In this document: positions 1 to 64,000 of the stretch, one piece after another
Numbering within the stretch: position 1 is the stretch's first letter
Layout of the letters: each line of letters begins with the position of its first letter
Source: an uncultured Pelagibacteraceae bacterium
Lineage (GTDB): Bacteria > Pseudomonadota > Alphaproteobacteria > Pelagibacterales > Pelagibacteraceae
Assembly: GCA_902515355.1 (NCBI GenBank)
Contig: CABXUA010000003.1
Location: 24,937 to 88,936, forward strand
DNA length: 64,000 nucleotides
Direction: 5' to 3'
Translations under genes and position numbers: made by a program
Notes under the pieces: generated by a model
Databases searched by the model: none
Seen by the model: only the letters and a program-made list of their open reading frames with translations
Told to the model about the DNA's origin: nothing

Positions 1-975
1 AATTTGAATGAAATAATTGGAAGAACTGATTTACTAAAACAAATTAGCAGAGGTTCGCCAAATTTAGATGATTTAGACTTAAATCCTTTATTAGTAAGAA
101 CTGATCCAGGCGAAAACAAAAGATATTGTGAAAAAAAAAATATCAATCCGGTTCCCGATACTTTAGATGAAAAAATATGGTCAGACATAAAAAATGATAT
201 TAATAAAGATAAAGTAAAAGAGTGCGAGTATAATGTAGAAAATACACATAGAGCAGTAGGAACAAGATTATCACATTATGTTTATAATAAATTTGGCAAC
301 AATGCTCTAAAAGAGAATAATTTAATTATTAAACTTAAGGGGTCTGCTGGACAGTCTTTAGGAGCTTTTTTAGCCAAGGGAATAAAAATTATTATGAACG
401 GAGACTCAAACGACTATGTAGGCAAAGGCCTTTCCGGCGGTACAATTGTTGTCAAACCAATGGATAAAAGCAAGTTAATTTCAAATGAAAACACAATAAT
501 AGGAAACACTGTTTTATATGGGGCTACAAATGGAAAACTATTTGCTTCTGGAAAAGCTGGAGAAAGATTTGCAGTTAGAAATTCAGGAGCCTTAGCTGTG
601 GTGGAGGGATGTGGATCAAATGGATGCGAATACATGACAGGAGGAACTGTTTGTGTTTTAGGAGGCGTAGGAGATAATTTCGCTGCAGGAATGACTGGAG
701 GGATGGCTTTTATCTATGACGAAGATAATACTTTTGACAAATACGTAAATTCCACTTCAGTAATCTGGCAAATACCACAAACAGATTATTGGATAAGTCA
801 TTTGGAAAAACTAATTAAAGATTATTTTTCGGAAACTAATTCTAATGTAGCAAAAAAAATATTAGGTAATTTCAAGAACGAAATTAAAAATTTTAAACAA
901 GTTTGTCCGATTGAAATGTTAGATAAGTTAAAAAATCCAATATCAAAGAAACAATTGTCATCGATTAGAGCTTAA
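1..975 (+). CDS. gltB: Glutamate synthase large subunit, C-terminal part (truncated at window edge)
   Basis: GXGXG-type repeats (LKGSAGQSLGAFLAKGIKIIMNGDSNDYVGKGLSGGTIVVKP...GGTVCVLGGVGDNFAAGMTGGMAFIYD) typical of the GltB C-terminal domain; frame is open at the 5' edge. Confidence 0.93.
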   Translation, partial: NLNEIIGRTDLLKQISRGSPNLDDLDLNPLLVRTDPGENKRYCEKKNINPVPDTLDEKIWSDIKNDINKDKVKECEYNVENTHRAVGTRLSHYVYNKFGNNALKENNLIIKLKGSAGQSLGAFLAKGIKIIMNGDSNDYVGKGLSGGTIVVKPMDKSKLISNENTIIGNTVLYGATNGKLFASGKAGERFAVRNSGALAVVEGCGSNGCEYMTGGTVCVLGGVGDNFAAGMTGGMAFIYDEDNTFDKYVNSTSVIWQIPQTDYWISHLEKLIKDYFSETNSNVAKKILGNFKNEIKNFKQVCPIEMLDKLKNPISKKQLSSIRA

Positions 976-980
976 AAAAC

Positions 981-1736
981 CTATAAATTAAAAATTCTTA
1001 ATCTATCTAGTTCTTTTAAAATTTTTTTTATATTTTTTTTAGAAGACAAACTATGGTTGCCATTTTTTACCACCACAATTTTCTTTTTTGCTTTTGGAAA
1101 AATTTTTAAAATTTTTCTTGAAAATGACACTGGAACCACTTCATCTTTACTTCCATGAAACAGCGTAACATTAATTTTCATATTAATTTTTTTATTCAAA
1201 ACTTTATTTTTTTTTCCATCCTCTATAAGTTGTTTTGTAATTGGGTATGTATAACCTCCATGTTTAATCTCAGAAATTCCCTTTTTACTTATTTCATTTT
1301 TAATTTTTTTAGGAAATTTTTTCCACATTAATCTAGATAAAAATTCTGGTGCTGAACCAATACCAACAAATCCTTTTATTTGTTTTTTAAAATGTTTAAA
1401 TTGAATTATTGATATCCAAGCTCCCATACTTGAACCGACTAAAATAAAATTATTTTTTTTTACTATTTTTTTTATTGAAATCCTGATGTCCTTAGACCAT
1501 CGACTAATATTTCCTTTAATAAATTTTCCCGAAGATTTTCCATGACCAAAATACTCTACCGCTAAAAAACCCAATTTATTTTTTTTTGCATATTTATAGA
1601 ATGCTTTTGGTTTTTCACCAGTTATATCTGACTGAAAACCAGGTAAAAAAATAATATATATATTTTTTTTGTAATAATTGTCTAAATATCTAAGTTTTTC
1701 AGTTTTTGACATTTTCAGATATTTAAATTTTTTCAT
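981..1736 (-). CDS. Alpha/beta hydrolase family protein
   Basis: Nucleophile elbow VGSSMGAW, FLPGFQSD, late HGSKDEVVP and NGNHSL motifs. Confidence 0.85.
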   Translation of the reverse strand: MKKFKYLKMSKTEKLRYLDNYYKKNIYIIFLPGFQSDITGEKPKAFYKYAKKNKLGFLAVEYFGHGKSSGKFIKGNISRWSKDIRISIKKIVKKNNFILVGSSMGAWISIIQFKHFKKQIKGFVGIGSAPEFLSRLMWKKFPKKIKNEISKKGISEIKHGGYTYPITKQLIEDGKKNKVLNKKINMKINVTLFHGSKDEVVPVSFSRKILKIFPKAKKKIVVVKNGNHSLSSKKNIKKILKELDRLRIFNL

Positions 1737-1807
1737 ATAAATTTTGTTGAGTTTAATTGATAATATATAATCACAATTAAATAAAATATGAATAAAAAAA
1801 AAGATAA

Positions 1808-2785
1808 ATGAATATTTTGCTTACAGGAGGAGCTGGATATATTGGTAGTCAAACGACATTTGCATTAATTGAAAAAGGTCACACAGTAACAGTAATAGAT
1901 AATTTAATTACTGGAAATTTTAATCTGGTTCCAAAGAAGGTCAAATTTTTAGAAGCTGATATATCAGACGAAACTAAAATCAAACCTTTATTACGAGAAG
2001 ATAAATTTGATTTAGTAATGCATTTTGCAGGACTTGTAAGAGTAGAAGAGTCTTTAAAGAATCCAGAAAAATACTATCTTTACAATTTTGAAAAAGCAAA
2101 AAAATTTTTTGATATTTGTATCAACTCTGGTCTCAAGAAAATAATTTTTTCCTCAACTGCAGGAATATACGGAGAAAATAAAAAAATGAAAAAAATTAAT
2201 GAAGATGATAAGCTTCTTCCCTCCAATCCTTACGCAAAAAGTAAATATGAATTGGAAAAATATTTAACAAACATTACAAAAAAAAAAAATTTAAGCTGTG
2301 TAATTTTGAGATATTTTAATGTTGCTGGAGCGGATAAAAAAAATAGAACAGGACTGATTGCTCAAAATTCAAATAATCTGATAAAAGTAATATGCGAAGT
2401 GGCGGTAGAAAAAAGAGAAAAAATCACAATAAATGGAAATGATTACAATACGACAGATGGAACTCCAATAAGAGACTTCATCCATGTAGAAGATTTATCT
2501 GATATGCATTTAATTATAGCTGAAAACTTAAAGGATAATAATCAAACTTGTATATATAATTGTGGTTATGGTACTGGATATTCAGTAGGAGAAGTTATCA
2601 ATGAAATGGAAAAAATTTTACAAAGAAATTTGAAAAAAGAATATGGACCTCGAAGAAAAGATGATATCCCATATTCCGTTGCAGACAACAAAAAATTTCA
2701 AAAAAAATTCAATTGGATGCCTAAGTATAATGATTTAAGCTACATACTTAAATCTGCTTTAGAATGGGAAAAAAAAATCAAATGA
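1808..2785 (+). CDS. galE: UDP-glucose 4-epimerase
   Basis: GGAGYIGSQ N-terminal Rossmann motif, YAKSKYELE (YxxxK), RYFNVAGAD, TPIRDFIHVEDL. Confidence 0.92.
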   Translation: MNILLTGGAGYIGSQTTFALIEKGHTVTVIDNLITGNFNLVPKKVKFLEADISDETKIKPLLREDKFDLVMHFAGLVRVEESLKNPEKYYLYNFEKAKKFFDICINSGLKKIIFSSTAGIYGENKKMKKINEDDKLLPSNPYAKSKYELEKYLTNITKKKNLSCVILRYFNVAGADKKNRTGLIAQNSNNLIKVICEVAVEKREKITINGNDYNTTDGTPIRDFIHVEDLSDMHLIIAENLKDNNQTCIYNCGYGTGYSVGEVINEMEKILQRNLKKEYGPRRKDDIPYSVADNKKFQKKFNWMPKYNDLSYILKSALEWEKKIK

Positions 2786-3933
2786 AAATTTTACAAGTTA
2801 TACCTAAACTAGGCTATGGTGGTGCTGAAACTGGTTGTTACGATTTAGCTCACTACCTTTACGAAAAAGATTGTAAATCTTTCATAATTACTAGTGGAGG
2901 AGAATTAATTAAATACGTAAAAAAAGACAAAGTTAAAATATTTCGATTACCAGTGCATTCTAAAAATCCACTACTTATGATTTTAAATGTAGTATTAATT
3001 TCACTAATAATATTATTTTATAATATAGATATAGTTCATGCTAGAAGTAGAGCACCTGCTTGGTCTTGTTTGTATTCATGTATTATAACAAGAAGGATAT
3101 TTGTGACAACTTTTCACGGAACTTACAGTTTTTCAAGCGAAATTAAAAAATTTTATAATAGTATAATGTTAAGAGCTAAGCTGATTATTGCAGGTTCAAA
3201 TTTTATTTTTCAACATATAAATGAAAACTATCAAAAATACTTAAAACCTAAAAATAAATTAATGGTTATCTTTAGAGGAATAAACTTAGAGTATTACAAT
3301 AAAAAAAATATTTCTGAAATTAAAAAAAATAAATTAATTAAGGATTGGCAAATAGACCTTGAAAAAAAAACAATTTTACTACCTGGACGACTTACTCATT
3401 GGAAAGGTCAAAATATTTTTATCGAAGCAATCAACATTCTTTTAGAAGACTATAATAAGAGCAGTTTTCAAGCTATTATTCTAGGATCTGATCAAGGAAG
3501 AAAAGTTTATTCTAAAAAACTTCATAGTTTAGTAGAGAGATATCAATTAGGAAAAAAGATAAAATTCGTTTCTTACTGTAAAGAAATGCCTATAGCTTAC
3601 TCACTATCGGATATTATTGTTTCAAGTTCAATAAAACCAGAGGCATTTGGGAGAATAGCAGTTGAAGCCCAAGCAATGGAAAAACCGATAGTAGCTAGCG
3701 ATATTGGAGGGTCAAAAGAAACAATAATTAACGGAAAATCAGGATATTTGTACAACTCGAGCGATCCAAGAGAATTAGCAAAAACTTTGAACAACGTTAT
3801 GGAATTAAATCAAGAAGCATTGTATTCAATTGGCAAGGAGGGTAGAAAAAACGTAAATAAGAAATTTAATGTAGAACAAATGTGCCAAACCACTTTTACA
3901 GAGTATAAAAAAATTTTAAATTCTAATGCCTAA
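2782..3933 (+). CDS. Glycosyltransferase family 4 (GT-B) protein
   Basis: GYGGAE N-terminus, LPGRLTHWKGQ, PEAFGRIAVEAQAMEKPIVASDIGGSKETI. ORF track starts at 2764; ATG at 2782 overlaps the galE stop (ATGA) and is the likelier start. Confidence 0.88.
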   Translation: MKILQVIPKLGYGGAETGCYDLAHYLYEKDCKSFIITSGGELIKYVKKDKVKIFRLPVHSKNPLLMILNVVLISLIILFYNIDIVHARSRAPAWSCLYSCIITRRIFVTTFHGTYSFSSEIKKFYNSIMLRAKLIIAGSNFIFQHINENYQKYLKPKNKLMVIFRGINLEYYNKKNISEIKKNKLIKDWQIDLEKKTILLPGRLTHWKGQNIFIEAINILLEDYNKSSFQAIILGSDQGRKVYSKKLHSLVERYQLGKKIKFVSYCKEMPIAYSLSDIIVSSSIKPEAFGRIAVEAQAMEKPIVASDIGGSKETIINGKSGYLYNSSDPRELAKTLNNVMELNQEALYSIGKEGRKNVNKKFNVEQMCQTTFTEYKKILNSNA

Positions 3934-5845
3934 TATTCATCTTTTAGACGGAAAAAAAATCCCATTCAAAAATTCAATTGATGGTTTTGAGTTATCAAAA
4001 AAAATAAGCAAATCACTTGAAAAAGAAGCTTTGATAATGGAGGTAGATGGAGAATTAAAGGATTTAAGTTATAAAATTTTAAAAGACTCCAAGGTAAAAA
4101 TTGTGACTTCAAAAGACAAAGAGGGTTTAGACGTATTAAGACATGACGCTGCTCATATAATGGCAATGTCAGTCCAAGAACTTTTTCCCAGCACTCAAGT
4201 GACTATTGGTCCAGTTATTGAGAATGGTTTTTATTATGACTTTGCAAGAAAAGAGCCGTTTACCAAAGATGATTTGCAAAAAATAGAAAAAAAAATGTCT
4301 GAAATTATAGATAGAGATGTAAAAACAAGAAGAGAAGTTTGGAAAAGAGATAAAGCCGTTGCTCATTTTAAGAAGATAGGAGAAAAATACAAAGCTGAGA
4401 TAATAGAAAGTATCCCTGCTAATGAAGAACTTTCAATTTATCATCATGGGGATACTTGGCATGATTTATGCAGGGGGCCACATTTAGCATCTTCTAGTAA
4501 AATAGGGAAAGCTTTCAAACTGACAAAAGTATCAGGAGCTTATTGGCGAGGAGACTCGAATAATGAAATGTTACAAAGAATATACGGGACATGTTGGAGT
4601 TCAAAAAAGGAATTAGAAGATTATCTACTCAGATTAGAGGAAGCTGAAAAAAGAGATCATAGGAAGCTGGGAAAAGAAATGGATCTTTTTCATTTTAGAG
4701 AAGAGAGCCCAGGAGCAGTTTTTTGGCACGAGAAAGGCTGGATCTTATTTCAAAGATTAATTGAGTATATGAGGTTAAAACAAAGACTGGCAGGTTATAA
4801 GGAAATTAATACTCCTGAAATTTTAGATAAATCATTATGGGAAAAATCGGGGCACTGGGAAAAATTTGGAGAAAATATGTATACATCAGAAACTCCAGAT
4901 GAAAAAACTTTTGCTATAAAACCTATGAACTGTCCAGGCTGTGTCCAAGTTTTTAATCAGGGATTAAAAAGTTATAGAGACCTTCCGCTTAAATTATCAG
5001 AGTTTGGTAAGGTACATAGATATGAAGCATCTGGTGCTTTACATGGACTATTGAGAGTGAGAGCCTTTACTCAGGACGATGCCCATATTTTTTGTACTGA
5101 GGAACAAATAACTGAGCAGTGTTTAAGTATTACAAATTTAATTTTAGAAATTTATAAAGATTTAGGCTTTAAAAATGTTTTACTTCAATTTTCTGACCGT
5201 CCAGAAAAAAGAGTAGGAGATAACAAAATTTGGGATAAATCAGAGGCAGCTCTTCTAACAGCAATAAAGAAATCGAAATTGAAATATGAAATTAATAAAG
5301 GAGAAGGTGCTTTTTATGGTCCAAAAATTGATTTTGTCCTAAGAGATGCTATCGGTCGAGATTGGCAGTGTGGTACTTTGCAGGTAGATCTAAATCTTCC
5401 AGGAAGATTAGGAGCAAGCTACGTAGAAAAAGATGGTTCTAAAAAAATACCGGTAATGTTGCATAGAGCTTTGTTTGGTTCTTTAGAGAGGTTTATAGGA
5501 ATTTTAATTGAACACTATGCAGGAAAATTACCACTTTGGCTTTCTCCTTTACAAGTAATGGTATTACCCATCTCTGAAGACAATAATAATTACGCAAAAA
5601 AGGTATTTGAAGAACTTTTTAAAGAAGGTATAAAATGTGAAGTGGATTTAAAAAACCAAAAAATTAATTATAAAATAAGAGAACATTCTTTAGCAAAAGT
5701 TCCTATACTTTTAATATGTGGTAAAAAAGAAGCTACAGATAATTCTGTAACTGTCAGAAAACTAGGTTCTGAAAAACAAGAAACTATGAAATCATCTCAA
5801 TTTCTCAAAGAAATTTTAAACTCAAATAGACTTCCTTTAAAATAA
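3926..5845 (+). CDS. thrS: Threonyl-tRNA synthetase
   Basis: TGS-like N-terminus, HDAAHIMA, class II motifs (KPMNCPGCVQVF, RYEASGALHGLLRVRAFTQDDAHIFC), C-terminal anticodon-binding domain. Confidence 0.97.
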   Translation: MPNIHLLDGKKIPFKNSIDGFELSKKISKSLEKEALIMEVDGELKDLSYKILKDSKVKIVTSKDKEGLDVLRHDAAHIMAMSVQELFPSTQVTIGPVIENGFYYDFARKEPFTKDDLQKIEKKMSEIIDRDVKTRREVWKRDKAVAHFKKIGEKYKAEIIESIPANEELSIYHHGDTWHDLCRGPHLASSSKIGKAFKLTKVSGAYWRGDSNNEMLQRIYGTCWSSKKELEDYLLRLEEAEKRDHRKLGKEMDLFHFREESPGAVFWHEKGWILFQRLIEYMRLKQRLAGYKEINTPEILDKSLWEKSGHWEKFGENMYTSETPDEKTFAIKPMNCPGCVQVFNQGLKSYRDLPLKLSEFGKVHRYEASGALHGLLRVRAFTQDDAHIFCTEEQITEQCLSITNLILEIYKDLGFKNVLLQFSDRPEKRVGDNKIWDKSEAALLTAIKKSKLKYEINKGEGAFYGPKIDFVLRDAIGRDWQCGTLQVDLNLPGRLGASYVEKDGSKKIPVMLHRALFGSLERFIGILIEHYAGKLPLWLSPLQVMVLPISEDNNNYAKKVFEELFKEGIKCEVDLKNQKINYKIREHSLAKVPILLICGKKEATDNSVTVRKLGSEKQETMKSSQFLKEILNSNRLPLK

Positions 5846-6391
5846 GTGGCTAATATAAAACAAAATTATTTTCAACGAAGAAGTAAACCACAAGGCCCAA
5901 GAGCTAATGAGAGAATTAGATCTTTAGATGTTCAAGTAATTTCTAGCGATGGAAATAATCTTGGAACTTTACCTTTAAAGAAAGCTATAGAGATAGCAAA
6001 AGAAGAAGGCCTAGATTTAATAGAAATATCTCCTAATGCAAATCCACCTGTCTGTAAAATTATGGATATGGGAAAATATAAATATGATTTACAAAAAAAA
6101 GCTAATAATGCAAAAAAAAAACAAAAAACTGTTTCTTTAAAAGAATTAAAGTTGAGACCAGGAACTGAAATACATGATTATAATTTTAAATTAAAAAATG
6201 CAAAAAAATTTCTTACAAAGGGAGATAAAGTAAAATTTACAGTAAGGTTTAAAGGTAGAGAAATGCAACATATTGAGTTAGGTAAAAATTTGATGAATAG
6301 AATTATAGAAGACACAAAAGATATTGGAAAAGTTGAGACGAACCCAAAATTTGAGGGTAAACAAATGATTATGATCATTCAGCCTATTTAA
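5846..6391 (+). CDS. infC: Translation initiation factor IF-3 (GTG start)
   Basis: NERIRSLDVQVI, DLIEISPNANPPVCKIMDMGKYKY; directly downstream of thrS and upstream of rpmI/rplT. Confidence 0.96.
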   Translation: MANIKQNYFQRRSKPQGPRANERIRSLDVQVISSDGNNLGTLPLKKAIEIAKEEGLDLIEISPNANPPVCKIMDMGKYKYDLQKKANNAKKKQKTVSLKELKLRPGTEIHDYNFKLKNAKKFLTKGDKVKFTVRFKGREMQHIELGKNLMNRIIEDTKDIGKVETNPKFEGKQMIMIIQPI

Positions 6392-6448
6392 TAAAAGATA
6401 ATATCATCTTGTAAAGATTATTTATTCTCTGTATAAAGCCGGGTAATT

Positions 6449-6655
6449 ATGCCAAAATTAAAAACTAAAAGTTCAGCAAAAAAAAGATTTAGGTTTACTG
6501 CTTCAGGTAAAGTAAAAATGCCTCAAGCAGGTAAAAGACATGGAATGATTAAAAGAACAAATTCACAAATAAGAAAACAAAGGGGCACTACTATAATGTC
6601 TAAACAAGACTCCAAAATTGTTAAGTCTTATATGCCTTATAATTTAAGAGGATAA
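6449..6655 (+). CDS. rpmI: Ribosomal protein bL35
   Basis: [33 protein letters not shown]; operon context. Confidence 0.96.
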
Positions 6656-6656
6656 A

Positions 6657-7013
6657 ATGGCAAGAACTAAACGAGGCGTTATCACCAAATCAAAACATAA
6701 AAAAGTTCTAAAGCTCGTAAAAGGTCAGTATGGCAGAAGAAAAAACACAATTCGGGTTGCTCGCCAAGCCATGGAAAAAGCTATGCAATATGCTTATAGA
6801 GATAGAAGAGCAAAAAAAAGAGATTTTAGATCCCTATGGATACAAAGAATCAATGCTGGTGTTAGGAGCGAGGGTCTAACTTACTCTAAATTTATAAATG
6901 GCCTAAATAAGTCAAATATTAAACTTGATAGAAAAGTATTAGCAGAATTAGCCTATAATAATCCCGAAGTATTCAGATCCATTGTTAAAAAAGTTCAGTT
7001 ATCAATAAAATAA
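6657..7013 (+). CDS. rplT: Ribosomal protein bL20
   Basis: [38 protein letters not shown]. Confidence 0.97.
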
Positions 7014-7054
7014 ACTTGTTTTTTCTTTTACAAAGTTAGAGTAAAAACTAACTG

Positions 7055-8110
7055 ATGGCACATTTAGATGAATTAATCCAAAAAGTATCAAATGCTAAAG
7101 ATAAACTAAGTCTGCAAAATTTAAAATCTGAGCTTTTGGGTAAAAATAGTCAAATTAATCAAGAGTTTAAAAAACTTGGATCTTTACCAGAAGAAGATAG
7201 AAAAGCAAAAGCTTCAGATTTAAATAATCAGAAACAAAGAATTAATGAAGCTATTGAAAATAAGTTTAAAGAATTAGAGAAATTTGAAATTAATCAAAAA
7301 CTACAAAAAGAAAAAGTAGACGTAACTTTACCAGCTAGAGAAAGACCTAATGGAAAGATACATCCTGTCTCTCAGGTTATTGATGAAATTTCCTCTATAT
7401 TCTCCGAGGTAGGCTTCTCAGTAGCAGAAGGACCTGACGTAGAAACTGAATACAATAATTTTACCGCTTTAAATACTCCTGAGAATCATCCTGCTAGAGA
7501 TATGCATGATACTTTTTACCTAGATGAAAATAAAAAAATATTACTAAGAACTCATACCTCACCTGTTCAAATAAGGACTATGTTAAGCGGTAAACCTCCA
7601 TTTAAAATTATTGTTCCAGGAAGAACTTATCGTTGTGACAGTGACCAAACTCATGCACCTATGTTTCATCAATTGGAGGGGTTGCACATTGATAAAGAAA
7701 TTAATATGGGTCATTTAAAAGGATGTCTCGATTATTTTATAAAAGAATTTTTTGAAGTTAAAAAAATACAAATGAGATTTAGACCGAGCCACTTTCCGTT
7801 TACGGAACCTTCAGCTGAAGTAGATATTGGTTATAGAATGGAAAATGGTAGAATTATAGTTGGCGAAGGTAACAAGTGGTTAGAAATATTGGGCTGTGGA
7901 ATGGTTCACCCAAACGTTTTAAAAAATGCAAAAGTTGATATAAAGAAATACCAAGGATACGCATTTGGAATGGGAATAGATAGACTTGCTATGTTAAAAT
8001 ATGGAATAAATGATCTTAGATCCTTCTTTGAGGCAGACTACAGATGGTTAAATTATTTTGGTTTTGACCCTTTAGATGTTCCAACAAATTATAGAGGATT
8101 AAGCAGATGA
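7055..8110 (+). CDS. pheS: Phenylalanyl-tRNA synthetase alpha subunit
   Basis: [57 protein letters not shown]. Confidence 0.97.
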
Positions 8111-10509
8111 TCATCACGCTATCTTGGTTGAAAGATCATTTGAGTAGCAAAGTAAATTTAAGCAAGATAATTAATAAACTTACGGACATAGGTCTTGAAG
8201 TAGAGGGCATAAAAGATAGTCAAGGAGAACTATCTGATTTTAAAATCGCAAAAGTTTTAAAAGCATCAAAACATCCAAATGCCGATAAATTAAAACTTTG
8301 CGATGTTAGTTTAGGAGAAGGAAAAATAATTAAAGTTATTTGTGGCGCCTCAAATGCAAGAGAAGGATTAATTAGCGTATATGCTCCTCCTGGCTCTGTA
8401 ATTCCAAAAACCAAAATGAAATTAAAAATAGCCAAGATAAGAGGAATAGAGTCACACGGTATGCTTTGTTCTGAAAGTGAGCTAGGCATCTCAAATGAAA
8501 GCGAGGGAATCATTGAAATAAAAAGTGGTGAAAAAGATATTGGAAAAAACTTTTTTAAAAGCAAATCAGAAAAATCAATCGATATATCAATTACACCTAA
8601 TAGACCAGATTGTTTAGGAGTTAGAGGAATAGCAAGAGATTTAGCTTCAGCGGGTTTGGGCAAACTTTCGAGTTTAAAAAAAACAAAGATTAAACAAAGT
8701 TTTTCTCAACCTTTAAAAATTTCCATTACAAAAGAAAAAAATCAAGGATGTTTATCATTTGGCACATGTTATATAAAAAATATCAAAAATACAGAAAGCC
8801 CAGAATGGTTAAAGAAAAAAATAATTTCCTTAGGTTTAAAACCAATTTCTGCAGTAGTTGATATCACAAATTATGTAATGTTTGATCTAAATAGACCGCT
8901 ACACGCCTATGATGCTGATAAAATAGATGAAGAAATTATTATTAGAAATTCAAAACCTGGCGAAACTTTTGAGGCTTTGGACGGGAAGAATTATAAACTA
9001 AAAAATAACATGTGTGTAATTTCGGATAAATCTGGCCCCCTTGGTCTTGGAGGAATAATTGGGGGTACACGTTCTGGAACTGAATTTGAGACAAAAAATA
9101 TACTTTTAGAATCAGCATATTTTCACCCAACTTCTGTGAGAAAAACTGGAAGCATTTTAGCAATAGACACCGATGCAAAGTATAGATTTGAAAGAGGTAT
9201 AGATCCAAACTCAGTTAAGGAAGGTCTTGAGTTTGCAACTAGTTTAATTCTCAAAATTTGCGGAGGGGAGGCAAGCAAATTTTCATTTACTGGCAAATCT
9301 CAGATAAAAAGCAAGGTCATTGAATTAGACAATAACAAGTTTAAAAAAATAATAGGAATTTCAATAACATCTAATGAAACCAAAAAAATACTAAATTCAT
9401 TAGGATTTAAAACAAAAAATTCTAAAAATTATCTTAAAATTGAAATTCCGACTTGGAGACCAGATATTCTTGAGGATATAGATATTATTGAAGAGCTAAT
9501 AAGAATAAAAGGCTTTGATAAAATTTCATTGGTTCATCCAGAAAGAACCAGATCTAAAGATACTCTTAGCTTTAAACAAAAATTATTTCATTTGTCTCAA
9601 AGAGCAGTCGCAAATAAAGGATACTTAGAAGCCGTGACCTGGTCATTTACCGATTCTAGTATTGATAAGTTTTTTTCTCAGGGAGAAAAAGAAATAAAAA
9701 TAGCCAACCCTATCTCAACTGATCTTGATGTATTGAGAAGATCAATATTTTCAAATTTAATTATATATTTGAAAAAAAATCAGGACAGAGGTTATCTTGA
9801 TCTTTCTTTATTTGAAATTGGGCCAATTTTCTTTGGAAACAAACCTGGAGAACAACAAATTATTTTAGGTGGCTTAAAATCAGGAGCTCTTAACAGAAAA
9901 AGTTGGGACTCGAAAGCTAGAAATATAGATGTATTTGATGTTAAAGCGGACACAATTAAAACTCTATCAGAACTTGGAATTATGGAAGAGGACATGCATG
10001 TTGTCAACAATGCACAAGATTATTATAATCCAGGTAAATCTGGCTCTGTGACTTTAAAATCTAAAAATGGTCTTAAGCTGGCTTCTTTTGGAGAAATTCA
10101 TCCTGCAATAATATCTAATTTAGACCTAAAAGAAAAAAATGTTTATGGATTTGAAATATTTTTAAAAAATATACCAACACCTCAAAAGAAAAACAGACTC
10201 GCTAAAAAGAATTACTCTGTTTCTGAATTTCAAAAATCTGAAAGAGATTTTGCTTTTGTAATAGATATTAATTATAAAGCTGGAGAAATAGAAAAAATAA
10301 TTGCTGAAGTTGATCAAAACTTAATTAAAAAAGTTTTGATATTTGATGTGTTCGAAGGCGGTAGTATGCCTGAAGGAAAAAAGTCTATTGCGGTAAATGT
10401 AACAATTCAATCTATGGATAAAACACTTTCAGAAAAAGATATTAGTGAAGTAAGTAAAAAAATAACTAATACTGTTAAAGAGAAAACAGGCGCTACACTT
10501 AGATCATAA
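8107..10509 (+). CDS. pheT: Phenylalanyl-tRNA synthetase beta subunit
   Basis: N-terminal tRNA-binding domain ([12 protein letters not shown]), B3/B4 and B5 domains, C-terminal FDX-ACB-like domain; 4-nt overlap with pheS. Confidence 0.97.
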
Positions 10510-12317
10510 TGTCAGATATTAAGCAGATACGTAACTTTTCTATAATTGCGCATATTGATCACGGAAAATCGACAATAGCTGATCGAATAATCTCTAAATG
10601 CGGAGGTTTGACTGACCGTGAAATGAAAGCGCAGGTGCTTGATTCTATGGAAATAGAAAGAGAAAGAGGAATAACAATAAAAGCTCAAACTGTAAGACTT
10701 AAATATAAAGCAAAAGATGGAAAAGATTATATTTTAAATATTATTGACACACCTGGTCATGTTGATTTTAGTTATGAAGTTAGCAGATCGCTCTATGCTT
10801 GTGAGGGTTCACTTTTGATTGTCGACAGCACTCAAGGCGTAGAAGCTCAAACTTTAGCAAATGTTTATCAGGCTTTAGATATCAATCACGAAATAATTCC
10901 TATCTTAAACAAAATAGATCTCCCCGCTTCAGATACTGAAAAAACAAAAAAAGAAATAGAAGATGTCATAGGAATCGAAACTTCAAATGCTATTAGCTGT
11001 TCTGGAAAAACTGGTGAAGGCATCGAAGATATATTAGAGTCAATTGTTAAAATTCTCCCTCCTCCCAAAGGAAAACAGGTTGACAAATTAAAATCATTAT
11101 TGGTCGATAGTTGGTACGATAGCTATCTTGGAGTTGTTATTTTAGTTAGAGTTATAGATGGTCAGATTAAAAAAAATATGAAGATAAAACTTATGTCTAA
11201 TAATCAGGAACATATAATTGAAAAGGTTGGAGTTTTTACTCCTAAACCAAAAGACATAGAGGAGCTAAATTCTGGAGAAATTGGTTTTATAATTACAGGT
11301 ATTAAAAGTCTTTCAGAAACTAAAGTAGGTGATACTATTTGTGATGCCCATAATAAAATTGAATTTCCTTTACCTGGATTTAAACCGAGTAAGCCCGTAG
11401 TTTTTTGTGGACTTTTTCCAGTCGATAGCTCTGAGTATCAAAAACTAAAGGACGGATTAGCAAAACTAAAATTAAATGATTCAAGTTTTTCTTATGAAGG
11501 AGAATCTTCTAGCGCTTTAGGATTAGGTTTTAGATGTGGATTTTTGGGTTTATTGCATTTAGAGATTATTACTCAAAGGTTAGAAAGAGAGTTTGACATC
11601 AATTTAATCACCACAACACCAGGTGTAATTTATAAGGTTCAAAAAATAAATGGTGAAATAATAAATTTACAAAACCCTTCTAGCATGCCTGATCCAAGTC
11701 AGATTAAAATAATTGAAGAGCCTTGGATTAAAGCTACTATAATTACCCCAGATAAGTATTTAGGTTCTATAATAAAAATTTGTCAGGATAAAAGAGGTAT
11801 ACAAAAAAATTTAACTTACTCTGGTAATCGAGCTGTTTTATCCTATGAACTTCCTCTTAATGAAGTTGTGTTTGATTTTTATGATAGATTAAAATCTGTC
11901 TCAAGTGGATACGCAAGTTTTGATTATGAAATCACCGACTACAAAGAAGGAAATCTAGTAAAACTTGGAGTGCTAGTGAATGGAGAGCCAGTTGATGCAT
12001 TAGCCACGATTATTCATAAAGAATTTGCCCAAAAAACTGGAAGACAAATATGTGAAAAATTGAAAGATTTAATACCGAGGCATAATTTTATGATACCCAT
12101 CCAAGCAGCTATCGGAGGAAAAATAATTGCCAGAGAAAGTATAAAAGGTTTTAAAAAAGATGTGCTCACAAAGATACATGGAGGTGGAGCGATGGATAGA
12201 AAAAGAAAGTTACTTGAAAAACAAAAAAAGGGAAAAGCAAGAGCCAAACAATTTGGTAAGGTAGAAATTCCCCAAGAAGCTTTTATTGGCGTCCTTAAAA
12301 TTAATAAAGAGAATTGA
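10509..12317 (+). CDS. lepA: Elongation factor 4 (LepA GTPase)
   Basis: [46 protein letters not shown]; LepA-specific C-terminus ([43 protein letters not shown]). Confidence 0.97.
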
Positions 12318-13327
12318 TGAAAAAACTTTTTATAATTACAAATGAAAGTATTTTTAATTATGAAGGACAATTTTTTTGTGACAATATTGACGTGAAATCT
12401 ACACCTGAAGGTCTTAAAAATATTTTTGATATAAATATTATTGCAAGAAAATCAAAAAAAGTTCGATCACATAAAATTAATGTAAAAAATGTAAAAACTT
12501 ATGGAAATATAGTTTCTTTTTTACTTTGCATTTTTCGGACAGCAAAAAATGATAATTGTAAATATCTGGTCATATCTATTACACCATTTACTACTCTTGC
12601 CTGTATCGTTTTAAAATTTTTGAGAAAAAAACCTCACGTTTATTTAAGGAGTGATGGCTATGGAGAATATAAATCTATAATAGGTTTTTTTGGACCGCCT
12701 ATTTATCATATTATGTTTTTTATAGTCAGCAAAATATCTAATTTAGTAAGTTGTAGAGAACATATTTTAAGAGGAAGAAAAGGAAATGTAGTTGAACCTT
12801 CTCAAATCACAAATAAATGGGTATCCGATCATAAATCGATTGAACTTGAAAAAATAAGAATATTATATGTTGGCAGAATAAGAGTTGAGAAAGGAATATT
12901 TTCCTTATTAAAAATTTTAAAAAAATTAGATAAAAATATATCTTTATCTATAGTCGGCGCAGAAAAAATTTCAAATAAAACAATCATTCAAAAAAATGTT
13001 AATGTTTACGAGATAGAGACAAACGAAGATAATCTTATTAAGTTTTATGATGATCATAATATTTTTGTTTTACCTTCATACACTGAGGGTCATCCTATGG
13101 TTTTGCTAGAGGCTTTGGCGCGGAGAAGACCAGTTATTATTTTTAATGAAATCCAACATGTAATCGGTAATAAAAAAGGAATTTTTGTCTCTGAAAGAAA
13201 TCACAAAAGTTTTTTCGATACACTAAATCATATTATAAATAATTATAAAAAAATTCAAAAAGAAATGGAGAAAAATAAATTACCAACAAACAAGGAGTAC
13301 TTAGACAAATTTGCTAAATTAATTTAA
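12317..13327 (+). CDS. Glycosyltransferase (GT4-like)
   Basis: ILYVGRIRVEKGIFSLLK, FVLPSYTEGHPMVLLEALARRRPVIIF; ORF track starts at TTG 12314, the ATG is at 12317. Confidence 0.82.
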   Translation: MKKLFIITNESIFNYEGQFFCDNIDVKSTPEGLKNIFDINIIARKSKKVRSHKINVKNVKTYGNIVSFLLCIFRTAKNDNCKYLVISITPFTTLACIVLKFLRKKPHVYLRSDGYGEYKSIIGFFGPPIYHIMFFIVSKISNLVSCREHILRGRKGNVVEPSQITNKWVSDHKSIELEKIRILYVGRIRVEKGIFSLLKILKKLDKNISLSIVGAEKISNKTIIQKNVNVYEIETNEDNLIKFYDDHNIFVLPSYTEGHPMVLLEALARRRPVIIFNEIQHVIGNKKGIFVSERNHKSFFDTLNHIINNYKKIQKEMEKNKLPTNKEYLDKFAKLI

Positions 13328-13333
13328 AGCGGA

Positions 13334-14086
13334 TTAGCGTTTTACTAATTTATCCACTAAAAATAAGTACAGCTTATAAGGCAAAATTCTCAAAAATTTT
13401 AAAGTTAAAGTAAGCCCCATTGGGAAGTGAATTTCAAATGAATTGCTTTTGACCAAACCATTAAAAATTTTTTCTGCAGCATATTCAGGAGTTTTTAAGA
13501 ATGGCATTGAAAACTCATTTTTGTCGGTTAAAGGAGTTTTTATAAAACCAGGTGATACAATTGAGACTCTCACTCCGAATTTTTTGAAATCAAAATAAAT
13601 ACTTTCACTAAAATTAGTTAAAGCAGCTTTTGAAGGTCCGTATCCGCTTGAATTAGGAAGTCCTCTATAACCTGCTATGGAAGAAACGATTGAAATATGC
13701 CCAGATTTTTTATTTTTAAAGTAATCTTCTACAGCCTTAACACAATCAATCACGCCTAAAAAATTTACATTTATTACATTTTTTATTTTATGAGGATCTA
13801 TACTTTTTTCGTCTTTTGGCTCATATGTGCCACTTGAAAACAAACATACATCCAAGCCACCAAATTCATTTAAAATATTTTTAAATACATTAGTTATCTG
13901 AGTTTGATCAGTCACATCTAAAGGGAATGATGTAATATTTTGATTTTTAGCTAACTCATCTAGCAATTCTTTCCTTCTAGCTGATACAGCAACTTTCCAA
14001 CCTTCGCTTGCAAATTTCTCAGCAACAGCTTTTCCTATTCCGCTAGAAGCACCAGTAATCCAAATTTTTTTCTGATTTTCTTTCAT
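13334..14086 (-). CDS. Short-chain dehydrogenase/reductase (SDR)
   Basis: WITGASSGIGKAVAEKFA, SGYGPSKAAL active-site motif, VSPGFIKTPLT. Confidence 0.9.
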   Translation of the reverse strand: MKENQKKIWITGASSGIGKAVAEKFASEGWKVAVSARRKELLDELAKNQNITSFPLDVTDQTQITNVFKNILNEFGGLDVCLFSSGTYEPKDEKSIDPHKIKNVINVNFLGVIDCVKAVEDYFKNKKSGHISIVSSIAGYRGLPNSSGYGPSKAALTNFSESIYFDFKKFGVRVSIVSPGFIKTPLTDKNEFSMPFLKTPEYAAEKIFNGLVKSNSFEIHFPMGLTLTLKFLRILPYKLYLFLVDKLVKR

Positions 14087-14122
14087 AATTTATTTATATA
14101 CTAATATTCTCAAATAAAAATA

Positions 14123-14212
14123 GGAGAGGTGGCCGAGTGGTTGAAGGCGCACGCTTGGAAAGCGTGTAAACGGGAAACCGTTTCGAGGGTTCGAATCCCT
14201 CTCTCTCCGCCA
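14123..14212 (+). tRNA. tRNA-Ser (anticodon GGA), CCA encoded
   Basis: ggagaggtggccgagtggttgaaggcgcacgcttggaaagcgtgtaaacgggaaaccgtttcgagggttcgaatccctctctctccgcca: acceptor stem, long variable arm, GGTTCGAATCC T-arm, anticodon loop cttGGAaag. Confidence 0.97.
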
Positions 14213-14230
14213 TTTTCTTGTCGTTGATAT

Positions 14231-14320
14231 CCACACACAACTCAAAAGAGTCTTAAATTTAAATCTCGAATCAATTAAACTAAATTTAAGGGCAGTGGAG
14301 GGAGACTGAAGCTGCCTTTG
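14231..14320. repeat. Cluster of short inverted repeats downstream of tRNA-Ser
   Basis: ACTC-AAAA-GAGT (14240-14251); perfect 10-bp arms CTTAAATTTA (14252-14261) / TAAATTTAAG (14281-14290); GGCAG (14291-14295) / CTGCC (14312-14316). Confidence 0.6.
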
Positions 14321-14324
14321 CCTT

Positions 14325-15065
14325 TTATATCCTTTTAATTCCAATTACTTTCAATTTAGCAGTTTTTTCTATTTTTTTTATTGTTTGATTAATACTCATA
14401 ATTACTGTTTTTTTCATAGGACCGTAAGCATGAATAAGTTTTTTATTTGAAAGAGCTACTGCAACATGACCTTTCCAATAAATAATATCATTTTTTCTAA
14501 TATTTTTTAAATTAACATTTTTCTTTAAATATTTTGCCTGATCCTTTGCATCCCTAGGACAGTATTTATTATTAAAATTAAAAAAAAGCTGTATTAAGGC
14601 TGAACAATCAAGGCCTTTAAATGTTTTTCCTCCCCATTTGTATCTAACATTTTTAAAAATTTTTATATTAGAGAATATGTCTTTGTTTTTAAATTTAATT
14701 GGTTTTAAGTCTTTTAAATTTATCCACTTATTATCAAACTTTATAAAACCATTTATTTTTTTTTCTGATTTTATCTTTGCTCCAAATGTCAATTTTCCAG
14801 ATAAATATCTGAAATTAGGTTTTTTATATGTTTTGGCAAAAATCACTGAGACCTTATGTGATGGCTTTTTGTAATAATGATAATTTCTTTTTTTAATAAA
14901 GCCTACATAACCATCTTCTTTGATTTTAATTTTAAACCAACTATTCCTCTTTTTTTTTATTGAAAATGCATCTCCATATATCATTTGGGTAGTCACTTCA
15001 GATTTAGTTGACATTTTCTTATAAAGATTCACTTCTGAAAAATTATTTAAGTAAAATTTACTCAT
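14325..15065 (-). CDS. NlpC/P60-family peptidase with SH3-like N-terminal region
   Basis: VRYKWGGKTFKGLDCSALIQ (catalytic Cys), KNDIIYWKGHVAVAL (His), no obvious signal peptide. Confidence 0.85.
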   Translation of the reverse strand: MSKFYLNNFSEVNLYKKMSTKSEVTTQMIYGDAFSIKKKRNSWFKIKIKEDGYVGFIKKRNYHYYKKPSHKVSVIFAKTYKKPNFRYLSGKLTFGAKIKSEKKINGFIKFDNKWINLKDLKPIKFKNKDIFSNIKIFKNVRYKWGGKTFKGLDCSALIQLFFNFNNKYCPRDAKDQAKYLKKNVNLKNIRKNDIIYWKGHVAVALSNKKLIHAYGPMKKTVIMSINQTIKKIEKTAKLKVIGIKRI

Positions 15066-15067
15066 AA

Positions 15068-16525
15068 TTATTCTTTAATTGGCGCAATTCTAGCAATCCA
15101 AAAAATTAATAATAATACAGGGATGCCAATTATAGCAGTAAATATATAAAAATTTGCGTAACCCATTTGATCTACTATAGTTCCAGAATATCCAGCTAAA
15201 ACTTTTGGTAATAACAACATTAGCGAACTAAATAGGGCATATTGAGTAGCTGTAAATTTTATTGAAGTTAATGCTGAGAGATATACAACAAAAGCTGCAC
15301 CAGCAAAACCACTTGAAATATTATCAGCTGTTATAACTGTAATGAGAATGTCAATATTTGGTTCAGATACTGCTAACCAAGCAAAAAGCAAATTACTAGC
15401 AGCAGCAATTAAAGCTCCTATAAATAAAGCCCTTAATGTTCCAATTTTTATCGCAGAGTATCCACCTATTATCCCGCCAACAATGGTTGCAAATACCCCA
15501 AAAAATTTTGAATAAGTAGCAATTTCTCTAACATTATAACCTTTATCTAAATAAAAAATGTTAGCCACAACACCCATTACTATATCGGCTATTCTATATA
15601 ATCCAATAAGCAAAAGGATTAACAAGGCGATTTTCCCGTACCTTTCTATAAAGTTTGATACTGGTTTAAAATATGCGATTGTTGCTACTTTCTTTTTTAC
15701 AAAATTATTTTTTATCAATAAATAAATTAAAATCCCAGATCCAATAAAACAAAAACTTATTCTCATTAAGGCATACAAAAATTTTTCTAAAGGCTCTCTA
15801 TTAGTGAAAGGATTATCTAAAAATGAGTAAATAAAAATGAAGATCACGATTGCTAAAACAAAAGTTATCAAAAATCTTAACTGATCATTAAAACTCAAGA
15901 GTGAAATTTTCCTTTTTATGTTGGGTTCTGGAGAATAAATTGTGGTAAGGACTCCTATCACCATTAAGAATGCCATTGTTAAGTAAACTGTTTTCCAAAC
16001 ATCTGAATTGTATATATCTACCCCTAAATGTGATGCTAATAATAAACTACCTGCTCCTGCAACTAGCATAGCTATTCTATATCCAGCTATATACATAGAT
16101 GATAATGCACCTTGCATATTTTGTGGAGCAGATTCAATTCTGTAAGCGTCTATAATAATATCTTGTGAAGCACTAGAAAACGCTACTAAAACAGAACCAA
16201 TAGCTGTAAGGATTAATGTTTTTGCCGGGTCCGTGTAAGATATAAAAATTAAACTAAATATAATCATTAGCTGTGAAAACAATAGCCAACTCTTTCTATG
16301 CCCGTAGCTACTGAAGGGTAATCTTAAATTATCTATAATAGGAGACCATATAAATTTAAATGAGTAAGCTAATGCTGCCCAACTAAACATTGTTATTGTA
16401 CTTCTGTTAACTCCGGCTTTAACTAGCCAAACTGATAATGTAGAAAAAACAAGAAGAATTGGAAGCCCCGAGGAAAAACCTAGCAAAAGCATTCTTATAG
16501 ATTTTATGTTAAGAAAAACTTTCAT
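15068..16525 (-). CDS. AmpG-like MFS permease (muropeptide transporter family)
   Basis: MLLLGFSSGLPILL, WSPIIDN, GHRKSWLLFSQ, multiple TM segments characteristic of AmpG. Confidence 0.82.
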   Translation of the reverse strand: MKVFLNIKSIRMLLLGFSSGLPILLVFSTLSVWLVKAGVNRSTITMFSWAALAYSFKFIWSPIIDNLRLPFSSYGHRKSWLLFSQLMIIFSLIFISYTDPAKTLILTAIGSVLVAFSSASQDIIIDAYRIESAPQNMQGALSSMYIAGYRIAMLVAGAGSLLLASHLGVDIYNSDVWKTVYLTMAFLMVIGVLTTIYSPEPNIKRKISLLSFNDQLRFLITFVLAIVIFIFIYSFLDNPFTNREPLEKFLYALMRISFCFIGSGILIYLLIKNNFVKKKVATIAYFKPVSNFIERYGKIALLILLLIGLYRIADIVMGVVANIFYLDKGYNVREIATYSKFFGVFATIVGGIIGGYSAIKIGTLRALFIGALIAAASNLLFAWLAVSEPNIDILITVITADNISSGFAGAAFVVYLSALTSIKFTATQYALFSSLMLLLPKVLAGYSGTIVDQMGYANFYIFTAIIGIPVLLLIFWIARIAPIKE

Positions 16526-17980
16526 CTAATTTCTCCAAAATGATGGAAAAAATAAAACCAAAACTGCAAAGAGCTCAAGTCTTCCAAGCAACATTCCAAA
16601 AGATAGGAGCCATTTAGAAACATCTGATACCTGAGAAAAATTACCATTAGGGCCTATCATTTCACCTAGTCCAGGTCCAACATTTGATATAGAAGTTGCT
16701 GCCCCAGATACGGCAGATAAAAAATCAAGACCTGTAATTGAAAGAAGAATTGCTAAAATAATAAAAAGAAAAAGATAGGAAAAGATAAATATTATTACAG
16801 AAGTAATAAAATTATCAGAAATTTTTTGATTATTATATTTTACGATTGAAATGCTATTAGGATATATCAACTTTTTAATTTGAATTTGAATGAACAAAAA
16901 TAACATCTGAAGTCTAAATATTTTTATACCACAAGTTGTAGAACCTGCACATCCTCCAACAAACATTAAAAATAAAAAAAATATTAAAGAAAATTTTCCC
17001 CACAAACCAAAATCATCAGTTACGTAACCAGTTCCAGACAAAATTGAAACTACATTAAAAGAAGAAATTCTTAAACGGTCTAATAAGGAAATCTCACTGT
17101 TAGTAAAAAATAAATATAAAAACATTATAAACACAGACACTATTAGTAAATATAAAAGGCCTCTAATTTGAACATCTTGAAAGAAAACTTTAGAATTACC
17201 TTTTAAAAATTTGAGATAGGATATAAACGGAATGCTTCCCAAAATTATAAAAATTGTTGCAACCATTTCAATATTTGGGCTTTGAAAATAACCTATAGAC
17301 TCAGTGTGAGTTGAAAATCCTCCAGTAGCAATAGTCGTCATAGAATGAGCCACACTGTCAAAAATATTCATACCAAAAAACCAATAAAAAATACTGCAAA
17401 GTAATGTCAGAACTAGATAAGTTGAAATTATTGTTTTAGCAACTTCTGCTGTTCTAGGGAAAATTTTTTCAGTATCCTGTGAACTTTCCATTTTGAATAG
17501 CTGCATTCCACCAACTTTGAGCAAAGGAAAAACTGTAATAGCCATGACAATTATTCCTATTCCTCCCAACCACTGCATAATTGCTCGCCACAAAAGTATA
17601 CTTTTTGGAGCATCATCTAAATTTGAAATGACAGTAGAACCTGTAGTGGTAATTCCTGACATACTTTCAAAAAAAGCCTCACTAAATGATAAATTTAAAG
17701 TCGAAAAAATAAACGGCAAACTTCCAAAAATTGCTACAAAGACCCAAGCTAAAGTTGAAAAAAGAAAAGTTTCTTGTAAATTTAACCGATAATTTTTTTC
17801 TAAATTAGCTAGAATGAGCAGACAACCTATAAAAATTGTTATAAAGGCCGATGACAAAAAGCTGTGACTACTTTCTTGATAGTATATTTGAAGCAGATAA
17901 GGAATCAGCATAAAAATCCCTAGGACAACTACTAAGACCCCAGTTATAAAAAAAACTGTTTTGTTTGCTGACATAGTCAA
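16526..17980 (-). CDS. trkH: Trk-type potassium transporter membrane subunit (TrkH/KtrB family)
   Basis: SMSGITTTGSTVI, WLGGIGIIVMAI, ATGGFSTH, GGCAGSTTCGIKIFR selectivity-filter-like repeats. Confidence 0.9.
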   Translation of the reverse strand: MTMSANKTVFFITGVLVVVLGIFMLIPYLLQIYYQESSHSFLSSAFITIFIGCLLILANLEKNYRLNLQETFLFSTLAWVFVAIFGSLPFIFSTLNLSFSEAFFESMSGITTTGSTVISNLDDAPKSILLWRAIMQWLGGIGIIVMAITVFPLLKVGGMQLFKMESSQDTEKIFPRTAEVAKTIISTYLVLTLLCSIFYWFFGMNIFDSVAHSMTTIATGGFSTHTESIGYFQSPNIEMVATIFIILGSIPFISYLKFLKGNSKVFFQDVQIRGLLYLLIVSVFIMFLYLFFTNSEISLLDRLRISSFNVVSILSGTGYVTDDFGLWGKFSLIFFLFLMFVGGCAGSTTCGIKIFRLQMLFLFIQIQIKKLIYPNSISIVKYNNQKISDNFITSVIIFIFSYLFLFIILAILLSITGLDFLSAVSGAATSISNVGPGLGEMIGPNGNFSQVSDVSKWLLSFGMLLGRLELFAVLVLFFPSFWRN

Positions 17981-18069
17981 AATTACACTAATTAAATAGA
18001 TACAAAATTCAACTTAATATCCTGTATTTATTTCTGTATTTTATATATAAAATTTAATAAACCATTTTT

Positions 18070-19632
18070 ATGCTTGATAATGACCTAATTCAATCAACTT
18101 CTTCGTGGCCTTTTGTTGAAATTAGAAAGCTTTTAAAGGAAAGAAAAGATTTAATTAAGGCAAAAAGAAAAATTATATTTCAAACTGGATATGGTCCTAG
18201 TGGTTTGCCTCATATAGGAACATTTGGAGAAGTAGCTAGAACAAGCATGATGATTAATGCGCTTAATCATATTCAAGAAATTGAATCAAATTTGATAACA
18301 TTTTCTGACGATATGGATGGATTGAGAAAAGTTCCTGAAAATATCCCTAACAGTAAAATTTTAGATAACAATCTTGGCAAACCTTTAACAGATATTCCTG
18401 ATCCTTTTGGAAAATATAAAAGTTTTGGTGAACACAATAATGAAAAATTAAAGGAATTTTTGGATCAATTTAATTTTAAATATAATTTTAAAAGTTCAAC
18501 AGAAAATTACAAAAAGGGAAATTTTAATCACTCACTAGAAAGAGTATTAGAAAAATATGATGAAATAATGAACATTATCTTGCCGACGCTAGGAAAAGAA
18601 AGACAAAAAACTTATTGTCCATTTTTACCAATTTGTCCTGAAACAGGTAAAGTTTTAGAGATACCTTTATTAGAAATGAACAAGAAAAAATATACTTTAA
18701 TTTTCGATAATAAAGGAAAAAAATTAGAGTCAAAAATTATAAATGGGAACTGCAAATTGCAATGGAAAGTTGACTGGGCGATGAGGTGGTTTACTTTTGA
18801 TGTTGATTTTGAAATGTATGGTAAAGATCTAATTGAAAGCGCAATTCTTTCAAATAAGATCTGTAAGATTTTAGGAAAAAAACCGCCCAATGGATTTGCA
18901 TATGAATTATTTTTAGATGAGAAAGGAGAAAAAATCTCAAAATCGAAAGGAAACGGTATCTCTATAGAACAGTGGTTAAGATATGCATCTCCTGAAAGCT
19001 TGTCCCTTTATATGTATCCTAATCCAAAAAGAGCGAAAAAATTATATTCTGAAATCGTTCCAAAAACTGTTGACGAATATCTTTCATTAATTGAAAAATA
19101 TCCTAGTCAAAAAAAAAATGATCAATTAATGAATCCCGTTTGGCATGTACATAACGGTAAACCTCCCAAAGAAAAAATTGTAATGCCTTTTTCTATGTTG
19201 CTAAATATTGTTGGTTCTAGCAATGCAAAATCCAAGGATATACTTTGGAAATTTATTAATAGATTCCATGATGACATCAATCCTAAGGATCACCCTATAC
19301 TTGATAGCTTAACAAACTATGCAATTAACTATTTTAAAGACAAGGTTGAACCTAACAAAAAATTTAAAACACCTAACTTAAATGAAAAAAAGGCTTTAAG
19401 AGAGTTAGTTAACGAATTAAAGCCTATTTCACAAGAAATGACACCAGAGGACATACAAACAATTGTATACTCGGTAGGAAAAAAATGTGGATACGACAAA
19501 AACCTTAGAGAATGGTTTAAACTTATTTATGAGGTACTATTTGGGGAGTTAGATGGACCAAGAATGGGGTTTTTTATAAGTTTTTTTGGAGTAAAAGAAA
19601 CAATTAAATTAATAGATGATAAGATAAAATAA
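18070..19632 (+). CDS. lysK: Lysyl-tRNA synthetase, class I
   Basis: PSGLPHIGTFGEVART (HIGH-like), DDMDGLRKVPEN, KISKSKGNGISIEQWL (KMSKS-like). Confidence 0.94.
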   Translation: MLDNDLIQSTSSWPFVEIRKLLKERKDLIKAKRKIIFQTGYGPSGLPHIGTFGEVARTSMMINALNHIQEIESNLITFSDDMDGLRKVPENIPNSKILDNNLGKPLTDIPDPFGKYKSFGEHNNEKLKEFLDQFNFKYNFKSSTENYKKGNFNHSLERVLEKYDEIMNIILPTLGKERQKTYCPFLPICPETGKVLEIPLLEMNKKKYTLIFDNKGKKLESKIINGNCKLQWKVDWAMRWFTFDVDFEMYGKDLIESAILSNKICKILGKKPPNGFAYELFLDEKGEKISKSKGNGISIEQWLRYASPESLSLYMYPNPKRAKKLYSEIVPKTVDEYLSLIEKYPSQKKNDQLMNPVWHVHNGKPPKEKIVMPFSMLLNIVGSSNAKSKDILWKFINRFHDDINPKDHPILDSLTNYAINYFKDKVEPNKKFKTPNLNEKKALRELVNELKPISQEMTPEDIQTIVYSVGKKCGYDKNLREWFKLIYEVLFGELDGPRMGFFISFFGVKETIKLIDDKIK

Positions 19633-20694
19633 ATGTTTTCTTTTTTAAAACCTTTAATTTTTGGTTTAGATCCTGAAGTAGCCCATGATTTAGCGATAAA
19701 ATCCTTAAAGATAAATGTAATTCCTGAAGATTTTTTTAAAGTTGAAAATGAGAAAATGCTGGAAACAACTTTTTTGAAACATAAAATCAAAAATCCTATA
19801 GGAATGGCCGCTGGATTTGATAAAAGTGCAGAAGTTTTTAATTCACTTTTTCAACTTGGTTTTGGCATAGTTGAAGTAGGAACAATTACCCCAAAAAAAC
19901 AACTTGGAAATCCGAAGCCCAGAATATTTAGATTAGAAGAAGATGAAGCTTTAATAAATAGGTTGGGTTTTAATAATGATGGATTAGAGGTCGTAACAAA
20001 AAGACTCGAAAAAGGTAAATTAAACAAACAAGGTATTTTAGGAATTAACGTTGGCCCTAATTACAACAGCGATTCTTTTGAAAGTGATTTTTTAAAGTGT
20101 ATCAGTCATTTAATTAAACTATCGTTAGCAGATTATATTACAATTAATATTTCTTCTCCTAATACTGAAAATCTGAGAGATTTTCATGACGAAAGCAAGC
20201 TTGAAACTTTGATGAAAGAGGTTAATAAATTAAAAAAAAAATTAAAAAGCGAATCTACTCCAATTTTTCTTAAAGTTTCTCCTGATATAAAAGATCATTC
20301 TGTTGAAAAAATTTCAGGTTTGATAATTGATCAAAACATTGACGGACTAATATTAACTAATACTACAAACTTATGCCGTTCGTCCCTCAAAAGCTCAAAC
20401 AAAAATCAAGTTGGAGGTTTATCGGGCAAACCATTAAGGGAGTTATCTAATGAAATGATTAGCAAATTTTATAAAAAATTAAGAGGCAAAGCCTATATCA
20501 TCGGAGTAGGGGGCGTAGACTCTGGAAAAAGTGCGTTTGAGAAAATTTCTTCAGGAGCCAATGCTATACAGTTGTATACTGGAATGATTTATAAAGGCCC
20601 GGGTATTGTAAAACAAATAAAAAAAGATCTTATAAGCATTTTAAGACAGCAGAAAATAAAAAATATTGAGGATGCTGTAGGTATTAATTCTTAG
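19633..20694 (+). CDS. pyrD: Dihydroorotate dehydrogenase (quinone-type, class 2)
   Basis: NPIGMAAGFDKSAEVFNSL, EVGTITPKKQLGNPKPRIFRL, NISSPNTENLRD, GVGGVDSG. Confidence 0.95.
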   Translation: MFSFLKPLIFGLDPEVAHDLAIKSLKINVIPEDFFKVENEKMLETTFLKHKIKNPIGMAAGFDKSAEVFNSLFQLGFGIVEVGTITPKKQLGNPKPRIFRLEEDEALINRLGFNNDGLEVVTKRLEKGKLNKQGILGINVGPNYNSDSFESDFLKCISHLIKLSLADYITINISSPNTENLRDFHDESKLETLMKEVNKLKKKLKSESTPIFLKVSPDIKDHSVEKISGLIIDQNIDGLILTNTTNLCRSSLKSSNKNQVGGLSGKPLRELSNEMISKFYKKLRGKAYIIGVGGVDSGKSAFEKISSGANAIQLYTGMIYKGPGIVKQIKKDLISILRQQKIKNIEDAVGINS

Positions 20695-20714
20695 TTCTCT
20701 TGATTTTTAAAAGC

Positions 20715-20743
20715 TTGACCATAGATTAATGAGGAATTATACA
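20715..20743 (+). promoter_or_regulatory. Near-consensus sigma70 promoter upstream of rpmB (TTGACC-17-TATACA)
   Basis: -35 TTGACC 20715-20720, 17-nt spacer, -10 TATACA 20738-20743, rpmB ATG at 20759. Confidence 0.65.
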
Positions 20744-20758
20744 ACTTAGGAATAATTT

Positions 20759-21037
20759 ATGTCTAAAAGATGCGAACTTACAGGAGTTACTCCGTTAAAA
20801 GGTCACAATGTTAGTCACTCTAACAATAAGACTAAAAGGAGATTTTTTCCTAATCTGAAAAAAATAACGTTTAAAAGCGATATATTAAAACGAAATATCA
20901 AATTAAATGTTACCAATTCTGCTTTAAGAACAGTTGATTTTAAAGGTGGATTGGACAAATTTTTAAAAACAGCTAAGGGCGCCAAACTCTCAAAAAGAGT
21001 AAAAAAACTTAAAGTCTCCATTTTGTCGAAAAACTAA
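20759..21037 (+). CDS. rpmB: Ribosomal protein bL28
   Basis: MSKRCELTGVTPLKGHNVSHSNNKTKRRFFPNL. Confidence 0.96.
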   Translation: MSKRCELTGVTPLKGHNVSHSNNKTKRRFFPNLKKITFKSDILKRNIKLNVTNSALRTVDFKGGLDKFLKTAKGAKLSKRVKKLKVSILSKN

Positions 21038-21052
21038 TTTTTTAAATATTTA

Positions 21053-21646
21053 ATGAGAGTTAACAAACTTTTTATAATACTTTCTTTATCAATGGGTCTT
21101 GTAGTCATAGCCTCAAATTATCTTGTTCAATTTCCTTTTACTTATTTTGGTCTGGAAAATATTTTAACTTACGGAGCATTTAGTTATCCCATAACTTTTT
21201 TAATTACTGACTTAGCTAATAGGGCGTATGGAAAAGGGTCAGCTAGAAAAATAGTATACCTTGGTTTTATAATTGGAATTTTATTAACTTTATTCGTTTC
21301 AACTAACTTTTCAGATTTAATTTCAATTAGAATAGCTATAGGATCGGGAGTAGCCTTTTTAGTTGCTCAGAATTTAGATATAATAACATTCGATGCTCTT
21401 AGACAAAATAAAAACTGGTATATAGCCCCCTTTGTTTCATCAACTCTTGGGTCTATTATTGATACCTTTTTATTCTTCTTTATTTCATTTTATGGCACCG
21501 ATGTTAATTGGATTTCTCTATTATTTGGAGATTTAGGCGTCAAATTATTTATTGCAATTTTAATGTTAATACCTTTTAGAATCCTTTTGTCAAAGATTAT
21601 AGATGTCTCTTATCAAAGATCTCAGGCGAACCTTAATGGAGTTTAA
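21053..21646 (+). CDS. Queuosine precursor transporter (YhhQ/VUT family)
   Basis: [40 protein letters not shown], multi-TM. Confidence 0.87.
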
Positions 21647-23445
21647 TGAATTGTTTTGTTTTTAGATTTGTTTGTAAATAGTTCAGTTAATTGATTAATC
21701 ATTACATCTCCAAGATCTTGAACATCAGCTATTTTAACTGCTTTATCATAATATCTAGTAACATCATGACCGATACCAATTGCTAAAAGCTCTATGTCGG
21801 AATTTTTTTCTATCCATTTTACAGTATTTTTTAAATCTGTTTCTAGATAGTCGCTTGAATTGGATGATAAAGTGGAGTCATCTACTGGGGCACCATCAGA
21901 TATAACCATAAGTATCTTTCTTTCTTCTTTTCTTTTTAACATTTTGTTGTAAGCCCATTTTAGTGCTTCGCCGTCTATATTTTCTTTTAGTAGTCCTTCT
22001 TTTAACATTAATCCCATATTTTTCTTTGATTGCCTCCAAGGCGTATCTGCAGATTTATAAATTATATGTCTAAGATCGTTTAATCTTCCTGGGAAAGATG
22101 GTTTTTTATTATTCATCCATTTTTCTCTACTCGAACCACCCTTCCAATGTTTAGTGGTAAATCCTAAAACCTCAACTTTGACCAAACATCTTTCAAGGGT
22201 CCTTGATAGGATATCAGCACAAATTGCTGCAACAGAAATAGGTTTGCCTCTCATAGATCCAGAGTTGTCTATAAGTATTGTTACCAATGTGTCTTTAAAT
22301 TCAAAATCTTTTTCTTTTTTGAATGAAAGAGAATTAAATGGATTTATTATTATTCTTGTAAGTTTTGAATTGTCTAAAAGCCCCTCTTCTAAATCAAAAT
22401 CCCAAGATCTATTTTGTTTAGCTAAAAGTTTTCTTTGAAGTTTATTTGCTAATTTTGAGATAAAACTTTTTAATTGCAAAAGTTGTTGATCTAGATTTTG
22501 TCTAAGCCTTATTAACTCTGCTTCATTTTCTAAATCCTCAGCTTTTGTAATCTCGTCAAATTCATAAGTGTAAGCTTTATACTTTTTGTTTCCAAAATTA
22601 TTTTTAATTTTTTTTCTTTGTCTTTGAGGCTTAAAAGCGTCTTCAATCTCAATAGTTTCTTCACTATTTTCATTTTCGCTTGAAAAATTTTCTACTTCAG
22701 GAATGCTTGACTCAACTGACATTTCATTATCTTCTTCTTGTTTTCCATCAGATTTCTGATCATTTTCCAGTGAATTATTGTTTTTTCTATCATCTTTGTT
22801 TTCTAAATTTTTTTCATCTTTTTCAAATTCCTCATTAATGTTCATTTCAGAGATTAGTTCCGCGACTATGGAGTTAAATTTTTCTTGATTTTCAAATGAA
22901 TCACAAAGAATTTTTAGCCTATTCTTAATTTTATTATCAAAATCCTTTTTAAAACTTTTAAAAATTTTATCTATCTTTTGTTCATTTTTGATATTGAAAA
23001 AATTGGTTCTCAGGTAATTCTCGAATGCTAGAGCAAATTTTTCAGATTTTTTTTTATCAGCCAATCCATTTAATCTTTGAGAATAAAAATTGTTAATATT
23101 TTTTTCTATTCCTTTAAATTCTAATGAGCCAAGTTTTTCATATCTAATTTTTTCAGCCACTGAAAATAATTTTTTTGAAATATTTCCTTTTGGTTCCAAA
23201 GATTCATATATTTTATTATTACTATATCTAATTCTTAATGCTTCTGAGTCAGCTATTGCTCTAGCTTTTACATAATTAATTTTATCATCAGAGCTTTCCA
23301 GCTCTGGGAGCTTAATAATTTTTTTATCTGTTTTAATAACTTGATTCCCAAAAATAATCTCAATATCATTTAAATTGGAAACTGACTTAGTAGTTGAGGC
23401 AATTGCTATTTTAAAATCTTTGATGAAATCTTCTTTTTTTTCCAC
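21643..23445 (-). CDS. cobT: CobT-like protein (cobaltochelatase CobT family, VWA C-terminus)
   Basis: [31 protein letters not shown] (MIDAS), [10 protein letters not shown], acidic central region. Confidence 0.9.
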
Positions 23446-23446
23446 T

Positions 23447-24427
23447 TTATGAAATACTTACATTTATTGAGGACTCCGGCAAATCTTCCCCAAAACATCT
23501 TTGATAATATTCTGAAATTATTTTTTTTTCTATTTCATCACATTTATTAAGAAAGGTAACTCTGAAAGCATAACCTTGATCTTTAAATATATTTGTATTT
23601 TCTGCCCAATGTAAAACTGTTCTTGGACTCATCACTGTTGATATATCTCCGTTTACAAAACCTTTTCTGGTTAAATCAGCAACTTTGATCATATTTGATA
23701 GTTTATCTTTACCTTCTTTGTTATTAAAACTTTTATTTTTAGCTAATATAATTTCAAATTCTTTTTCGAAAGGTAAATAATTTAAACTTGTGACTATATT
23801 CCATCTATCCATTTGTCCCTGATTAATTTGCTGAGTTCCATGGTATAGTCCAGTTGTATCTCCTAATCCAACGGTGTTTGTTGTTGCAAACATTCTAAAG
23901 TAATCATGTTGTTTTAAAACTTTATTCTTATCTAAAAGGGTAAAATTACCCTCACTTTCTAAAACACGCTGGATTACAAACATCACATCAGGTCTTCCAG
24001 CGTCATATTCATCAAATACTAAAGCCACTGGATTTTGGATGGACCAAGGTAAAATTCCCTCTTTAAACTCCGTTACTTGTTTACCCTCTTTAATGACAAT
24101 TGAGTCTTTTCCTATCAAATCTATTCTACTTATATGACTGTCTAAATTTACTCGAACACAAGGCCAATTAAGTCTTGCAGCTACTTGTTCAATATGTGTT
24201 GACTTGCCAGTTCCATGGTAACCTTGTATTAAAACTCTTTTGTTGAAAGCAAATCCTGACAAGATAGCTAAAGTAGTATCCCTATCAAATTTATAATCTT
24301 GATCAATTTTTGGAACGTGTTCATTTTTTTTACCAAATCCATCTATTTCCATTTTGGAATTTATTCCAAATGTTTGTTTAACTGATATTTTGATGTCAGG
24401 TTTCTGATCTACTAAAATACTATTCAT
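23447..24427 (-). CDS. cobS: CobS-like AAA+ ATPase
   Basis: [69 protein letters not shown]. Confidence 0.92.
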
Positions 24428-24942
24428 TATTTTTTTCCTATTGTCATTTTTAATTGACTATAAGCTAAAGTAATTTTTTTTAACTTATCTTCAAATTTTT
24501 TACTACCGGAGTTTTTATCAGGATGATATTTCTTTACAAGGTATTTAAATTTTTTTTGTATTTCCTCCCATTTTGCCTCATGTTTTAAACCCATTATATC
24601 TAGAGCATCTAAATCAGTGCTAGTTAATTTGGTTTTTTTAAAATTTTTATAACCGGAGGTTTTAAAAATATTTAACTTATCCTCTAAGGCATTATTCCAT
24701 AAAATATTAAAAAAGTTTTCTGAAGAATTGAAACTTTTCGTAGGTTTGTGCCACGTTAAATCAGACTTAATAAAAAATTCTATTTCTTCATTGCTCATAT
24801 TGGCAAAGTAATTCCATTTTTTATTAAAGATTTTTATATGTTCTAGGCACAAGAGTTTAAACTTTTTACTATTATCTCTCTCAATCGGAGCTTTATAACT
24901 ACCTATTTTTTTACAGTTTTCCCAATCACAAATTATTTTCAT
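24427..24942 (-). CDS. J-domain (DnaJ-like) protein with Cys-rich N-terminus
   Basis: C-terminal J domain with YHPDKNSGSKKFEDK; N-terminal CDWENC...CLEH. Confidence 0.88.
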   Translation of the reverse strand: MKIICDWENCKKIGSYKAPIERDNSKKFKLLCLEHIKIFNKKWNYFANMSNEEIEFFIKSDLTWHKPTKSFNSSENFFNILWNNALEDKLNIFKTSGYKNFKKTKLTSTDLDALDIMGLKHEAKWEEIQKKFKYLVKKYHPDKNSGSKKFEDKLKKITLAYSQLKMTIGKK

Positions 24943-24975
24943 ATTATTTTTAAATTTTTATAGTAAAATTATTTT

Positions 24976-25230
24976 ATGAATAATTATATAGATTTTGTAG
25001 AAAAAAAAATTAAAAAAAGTATTAATTTGGAAAAAATTAAAATTTTAGATACATCATATAAACATAAAACCCACAAATCTTATAGTCCTGACAAATATCA
25101 CTTATTTATAGAAATTGAGTCAAAATTTTTAAAATCTCTGAACAAAATCGATGCTCAGAGAAATGTAATGAAAATTCTTAAAGATGAACTAAAAACTAAA
25201 ATCCATGCTCTAGAAATTAAAATTAAGTAG
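24976..25230 (+). CDS. BolA-family protein
   Basis: Size, HKTHKSYSPDKYHLFIEIESKFLKSLNKIDAQRNVMKILKDELKTKIHALEIKI. Confidence 0.82.
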   Translation: MNNYIDFVEKKIKKSINLEKIKILDTSYKHKTHKSYSPDKYHLFIEIESKFLKSLNKIDAQRNVMKILKDELKTKIHALEIKIK

Positions 25231-26331
25231 TTTAGGGATTTGTTTTTTTAACTGCTTTGAAGAAAATTTAAATTTTCCAGGCATTGTAGTTTTGCCAATT
25301 TTTTTTAATAAAATTAAATTTATTTTTTTATCATCATTTTTTTTATCGTTAGCCATATAATTAATTATTTTATTGAAATTCTTTTTTTTCAGGTAATTTT
25401 TAAATTTAGATAATAAATTATTATCTTTATAAATTTTACCAATTTTGATTAGTGCTTTCTTAGAACAAGTTTTCTTAATTACAGAAAGCCTGATTGCCAT
25501 TATCATTCCAATTAAAACAGCCTCCCCATGATTAATCTTTCCAGAAAATTTATTTTCTGCTTCAATAGCATGTGCAAACGTATGGCCGAAATTAAGAATC
25601 ATTCTTAAGTTTTTTTCCTTATAGTCATTTTTAACAAAATATAGTTTAACCTTACAACTTTTATAAATTGCTTCAGAAATTACTCTTAGATCTCTACCAT
25701 TCAGTATTTTTTTTGATGTATTCTCCAACCATTGAAATAAATTAGTTTCCAATATCAATGAATGTTTTAATATTTCTGCAAAGCCACAGATCATTTCTCT
25801 TTTTGGTAAACTTTTTAAAAAAGATACATCTATTAGAACCAGCTTAGGTTGGTAAAATGATCCAATTAAATTTTTTCCATAAATTGAATTGACGCCAGTC
25901 TTTCCTCCTATTGAAGAGTCTACTTGTGCAAGCAAAGTGGTAGGAATATTTATAAAATTTATACCTCTTTTAACTATACTTGCTACAAAAGCAGAAAGAT
26001 CTCCTATAATTCCGCCTCCAACAGCTATTATTGTATCAGACCTATTAAAATTCTTTGATAAAATATTTTCAGTAATTTTATTTACATAAATAATTGATTT
26101 TACTTTTTCGCTAGATCTAAATTCATATAAATAAACTTGATAGCTTTTCAATAATTTTTTAATTTTTGATTTGAATTTTGTTGGTATTTTTTTGTCAAAT
26201 ATAATTGCAATTTTTTGAGCTTTAGGACATAAAATTTTAATTTTTTTCGGAAGAGCACTTAAAATATTATTGCCGATTATTATTGAATAGTCAGATTCTG
26301 TAGTTTTAATTTTAAGTAATTTTTTTTTCAT
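25210..26331 (-). CDS. aroB: 3-dehydroquinate synthase
   Basis: AVGGGIIGDLSAFVASIVKRGINFINIPTTLLAQVDSSIGGKTGVN, NFGHTFAHAIE, NHGEAV. Confidence 0.96.
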   Translation of the reverse strand: MKKKLLKIKTTESDYSIIIGNNILSALPKKIKILCPKAQKIAIIFDKKIPTKFKSKIKKLLKSYQVYLYEFRSSEKVKSIIYVNKITENILSKNFNRSDTIIAVGGGIIGDLSAFVASIVKRGINFINIPTTLLAQVDSSIGGKTGVNSIYGKNLIGSFYQPKLVLIDVSFLKSLPKREMICGFAEILKHSLILETNLFQWLENTSKKILNGRDLRVISEAIYKSCKVKLYFVKNDYKEKNLRMILNFGHTFAHAIEAENKFSGKINHGEAVLIGMIMAIRLSVIKKTCSKKALIKIGKIYKDNNLLSKFKNYLKKKNFNKIINYMANDKKNDDKKINLILLKKIGKTTMPGKFKFSSKQLKKQIPKLLNFNF

Positions 26332-26827
26332 AAATATTAATAATTTTTTCTGTTAGCTCAAATTTAGTAATCTTTGCGCAATTTATCCTGAAGTCAGCAA
26401 GATTGTACACTTTTTTTCTTTTTTCATAAATATTGCGGTAGGCATTTTTTAAATTAAGCTTATTAAGCAATGGCCTTTTTCTCAAATTTTTTGATCTTAT
26501 TATTGCATCCTCAGCTTTTAAATCTAACCAGAAGCTTACACAATTTTTCAAAACGACTTTTCTTATATGTGTGTCTAAAAAGGCACCGCCTCCCAAAGCA
26601 ACTATAGAATTATTCTTTTTTAAATATTTTACACCTATTTTTCTCTCTAAATTTCGAAAATATTTTTCACCCTTTTGTTCAAATATATTTTTTATTTTCA
26701 TAGATGCTTTCTTCTCAATTATTTTATCCAAATCAATAAATCTCATTTTTAACTTTTTTGACAAAAATCTTCCCACAGTAGATTTTCCTACACCCATCAT
26801 TCCAGTTAAAACAAGGTTTTTTTTCAA
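26312..26827 (-). CDS. aroK: Shikimate kinase
   Basis: LTGMMGVGKSTVGRFLSKKL, FIDLDKIIE, ALGGGAFLD, RKRPLL. Confidence 0.94.
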   Translation of the reverse strand: MKKNLVLTGMMGVGKSTVGRFLSKKLKMRFIDLDKIIEKKASMKIKNIFEQKGEKYFRNLERKIGVKYLKKNNSIVALGGGAFLDTHIRKVVLKNCVSFWLDLKAEDAIIRSKNLRKRPLLNKLNLKNAYRNIYEKRKKVYNLADFRINCAKITKFELTEKIINIYEKKIT

Positions 26828-26894
26828 ATAAAGTCCTAATTAATAATTTGATTTATCACAAATTTGTCTTATTTATTGAGTTTAAATATATTTT

Positions 26895-27083
26895 ATGACT
26901 ATGCAACTTAAATTCAAAAAACAAGATAGTATCGGGCAATCACTTGGAAAAAAATTAATTAAAATCCTTCTAGCTTGTATTGCTATTATTTTTGCCATTT
27001 TTTTGCTTAATAAAATAAATTTTCCATCACCAAAGAATGATATTGAAAAAGATATTACTAATGAGATTATTAAACTTAAGTAA
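26895..27083 (+). CDS. Small single-TM hypothetical protein (62 aa)
   Basis: Intact ORF with LIKILLACIAIIFAIFLL TM segment, overlaps next CDS. Confidence 0.55.
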   Translation: MTMQLKFKKQDSIGQSLGKKLIKILLACIAIIFAIFLLNKINFPSPKNDIEKDITNEIIKLK

Positions 27084-28803
27084 ATATCTTTATATATTTT
27101 TTATATTTTTTTTTTCAAATTTTGTTTCTGCCGAGGAAGACTCGGTTGATATCTGGAAAAAAAATAAAAATAAAAATTTAGAAGTCTCTACAGAAGAAAA
27201 ACTTAATCAAACGATTGAAGAAAAAAAAAAAATTGATACTAACAAAACTTTAGATAGTAACATTGAAATAACAGAAAATATAAATTCGGAAAATATTGAA
27301 AAGGATATATTTGGTATTTTTGATCCTCAAGAAAACAACTTCACTTTAAACATGTGGTCAAATACTAAAGGTGAAGATATTGAGGCAGTATTTAAAAGAA
27401 TAAACAAAATTAATTTATCTAAATCGGCTGAGGACATCTTTACAGACACCATAATGACTTACTCTTATTTACCCCAAGGTATGTCCGATAGTGATTTTTT
27501 AAATTTGAAAATTAATTGGTTAATTAAAAATGACAAGGTCAACTTATTAGAAAATTTTCTTAACAAAAATGAAAATTTTAAAGGCAAGAAAAGAATAATT
27601 CAATATTTGGTAGACAAAAATATTGCCAAAGCAGATCTAAAACAAGGTTGTGAGAAATCAAATTTTATTAGCAAAGAAATAAAAGATGCGTATTTAGAAA
27701 AATTTAAGATTTACTGTTTAATATTTAATGACAAAAAAAACGAGGCACAATTAGTTTTTGACCTTTTAAAAGAACAAGGTCTCTCAGACAAATTTTTCGA
27801 AAATAAAATCAATTTTCTATTAGGTATAAGTAAAAATACTAAAAATAAAATTAAAGACGATAATCTACTAAATTTTTATTTATCCTCTATAACAATACCT
27901 AACTTTAATTATGAACCAAACGATAGAACTAATAAATATATCTGGGAATATATGAATGCTGCGAACCTGCTAAAAGTTGAAGATCTTGAAGATAGATCAA
28001 AAATTAAAAGTTTAGAAATTGCGGCTAACAAAAATACATTTGACAAAATTAAGATATTTGAAATTTATAAAAGAATTCCTTTTGATCTGAACACTCTGAT
28101 AAACGCTGACGGTATATACCAGTCTTTGGAAGGAATCGACTCTAGAGCATTAATTTTCCAAAAATTTTTATTATCTGATAATACTGAAAATAAAATTAAG
28201 TTACTATTCTTGTTGAAAGACCTATTTAAAAAAGACAATTTAATGAATGTTTACACGAAATTTTTGAGCGAAAGGCTTGAGGAGTTGGATGAAGAAGGTA
28301 TTCCAGAGTCCTATGTTGAAATTGTAAAAAAAAATATTATTTCTGACAATGTGTACCAGCTAGGAAAAATTAAATATGATGATAAAATTTTACACAGGTC
28401 GAAAGTAATTAAATATTACACCGAAGAAAACTCATCCAAACAAAAATCACAAAAAAATTTAAAAAGTGTTTACAAAAAAATTAAGAAAAATAGAAATTAC
28501 TTTTTCTCGGCTAAAGATTTAGCTTTAATCGAGTCTTTAAATAGTGATGGAATTTCAATACCTGAAGAAATAAATTTCAAAGAAATTTCAAAAAAATATA
28601 GCGTTCCTCAAAATTTATTAAACCTAACTGTCAATGAAGAATCTGGGCTGTTAGCTCTGAAATTTGTTGAAATTATTGGAGAAGATGAAATATCAGAACT
28701 TGATCCAGAAACAGTCTATTTTATAGTTCACATATTAAACAAGGCAAATCTAATAAAATTTAGAAATAAAGTTTTAACAGTAGCGCTACCACAAAGAAGT
28801 TAA
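27061..28803 (+). CDS. Large exported hypothetical protein
   Basis: Signal peptide MRLLNLSKYLYIFFIFFFSNFVSA followed by a ~550-aa soluble, mostly helical-looking region; ORF track starts at 27037 but 27061 gives a better signal peptide. Confidence 0.7.
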   Translation: MRLLNLSKYLYIFFIFFFSNFVSAEEDSVDIWKKNKNKNLEVSTEEKLNQTIEEKKKIDTNKTLDSNIEITENINSENIEKDIFGIFDPQENNFTLNMWSNTKGEDIEAVFKRINKINLSKSAEDIFTDTIMTYSYLPQGMSDSDFLNLKINWLIKNDKVNLLENFLNKNENFKGKKRIIQYLVDKNIAKADLKQGCEKSNFISKEIKDAYLEKFKIYCLIFNDKKNEAQLVFDLLKEQGLSDKFFENKINFLLGISKNTKNKIKDDNLLNFYLSSITIPNFNYEPNDRTNKYIWEYMNAANLLKVEDLEDRSKIKSLEIAANKNTFDKIKIFEIYKRIPFDLNTLINADGIYQSLEGIDSRALIFQKFLLSDNTENKIKLLFLLKDLFKKDNLMNVYTKFLSERLEELDEEGIPESYVEIVKKNIISDNVYQLGKIKYDDKILHRSKVIKYYTEENSSKQKSQKNLKSVYKKIKKNRNYFFSAKDLALIESLNSDGISIPEEINFKEISKKYSVPQNLLNLTVNEESGLLALKFVEIIGEDEISELDPETVYFIVHILNKANLIKFRNKVLTVALPQRS

Positions 28804-28815
28804 TATATTTCTACT

Positions 28816-29340
28816 ATGACTATAAGAAAGATCTTGACCGAACCAGACCCAATACTAAGAAAAAAATGTGAGCCTTTAGAGGGGGTCAATGATCAATTGA
28901 GAAATCTAATGAATGATATGTTAGAAACTATGTACGAAGCACCTGGGATAGGTTTGGCTGCTATTCAAATAGGGGTTCTCAAAAGAGTAGTTGTAATTGA
29001 TGTATCAAAAAAAGAGGGAGAAAAATCACCTCTCTTCCTTGTTAATCCAGAGATTGTATACAAATCTAATGAGACCTCTACTTACGAAGAGGGATGTCTT
29101 TCACTGCCTGGTCAATTTGCTGAAATTGAGAGACCTGCTGAATGCAAAGTAGAATATTTAGATTTTAATGGAAAAAAAAAACAATTAGATGCTAAAGGTT
29201 TATTATCAACTTGCATTCAACATGAAATTGATCATTTAAACGGAGTTTTATTTATTGATTATTTGTCGAAATTAAAAAAATCTATGATAATCAAAAAATT
29301 GAAAAAACAAAAACAGTCAGTAGAAAGAATTGTAGTATAA
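28816..29340 (+). CDS. def: Peptide deformylase
   Basis: GIGLAAIQIG, EGCLSLPG, QHEIDHLNG motifs. Confidence 0.96.
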   Translation: MTIRKILTEPDPILRKKCEPLEGVNDQLRNLMNDMLETMYEAPGIGLAAIQIGVLKRVVVIDVSKKEGEKSPLFLVNPEIVYKSNETSTYEEGCLSLPGQFAEIERPAECKVEYLDFNGKKKQLDAKGLLSTCIQHEIDHLNGVLFIDYLSKLKKSMIIKKLKKQKQSVERIVV

Positions 29341-29352
29341 CTCAATAATTCA

Positions 29353-30273
29353 ATGCCAAAAAAAATTATATTTATGGGAACACCCGAGTTCTCCATCCCT
29401 GCCTTAAATTCTTTAATTGAGTCTAAAAAAGAAATTATTGCAGTATACTCGCAACCACCCAATAAGTCTCATAGAGGACAAACAGAAAATCCATCGGCTA
29501 TAGAAAAATTTGCTAAAGAAAATTCTCTTAATGTACGTACACCGAAAAATTTAGACTCAGAAACTGAATTTAATTATTTTAAGAATTTAAATCCTGATTT
29601 GGTCATAGTCGTAGCTTATGGTAAGATCATTCCAAAAAGATATCTAAGTCTTCCAAATTATGGTTTTATAAATATACACGCTTCCCTTCTTCCAAAATGG
29701 AGAGGTGCAGCACCAATGCAAAGATCAATAATGAACTTAGATACTGAGACAGGCATTAGTATAATGAAAATAGTTGAACAACTTGACGCTGGCCCTGTTA
29801 TGCATCAAGTCAAAGTTAAGATAGATACAAATACTAGTACAAAAAAATTATCATCAATGCTATCTAAACTTGGAGCAAAAAGTATGATTGAGTGCATAAA
29901 AAAAATTGAAAATAATAAAACTATGTTTAAAGAGCAAGATCATAGCAAAGCAAGCTATGCAAAAAAAATATCTAAAGGAGAAAGTAGAATAAAATGGGAA
30001 GAGAGCGCAAAAAAAATTTTAGCAAAAATAAATGCATTGAATCCTAACCCAGGAGCATGGTTTGAATACAAAAATAATCGATATAAAATCTGGCAAGCTA
30101 AAATTTCTCAAGACAAAGGAAATGTTGGACATACATTAGATGATAAACTCACAATTGCATGTGGCGATAATTCAATTCAGATTTTAGAAATACAGAAAGA
30201 GGGCAAAAATAAACTTTTGTTGGATAAATTTTTAATTGGAAATCAGATTAAAGAAGGTCAAAAAATTGATTAA
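29353..30273 (+). CDS. fmt: Methionyl-tRNA formyltransferase
   Basis: FMGTPEFSIPAL, INIHASLLPKWRGAAPMQRSI, GISIMKIVEQLDAGPV. Confidence 0.96.
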   Translation: MPKKIIFMGTPEFSIPALNSLIESKKEIIAVYSQPPNKSHRGQTENPSAIEKFAKENSLNVRTPKNLDSETEFNYFKNLNPDLVIVVAYGKIIPKRYLSLPNYGFINIHASLLPKWRGAAPMQRSIMNLDTETGISIMKIVEQLDAGPVMHQVKVKIDTNTSTKKLSSMLSKLGAKSMIECIKKIENNKTMFKEQDHSKASYAKKISKGESRIKWEESAKKILAKINALNPNPGAWFEYKNNRYKIWQAKISQDKGNVGHTLDDKLTIACGDNSIQILEIQKEGKNKLLLDKFLIGNQIKEGQKID

Positions 30274-31013
30274 TGTTGGTTTATCAAATTAAAATTGAGT
30301 ATTTAGGCACAAATTTTGTGGGATGGCAACGCCAAAAAAATGGCTTATCTGTTCAAGAGGTCCTAGAGACTGTTTTATCAGATTTTTTTAAAAGAAAGAT
30401 TATTTTAATTGGTTCAGGTCGAACTGATGCCGGAGTTCATGCTACTGAACAATCAGCGCATTTCAAAATAAATAAAAAAGTACTAAATAAAAATCACACA
30501 ATTAATTCTTTAAATTTTTTTTTAAAAAAATATCCGATCTCTATTTTAGATATAAAAAAAAGAAACAAAACATTTCATGCAAGACACAGCGCTAAAGAGA
30601 GAACGTATAAATATTTTATAATAAATCGACCAGCTTCACTTGCTATTGAAATGAATAAAGCGTGGCACATAAAAAAAAAAATTAACATAGCATCAATGAA
30701 AAAAGGAGCAAATCTACTATTAGGTACACATGATTTTTCAACATTTAGAGCTTCTTCTTGTAACGCAAAGTCTCCAATAAAAACTTTAAAAAAAATCAGC
30801 ATAAAGAAAAATAAAAACAAAATTGTTTTAACTTTTGTCTCTAAATCGTTTCTTCAGCAGCAAGTTAGGTCTATGGTGGGATCTTTAAAAAGATTGGGTG
30901 AAGGAAATTGGGATTTTGAACATTTCAGAAAAGTTTTTTATTCAAAAAAAAGATCTATGTGTGCTTCACCTGCTCCTTCCCATGGATTATATTTAACAAA
31001 GATAAATTATTAA
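30273..31013 (+). CDS. truA: tRNA pseudouridine synthase A
   Basis: YLGTNFVGWQRQ, GRTDAGVHATEQSAHF, FLQQQVRSMVG. Confidence 0.95.
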   Translation: MLVYQIKIEYLGTNFVGWQRQKNGLSVQEVLETVLSDFFKRKIILIGSGRTDAGVHATEQSAHFKINKKVLNKNHTINSLNFFLKKYPISILDIKKRNKTFHARHSAKERTYKYFIINRPASLAIEMNKAWHIKKKINIASMKKGANLLLGTHDFSTFRASSCNAKSPIKTLKKISIKKNKNKIVLTFVSKSFLQQQVRSMVGSLKRLGEGNWDFEHFRKVFYSKKRSMCASPAPSHGLYLTKINY

Positions 31014-31862
31014 ATGAAAATAAAAATTAAATCTTATTGTAAAATCAATCTTTTTCTTAATATTTTAAAAAAACTCAAAGTAGGTTTGCATGATATTCAG
31101 ACTTATACTTCTCAGCTAGATTTACATGATGATATTAAAATATCAGAAACTAAAAAAAGAAAAGATATTATCATTTTCAAAGGTAAGTTTAAAAATTTAG
31201 TGAATAGCTCTAAAAATTCAGTTTTAGACACTCTTTCAGTTTTAAGATCCAGAAAATTAATAAATTCAAAAAAAAATTATAGAATAATAATTGAAAAAAG
31301 AATTCCTGTATTTTCAGGTTTAGGTGGCGGCTCAAGTAATGCAGCTTATATAGCTAAATATTTTACAAAAAATAATATGAAGCAATCTGATATAAGATTT
31401 TTCAAAAATAAAATTGGAACAGATTTTAGCCTTTTTTTTAATAAACAAATATTTGTTAAAAATTTAAAGAATATTAAAAAACATAAAATCAATTTTACTT
31501 TAAACTTTGTTTTAGTATACCCTTATTTTAAATGTTCAACAAAAAAAATATACTCTCAAGTCAAAGATTTTTCACCTTATTCGAATATCAATTTTTCCAA
31601 AATAAAAACAAAAAATAAGTTTATAAATATAATCAGAAAAGAAAGAAATGAATTAGAGGTTATAGTTAAAAATAGATTTAATGAGCTTAATAAAATTTTA
31701 AATTTCATCTCTATTCAGAGAGAATGTTACCTATCAAGAATGACAGGGTCCGGCTCTGTTTGTTACGGAATTTTTAAAAGTGAAAAGTCTGCTAAATTGG
31801 CACATAAAAGAATTAAAAAGAAATTCCCGAATTATTGGGCTGCGGTCTCAAAAACTATTTAA
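31014..31862 (+). CDS. ispE: 4-diphosphocytidyl-2-C-methyl-D-erythritol kinase
   Basis: KINLFLNILKKLKVGLHDIQT, IPVFSGLGGGSSNAA, MTGSGSVCYGIF (GHMP kinase). Confidence 0.93.
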   Translation: MKIKIKSYCKINLFLNILKKLKVGLHDIQTYTSQLDLHDDIKISETKKRKDIIIFKGKFKNLVNSSKNSVLDTLSVLRSRKLINSKKNYRIIIEKRIPVFSGLGGGSSNAAYIAKYFTKNNMKQSDIRFFKNKIGTDFSLFFNKQIFVKNLKNIKKHKINFTLNFVLVYPYFKCSTKKIYSQVKDFSPYSNINFSKIKTKNKFINIIRKERNELEVIVKNRFNELNKILNFISIQRECYLSRMTGSGSVCYGIFKSEKSAKLAHKRIKKKFPNYWAAVSKTI

Positions 31863-31897
31863 TTAATCAAATTTATGATATATCAAATCGATAATGT

Positions 31898-31971
31898 TGG
31901 GGCATAGCCAAGCGGTAAGGCAGTGGTTTTTGGTACCACCATCCTAGGTTCGAATCCTAGTGCCCCAGCCA
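31898..31971 (+). tRNA. tRNA-Gln (anticodon TTG), CCA encoded
   Basis: tggggcatagccaagcggtaaggcagtggtttttggtaccaccatcctaggttcgaatcctagtgccccagcca; 7-bp acceptor TGGGGCA/TGCCCCA; anticodon loop ttTTGgt. Confidence 0.97.
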
Positions 31972-31976
31972 GAAAA

Positions 31977-33272
31977 ATGAATAAAATATCTTTTAACAAT
32001 AATTTAATCAAAAAAATAAAAAATTTTTTTTTCCCTTTCTACAAGACCGAAGAAATCTCAAAAATTTTTGATATTCTTTACAAGAATCATTCTCAAGATG
32101 AAAAGATAGCAATGTTTGTAGGTGGTTGTGTTAGAAATTTTATTTTAGATGAAAAAATAGATGATATTGACATAGCAACAGTTTTTACTCCAACTGAAAT
32201 TAAAGAAAAATTTAAAAACACCGATATCAAGGTGATAGATACAGGAGTTGAACACGGTTCTGTAACGCTTATCTTAAATCAATCTAAATTTGAAATTACA
32301 ACGTTGAGAAAAGATATCAAAACAGACGGTAGACATGCAGAGATTTCTTTTACGGATAACTGGAAAGATGACTCCGAGAGAAGAGATTTTACAATTAACG
32401 CAATTTACTTAGATAGAAAAGGAAACTTTTTTGACCCTCAATTGGGAGTAGAAGATTTAAAAAACAACACTGTAAAATTTATCGGTGATCCAAGTAAAAG
32501 AATAGAGGAGGATTATTTAAGAATAATAAGATTTATAAGATTCGCATTAAAGTATAGCCATAAAAATTTTGAACCTTCTACTATTCAGGCACTCAAATTG
32601 AATTTGATCGGAATAAAGAACATTTCCAAAGAGAGAATTCTCCAAGAACTTATAAAAATTATATCTCTTAAAAATTTTAGAGATATTCTTAATAAAAAAG
32701 AATTAAAAGACATTTTTTCTCAAATTTTTCCAGAATTTAAAAATCTAATTCGTTTAAATAAAGTAACTTTTTTACCGAAAGAAGAATTTGAAAAATTAAA
32801 TACCAATATGCTTTTAGCTTTAATGCTTATAGATGAAAAAAATAATCATGAATATTTTTGCCACAAGTATAAAGTTTCAAATCAAATTCAAGACTATCTA
32901 GATAATTTACACAAAAATCTTAAAGAATATAAAATATCAAAAAATTATTTTAAAAAAGATCTGAAAAAAAATATTTATTTTATAGGTAAAAATGAGATTA
33001 AAGATCTAGCAATTCTGATTTTTTTTATAAACAAAAATCTAAATTATAGAGATTTAAAAAAATTGATAGATGATATAGAAAAGACAACTATTCCAAAATT
33101 TCCCTATGATGGTAAGTTTTTAATAGACAAAGGTTTTTCGGAAGGAAAAAAAATTGGTTTGATTTTGAAAAAACTAGAAAAAAATTGGGTAGAAAATAAT
33201 TATAAATTGACCGAAAAAGATATTTCTTCAATTATTGAAAAAGAGAGTAAATCAAATGTATTCAACGCTTAA
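31977..33272 (+). CDS. cca: CCA tRNA nucleotidyltransferase / poly(A) polymerase family
   Basis: MFVGGCVRNFILDEKIDDIDIAT, RRDFTINAIYLDRKGNFFDPQLGVEDL, RIEEDYLRIIRFIRFALKYS. ORF-track start at 31923 lies inside the tRNA; ATG at 31977 preferred. Confidence 0.94.
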   Translation: MNKISFNNNLIKKIKNFFFPFYKTEEISKIFDILYKNHSQDEKIAMFVGGCVRNFILDEKIDDIDIATVFTPTEIKEKFKNTDIKVIDTGVEHGSVTLILNQSKFEITTLRKDIKTDGRHAEISFTDNWKDDSERRDFTINAIYLDRKGNFFDPQLGVEDLKNNTVKFIGDPSKRIEEDYLRIIRFIRFALKYSHKNFEPSTIQALKLNLIGIKNISKERILQELIKIISLKNFRDILNKKELKDIFSQIFPEFKNLIRLNKVTFLPKEEFEKLNTNMLLALMLIDEKNNHEYFCHKYKVSNQIQDYLDNLHKNLKEYKISKNYFKKDLKKNIYFIGKNEIKDLAILIFFINKNLNYRDLKKLIDDIEKTTIPKFPYDGKFLIDKGFSEGKKIGLILKKLEKNWVENNYKLTEKDISSIIEKESKSNVFNA

Positions 33273-33728
33273 AATTTCAAAGTTTCTTTCACCAGAGGGA
33301 GTTTTTACTGAAACCAAATCCTCAATTTTTTTTCCTATCAAGGCTTTACCTATTGGTGATTGAAAATAAATAAGATTTTTTGAAGCATCAGCTTCATCTT
33401 GACCAACAATTTTATATTTAATTTTCTGATCAGTTTCTAAATCTTTCAGATTTACTGTTGACCCAAAAACAACATTTCCATTATTTTCTATTTTAGTAAC
33501 ATCTATAACATTAGCTCTAGCAATAATATCGTTGATCGCTATAACTCTACTTTCCATTTGTGCTTGCTGTTCTTTGGCTGCATGATATTCAGCATTTTCT
33601 TTGAGATCACCATGAGACCTTGCCTCAGCTATCGCAGAAACTATTTTAGGTCTTTTAATATTTTTTAATTCTTCTAATTCTGCTTTTAGTTTTTTTAATC
33701 CTGAAATAGTTATAGGTTCTTTTTCCAT
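33252..33728 (-). CDS. greA: Transcription elongation factor GreA
   Basis: MEKEPITISGLKKLKAELEELKNIKRPKIVSAIAEARSHGDLKENAEYHAAKEQQ; ORF track over-extends to 33788 into hemF. Confidence 0.95.
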   Translation of the reverse strand: MEKEPITISGLKKLKAELEELKNIKRPKIVSAIAEARSHGDLKENAEYHAAKEQQAQMESRVIAINDIIARANVIDVTKIENNGNVVFGSTVNLKDLETDQKIKYKIVGQDEADASKNLIYFQSPIGKALIGKKIEDLVSVKTPSGERNFEILSVEYI

Positions 33729-33729
33729 A

Positions 33730-34539
33730 TTATTTCCATTTTGGCGAAGGAGGTAAGGATACCAATATAGCATTTGGATTTCCTCCACTATTTAAACCAA
33801 ATTTTGTACCTCGGTCGTAAAGTAAATTAAACTCTACATACCTTCCTCTTTTATAAGCTTGGATTTTTTTTTGTTTTTTTGACCATTTTGAAAACATTTT
33901 TTTACTTATTACCTCATGAATAATTTCATTAAACACATATCCCGCATGTTTAACAAATAAAAAATCTTTTTCCCAATTGTTCATTTTATAATCAAAGAAT
34001 ATACCACCGATTCCGCGTGGTTCATTTCTATGCGGTAAAAAAAAATATTCATCACACCATTTTTTATATTTAGTGTAATACTCTTTATTATGAAGATCAC
34101 ACATTTTTTTTAATTTTTCATGGAAAAAATTTTTCTCTTTTTCGTCTTTTAAACACGGAGTTAAATCTATGCCACCTCCAAACCAGTTTTTTTTGGTGCA
34201 AATAAATCTTGTATTAAAATGAATAGCAGGGACTTTAGGATTTTTTGGATGAAGAATAACAGATACTCCTGAAGACCAAAAATTCCTATTATTATTTGAT
34301 CCTGGTATTTTCTTAGAAAATTTTTTTGGAAATTTTCCTACTACATTAGAAAAAGCTACACCACCTTTTTCTATAACTCTACCTTTTATCACTCTGTACT
34401 CTCCAAATTTCCACTTATTGATTTTAAATTTTTCATTTGAGCCAAAATCTTTTTCTAATTGCTCAATATTTTTGCATACTATATTTTGTAAATTAATAAA
34501 CCACTTTTTAACAATTTCTTGTTTTTTTTTAATTTTCAT
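33730..34539 (-). CDS. hemF: Coproporphyrinogen III oxidase, aerobic
   Basis: VSVILHPKNPKVPAIHFNTRFI, WFGGGIDLTPCL, RGIGGIFFDY, RYVEFNLLYDRGTKFGLNSGGNPNAILVSLPP. Confidence 0.96.
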   Translation of the reverse strand: MKIKKKQEIVKKWFINLQNIVCKNIEQLEKDFGSNEKFKINKWKFGEYRVIKGRVIEKGGVAFSNVVGKFPKKFSKKIPGSNNNRNFWSSGVSVILHPKNPKVPAIHFNTRFICTKKNWFGGGIDLTPCLKDEKEKNFFHEKLKKMCDLHNKEYYTKYKKWCDEYFFLPHRNEPRGIGGIFFDYKMNNWEKDFLFVKHAGYVFNEIIHEVISKKMFSKWSKKQKKIQAYKRGRYVEFNLLYDRGTKFGLNSGGNPNAILVSLPPSPKWK

Positions 34540-34542
34540 AAT

Positions 34543-34992
34543 TTATAAATAATTATTTTGTCTTAATGCCTCCGAAGAAGCAATCGCTACTGCCATAGCT
34601 ATATTCAAAGATCTAGCCTTGCCAGACATTTTAATTTTAATTTTATTTTTAATTTTCAGTTGAATTTCTTCAGGAACTCCAGAACTCTCTCTTCCAAAAA
34701 GTAAAATATCTTTTTTTTTAAATTTAAAGCTATGATAAAATTTTTTTGCTTTAGTTGTCATTAATATTATTCTTGATTTTATATTTTCTTTTTCAAAGGT
34801 TCTGAAATCTTTATATCTTAGAATTTTAGCAATCCGTAAATAATCCATTGCGACTCTTTTAAATCTTGGATCATCTAGGTTGAATCCACATGGTTCAATT
34901 ATGTGTATTTTAAGATCTAAGCATGCCGCCAATCTAACAATTGCAGCTGTATTTTGAGGTATATCTGGTTTATAAAGAGCTATATTAATCAT
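34543..34992 (-). CDS. trmL: tRNA (cytidine/uridine-34 2'-O)-methyltransferase, SPOUT family
   Basis: IALYKPDIPQNTAAIVRLAACL, LLFGRESSGVP, KARSLNIAMAVAIA. Confidence 0.92.
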   Translation of the reverse strand: MINIALYKPDIPQNTAAIVRLAACLDLKIHIIEPCGFNLDDPRFKRVAMDYLRIAKILRYKDFRTFEKENIKSRIILMTTKAKKFYHSFKFKKKDILLFGRESSGVPEEIQLKIKNKIKIKMSGKARSLNIAMAVAIASSEALRQNNYL

Positions 34993-35075
34993 TTTATTAA
35001 TTTTATGTGTCTTTCTGACCCTTGTAAATTTGAGAATTTAGTTTTATTTAATCATTAACATAGTAAATATCTTAT

Positions 35076-35591
35076 ATGGATAAATTAGAAAAAAAAACAA
35101 ATAGAAGAGATTTTCTCTTTACAGCCAGTTATACGGTAGGAGCAGTAGGTATAGGTGCTGTTATATGGCCATTTGTAGATCAAATGAATCCTGACAGGTC
35201 AGTTAAGGCTTTGGCAACTACTGAGGTTGACATTAGTCAAATAGAACCTGGAAAATCAATTACAGTTTTATGGAGAGGCAAACCAGTATTTATTAAAAGA
35301 AGAACCGAGTCGGAAATCTTAGAAGCGCAAAAAGTTAATCTAAATGAATTACCACATCCAGAAAAAGATGAAGAAAGAGTAAAAAAGTCAGAATGGCTAG
35401 TTATGCTAGGAGTTTGTACTCATCTTGGGTGTGTACCTTTAGCAGATAAAGGTGAATATAAAGGTTGGTTTTGTCCCTGTCATGGATCTCACTATGACAC
35501 TTCCGGAAGAATTAGAAAGGGTCCTGCTCCAACAAACATGGAAATACCAAAATATGAATTCGTTAACAATAACACAATCAAGATAGGATAA
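35076..35591 (+). CDS. petA: Ubiquinol-cytochrome c reductase iron-sulfur subunit (Rieske)
   Basis: TAT-like NRRDFLF signal, CTHLGC and CPCHGSHYD Rieske motifs. Confidence 0.97.
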
Positions 35592-35598
35592 TTTACTT

Positions 35599-36864
35599 AT
35601 GAGCGATACACCATATGTACCTTCATCAAAATTTGGAAAGTGGTTTAATGATCGACTACCATTATTAACTCTTAGTGCGCATCTTCAAGATTATCCTACG
35701 CCAAAAAATTTAAACTACTGGTGGACTTTTGGAGGAATTCTAACTTTTTGTCTGGTTACACAAATAGTAACTGGTCTCGTTTTAGCCATGCATTACGTTG
35801 CTCACGCGGATCTAGCATTTGACAGCATAGAACACATAATGAGAGACGTTAATTATGGTTGGCTTTTAAGATACATTCACTCTAATGGTGCATCGATGTT
35901 TTTTCTTGCAGTTTATATTCATATTTTCAGAGCTTTATTCTACGGCTCTTACAAATCACCGAGAGAGGTTATTTGGATAATAGGTATGTTAATATACATA
36001 TTAATGATGGCTACAGCGTTTATGGGTTATGTTTTACCTTGGGGTCAAATGAGCTTTTGGGGAGCAACGGTTATAACTAATTTATTTAGCGCAATTCCAT
36101 TTGTAGGCGAGGGTATAACAACTTGGCTGTGGGGAGGATATTCTGTTGACAATCCCACTTTAACTAGATTTTTTAGTCTACACTATCTGTTTCCATTTAT
36201 AATTTTAGGCTTGGTAATTTTGCATATTTGGGCCTTGCACGTACCAGGAAACAATAATCCTATCGGAATAGATATTAAAAAACCTTCAAAAGATACAGTT
36301 CCTTTTCACCCGTATATAACAATTAAAGATTTATTCGCTTTATTAATATTCATAATTATTTTTTCGGGATTTATTTTTTTCTCTCCAAATGTTATGGGGC
36401 ACCCAGACAACTATATTCAAGCTAATCCTTTAATAACGCCAACTCATATTGTGCCAGAGTGGTATCTTTTACCTTTTTATGCAATTTTAAGATCAGTACC
36501 AGATAAACTTGGAGGAGTTATCCTATTATTTGCCTCAATTTTTATTTTGTTAGCTTTACCTTGGTTAGATAAAAGCAAAGTTAGGTCAGCAGTGTTTAGA
36601 CCTATTTACAGAATTTTCTTTTGGGTATTAATAATAGATGTTTTAGCATTAGGATATGTTGGAGCAATGCCTGCGGAGGGCTTGTATTTATTAATTGCTA
36701 GAGTTGGTACAGCATATTATTTCTTGCATTTTTTAGTAATCCTACCATTTTTAAGTAGGGTAGAAAAAACTGACCCGCTACCACTTAGCATTTCAGAACC
36801 TGTTTTTGGAGGTATGCCTAAGCCTGCGATGATGAAAAGTGATAAAAAAAACAAAAATGAGTAA
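35599..36864 (+). CDS. petB: Cytochrome b of bc1 complex
   Basis: [85 protein letters not shown]. Confidence 0.97.
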
Positions 36865-37636
36865 AATAAATTTAAGATTTTTTTTAACCTTATTATTTTT
36901 TTTTTCTATTACCTCTTCAAATGCTGCAGAAAAAGTAAAATTATTGAGCCCAGATTGGTCTTTTAAAGGAATCACAGGAAAGTTTGATAGAGCATCACTT
37001 CAAAGAGGCTACCAAGTTTATAATGAAGTATGTGCCTCATGTCATTCAATGAGGCTATTAAGCTATAGAAACCTCGGAGAAAAAGGTGGACCTGAATTTA
37101 CTGAGGATGAGGTTAAAAATATAGCAGCAAGTTTTGAAGTCACAGATGGTCCTGACAGCCAAGGTGAAATGTTTACTCGACCGGGAAGACCGTCAGATAG
37201 ATTTGTTTCAATATATCCTAATGTAGAAGCAGCTGCAGCTGCAAATGGAGGAGCTTACCCTCCAGATATGTCGGTTTTAGTTAAATCTAGAAAAGGAGGT
37301 GCAGATTATATCTATTCTGTTCTTATGGGCTACGAGGATCCTCCAGCAAATATAAAATTAGATGAAGGTGTTTATTATAACAAATATATGGAAGGTAAAA
37401 AAATTAAAATGTCCCAACCTCTTATGGAAGGCATTGTTACATATTCTGATGGCACAAATGCCACTGAAGAACAAATGGCAAAAGATGTAACAGCTTTTCT
37501 AACATGGGCGGCTGAACCTCATCTTGAGGCAAGACATAAAATGGGATTTAAAGTTATTATATTTTTAATTATTCTTACTGTCTTAGTTTATTTAAGCATG
37601 AAAAGAATTTGGTCAAGGGTTGACACGGAAGTATAA
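36857..37636 (+). CDS. petC: Cytochrome c1 of bc1 complex
   Basis: [15 protein letters not shown] haem motif, [32 protein letters not shown]-terminal TM; ATG 36857 preferred over GTG 36839. Confidence 0.95.
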
Positions 37637-38683
37637 AACATCTCCATCTTTTACTAAATAGTCTTTGCCTTCAATTCTTAGCTTACCTTTTTCTTTACAT
37701 TTTTCTGCACTCCCAAATTTTATAAAATCTTCACAAGTAACTGTCTCAGCCCTTATAAAATTTTTTTCAAAATCGGTATGTATTACGCTTGCGGCTTTAG
37801 GTGCTGGAGTATTTCTTTTTACTGTCCAGGCTCTACTCTCTTCAGGACCAGATGTAAAAAAAGTATTTAAACCTAAAAGATCATAACCTTCTTTAATAAG
37901 TAGATTTAAACCTGTTTTATTTAAACCAATTTCTCTCATAAAAGATTCTCTTTCGTTTTTATCTAAGCCCATAATTTGATCCTCAATATCAGCACAAATA
38001 GTAACTATTTTTTCATTAGTATACTTGCTTTTAATACTTTGAGTGAAAGAATTACCTTTTGCCAAATTTTTATCATCGATGTTACAGACAATAATCTTGG
38101 GCTTTATGCTTAATAATCCTATAGAAGATAAAAACTTATTTTCTTTTTCATCTTTTATTTGAATATCATTTTCCTGATTTAATTGTGATAGTTTTTCTTC
38201 TAGAGTTTTAATTTCTTTTTCACTTAATAATTTCTTTTTACTTTTTTCTAATTTTTTTTGAATTACATCAATATCTGAGAGAATAATTTCTGTTTGAATA
38301 GTTTCTAAATCCTCAATTGGATTAATTTTAGAATTTACATGAGTTATTTTATCTGACTCAAAACATCTCACTAAGTGTATTATCGCATCTACCTCTCTTA
38401 TGTGAGATAGAAATTTGTTACCTAGACCCTCACCTTTAGAAGCCCCTTTAACTAACCCAGCGATATCAACAAAAGTAATATTAGTGTAGATTTTTTTTTT
38501 TGATTTTGAAAGTTTTGCTAATTTATCTAATCTATCATCAACGACGTCTACTATGCCTATATTTGGATCTATTGTGCAAAATGGAAAATTTGCAGCTTCA
38601 GCATTTTTTGATGCAGTTAAAGCGTTAAACAATGTAGATTTACCCACATTAGGCAAACCTACTATACCGCACTTAAATCCCAT
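37613..38683 (-). CDS. ychF: Redox-regulated/ribosome-associated GTPase YchF (Obg family)
   Basis: MGFKCGIVGLPNVGKSTLFNALTASKNAEAANFPFCTIDPN, DIAGLVKGASKGEGLGNKFL, C-terminal TGS. Confidence 0.97.
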   Translation of the reverse strand: MGFKCGIVGLPNVGKSTLFNALTASKNAEAANFPFCTIDPNIGIVDVVDDRLDKLAKLSKSKKKIYTNITFVDIAGLVKGASKGEGLGNKFLSHIREVDAIIHLVRCFESDKITHVNSKINPIEDLETIQTEIILSDIDVIQKKLEKSKKKLLSEKEIKTLEEKLSQLNQENDIQIKDEKENKFLSSIGLLSIKPKIIVCNIDDKNLAKGNSFTQSIKSKYTNEKIVTICADIEDQIMGLDKNERESFMREIGLNKTGLNLLIKEGYDLLGLNTFFTSGPEESRAWTVKRNTPAPKAASVIHTDFEKNFIRAETVTCEDFIKFGSAEKCKEKGKLRIEGKDYLVKDGDVLYFRVNP

Positions 38684-39245
38684 TAAGATTTTGATTAACT
38701 TTACTTGAAAATAAATCTATTTTTTTTTCGATCAGAGTTGGAATTGATTTAATAATATTATCTGTTATTTCTTTTATTCTCTCTTCTTCATCATCCTTAA
38801 AGTCTTCAAGAACATGATTATTAACACGTTTTTTCTCCTTAGGATGACCAATTCCTATCCTTACCCTAGAATAATCTTTACCAATAAATTTATCTATAGA
38901 CTCAATTCCATTATGTCCGGCACTACTACCACCAAATTTCGCTTTTATCTTTCCAAAATCAATATCCATATCATCGTGAAAAACTATAACGTCCTTTGAA
39001 TCTATTTTAAAATAATCTATTAACTCTTTAATCGCTGTGCCTGAATTATTCATGAAGGTAAGAGGTTTAATTGCGTAAACTTTCTGTTCTTGAATATTGC
39101 CTGTGGTCAGAAGCCCTTTAAATTTAGGTTTTTGTTTTGATAGTTTAAAGTGCTGATTAATTGCATCAATAATTCTAAAACCAATATTATGTCGGTTGTT
39201 AGTACTGTTAGTTCCTGGATTTCCTAATCCTACTAGTAAAAGCAT
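38673..39245 (-). CDS. pth: Peptidyl-tRNA hydrolase
   Basis: LVGLGNPGTNSTNNRHNIGF, KPLTFMNNSG, HDDMDIDFGKIKAKFGGSSAGHNGIESI. Confidence 0.96.
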   Translation of the reverse strand: MLLLVGLGNPGTNSTNNRHNIGFRIIDAINQHFKLSKQKPKFKGLLTTGNIQEQKVYAIKPLTFMNNSGTAIKELIDYFKIDSKDVIVFHDDMDIDFGKIKAKFGGSSAGHNGIESIDKFIGKDYSRVRIGIGHPKEKKRVNNHVLEDFKDDEEERIKEITDNIIKSIPTLIEKKIDLFSSKVNQNLNGI

Positions 39246-39251
39246 ATATAT

Positions 39252-40022
39252 TTATTTTTTTTCAGGAGGTTTTTTTTCCGGAGAAGATTTTTTATCTCCA
39301 GCCTGTTTTTTATCACCAGTTTGATCTTTACCTTTTTCCTCTTTTTTAGGAGCTTCTCCTTCTTTAGCAGTTGTTGCTTCACTTCCTTCACCAGTAGCTG
39401 GAGCTGCTTCACCTTCAGCGCCTTCAGCAGGCACTTCTTCGGCTGGTTTTTCTGGTTCTTTAACAATGGTAGGTGCAGCGACAGTTGCAATAACAAAATC
39501 TCTATCTGCTATAGTGGGCGTTACATTTTCAGGTAATTTTACAGAAGAAATTTTAATGCTAGTTCCTATGTCTGTCCCAGTCAAGTCAATCAATATATCA
39601 TCTGGAATTTTATCAGCAGGACACTTAAGTTCAACTTTCCTTCTGACTATGTTAAGTACTCCGCCTCTTTTGAGACCAGGTGACTCATCGTGATTTTTAA
39701 ATTTTACAGGTATCTCAATAACAATTTTTGATCCTGAAACAATTCTCATAAAATCTATATGTATAGGTTCATCTGAAACAACGTGATACGCAACTTCTCT
39801 TGCTAAAACTTTTTGTTTCTTCCCGTCAATGTCTAATTCTAAGACAGTAGAAAGAAAAGAATCTGAATTCAAAATATTATTTATTGTTTTTTTCTCTATA
39901 GAAATTTTAGTATTTGGATCTTTTCCGCCGTATAAAATAGCTGGAATGAATCCTTTATTTCTTAACTTATTAATTTCACCAGCCGTGGTACTATCTCTTT
40001 TTATAGCTTTTACATTATTCAT
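39252..40022 (-). CDS. rplY: Ribosomal protein bL25 (CTC/TL5 type) with low-complexity C-terminal tail
   Basis: RNKGFIPAILYGGK, VLAREVAYHVVSDEPIHIDFMRI, C-terminal AEEVPAEGAEGEAAPATGEGSEAT...GDKKQAGDKKSSPEKKPPEKK. Confidence 0.93.
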   Translation of the reverse strand: MNNVKAIKRDSTTAGEINKLRNKGFIPAILYGGKDPNTKISIEKKTINNILNSDSFLSTVLELDIDGKKQKVLAREVAYHVVSDEPIHIDFMRIVSGSKIVIEIPVKFKNHDESPGLKRGGVLNIVRRKVELKCPADKIPDDILIDLTGTDIGTSIKISSVKLPENVTPTIADRDFVIATVAAPTIVKEPEKPAEEVPAEGAEGEAAPATGEGSEATTAKEGEAPKKEEKGKDQTGDKKQAGDKKSSPEKKPPEKK

Positions 40023-40072
40023 GTTATTATTTGGATGAGCTATTTAACTCAACTTTTGCAATAAAACAAGCA

Positions 40073-41005
40073 TTAATTGAATAAATCTGAGACGGATGTA
40101 GAGTTTGAAATTCTTTTAATTGCCTCTGCCATTAGCGATGAAATAGATAAAACTTGTATTTTCTTGTTATTTTTTATCTTGTGTGAATTGTCTATTGAGT
40201 CTGTAATTATTAATTTCTCTACTTTTGATTTTTTTATCTTTTCAGCTGCATCTTTACTTAAAACTGCATGAGTAATAAAAACATGAACCTCAGTTGCTCC
40301 GTTTCTTTTTAAAGCATCTGCTGCATTAACGATCGTTCCACCACTATCAATAATATCATCTACGATAAGACATGTTTTACCTTTTACATTACCAATTATA
40401 TTCATTACCTGTGACTTTCCTGGTTTAGGTCTTCTTTTGTCGATAATTGCTAAATCTGATTTTAACCTTGTTGCTAAACCCCTAGTTCTTTGTACTCCCC
40501 CTACATCAGGCGAAACACAAATTAATTTTTTATTTTTAAATTTTTTCTTTATGTACCTCGCAAAAAGTGGTGTTGTAAACAAGTTATCAACCGGGATATC
40601 AAAAAAGCCTTGGATTTGTCCAGCGTGCAAATCAACAGTGACAACTCTATTGGCGCCGGCGTTTGAAATTAGATTAGAAACAACTTTTGCAGATATAGAA
40701 GTTCTTGGAGCAACTTTCCTGTCTTGTCTAGCGTATCCAAAGTAAGGAATTACAGCAGTTATATTTTTTGCAGAAGATCTTCTAAGTGCATCTATACTTA
40801 AAAGCAGTTCCATCAAATTATCGTTAGCTGGAGTTGATGTTGACTGAATAACAAAAACACTATTTCCTCTAATGTTTTCGTTTATTTCAACATAAATTTC
40901 TCCATCAGGAAATCTCTTTATATTGGTATTAACTAATTTAAGTTTTAATTGCTTACAGATATCCTTACTAAGCTTTGGGTTGCTTGTTCCAGATAAAATC
41001 TTCAT
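40073..41005 (-). CDS. prs: Ribose-phosphate pyrophosphokinase
   Basis: IRGNSVFVIQSTSTPANDNLMELLLSIDALRRSSA, YFGYARQDRK, CLIVDDIIDSGGTIVNAADAL. Confidence 0.97.
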   Translation of the reverse strand: MKILSGTSNPKLSKDICKQLKLKLVNTNIKRFPDGEIYVEINENIRGNSVFVIQSTSTPANDNLMELLLSIDALRRSSAKNITAVIPYFGYARQDRKVAPRTSISAKVVSNLISNAGANRVVTVDLHAGQIQGFFDIPVDNLFTTPLFARYIKKKFKNKKLICVSPDVGGVQRTRGLATRLKSDLAIIDKRRPKPGKSQVMNIIGNVKGKTCLIVDDIIDSGGTIVNAADALKRNGATEVHVFITHAVLSKDAAEKIKKSKVEKLIITDSIDNSHKIKNNKKIQVLSISSLMAEAIKRISNSTSVSDLFN

Positions 41006-41052
41006 CAGAGTATGCTTACTTATACATTTATTTTTTTAAGTTTTCAAATAAA

Positions 41053-41817
41053 TTAACTTTTTATAAGGCTTATTGATGAAATACATCTACCGTAATCAAG
41101 CTCACCTAATTTTTGAGACCTTCTGTAACTAAAAAAATTATCAGATTCTTCAAAAGTATCTAAATCTATACCATCGATTTCTAGCACACCATTTTCAGAA
41201 AGAATACTAATTACGAAGCCCCTTAAATCGAAAAAAAATTTGTCATTTTTTGTTTTAGCAAAAAATTTATTGTTAAAATCAGACTTACTTACAAAAGTTT
41301 GGTAAAATTCCTCTCCAACCTCATAACTTTCCTTTCCTATACAAGGTCCAACCGAAGCAATAATTTGATTATCTTTTTTTAGTTCTTTAAATTTTTTTAT
41401 TGTGTTTTCTATGACTCCAGAAAGTGCTCCTTTCCAACCTGCATGTATGCATCCAATTATATTATTTTTTTTGTCATATAATATTATTGGAACGCAGTCG
41501 GCAGTTAATACTGCTAGGGCAATCCCTTTTAAATCAGTGACCAAAGCATCAGTTACTAACTTTTCATTTTTTTTATTTTTTTCATCCACTACAATTACTT
41601 TATTGCTATGAGTTTGGTGCATTAAAATTAGATCACTTTTTTCTACGCCCATTTTTTTAGATACTAAAAACAAATTTTTTTTAACATTTTCTTTTTTATC
41701 ATTTGATCCTATTCCGCAGTTAAGACTTTTATATATACCTTCTGAAACACCGTTCTTCTTCGAAAAAAAACAATGACTTAGATTACGAAATTGGCTTAAT
41801 TTCTTTGAGTAAAACAT
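41053..41817 (-). CDS. pgeF: Peptidoglycan editing factor PgeF / YfiH (laccase-domain) family
   Basis: MHQTHSNKVIVVD, DALVTDLKGIALAVLTADCVPIILYD, GCIHAGWKGALSGVIENTI. Confidence 0.92.
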   Translation of the reverse strand: MFYSKKLSQFRNLSHCFFSKKNGVSEGIYKSLNCGIGSNDKKENVKKNLFLVSKKMGVEKSDLILMHQTHSNKVIVVDEKNKKNEKLVTDALVTDLKGIALAVLTADCVPIILYDKKNNIIGCIHAGWKGALSGVIENTIKKFKELKKDNQIIASVGPCIGKESYEVGEEFYQTFVSKSDFNNKFFAKTKNDKFFFDLRGFVISILSENGVLEIDGIDLDTFEESDNFFSYRRSQKLGELDYGRCISSISLIKS

Positions 41818-42860
41818 TAAATAAATCCTAATAAAAATTTTTTCTTTTTTTTATAGGTAAAAATAACTTTAAATAAATTTCCCATATAATTATGGCTTAA
41901 AAGTCTCTCTAATCTAAAGTATAAATCAGATTTCTCTTTAAAAGACATTTTTTTACTTAAAATTTCTGCTCTTTCTAATATACCCATTTTTTTTAAAAAA
42001 AAACTTTGCGAAACAATTTTATTAACTGTTAAATTTCGTTTTTTAAAATAATCTTTTAATAGGTTAAAATTTACTAATGATGTAATATCTGCTTTTCCAA
42101 TATTGTTAAAAATTTTGTTTTTTTTATGTAATTTTACAGATTGCAAAGTGCTTATATTTAGCTGTTTTAAATATCCATAATCAATTAACAACAAACCTCC
42201 GTTTAAACTCTTAATTTTTCTTGTAATAATTTCCAATTCTCTTAATCCTTGTGCTGGGTATTCAATAATTCCATTTTTTTTGAGTAAATTTAATTTTTTT
42301 AATTTACTGATAGTTTTTTTAGAAACTTTTCTAAAAATTTCTTTAGGAGAAGATCTGTTATCAAAATTCAGGTATTTTTCGTACACATTTTTTTTTATTT
42401 TTTTAAACTGTTTAATCGGAATGGCATCAAAAAATTCATTTCCAAAAAATAGAGCGGGGCCAGCATTAATTTTGTTAAAATTTTTAATCCAAGTTACATT
42501 TTGCTCTTTAATTTTATTTCTTTGAACTTTTTCAAGAACACTACTTTTTTCATATAAAAAAATATTTAAGTATTTATAAAAGTTTGGAAACTTTTTGAAA
42601 GTTTTGATCATAATTTTACATTGCTCTCCATTACCCGGTCCTAGTTCAATAATATTAAATTTTTTTGGGCAACCTAAATCATCCCAAAAAGAAACAATCC
42701 ATATTGCAATCATCTCGCTAAATAACGGTGAAATTAATGGAGAGGTTACAAAATCACCGTTTTTACCAAATGGATTTTTAGTGAAGTAGTATCCTTTTTT
42801 GTTATCGTAGAGTGCTTTATCAATAAATTTATCTATTGGAATTAACTTTGAAACTCTCAT
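41817..42860 (-). CDS. SAM-dependent methyltransferase, MidA/NDUFAF7 family
   Basis: FDKALYDNKKGYYFTKNPFGKNGDFVTSPLISPLFSEMIAIW, NIIELGPGNGEQ, FGNEFFDAIPIKQF. Confidence 0.88.
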   Translation of the reverse strand: MRVSKLIPIDKFIDKALYDNKKGYYFTKNPFGKNGDFVTSPLISPLFSEMIAIWIVSFWDDLGCPKKFNIIELGPGNGEQCKIMIKTFKKFPNFYKYLNIFLYEKSSVLEKVQRNKIKEQNVTWIKNFNKINAGPALFFGNEFFDAIPIKQFKKIKKNVYEKYLNFDNRSSPKEIFRKVSKKTISKLKKLNLLKKNGIIEYPAQGLRELEIITRKIKSLNGGLLLIDYGYLKQLNISTLQSVKLHKKNKIFNNIGKADITSLVNFNLLKDYFKKRNLTVNKIVSQSFFLKKMGILERAEILSKKMSFKEKSDLYFRLERLLSHNYMGNLFKVIFTYKKKKKFLLGFI

Positions 42861-43639
42861 TTTTTTATTTTAGTTAAAATTATAATTCCAGCAATTATCA
42901 TAATTGAGCTTAAAAAACTTCCCATACTGAATAAATCAAAGATATATCCTATATTTTCATCAGGTTCTCTAAATTGTTCACTTAATATTCTAAAAAAACC
43001 GTATAGGATTAAAAAGAGTCCAGAGCAATAACCGGTTTTTATATTTTTATTATAAATTAAAGAGATTAGTATAATAAAAAGTAATACTCCCTCTAAGGTA
43101 GCTTCATAAAGTTGAGAGGGATGTCTAGGAATATTATCAGTTTTGCTAAAAATAACTGACCAAGAAAGATTTGTGGGCTTTCCAAAAAGTTCTCCATTAA
43201 CAAAGTTTGCAATTCTGCCTAAAAACAATCCTATTGGAGCAACGCATGCTATTATGTCTAAATATATAAAAGTCTGAGTATTAATTTTATAAGAAAAAAT
43301 ATATGTTCCTACTATAACACCTATCAAGCCACCATGGAAAGACATACCACCCTCCCAAATTTTAAAAATATCAATTGGGTTATCAATATAGTAGCCAGGG
43401 TTATAAAATATTACATATCCTAATCTTCCACCTAGAATGATTGAAATAATTAAATATGAAACAAGATTATCAAAGTTAGCTAAGTCAATATTTACATTCT
43501 GTGTCTTAGTTCTGAAAACTAATATCTTTTTTCCCAACCACCAACCCGCTAGAATTCCAAAAATGTAAGCTAAAGAATACCATCTAATCTCAATAATTCC
43601 GATACTTAGTAATACTGGGTCAAGATTATGAATATACAT
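42857..43639 (-). CDS. lgt: Phosphatidylglycerol-prolipoprotein diacylglyceryl transferase
   Basis: IRWYSLAYIFGILAGWWLG, WEGGMSFHGGLIGVI, GRIANFVNGELFGKPTNLSW, RHPSQLYEA. Confidence 0.96.
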   Translation of the reverse strand: MYIHNLDPVLLSIGIIEIRWYSLAYIFGILAGWWLGKKILVFRTKTQNVNIDLANFDNLVSYLIISIILGGRLGYVIFYNPGYYIDNPIDIFKIWEGGMSFHGGLIGVIVGTYIFSYKINTQTFIYLDIIACVAPIGLFLGRIANFVNGELFGKPTNLSWSVIFSKTDNIPRHPSQLYEATLEGVLLFIILISLIYNKNIKTGYCSGLFLILYGFFRILSEQFREPDENIGYIFDLFSMGSFLSSIMIIAGIIILTKIKK

Positions 43640-43692
43640 TTTGAAATTTATAACATAATTGAATAAATATTTCTTATCAATTAAGATAAAGT

Positions 43693-43938
43693 ATGAACAA
43701 TTCAGAAAAAATAATGGGATTATTATCTGGTTTAGTTAAAAACGGAATTCTCACATCTAAGGATGTAAAAAAAGAAATACTAAATGATTTAAAGTTTAGA
43801 AAAGACGAATTAATAAGTAAATTGCAATTAGTTTCTAAAGAAGAGTTTGAAATTTTAAAGAAAATTGTTCAAAAACAAGATAAAGAAATTCAAAAATTAA
43901 AAAAAAATAAAAAAATCAAAAAGGCAAAGAAATCTTAA
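43693..43938 (+). CDS. UbiK/YqiC (BMFP)-like coiled-coil accessory protein
   Basis: 81 aa, VSKEEFEILKKIVQKQDKEIQKL C-terminal coiled coil and Lys-rich tail as in the BMFP family. Confidence 0.6.
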   Translation: MNNSEKIMGLLSGLVKNGILTSKDVKKEILNDLKFRKDELISKLQLVSKEEFEILKKIVQKQDKEIQKLKKNKKIKKAKKS

Positions 43939-45232
43939 CTTGTAAACCTTTATACTTGCTTTCAGATAATTGAACATTTCCACCGTGAGAGTTAATGATG
44001 TCCTCTGATATTGATAAACCCAATCCTACTCCTGAGGTATTTAAACTCCTGCTCTTGTCAAGTCTATAAAAAGGCTTAAATACGTTTTTATATTCATCTC
44101 TAGGTATCCCAGGACCATCGTCCTCAATTAAAACGATTAATCTATTCAAAGTTTTGTTTGTGCTTATGTAAACATTTTTACCATACGATAATCCATTTTG
44201 TATGAAATTATCGAAACATCTTATTAAAGCATTTTTTCTAGCAACTAATATAATTTCCTCTCCCTTTGTAAAATGTAAATTTTTATTGTTAATATTTTTA
44301 ACGATTTCTTCAAAAAAGTTATTAAAATTAATTGCAACTGAATTTTCTTGAACTTGAGTTTTTGCAAACTGTAAATAGTCATTAAGCATTTTCTCCATTT
44401 CATCAATATCTTTGGACATTTTTTCTGATATTTCCTTTTGATTTAACATTTCCAATTGAAGTTTAAGTCTAGTCAAAGGTGTTCTTAGATCGTGGCTAAT
44501 ACCTGAAAGCATTTCTGATCTTTGATTTAGATGCCTATTTATTCTTTTTACCATCCGATCAAATTCATACGATGCTTTTCTAATCTCAGAAGCACCTGAT
44601 GGTCTAAATTCATTAATATAATGTCCTTTGCCGAATCTTTCAGCAGCTTTTGCCAAGTTAACTATAGGTCTTGTTTGGTTTTTTAAAAAAATTATTGCAA
44701 TAAAAATTAAGAAGAAAGAAGGGAGAGTAATCCATAAAATAAATAATCTAACTGAGGAGGTAGCTATTTTTTCTCTTGGAAATAAAACTTGTATAGTTTG
44801 ATTTTTAGATTTAATTCTTAACTCGACTACATCTTTATATTTTGTGGTACTAAACCAATAATTTCCGTTTCCAAAAGTAGATTTTAATTCTCTCCTCAGA
44901 GATCTATCCATTGGGCTAAATTTTCTCTCTCCAACTATTTCCGGCAATTCCTCATTTTTTTCATTTATGACAAAATTAAAATTATTTTTATAAATATCTG
45001 TAAAAAAATCTGCTTCGCTTTGATAATTGTCATAAATATCTATTAAAGTTTTAAGTTCCGCTACCAAAGATCTGGTCATTCCTTTATTAGCTTTAATCCA
45101 TATACTATCAAAAAAAACTACAGTTATTATTAATTGTAAAATAATAATTGGGGCAGCAACAATAATTAAAGACCTGTAAAACAGACCTTTAGGTAAAATA
45201 ATTTTTAAAAATTTATTCAATCCAAAGGACAT
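43916..45232 (-). CDS. Sensor histidine kinase (HAMP, HisKA, HATPase; EnvZ-like)
   Basis: GISHDLRTPLTRLKLQLEML H-box, NFIQNGLSYG, DDGPGIP, GVGLGLSI. Confidence 0.93.
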   Translation of the reverse strand: MSFGLNKFLKIILPKGLFYRSLIIVAAPIIILQLIITVVFFDSIWIKANKGMTRSLVAELKTLIDIYDNYQSEADFFTDIYKNNFNFVINEKNEELPEIVGERKFSPMDRSLRRELKSTFGNGNYWFSTTKYKDVVELRIKSKNQTIQVLFPREKIATSSVRLFILWITLPSFFLIFIAIIFLKNQTRPIVNLAKAAERFGKGHYINEFRPSGASEIRKASYEFDRMVKRINRHLNQRSEMLSGISHDLRTPLTRLKLQLEMLNQKEISEKMSKDIDEMEKMLNDYLQFAKTQVQENSVAINFNNFFEEIVKNINNKNLHFTKGEEIILVARKNALIRCFDNFIQNGLSYGKNVYISTNKTLNRLIVLIEDDGPGIPRDEYKNVFKPFYRLDKSRSLNTSGVGLGLSISEDIINSHGGNVQLSESKYKGLQVKISLPF

Positions 45233-45890
45233 AACCTGAACCTCTAATTGTTTGTAAATATTTTGGATTTTTTGGATCTATTTCCAATTTTTGTCTTAAT
45301 CTAGTGATCATAACATCAATGGATCTTTCTTGCGAAATACCAGAAATTTTTCCAATTTGTAACCTAGAAAAAGTTTTTCCTGGGCTAGATAACATTTCAA
45401 GCAAAACTTTTTTTTCTACGTTATTTATTTTAGTAACTTTATTATTTAATTCGATGGACATCTTATTCAAATTTACTTTTGCTTTTCCAATAAAATTTAC
45501 TCTTTTGACATCTACAGTTTTACTTTTTGAGAGGATATTTTTAATTCTTAGCAGCAACTCTCTTGGCTCAAAAGGCTTACCAAGATAATCATCTGCACCT
45601 AATTCCAAACCTTTAATTCTGTTTTCTGACTCTCCCTTTGCAGTTAATAGCACAACTGGTAAATTTAGTTTTTTCTTAATTTCCTTTGTTAGCTCAAAAC
45701 CATCTTGTCCAGGCATCATTACATCAAATACAGCTAAATCAAAACTAAATTGATCAATAAGTTCTTTAGCTTTTTTTGCATTATCTGCTGTTGAAACAAT
45801 AAATTTATTGTCATTTAAATATTGCTTTATTAGCTCTCTAATCCTGTCATCATCGTCTACAATCAAAATATGTGATTTATCTTTTTCCAT
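45213..45890 (-). CDS. OmpR-family response regulator (PetR-like)
   Basis: ILIVDDDDRIRELI, DLAVFDVMMPGQDGFELT, LLTAKGE, winged-helix C-terminus. Confidence 0.93.
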   Translation of the reverse strand: MEKDKSHILIVDDDDRIRELIKQYLNDNKFIVSTADNAKKAKELIDQFSFDLAVFDVMMPGQDGFELTKEIKKKLNLPVVLLTAKGESENRIKGLELGADDYLGKPFEPRELLLRIKNILSKSKTVDVKRVNFIGKAKVNLNKMSIELNNKVTKINNVEKKVLLEMLSSPGKTFSRLQIGKISGISQERSIDVMITRLRQKLEIDPKNPKYLQTIRGSGYVLWIE

Positions 45891-46320
45891 TTATAATTTT
45901 TTTTAATACCTCCTTAAATTTTATAACTGAGTCCGGGTCAGAGCTTTTTAGTGCTTCGAAAATTCTTTTTTTTTGTGTTTCGTAGACTTTATCGAAAAAA
46001 ACCTTACCTTCTTTATCTAAAAATAAATTTTTTCTTCTCGTATCTTTATCATCTTTGATTTGTTTTATCATTTTAGATTTTATAAGTTCTCTTAAAACTC
46101 TATTCAAACTTTGTTTGGTAACTTTTAACTTAAATATAAGTTCTCCCAGGCTAATACCAGGATTTCTTTCAATAAGATTTAATACTCTTAAATGAGCTGG
46201 GCCAAAAAATTTTTTTGCCAGTATTTCTTTTGGGTCAGAAAAAGTTTCTCTATAGGCATAAAATATTAATTGTATAAAATCCTTTATTTGTTCATCTTTA
46301 AGATAAAGTAATTGTTTCAT
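45877..46320 (-). CDS. MarR-family transcriptional regulator (PetP-like)
   Basis: LRVLNLIERNPGISLGELIFKLKVTKQSLNRVLRELIKSKMIKQIKDDKDTRRKNLFL wHTH. Confidence 0.9.
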   Translation of the reverse strand: MKQLLYLKDEQIKDFIQLIFYAYRETFSDPKEILAKKFFGPAHLRVLNLIERNPGISLGELIFKLKVTKQSLNRVLRELIKSKMIKQIKDDKDTRRKNLFLDKEGKVFFDKVYETQKKRIFEALKSSDPDSVIKFKEVLKKIINGKR

Positions 46321-46339
46321 AATTGGTAAGTTATATTGA

Positions 46340-46353
46340 CTTATTCTAATAAG
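46340..46353. promoter_or_regulatory. Perfect palindrome CTTATTCTAATAAG in marR-ilvE divergent region, candidate operator
   Basis: 6-bp arms, 2-nt centre; lies between a TTGACT (46336-46341) and TATACT (46357-46362). Confidence 0.45.
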
Positions 46354-46397
46354 AAATATACTTTTTTGTAACTAAAAAATCGTTATATTAATTTTTT

Positions 46398-47285
46398 ATG
46401 GAAAGCATACCTTACGACAAAAGATCAGGTAAAATCTGGTTTAATGGAAAAACCGTTGATTGGGCAGATGCTCAGATTCATGTTCTTAACCATGGTTTAC
46501 ATTATGCAAGCTGTGTTTTTGAAGGAGAAAGAGTTTATGAAGGTGAAATATTTAAACTAGAAGAACACACTGAAAGGCTATTTTATTCTGCAAAAAGAAT
46601 GGGAATAAAAGTTCCATTCAGCCAAGAGGAAATAAATAAAGCATGCAAAACAATTATTAATATTCAAAAAGTAAATAATGGATATGTGAGACCTGTAATT
46701 TGGAGAGGCAGTGAAATGATGGCTATTTCTGCACAGAAAAATAAAATTCATGTAGCTATCGCAGCTTGGGAGTGGGGGTCTTACTTTGATCCTAAACTTA
46801 AGCTTGAAGGAATAAGACTTAATATTTCTTCCTGGCGCAGACCTGCTCCTAACACTATACCATGGGATACAAAAGCCGCTGGCCTTTATATGATTTGCAC
46901 ACTTTCAAAACATGAAGCAGAGTCAAATGGTTTTACAGACTCATTAATGTTAGATCATGAGGGAAATGTCGCCGAGGCCACTGGAGCAAATATTTTTTTC
47001 AAAACAAAAGATAATGAACTTCATACACCGATACCAGATTCTTTTTTGGATGGTATTACTAGAAGATCAATAATTGAAATCGCCAAGTCGAAAAAAATTA
47101 AAGTTGTCGAAAGAAAAATTAAACCTGAAGAAATCAAAAACTTTGTAGGTTGTTTTTTAACTGGAACTGCAGCCGAAGTTACTCCAGTTTCACAGATTGA
47201 TAAAAACCAATTTAAGGTATGTCAACTTATCAAAGACTTATCCGAAAGCTACCAAAATTTAGTAAGAAAAAAATCAGCCGCCTAG
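46398..47285 (+). CDS. ilvE: Branched-chain amino acid aminotransferase
   Basis: DAQIHVLNHGLHYASCVFEGERVY, AAGLYMICTLSKHEAESNGFTDSLMLDHEGNVAEATGANIFF. Confidence 0.95.
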   Translation: MESIPYDKRSGKIWFNGKTVDWADAQIHVLNHGLHYASCVFEGERVYEGEIFKLEEHTERLFYSAKRMGIKVPFSQEEINKACKTIINIQKVNNGYVRPVIWRGSEMMAISAQKNKIHVAIAAWEWGSYFDPKLKLEGIRLNISSWRRPAPNTIPWDTKAAGLYMICTLSKHEAESNGFTDSLMLDHEGNVAEATGANIFFKTKDNELHTPIPDSFLDGITRRSIIEIAKSKKIKVVERKIKPEEIKNFVGCFLTGTAAEVTPVSQIDKNQFKVCQLIKDLSESYQNLVRKKSAA

Positions 47286-47869
47286 TCTTTTTTGTCATCC
47301 TCATTAAGAGCGTGGTCCAAACCCTTCGCAAAGTAATCATATGCTGTATATAAAGTTAAGAATGCCGAGAGCCATAATAATATTATTCCTATAGTTTGTG
47401 CGTTATAATCTTGAAAATTAATAATCTTATTTCCACTATCGCCCGTCAAAAGTATAGATATAGACAGCATTTGTAAAAATGTTTTCAATTTGCTTAAACT
47501 AGTTACTGGAATTGAAACACTCACTTTTGCTAAAAATTCTCTCAAGCCTGATACCAGAATTTCTCTAGTAAGTATTATTATTGCCGCTACTACCTCATAA
47601 TTTTTAATTGTTCCATTCATAACTAATAAAATTAATGCTGACGCTACTAATATTTTGTCTGCTATTGGATCTAACATCTCTCCTAATTTAGACTCTTCTT
47701 TGAAAAGTCTAGCTAGCAAACCATCTAAATAATCTGTAAAACTTGCTAGAACAAAAAGGGCGAACGGAATAATATCTCCATAAAACCCAGGTAGAAAAAA
47801 TGAAACCACAAAAATTGGAACAATTATTATACGACCAATAGTTAATATATTTGGTATTTTGGTTTTCAT
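47282..47869 (-). CDS. pgsA: CDP-diacylglycerol-glycerol-3-phosphate 3-phosphatidyltransferase
   Basis: IPNILTIGRIIIVPIFV, DYLDGLLARLFKEESKLGEMLDPIADKI CDP-alcohol phosphatidyltransferase motif. Confidence 0.94.
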   Translation of the reverse strand: MKTKIPNILTIGRIIIVPIFVVSFFLPGFYGDIIPFALFVLASFTDYLDGLLARLFKEESKLGEMLDPIADKILVASALILLVMNGTIKNYEVVAAIIILTREILVSGLREFLAKVSVSIPVTSLSKLKTFLQMLSISILLTGDSGNKIINFQDYNAQTIGIILLWLSAFLTLYTAYDYFAKGLDHALNEDDKKD

Positions 47870-49708
47870 TTACTCGTGGAAATAATTATATATTTTCTTA
47901 GCGATATTGTCTTCTATTCCGTCGACCGATTTTAGGTCATCTAAGCTAGCAGATTCTACTGATCTGGCAGAACCAAAATGATTTAATAAGGCTCTTTTTC
48001 TCTGTTTTCCTATCCCATCGATTTGATCTAATAATGATTTACTCAATCCCTTTTTCCTTTTAGCCTTATGTGTACTTATTGCAAATCTGTGAGCCTCATC
48101 TCGCAATCTTTGTATAAAAAACAATAGAGGGTCATTTTTTTTTAAAATATATTCTTTATTTTCATAATATATTTTCTCTTCACCTGCATTTCTATTTTTT
48201 CCTTTCGCAACAGCCAATATAGGTAAATCATGCAAACCAAGCTCATTTAATACCTCTCTACTTACTGAGTATTGCCCTTTACCTCCATCTATTAGGATTA
48301 ACTCTGGTAAAGATAAAGAACCAGATTTTTCTTTCATTACTTTTGAAAACCTTCTAAATAAAACTTCTTTCATCATACCATAATCATCATTTTTAACTTT
48401 TTCATTTTTTATATTAAATTTTCTATATCTTTTTTTAATAAAACCCTCATTGCCGAAACATATTAAAGCTCCAATGGAGTCACTGCCTTGGTTATGGCTA
48501 TTATCATAAACCTCAATAAGATTTATATTATTATTTAAATCAAATTTATTTGCCAAATTATCTATTAAGTTGTTATTGCTCTCAGTTTGGTAAAGTTTTT
48601 GAGTTAAAGCTTGCTTAGCATTTTTTTCAGCAAGTTTAGATATATTTATCTCGTCATTACTTTTTGCTTTTTTTATTAATACATCCTTTTTTTCCTTTTG
48701 TGAAAAAGCTTTTTCTAATAACTTTAAATCCTTAACCTCAGTATTTGTTATAATCATGCTTGGGACTACTTTATTTTCATAAAATTGCGTTAAAAATGAA
48801 GTTATTATTTCTCTTACATCGTCATCACTATCATGTTTTGGATAAAAAGCTTGATTTCCCCAATTTTGTTTTGATCTAAAAAAAAATACTTGAATACAGG
48901 TTTTTCCAGATTCTTTGTAAATGCTTACAACGTCAGCCTCATTCAAATTTGTTTGGTTTATTTTTTGCGAGGTTTGAATTTGAGTTAAAGCCTTTATCCT
49001 ATCCCTTGCAACAGCAGCTTTTTCAAAATCTAATTCTTTACTTGCAAGCTCCATATCTTTTGATAAAGATTTTTGTATTCTTCTAGATTTTCCAGAAATA
49101 AAATCTATAGCGTCTGACACTGTTTTTTTATATTGAGCTTCTTCAATGTGTCCAACACAAGGAGCTGAACATCTTTTTATTTGATACAAAATGCAAGGTC
49201 TCTCTCTATTTTTGAACACTGTGTCATCGCAAACTCTTATTTGGAAGATTTTTTGTAAAATTTTTATTGTCCAATTTGCCGATCCTATCGAGGCAAAAGG
49301 ACCAAAATAGTATCCATTTTTTGATTTTTTTCCTCGAAATTTAGTTAACTGAGGCCATTTATCTTTATGACCGATGTAAATATAAGGGAATGACTTATCA
49401 TCTCTTAACAAAATATTAAATCTTGGTTTATGTTTTTTAATTAAGTTTGCCTCAAGAAGAAGAGCCTCACTTTCATTGTTGGTGGTAGTCACTTCAAGAT
49501 TATGTGTTAAAGAGAGCATTCGCTCTGTTCTTATTGGTAAGTTTGATTCTGTGACATAACTCTTAAGTCTATTAGGGATATTTTTAGCTTTACCAATATA
49601 TAAAATTTCTCCTGAGGCACTTATCATTCTATAAATACCAGGGTTTTTTGGAATTAATGGTATTTTTTCTTTAATAATTTTTTTTCCTAATTCTAAACTA
49701 TTATTCAT
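47870..49708 (-). CDS. uvrC: Excinuclease ABC subunit C
   Basis: [29 protein letters not shown] (GIY-YIG), UVR motif, DGGKGQYS, HhH C-terminus; ORF track start 49729, ATG 49708 ([10 protein letters not shown]) plausible. Confidence 0.96.
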
Positions 49709-50099
49709 CTCTTCTTTTCGATACTTCAATTCCTACGGACTCAGTATTTTTGATAATATCCAGTTTCTCTAGTTTTAGACTAACTTTTTTTACTATTTTA
49801 CTTTTAAAAATTATATCAAAAATATTTTCTGCCAAATCTTCTAAGAGTTCATGATGTTTCTCTTTTGTAATTGAAGTTATTTTATCAATAGTATCCTCAT
49901 AATTTAGAATAGATAATAAATTATTGTTGTCAGGTTTAATATTTGAGTCAGTGGTAATATCAATATTAAATCTTACTCTCTGCTTCTTCTTTTTCTCAAA
50001 ATTATGAAGACCTATATAAATTTTGAGTATTAAGTTTTTAATACTAACTTTTCTGTTATATTTATATTTTTTTTTATCTTTAAATTTAATTATTTTCAT
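49701..50099 (-). CDS. folB: Dihydroneopterin aldolase family
   Basis: [52 protein letters not shown]. Confidence 0.85.
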
Positions 50100-50851
50100 T
50101 CTTTTACGCTTGCAATATCAGGTGTTAACCACGCGAGTCTTTGACCGCTATCAACATTTATAATTTCCCCTGTCATATTATCATTTTTTATAAGAAATTT
50201 TACAGTTTCACATATATTTTCTAAATTTACTTTCTTTTTTAACAAAATGGACTTCCATTGCTTTTTAAAATGAGATTCTGATTGCCTTTTATTCTTTAAC
50301 GTTGGACCCGGAGATATTGCATTAACTCTGATATTAGGAGCTAATTTCATCGCAGATGTCAAAGTTAATGTCCCTAAAGCTGATTTACTCAGAGTGTATG
50401 AAAGAAAATAAGGAGTAAGTTTCTCAATTCTTTGATCAATAATATTAATGATGTTTCCTTGGTTGTTTTTAACATATTTTTTAAAATTTTGAGTAAGTAT
50501 AGCTGGAGCTTTTAAATTAACATTAAAATGCTTTGAAAAGCTTTTATCATTAAAATTTAATAGATTATCATTTTCAAAAACTGAAGCATTATTTATCAAA
50601 CAATCTAAACCTTTCATTTTTTTAAATGCATCTCTAATTAGCCTTTGTGCATTATAAGAATTGTTTAAATCAGCTTTTATTAAAAATACTTTACTACCTA
50701 AATTTTCTAATTCTTTTTTTAATCTATTGGCTAAATTTTTAGACTTATTATAATGTACAGTGATATCCACCTCATATCCCGCCAAACTTTTAGCTATGGC
50801 AGCACCGATTCTAGTAGCTCCACCAGTAATTATTATTTTTTTGGCTTCCAT
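50096..50851 (-). CDS. SDR family oxidoreductase (possibly pteridine-reductase-like given folB adjacency)
   Basis: [50 protein letters not shown]. Confidence 0.85.
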
Positions 50852-53004
50852 TTTTTAATTGCCTTTTTTGGCTTAGTGCCCGGCATACCCATAGTTGATC
50901 TTCCCTTAGGGTATACTTTATTTTTTAATTTGTATTGATTAATTTTTGGATTTAGAGATATCTCTAACTCACTTGCCTCTAATTTTCTTATTTCATCACG
51001 AATTTTAGCGGCTTCTTCAAATTCTAAATTGGCGGCAGAGTCTTTCATCTTTTTATTAAGAGCTTTTAAATGTTTTTTTAGATTTCCACCGACATTGGAA
51101 CCTTCACTTATTTTTACATAATCTTTCTCATAAACTGAATCTAAAATATCACTAATTTCTTTTTTTACTGACTCAGCTGTAATTTTATTTTTTTTATTGT
51201 ACTTTAATTGTTTATCTCTTCTTCTATCTGTTTCTTTGATTGCTTTATCAATACTTTTTGTGACTTTGTCAGCATATAAAATTACCTTTCCATCTATGTT
51301 TCTAGCGGCTCTTCCAATAGTTTGAATTAATGATGTTTCTGATCTCAAGAATCCCTCTTTATCTGCATCAAGTATCGCAACCAAAGCACATTCTGGGATA
51401 TCTAAACCTTCTCTTAATAAGTTAATTCCGACTAAGATATCGAACACGCCCATTCTTAAATCTCTTATTATTTCTATTCTTTCTAAAGTGTCGATATCAG
51501 AGTGCATATATCTGACTTTCAAACCATTTTCATGAAGATACTCAGTTAAATCCTCAGCCATCTTTTTTGTTAAAGTCGTCGCCAAAATTCTAAAACCTTT
51601 CTTTACTATTTCTTTTGCTTCATGCATTAAATCATCTACTTGAGTTTTTGCTGGTCTTATTTCTACAGGTGGATCAATCAATCCGGTTGGACGAATTATT
51701 TGATCAATGTATTGATTATCCGTTTGTTTCAATTCCCAAGGCCCTGGAGTAGCCGATACAAATATTGTTTGTGTTCGCATCAAATCCCACTCCTCAAACT
51801 TGAGAGGTCTGTTATCCATACACGAAGGTAGTCTGAAACCATATTCTGCTAAAGTGCTTTTTCTTGTCCTATCGCCTTTGTACATTCCGTTAAGCTGTGG
51901 AACTGTTACATGGCTTTCGTCTACAAAAATTATCGTATTATCTGGAAAGTATTCAAACAATGTTGGGGGAGGTTCTCCAGGCTTTCTTCCAGATAAAAAT
52001 CGTGAATAATTTTCTATTCCCGCGCAAGTTCCAGTAGCCTCAATCATCTCTAAATCAAACTTTGTTCTTTCTCTTAACCTTTGTGCTTCTAAAAGTTTAT
52101 TATTATCCTGATGTTTTTTTAGGGTGACCTCTAATTCCTTCTTAATTTCTCGAATAGCCTGATCAATAGTTGGTTTTGGCGTAATATAGTGACTATTTGC
52201 ATAAATTTTAATAATTGAAAAATCATTAGTTTTATTACCTGTTAAAGGATCGAACTCTTCTATTTTTTCTAATTTATTAAAATTTAAACTTAGCCTCCAA
52301 GCCCTATCTTCTAAATGTGATGGAAATATTTCCAAATTTTCCCCTCTTACTCTAAAAGTTCCTCTGAAAAAATTTTGATCATTTCTTTTATACTGTAAAT
52401 TAATAAAAGCCCTAATTAGCTGATCTCTATCATATTCATAATTCTTTTTAAGAGTAATAGTCATTTTCGAGTAAGCTTCTACAGATCCGAGTCCATAAAT
52501 ACATGAAACACTTGCAACTATTATTACATCATCTCTCTCCAATAAAGACCTGGTAGCCGAGTGTCTCATCCTGTCTATTTGCTCATTAATAGATGCCTCT
52601 TTTTCAATGTAGGTGTCAGATCTTGGAACGTATGCTTCTGGGGTGTAATAATCATAATATGAAACAAAGTACTCTACGGCATTATCAGGAAAAAAACTTT
52701 TAAACTCTCCATATAGCTGAGCAGCTAAAGTTTTGTTCGGAGCAAGAACTAAAGATGGTCTATTAGATGCCTCAATAACTTTAGCCATTGTGAAGGTTTT
52801 TCCCGATCCAGTTACACCAAGCAAGACCTGTTCATTTTTTTGGCCTTTAAGATTTGCAATCAGTTTTTTAATAGCCTGGGGTTGGTCCCCAGCAGGCTGA
52901 AAATTACTTTTGATTTTAAATTTAATACCACCCTCTAATTTTTTATTTATAGAGTTGTTAGTAGTTTCTAAATCTAATTTTTTTTCTTGATACGTATTTT
53001 GCAT
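50833..53004 (-). CDS. uvrB: Excinuclease ABC subunit B
   Basis: [55 protein letters not shown]-terminal UVR motif. Confidence 0.97.
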
Positions 53005-53038
53005 TCTGTGATATTAATAATTAAAAAAAACATTATAA

Positions 53039-54244
<1,206 letters not shown>

Positions 54245-54260
54245 ATAAAAAATAAAGAAC

Positions 54261-55208
54261 TTATATTTGATTTAAAATTCTCTTAGCAATCAATGTTTTT
54301 TTTACCCAATTTTTTGGAATTGAATTGACTCCTTTTAAAGCTGAAAAATAAGCTCCAATAAAATTTACCCTTGAGCAGTTACAGCCACCAGCTTTAATTG
54401 TTTTCAAAATTGCGCTTTTATAATTTGTAGAGTTTATAATAGAATGAATAGAGCTCTCAAAAGTTCCAGGATAACTACAAGCCATTCCAAGTTTTTTTAC
54501 TGCGAAAGGATGAGATTTTTTTTTAATTTTTTTTACCTTTTTAATACCCGTAATAACACTCTTAAAATAAGCATTGTTCTTATATTTTAAAATAAATTCT
54601 TTTATAGGATCTTTGGAGCCTTTTAGAGCCAAGTCTATTAAATGAAATTTTACTAAAGCATATTTTAAACTTAACTTTGAAACAGTGACTATTGAAATAA
54701 TTTTTTTTAAATTTTTAAAATTATAACCGTATAAAAAGTAGGGTAGAGCAGCACAAAAACCATCAGACTCGTTTACTTTTTTTCCTCCCGTTAATTTTTT
54801 TTCTTTTTTTATATTTTTAACTGTTTCAATTATATTTTGATGTATCCATGGACCTTTGATTATTCCTCGCCAGTCTTTTACTTTTTTATATTTTTTCCTC
54901 AAATTATAATTTTTCCAATAAATACTTCCTGGGCCGAAATTATTTAATATATTTTTCTTAAACCTTTTTTCAATATTTTCATGTCCCTCAATCAGTGTTT
55001 TAAGCATGACTTGACCAATATCATTGTAACCAGAAACTTTCCCAGTTTTAATACTATAAAAAGGGCTTTTATTTTTTTTTAAAAAAGTAAAATCTTTTTT
55101 CCCCTTTATAAAAGCAAGTAATTTTTTTTGATTGTATACCCAGTGTAAAGGTCTCGCTGCAGCATCAGCTACTGTTGAACCCAAAAATACATGAAGATTA
55201 TTTTTCAC
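54261..55208 (-). CDS. ADP-ribosylglycohydrolase/J1-crystallin-like family protein, atypical active site
   Basis: GSTVADAAARPLHWVYN N-terminus and AGGCNCSRVNFIGAYFSALKGVNSIPKNW C-terminal motif. Confidence 0.75.
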   Translation of the reverse strand: MKNNLHVFLGSTVADAAARPLHWVYNQKKLLAFIKGKKDFTFLKKNKSPFYSIKTGKVSGYNDIGQVMLKTLIEGHENIEKRFKKNILNNFGPGSIYWKNYNLRKKYKKVKDWRGIIKGPWIHQNIIETVKNIKKEKKLTGGKKVNESDGFCAALPYFLYGYNFKNLKKIISIVTVSKLSLKYALVKFHLIDLALKGSKDPIKEFILKYKNNAYFKSVITGIKKVKKIKKKSHPFAVKKLGMACSYPGTFESSIHSIINSTNYKSAILKTIKAGGCNCSRVNFIGAYFSALKGVNSIPKNWVKKTLIAKRILNQI

Positions 55209-55210
55209 TA

Positions 55211-56158
55211 CTATTTACTTGAAAGATGCTTTTCAGCCTCAAGTGCAGCCATACAACCCATTCCAGCAGCTGTTACAGCTTGTCTGAAAATTTTATCTTT
55301 GACATCTCCAGCAGCAAATACTCCTGGCACATTAGTAATTGTTGAGTCTGGATTAGTGATTATATAACCTTCTTTATCCATTTTAATCTGGCCTTTAAAA
55401 ATAGAAGTTGCAGGATCATGTCCTATTGCAATAAACAGACCATCAACTTTTAATTCTGAAATTTTATTGTTTTTAACATTTTTAATTTTTACACCAGTTA
55501 CTGCTTTAGGATCTTTAGTTCCTACAATATCTTCTACAACAGTATCCCAAATTATTTCAATTTTTTTGTTCGCTTTTAATTTAGTCTGCAACATTTTTTC
55601 TGCTCTTAATTCATCTCTTCTATGTATAAGTTTTACTTTAGATGCAAATTTTGTAAGAAACATTGCTTCTTCTACAGCAGCATTACCTCCACCTACAACA
55701 GCTACTTCTTTTTTTTTGAAAAAAAAACCATCACAAGTAGCGCAAGCTGAAACCCCAAAACCTCTAAAATCTTTTTCAGATTTTAGATTTAGCCATCTGG
55801 CTTGAGCACCAGTTGAGATTATAAAACTATCAGCCGTATAAATTTGACCACTGTCACCAATCGCTGTGAAAGGTTTTTTTGACAGATCGACTTTACTGAT
55901 GTGATCTTGAATCATTTCAGTCCCAACTGCTTTAGCCTGGCCTTTCATCTCCTCCATTAGCCAAGGCCCTTGAATTACTTTTGAATATCCTGGATAGTTT
56001 TCAACATCAGTTGTAGTAGTTAATTGTCCGCCTGGTTCAGAACCATGCACTAAAATTGGCTTTAACATTGCTCTTGCTGCGTAAATAGCAGCGGTATAGC
56101 CTGCAGGACCTGATCCAAGTATTAACACTTTTGTATGTTTAGTTGATTTATTATTCAT
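55211..56158 (-). CDS. trxB: Thioredoxin-disulfide reductase
   Basis: ILGSGPAGYTAAIYAARA, ACATCDGFFFKKKEVAVVGGGNAAVEEA, FAAGDVKDKIFRQAVTAAGMG. Confidence 0.97.
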   Translation of the reverse strand: MNNKSTKHTKVLILGSGPAGYTAAIYAARAMLKPILVHGSEPGGQLTTTTDVENYPGYSKVIQGPWLMEEMKGQAKAVGTEMIQDHISKVDLSKKPFTAIGDSGQIYTADSFIISTGAQARWLNLKSEKDFRGFGVSACATCDGFFFKKKEVAVVGGGNAAVEEAMFLTKFASKVKLIHRRDELRAEKMLQTKLKANKKIEIIWDTVVEDIVGTKDPKAVTGVKIKNVKNNKISELKVDGLFIAIGHDPATSIFKGQIKMDKEGYIITNPDSTITNVPGVFAAGDVKDKIFRQAVTAAGMGCMAALEAEKHLSSK

Positions 56159-56182
56159 CTTATAAAAGATATATAGTAATAA

Positions 56183-57142
56183 ATGTTAAAATTAAAAGCA
56201 CTTCTTTTGACCCAAGGCATGCATGGTATGATAAGTCAAGTTGAAGGCTTAGCTAAGGCTCTAAGTTTAAATTTTACACACCATACGGTAAAAATAAAAG
56301 GCTTATGGAATTATATTCCACCAAAATTAACTCCCATTTCAGAGAACTTATTAACAGAACAACTTATTTTTGATTCAAAGATAATAATATCTTGCGGTAG
56401 AAAAAGCGTTATTCCTTCAATAGCTTTAAAAAAAAGATATAAAAATCAGGTTTTTAACATACACATTCAAGATCCTAAAGTTTCTAATAAACACTTCGAT
56501 TTAATTATTTGCCCAGAACATGATAATTTAAACGGTACAAATATATTAAAAACAAAAGGATCTATACATTATTTAAAATTAGAGGAAATTAAAAAAAATA
56601 CCAACTATCTTAAAATTGACAAAGAAAACAAAAAAATAGTGTCATTTATTTTAGGAGGACCAAATAAATATTATAGTTTTTCCGAAAGTCAAATAAATAA
56701 AATTTTTAATCAAGTTAAAACTTTATTTCCACCTGATAAGTATAAATTAATTGTCATTCCTTCTTATAGAACACCAGAGGAAATAATTAAAAAAGCATAT
56801 AATACCTTTACGCACAATCACTTAGTTGTCAAAACAATTGATAAAAAAGCATATCTATCAGCCCTGAGTCTAGCTGATATTATTTTGGTTACATGTGACT
56901 CAACTTCAATGATTTCAGAAGCAGCAATTACTTGTAAGCCTATTTATATTGTAAATATGCAAACCAAAAGAGATAACTATAGATTTAAAAATTTTTACTC
57001 TTTGTTTAGAAAAATGAAAATTATTAAAGATCTTGATGAGTTTAAAGGTGGTATTGACTTATGGACTTATAAACAGTTAGATGAGACAAAAAGAATAGCA
57101 CCAATAATTAGAGACAAAATGAAACAAAATGGAATTATTTAA
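56183..57142 (+). CDS. ELM1/GtrOC1-like (DUF1022) family protein
   Basis: LTQGMHGMISQVEGLAKAL, IISCGRKSVIPSIALKKRYKNQVFNIHIQDPKV, ILVTCDSTSMISEAAITCKPIYI. Confidence 0.75.
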   Translation: MLKLKALLLTQGMHGMISQVEGLAKALSLNFTHHTVKIKGLWNYIPPKLTPISENLLTEQLIFDSKIIISCGRKSVIPSIALKKRYKNQVFNIHIQDPKVSNKHFDLIICPEHDNLNGTNILKTKGSIHYLKLEEIKKNTNYLKIDKENKKIVSFILGGPNKYYSFSESQINKIFNQVKTLFPPDKYKLIVIPSYRTPEEIIKKAYNTFTHNHLVVKTIDKKAYLSALSLADIILVTCDSTSMISEAAITCKPIYIVNMQTKRDNYRFKNFYSLFRKMKIIKDLDEFKGGIDLWTYKQLDETKRIAPIIRDKMKQNGII

Positions 57143-57794
57143 ATCACTTACCGGTAAAACAAAATTATATGAGTCTCCATTCAAGCATTATGAATTGAAT
57201 GAGCCTTTAAATACTGAAGCTATTAAAGAAATTTGTGAAGCAGATATACCTGATCCTAGGAAAGAAAATTTAAATTACGATGGAACTCGAGCATTAGATG
57301 GGGGCGAAGGAACTTTTAGAGCTGGCATAAAAGATGGTGGCAAGGCAAAAAAATTAAGATGTTATGTAACTAAAGAAAATTCAAAAAAATTTCCCCATCT
57401 AACAAACTTCATTGAAGAGCTTAGATCAGCAGAAGTATATAAAAAAATAGGATCTTTAATTGGTCGAGATTTAAGCAATTCTTTTGTGAGATTAGAAGTA
57501 ATTTGTGATAGAGAGGGTTTTTGGCTCAAACCACACTGTGATATTAAAGAAAAATTAATGTCATCAATAGTATTTGTTAATCCTCATGGAGAGTCAGAAA
57601 ATTTGGGTACAGATTTTTACGATGTAAAATTAAATAAAGTTAAAACGGTACCTTACAAACATAATTACGGATATTTCTTTACAAGTGGACCAAATACCTG
57701 GCACGGGATGGAAAAAAAAGAAATCAAAAAAGAGAGAAGATGTATTCAGATAAACTATGTAACCTTCGAGACTGATTGGAAAGTAAAAAGCTAA
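57129..57794 (+). CDS. Putative 2-oxoglutarate/Fe(II)-dependent oxygenase-fold protein
   Basis: HxD motif [11 protein letters not shown], distal TWHGME...RRCIQINYV; 14-nt overlap with upstream gene. Confidence 0.65.
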
Positions 57795-60700
57795 ATATCT
57801 TGCAAAGAAGTAACGCTAATATCACCTAATTTCAGAGATTTTATTCCTTCTAAACAAACCTTAGCGGTAGACATATTAGTACAATATGGAACTTTATTAG
57901 TTAAAGTAGCTCTTCTCAGGGCTATTGCATCGCTTAATTGAGTTTCACTATTTCCTCCTCCAGTATTGATAACTAGAGCAATTTTTTTAGAATTAAGCAC
58001 GTCAACAATATTCGGAGAACCCTGATTTACTTTATTTATTTTTTTACATTTAATACCATGCTGGCTTATATAATCAGCCGTACCACCAGTTCCACAAAGT
58101 TTAAAATTTAATTTAACTAATTGTTTTGCTAATTGTACCCCTTCTTCTTTATGACTATTTTTTAAAGAGATAAATGCCAAGCCTTCTTTAGGAAGAGAAT
58201 TCGAAGCCGCAATTTGACTTTTAGCAAATGCCATTCCAAAATTTTTATCAAAACCCATAACTTCACCAGTAGATTTCATTTCTGGCCCTAATAATAGATC
58301 GCTATTTGGAAATTTATTAAATGGAAACACAGCTTCTTTCACTGCAAACATGTTTTTAGTCTTATTTTTTAAATCAAATTTAGACAATTTTTCTCCAGCC
58401 ATTACTCTCGAAGCTATTTTAGCAAATGGTAAATTTTTTGCCTTTGAGACAAATGGAACCGTTCTACTTGCTCTAGGATTAACCTCTATTACATAAATTT
58501 CATCTTTTTTTATAGCATATTGTACATTCATAAAACCTTTGACCTTAAGTGCTAAAGCTAATTTTTTTGTTTGATTTTCAATTTCTTTTATTAAAAAAGA
58601 TTTAATTGATACAGGAGGCAAACTACAGGCTGAATCACCCGAGTGAATACCAGCTTCTTCTATATGTTGCATAATACCTGCTACAAAAACATTTTTACCA
58701 TCTGATATTGCATCCACATCTACTTCCATTGCATTATCAATAAATTTATCAATTAAGATGGGATTTTTTTCAGCTACTTTAAACGCTGCCTTTACAAAGT
58801 CTTTAAGTTGTCTTTTTTCGTGGACTATTTCCATAGCTCTTCCACCTAATACATAAGATGGTCTTACCATTAAAGGCAAACCAATTTTATCCGCAATTTT
58901 TAATGCCTGATTAAAAGTTCTTGCAATACCACTTTCAGCTTGTTTCAAATTTAATCTATTTAATAGACCTCTAAATCTGTCCCTATCTTCAGCAAGGTCA
59001 ATAGAAGCATACTGAGTTCCTAAAATTGGAAGTTTATTTTCATGTAAAAATTTTGCAAGTTTAATTGGAGTTTGTCCACCAAATTGTGTAATTACACCTT
59101 TTAAATTACCTTTAGATTTTTCTCTCTTTATAATATTGAAAACATATTCGTCAATTAAAGGTTCAAAATACAATCTATCACTAGTGTCATAATCTGTTGA
59201 AACGGTTTCTGGATTACAATTAATCATTATTGTTTCATATTTAGCCTCTTTAAGAGCAAAACTTGCCTGACAACAACAGTAATCAAATTCTATCCCTTGG
59301 CCAATTCTATTAGGACCCCCTCCAAGTATAATTATTTTTTTTCTGTTAGATGGATCAGCCTCACATTCTGAGTTCAAAGAAAAATTTCTTTGATATGTCG
59401 AGTACATATAAGGCGTAAAAGATTTAAATTCTGCAGCACAAGTGTCAACTTTTTTATAAACGGGCAAAACTTTTAAAGCTTCTCTCTTCCTTCTAATTAT
59501 TGCTTCAGAAACATTTGTGAGCTCTGATAACTTTTTATCTGAAAATCCTATTGATTTAATATAATTAAATTCATTAAAAGTTTTTGGAAGACCTCTTTTT
59601 TTAATTTTGATCTCATTATCTATAATTTCTTTAATTTGATTTAAAAACCAAGGATCAATTTTCGAGAGCTTATGTATTTTAAATAGATTAATTTTTTTTC
59701 TAATAGCTTCTCCTACAAGCAGAATTTTGTTAGGTATATTTTCTTTTAGTTTTTTCTCAATTTGTTTTACACTTAAATTAAATATTTGATCCAAACCTGA
59801 GAAACCTGTTTCCAGAGAAACCAAAGCTTTTTGTAAAGACTCTTTAAAGTTTCTTCCTATGGCCATTGCCTCACCAACAGATTTCATTGAAGTTCCTAAA
59901 ACTTCCGCCGATGTTGAGAATTTTTCAAAGGTAAATCTTGGAATTTTAGTAACAACGTAATCTATAGTTGGTTCAAAAGAAGCTGGTGTTACTTTTGTAA
60001 TTTCGTTTTTTAATTCATCCAAGGTGTATCCAACTGCTAACTTTGCTGCTACCTTTGCTATTGGAAAACCAGTAGCCTTCGAGGCTAAAGCTGAAGATCT
60101 TGAAACCCTTGGGTTCATTTCAATAATAACCATTCTTCCGTTTTTTGGATTAATGGCAAATTGAACATTGGAGCCACCAGTTTCTACTCCAATTTTTCTT
60201 AAGCAAGCTATAGAAGCGTTTCTCATTACTTGATATTCTTTATCAGTCAAAGTAAGTGCTGGAGCTATTGTAACGGAGTCCCCTGTATGAATTCCCATTG
60301 GATCTAAATTTTCTATTGAACAAATTATTATGCAATTATCTTTTTTGTCTCTGACAACCTCCATTTCAAATTCCTTCCAACCTTCTAAACATTCTTCTAC
60401 CAAAACCTGATTAACAGGTGACTCATGAAGACCGTTTTTTACTATTTTGAAAAATTCTTTCTTATTTTTTGCAATTCCACCTCCAAGACCGCCTAAGGTA
60501 AAAGCTGGCCTTATTATTGCAGGCAATCCTATTTGTCTTATAACTTTTTTAGATTGATTAAAATTATTTACAATTTTTGATTTTGGTAAATCTAAGCCAA
60601 TTTCAATCATATTCTTTCTAAATTTTTTTCTATCTTCTGCATTAGAAATAGCTTTAGAGTTGGCTCCTATAAGTTCAATTTTATATTTTTTAAGAACACC

Positions 60701-61015
60701 TTTTCTCTCAGCCTCCATAGAAAGATTCAAAGCTGTTTGACCACCCATAGTTGGAAGGATTGCGTCAGGCTTTTCTTTAATTAAAATTTTCTCTAATACT
60801 TCTAAAGTAATTGGTTCAATATAAGTTTTATCAGCAACATCTGGGTCAGTCATAATTGTTGCTGGATTAGAATTTATTAAAATTACTTTATAACCTTCAT
60901 CTTTTAAAGCCTTACACGCTTGAGTACCTGAATAGTCAAATTCACATGCTTGACCAATAATAATTGGGCCAGCTCCAACAACTAAAATTTTTTTAATATC
61001 TTTTCTTTTTGGCAT
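57791..61015 (-). CDS. carB: Carbamoyl-phosphate synthase large subunit
   Basis: [30 protein letters not shown], duplicated ATP-grasp halves, MGS-like C-terminus. Confidence 0.98.
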
Positions 61016-62195
61016 TTTTTTTCATACTATTTATAAATTCTTCAAATAAATAAACACTGTCTTGAGGTCCTGGGTTTGACTCAGGATGATATTGAACAGA
61101 AAAAACTGGTTTAGATTTTAGTTTAATTCCTTCTATACTATTATCAAAAAGAGATTGATGTGTAACTTGTATATTTTTCGGTAGATTTTTTTTGACTATC
61201 TCAAATCCATGATTTTGACTGGTGATTTCTACATTTCCCTTTATTAAATTTTTAACTGGGTGATTGGCGCCTCTATGACCTAAATTCATTTTTTTTGTTT
61301 TTGCTCCTAAGGCTAACCCAAGTAATTGATGTCCTAAACAAATACCAAAAACAGGCAAATTATTTCTTATAAGCTCCTTTATAATTGGAATAGCATACTT
61401 TCCTGTTGCGGCAGGATCACCAGGACCATTCGATAAAAAAATTCCATTAGATTTTAATTTTAAAATATCATTAGCACTTGTTTTGCAAGAAACTATTGTA
61501 ACCTTACAATTAAAATCTGAAAAATATCTCAAAATATTTTTTTTAATACCATAATCTATGGCTACAACATGCAACGATTTTTTTTTATTTCTTGTAAAAC
61601 CCTCTCCTTTTTTCCAAGTTTTGAAACCTTGCCAAATATAATTTCTCTTAGTTGTAACTTGTTTTGCTAAATCTAAATTTTTTAAACCACTCCACTTTTG
61701 AGTAGTTTTAAGCAGTTTTTTTATATTAAATTTACCGTTGCCCATAAAAGATATAGTTCCCTTTGGTGCCCCTTTATCTCTTATGAAGTTTGTTAAGTTT
61801 CTTGTATCAATACCTGTTATCCCAACTATTTTATTATTTTTTAACCATTGATCTAAGTGTTTTAGTGATCTGTAATTAGATGGATCTGTGATTTCTGTAT
61901 TAATTATTACTCCTTTGGTCCAAATTTTATCAGATTCATGATCTTCTTTATTAGACCCTACGTTCCCTACATGCGGAAAGGTAAAATTTATTATCTGCTC
62001 AGCATATGATGGGTCAGAAATTATTTCTTGATATCCAGTGATTGAGGTATTGAAACAAACTTCTCCAGTAGCAGTACCCTTGTATCCTAAACCAGCACCC
62101 TTAAAAAACTTTCCATTTTGGAGAATTAAAATAGCATTAGAATTGATCTTTTTAAGATTTTTAATAGAGTTTATATTTTTACTATTCTGCTTCAA
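60993..62195 (-). CDS. carA: Carbamoyl-phosphate synthase small subunit (start uncertain)
   Basis: [56 protein letters not shown]; the ORF-track N-terminus to 62486 is antisense to yqeY and not CarA-like; nearby TTG codons at 62195 or 62201 are candidate starts. Confidence 0.9.
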
Positions 62196-62331
62196 ATACA
62201 ACTCATAAGTTAAACTAAAAAACTTATAAACATAATTTTGCGAAACATATGAAATAGAAATATAATCGTCAAGAAAGTTCTTTTTATTTTCGACAAGAAT
62301 TGTGATTAAAGTATCTTCATTAGAATTAGAT

Positions 62332-62784
62332 ATGTCTTTACAAAAAAAAATAGAAGATAAGCTAAGCGAGGCTTTAAAAAAGAAAGACAAAAATGTATTT
62401 TCCACACTAAGATTGGTAATTTCAGCGATTAAAGATACGGCTATAGCTAACAGGACCAAGGGAAAGGAAATGAGCGATAGCGACATTACGCATATCCTAA
62501 AAAAAATGGTAAAACAAAGAAACGATTCATGTGAAGCTTATAAAAAAGCTGGTCGTAAAGATTTACTCGAAGTAGAGAATAAAGAAATCGAAGTCATTAA
62601 AGCTTTTCTTCCAAAGCAACTTAGTGAAGAAGAAACAAAGAAAATTTGCGAAGATACTATAAAAAAACTAGGAGCAAGCTCTATAAAAGATATGGGGAAA
62701 GTGATGGGAGAACTAAAATCAAATTTTGGAGATGTTTTGGATTTTTCAAAAGTTAGCTCAGTGATTAAAGGAATATTAAAATGA
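62332..62784 (+). CDS. GatB/YqeY domain protein
   Basis: KIEDKLSEALKKKDKNVFSTLRLVISAIKDTAIANR, EIEVIKAFLPKQLSEEE, MGKVMGELK; ATG 62332 preferred over 62302. Confidence 0.93.
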   Translation: MSLQKKIEDKLSEALKKKDKNVFSTLRLVISAIKDTAIANRTKGKEMSDSDITHILKKMVKQRNDSCEAYKKAGRKDLLEVENKEIEVIKAFLPKQLSEEETKKICEDTIKKLGASSIKDMGKVMGELKSNFGDVLDFSKVSSVIKGILK

Positions 62785-64000
62785 TGAAATATCCAAAAGA
62801 CTACCTAGACGAAATTAGACTTAGAGTTAAAGTTTCACAAGTTGTAGGCAAGTCCGTTCAATTAAAAAAAAGAGGCAAAGAATTTATAGGTCTTTCACCA
62901 TTTAAAAATGAAAAATCACCTTCATTTACAGTCAGTGATGAAAAAGGTTTTTACCATTGTTTTAGTTCTGGAGAACATGGGAATATTTTTGATTTTTTAA
63001 TGAAGACTAAGTCGGTTGGTTTTGGAGAAGCTGTTAGAATTTTAGCATTAGAAGCAGGAATGCAACCATATAAGTTTTCAAATTTTGACGAAAAAAAAGA
63101 AAAAAGATTTAATAATTATAAAGATATATTTAAAAATTATTCTGAGCTTGCAAGCACTGACTTATTTAAAAAAGAAAATATTGATGCCCTGAGATATCTA
63201 GAAACCAGAGGATTGAATAAAAAATTAATTCAAGACTTTAAGCTAGGCTTTGTTCCTTGGAAAAGTAATTTTTATGAAACATTAAAAAAAAAATTTAACG
63301 AAGAAGAAATAAAGTTAACAGGTTTATTTTATTGTAATGAAAAAACTGGAAAGTTTATAGATCGATTTAATTCAAGAATAATTTTTCCAATAAACAATCT
63401 AAAAAAAGAAACAATAGCTTTCGGAGGCAGAATAATTAGAGAAAACAAAAGAATTGCAAAATATATTAATTCACCAGAAACTGAATTTTATAAAAAAGGT
63501 AGAATAATATTTAATTTAGATAATGCGCTATCTGAGAGAAATAAAACCAATGAGGTAGTAATAGTAGAAGGTTATATGGATGTACTTAGCTTACAATCTG
63601 CTGGAATTAAAAATGTAGTGTCTAACTCAGGGATTGCTATTACAGAGAGTCAGATTGAATTAATCTGGAAATTTTTTTCCAACCCAATAGTTTGTTTAGA
63701 CGGTGATGAAAGTGGACAAAGTGCTACATTAAGAGTCGCTGAAAGATTAATACCTCTAATAAATGAAAATAACAAAATTTATTTCTCCGTTTTGCCACCA
63801 GGGAATGATCCAGATGACTTTATTAGAAAAAAAGGAAAAGAAGAATTTAAAAATCTTTTAAAATCCAAAGAAATAATACAAACTTTTATTTGGAAAAGAT
63901 ATTTAAAAGATATTGATCAAAGCAATCCCTTTTCTATATCCAAATTTGAAAAAAAATTAAAAAACCTATGTTTTACTATTAAAGACGAGACTTTGAGAAA
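62781..64000 (+). CDS. dnaG: DNA primase (truncated at right edge; absent from ORF track)
   Basis: Own translation from ATG 62781: MMKYPKDYLDEIRLRVKVSQVVGKSVQLKKRGKEFIGLSPFKNEKSPSFTVSDEKGFYHCFSSGEHGNIFDFLMKTKSVGFGEAVRILALEAG; later EGYMDV and DGDESGQSA TOPRIM motifs. Confidence 0.95.
   Translation, partial: MMKYPKDYLDEIRLRVKVSQVVGKSVQLKKRGKEFIGLSPFKNEKSPSFTVSDEKGFYHCFSSGEHGNIFDFLMKTKSVGFGEAVRILALEAGMQPYKFSNFDEKKEKRFNNYKDIFKNYSELASTDLFKKENIDALRYLETRGLNKKLIQDFKLGFVPWKSNFYETLKKKFNEEEIKLTGLFYCNEKTGKFIDRFNSRIIFPINNLKKETIAFGGRIIRENKRIAKYINSPETEFYKKGRIIFNLDNALSERNKTNEVVIVEGYMDVLSLQSAGIKNVVSNSGIAITESQIELIWKFFSNPIVCLDGDESGQSATLRVAERLIPLINENNKIYFSVLPPGNDPDDFIRKKGKEEFKNLLKSKEIIQTFIWKRYLKDIDQSNPFSISKFEKKLKNLCFTIKDETLR

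Follow-up and report, generated by a model that had tools for sequence, protein, structure and literature searches.

The gene for the CCA-adding enzyme (cca) of this SAR11 genome starts only a few bases behind the encoded CCA of a tRNA-Gln gene on the same strand. SAR11 are ocean bacteria with tiny genomes, and the window is placed among them by its cca protein, which matches that of uncultured Pelagibacteraceae bacterium isolate AG-916-G03 at 100% identity along the entire length. The locus raises the question of how a gene is transcribed and translated when nearly everything in front of its start codon is a tRNA, and whether the joint ties this particular enzyme to tRNA maturation. The window denotes the whole stretch of 64,000 nt that was analysed, and all coordinates refer to it unless stated otherwise. 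The parts of the locus are as follows.

31014..31862, plus strand: ispE, 4-diphosphocytidyl-2-C-methyl-D-erythritol kinase (NCBIfam TIGR00154, E 9e-33)
31873..31885, plus strand: promoter-like box TTATGATATATCA, recognised by its conservation among genus loci
31898..31971, plus strand: tRNA-Gln(UUG) with encoded CCA (ARAGORN; Rfam RF00005, 62.9 bits)
31972..31976, plus strand: GAAAA spacer, all sequence between the tRNA-Gln CCA and the cca ATG
31977..33272, plus strand: cca, 431 aa, ATG at 31977-31979 (Pfam PF01743 and PF12627; NCBIfam NF009814)
33252..33788, minus strand: greA, convergent neighbour of cca (NCBIfam GreA model, E 1e-64)

The tRNA end at 31971, the following GAAAA and the ATG at 31977 had been read directly from the letters in the initial annotation and were confirmed by the sequence, ARAGORN and Rfam. 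The acceptor stem pairs TGGGGCA with TGCCCCA, the discriminator G is position 31968 and the CCA occupies 31969-31971. The same-strand upstream neighbour is ispE, whose stop codon lies 35 nt from the tRNA. At the other end the unit is closed by greA. greA runs towards cca, and the two genes share 21 nt at their 3’ ends (33252-33272).

The cca product contains a PolyA_pol domain (Pfam PF01743, E 2e-29) as well as PF12627 (E 1.6e-7), and the stretches VGGCVRNFIL and DDIDIAT represent the head-domain motifs VGGxVR and DID. Judged by these signatures it is a class II CCA-adding/poly(A) polymerase-type nucleotidyltransferase. The best NCBIfam match is CCA tRNA nucleotidyltransferase (NF009814) with an E-value of 2e-58 that stays under the curated cut-off; the PcnB model matches more weakly (NCBIfam, E 6e-34).

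The start codon was evaluated by comparison with relatives. Codons 1-40 show a pN/pS of 0.26 (319 pairs of relatives) and the FFPFYK motif is conserved. This pattern indicates purifying selection on the N-terminal 40 codons, and ATG 31977 can securely be taken as the true start. Two other starts have next to no chance of being used. The frame stays open back to a GTG at 31923 within the tRNA in the genome itself, but relatives have the tRNA in another frame or, in several cases, a stop codon between tRNA and ATG. An in-frame ATG about 45 codons downstream stands before the VGG motif, but this Met is Arg in several relatives and the codons in front of it are conserved as protein. Both candidates were rejected on these comparative data, because of the intervening stops, the conserved first 40 codons and the non-conserved next Met. 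A true start further downstream, which the initial annotation had named as a refuting result, was looked for and did not turn up. In genome G009 (locus L069) cca lies in two pieces with several stop codons while the joint to the tRNA is intact, which may reflect a pseudogene or an assembly error.

A protein search of 150 relatives yielded junction DNA for 90 loci. All 69 loci of the same genus with upstream DNA carry tRNA-Gln(UUG) directly before cca, with cca proteins mostly 50-66% identical to the one studied here. The gap between CCA and ATG measures 5-7 nt in 65 of these 69 junctions: 5 nt in 21 and in one further ATGATG case, 6 nt in eight and 7 nt in 35. Three others have gaps of 11-12 nt and the last is a broken cca frame. 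Since 5, 6 and 7 nt cover all three frames, the spacing is not accounted for by a need to keep tRNA and cca in one frame. The arrangement extends to two other genera of the family, with gaps of 6 nt (G235) and 3 nt (G338), both of them genomes in a single contig; ispE is found upstream of the tRNA in both, and greA, hemF and trmL are neighbours in G338. Given that 69 of 69 genus junctions share it, the arrangement is not due to chance. Conservation of the spacing, for which the initial annotation had asked, is thereby established for the genus and two further genera, and a close relative lacking the joint was sought among the genus loci to no avail.

Outside the family the picture differs. Upstream of cca, the stretch examined contains no tRNA in any of 20 loci from the sister family and other families. 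The sister family f2 has ispE followed by tRNA-Gln, then a gene of 183-184 aa lying 9-15 nt behind the tRNA and further genes; cca comes 3.6-4.0 kb downstream, on the same strand. The gene behind the tRNA is AhpD-like according to our own reading of its sequence. As f2 has ispE and tRNA-Gln with another gene behind, ispE/tRNA-Gln is, on this comparison, the older neighbourhood. Most likely cca came to adjoin the tRNA by loss of the intervening genes. Whatever gene stands behind tRNA-Gln in these gene orders, its leader there is short.

The intergenic gap between ispE and tRNA-Gln spans 33-37 nt in all 65 measurable genus loci. Most of its columns are variable except for the TTATGATATATCA block: 62 of the 69 genus loci agree with it at 12 or 13 of its 13 bases, and it usually sits 10-14 nt upstream of the tRNA. 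The palindromic core of the block, TGATATATCA, has a second copy at 1957-1966, which makes two in the 64-kb window compared to 0.11 expected. From conservation alone we read the TATGAT within TTATGATATATCA as a -10 element and the box as the probable promoter of the tRNA-Gln/cca unit. A scan with a strict sigma-70 consensus (31780-32080) returned no site, the box included. At the junction of tRNA and cca, where 5 nt are available, the scans detected neither a terminator-like nor a promoter-like site. Because 5 nt leave no room for either element and the conserved box stands upstream of the tRNA, we infer with high confidence that tRNA-Gln and cca share one transcript. A separate cca promoter is excluded at this spacing, by lack of space only. 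It is very improbable that a promoter hidden within the tRNA gene supplies cca with its own transcript: all that points to it is a weak resemblance to TAnnnT in the universal T-arm, noted by reading the sequence, while the scan of 31780-32080 gave no promoter-like site, the letters of the gene are dictated by its function as a tRNA, and the conserved box lies upstream of it.

Translation of such a transcript was addressed by motif counts and computed folding. The initial annotation had pointed out that a ribosome-binding site would have to lie in the acceptor/T-arm of the tRNA. It is right that the bases before the start are tRNA; however, the absence of a Shine-Dalgarno (SD) motif is not special. 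In the window SD-like motifs precede 16% of the starts and 13% of internal ATGs, and since they are no commoner at starts the missing motif before cca is ordinary. With the tRNA attached, opening the region from -15 to +15 is computed to require 11.7 kcal/mol compared to a median of 5.8 kcal/mol, making the cca start the second hardest to open of 58 window genes. This low predicted accessibility speaks for the earlier proposal that the tRNA fold occludes initiation. Once the tRNA is removed, the released 5’ end is computed to be weakly structured. The accessibility predictions agree with translation after cutting, without proving it.

The joint is not confined to cca. In the same genome tRNA-His is followed by hisS, the gene of the synthetase that charges it, after 4 nt (L096:129-1493, C12), tRNA-Leu(UAG) by tig, encoding trigger factor, after 6 nt (L106:163-1491, C1), tRNA-Thr by a glycosyltransferase gene after 7 nt and tRNA-Arg by an ORF of 395 aa without family match after 5 nt. 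The gap between tRNA-His and hisS is 3-5 nt in 30 genus genomes and exactly 4 nt in 27 of them, and that between tRNA-Leu and tig is 5-12 nt in 28 of 29 genus genomes and 34 nt in the remaining one. With the same tight joint conserved for other tRNA-gene pairs, it appears as a general habit of this streamlined SAR11 lineage and not as control specific to cca. At the hisS joint, SD-like motifs (AGGAG, AAAGGAC or AGGGAT) are seen directly before tRNA-His. Between tRNA-Asp and a nuoA-looking gene GATAATCATTTTC is conserved (two loci, L094 and L123) and looks Fur-box-like by eye. In the sister family an invariant CTTATGCAGCTGTA follows tRNA-Phe with no ORF behind it (seven loci), possibly an unrecognised conserved element.

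The distances from tRNA 3’ ends were collected for 210 distinct genus tRNA genes, a sample in which Gln, His and Leu are over-represented because they had been searched for. Same-strand starts lie mostly 4-7 nt from the tRNA and none is closer than 3 nt; the single apparent gap of 2 nt is an ATGATG and thus 5 nt. In contrast, of 21 genes that converge on a tRNA, 9 have their end 0-2 nt away from it. This floor of 3 nt for starts, compared to convergent stops reaching 0 nt, suggests that the short spacer between CCA and AUG is maintained by some constraint and is not a mere remnant. The pattern of T-arm, CCA, 3-8 nt and ATG was also counted. It is present in 91 of 91 genus genomes and in 189 of 241 genomes of the class, where most of the inspected loci open into no long frame. 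As chance ATGs are common in AT-rich DNA, the raw counts were left out of the evidence, and a junction counted only if a long ORF followed.

If the transcript is cut behind the tRNA, the question is by which enzyme. All 13 genomes tested contain RNase E/G. A search for RNase PH came up empty in eight genus genomes, five of them more than 90% complete, and in G338, whereas G235 and the sister family have the enzyme; this main tRNA 3’ trimming exonuclease has possibly been lost in the genus. The RNase Z model gave hits under its cut-off in the genomes searched; two such hits in the genus were rejected as RNase Z and belong to another metallo-hydrolase family. Because RNase E/G is kept, RNase PH was not found in the genus and the RNase Z hits stayed under the cut-off, an RNase E/G-type cut in the A/U-rich spacer would be most likely. 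For Propionibacterium acnes, PMC3848588 reports mapped endonucleolytic cuts that fall a few nucleotides after tRNAs with an encoded CCA. CCA is encoded in 208 of the 210 genus tRNAs, tRNA-Gln among them, and for this reason the CCA enzyme would here mainly be a repair enzyme. The tRNA-Thr(UGU) of two relatives ends in ACCG, hence CCG in place of CCA (L117 and L118, 1501-1575), and its 3’ A must therefore be added after transcription.

Taken together, we consider it probable, if well short of assured, that the locus works by punctuation of one transcript. tRNA-Gln and cca would form a single transcription unit with its promoter in the 35-nt gap behind ispE, and the 5’ leader of cca would consist almost wholly of the tRNA. 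On its 5’ side the tRNA would be trimmed by RNase P; on its 3’ side it would be freed by a cut in the few A/U-rich bases that follow the CCA, for which an RNase E/G-type endonuclease is the most likely candidate. The cca mRNA left behind would have a leader of 0-5 nt and would be translated without SD in a leaderless or near-leaderless fashion.

Another explanation, to which we give a modest chance, is that the short gap is a mere by-product of streamlining. Here cca would be translated from uncut RNA and tRNA maturation would have no influence on it; ribosomes might even initiate while the RNA is still being made, when the tRNA is neither folded nor cut out. The median gap between same-strand genes is 0 in the window, and compaction could alone give short gaps; the median intergenic length of 3 nt in Cand. 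P. ubique (PMC2704228) counts in the same direction. With SD motifs at background level, moreover, any A/U-rich start may suffice. However, the 74 nt upstream fold into a tRNA that needs excision and that makes the start region costly to open. That starts stay at least 3 nt away while convergent stops come as close as 0 nt, together with the nearly fixed 4-nt gap of hisS, suggests that the length of the spacer matters.

The initial annotation had gone further and proposed that the level of the CCA enzyme is specially coupled to tRNA 3’ maturation, tRNA 3’ ends being the substrate of this enzyme. Conservation of the joint in three genera of the family fits such a dedicated circuit, and the CCG-encoded tRNA-Thr gives the enzyme a biosynthetic job in two relatives. 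We nevertheless regard it as quite improbable and did not retain this claim: the joint also serves hisS, tig and others, among them genes that have nothing to do with tRNA ends, tRNA-Gln of the sister family is followed by an unrelated gene with cca about 4 kb further on, and tRNA-Gln encodes its own CCA, as do nearly all tRNAs seen. There is a slim chance of an autoregulatory use, with the attached tRNA acting as a cis switch: the CCA enzyme or HisRS would bind the tRNA of its own transcript and block cutting or translation. Both enzymes bind tRNA. If true, enzymes of tRNA metabolism would be autoregulated in a free-living bacterium with real tRNA genes as operators. What we favour remains the punctuated transcript, working as a joint of general use and not as a control circuit particular to cca.

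Several known systems share parts of this layout. The E. coli operon thrU-tyrU-glyT-thrT-tufB is a bacterial tRNA-mRNA operon which combines tRNAs and a protein gene in one transcript. Operons of this type have a leader with SD between tRNA and gene, whereas the SAR11 joint leaves 3-7 nt and no SD. Leaderless mRNAs of actinobacteria are translated with leaders of 0-10 nt and without SD, as is predicted for cca (PMC3848588, PMC4633059), but their 5’ ends arise by transcription initiation while those in SAR11 would come from tRNA processing. The tRNA-like operators of E. coli thrS and the yeast HisRS mRNA (PMC6542539) place a tRNA shape directly before the start of a tRNA-binding protein, and synthetases bind such elements of their own messages (PMC6542539). 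The SAR11 counterparts would be cca behind tRNA-Gln and hisS behind tRNA-His. In contrast to thrS-type operators, however, the SAR11 element is a real tRNA gene and genes without a tRNA-binding role share the joint, so that the likeness is one of arrangement alone.

A bacterial precedent for a near-leaderless mRNA generated by tRNA processing was not found in the open-access literature. If tRNA 3’ processing sets the mRNA 5’ ends of cca, hisS and trigger factor, tRNA maturation and mRNA supply would be tied genome-wide, a layout known mainly from mitochondria. The SAR11 joints would then be a natural test bed for bacterial translation start without leader or SD, and the genus also one for tRNA finishing in a lineage apparently without RNase PH.

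The closest likeness is the tRNA punctuation of animal mitochondria, where mRNAs are released by cutting out the flanking tRNAs. In both cases the start codon lies a few nucleotides after the tRNA and there is no room for a leader; the SAR11 message would, like the mitochondrial one, be leaderless or nearly so, with a 5’ end expected from tRNA 3’ processing. Unlike mitochondria, the SAR11 cell is free-living, has the usual bacterial operons and promoters and encodes CCA in its tRNAs; only some of its tRNA-gene pairs are joined in this way, and their cleavage is a prediction. With these differences in mind, the SAR11 joint is best read as a bacterial counterpart of mitochondrial tRNA punctuation.
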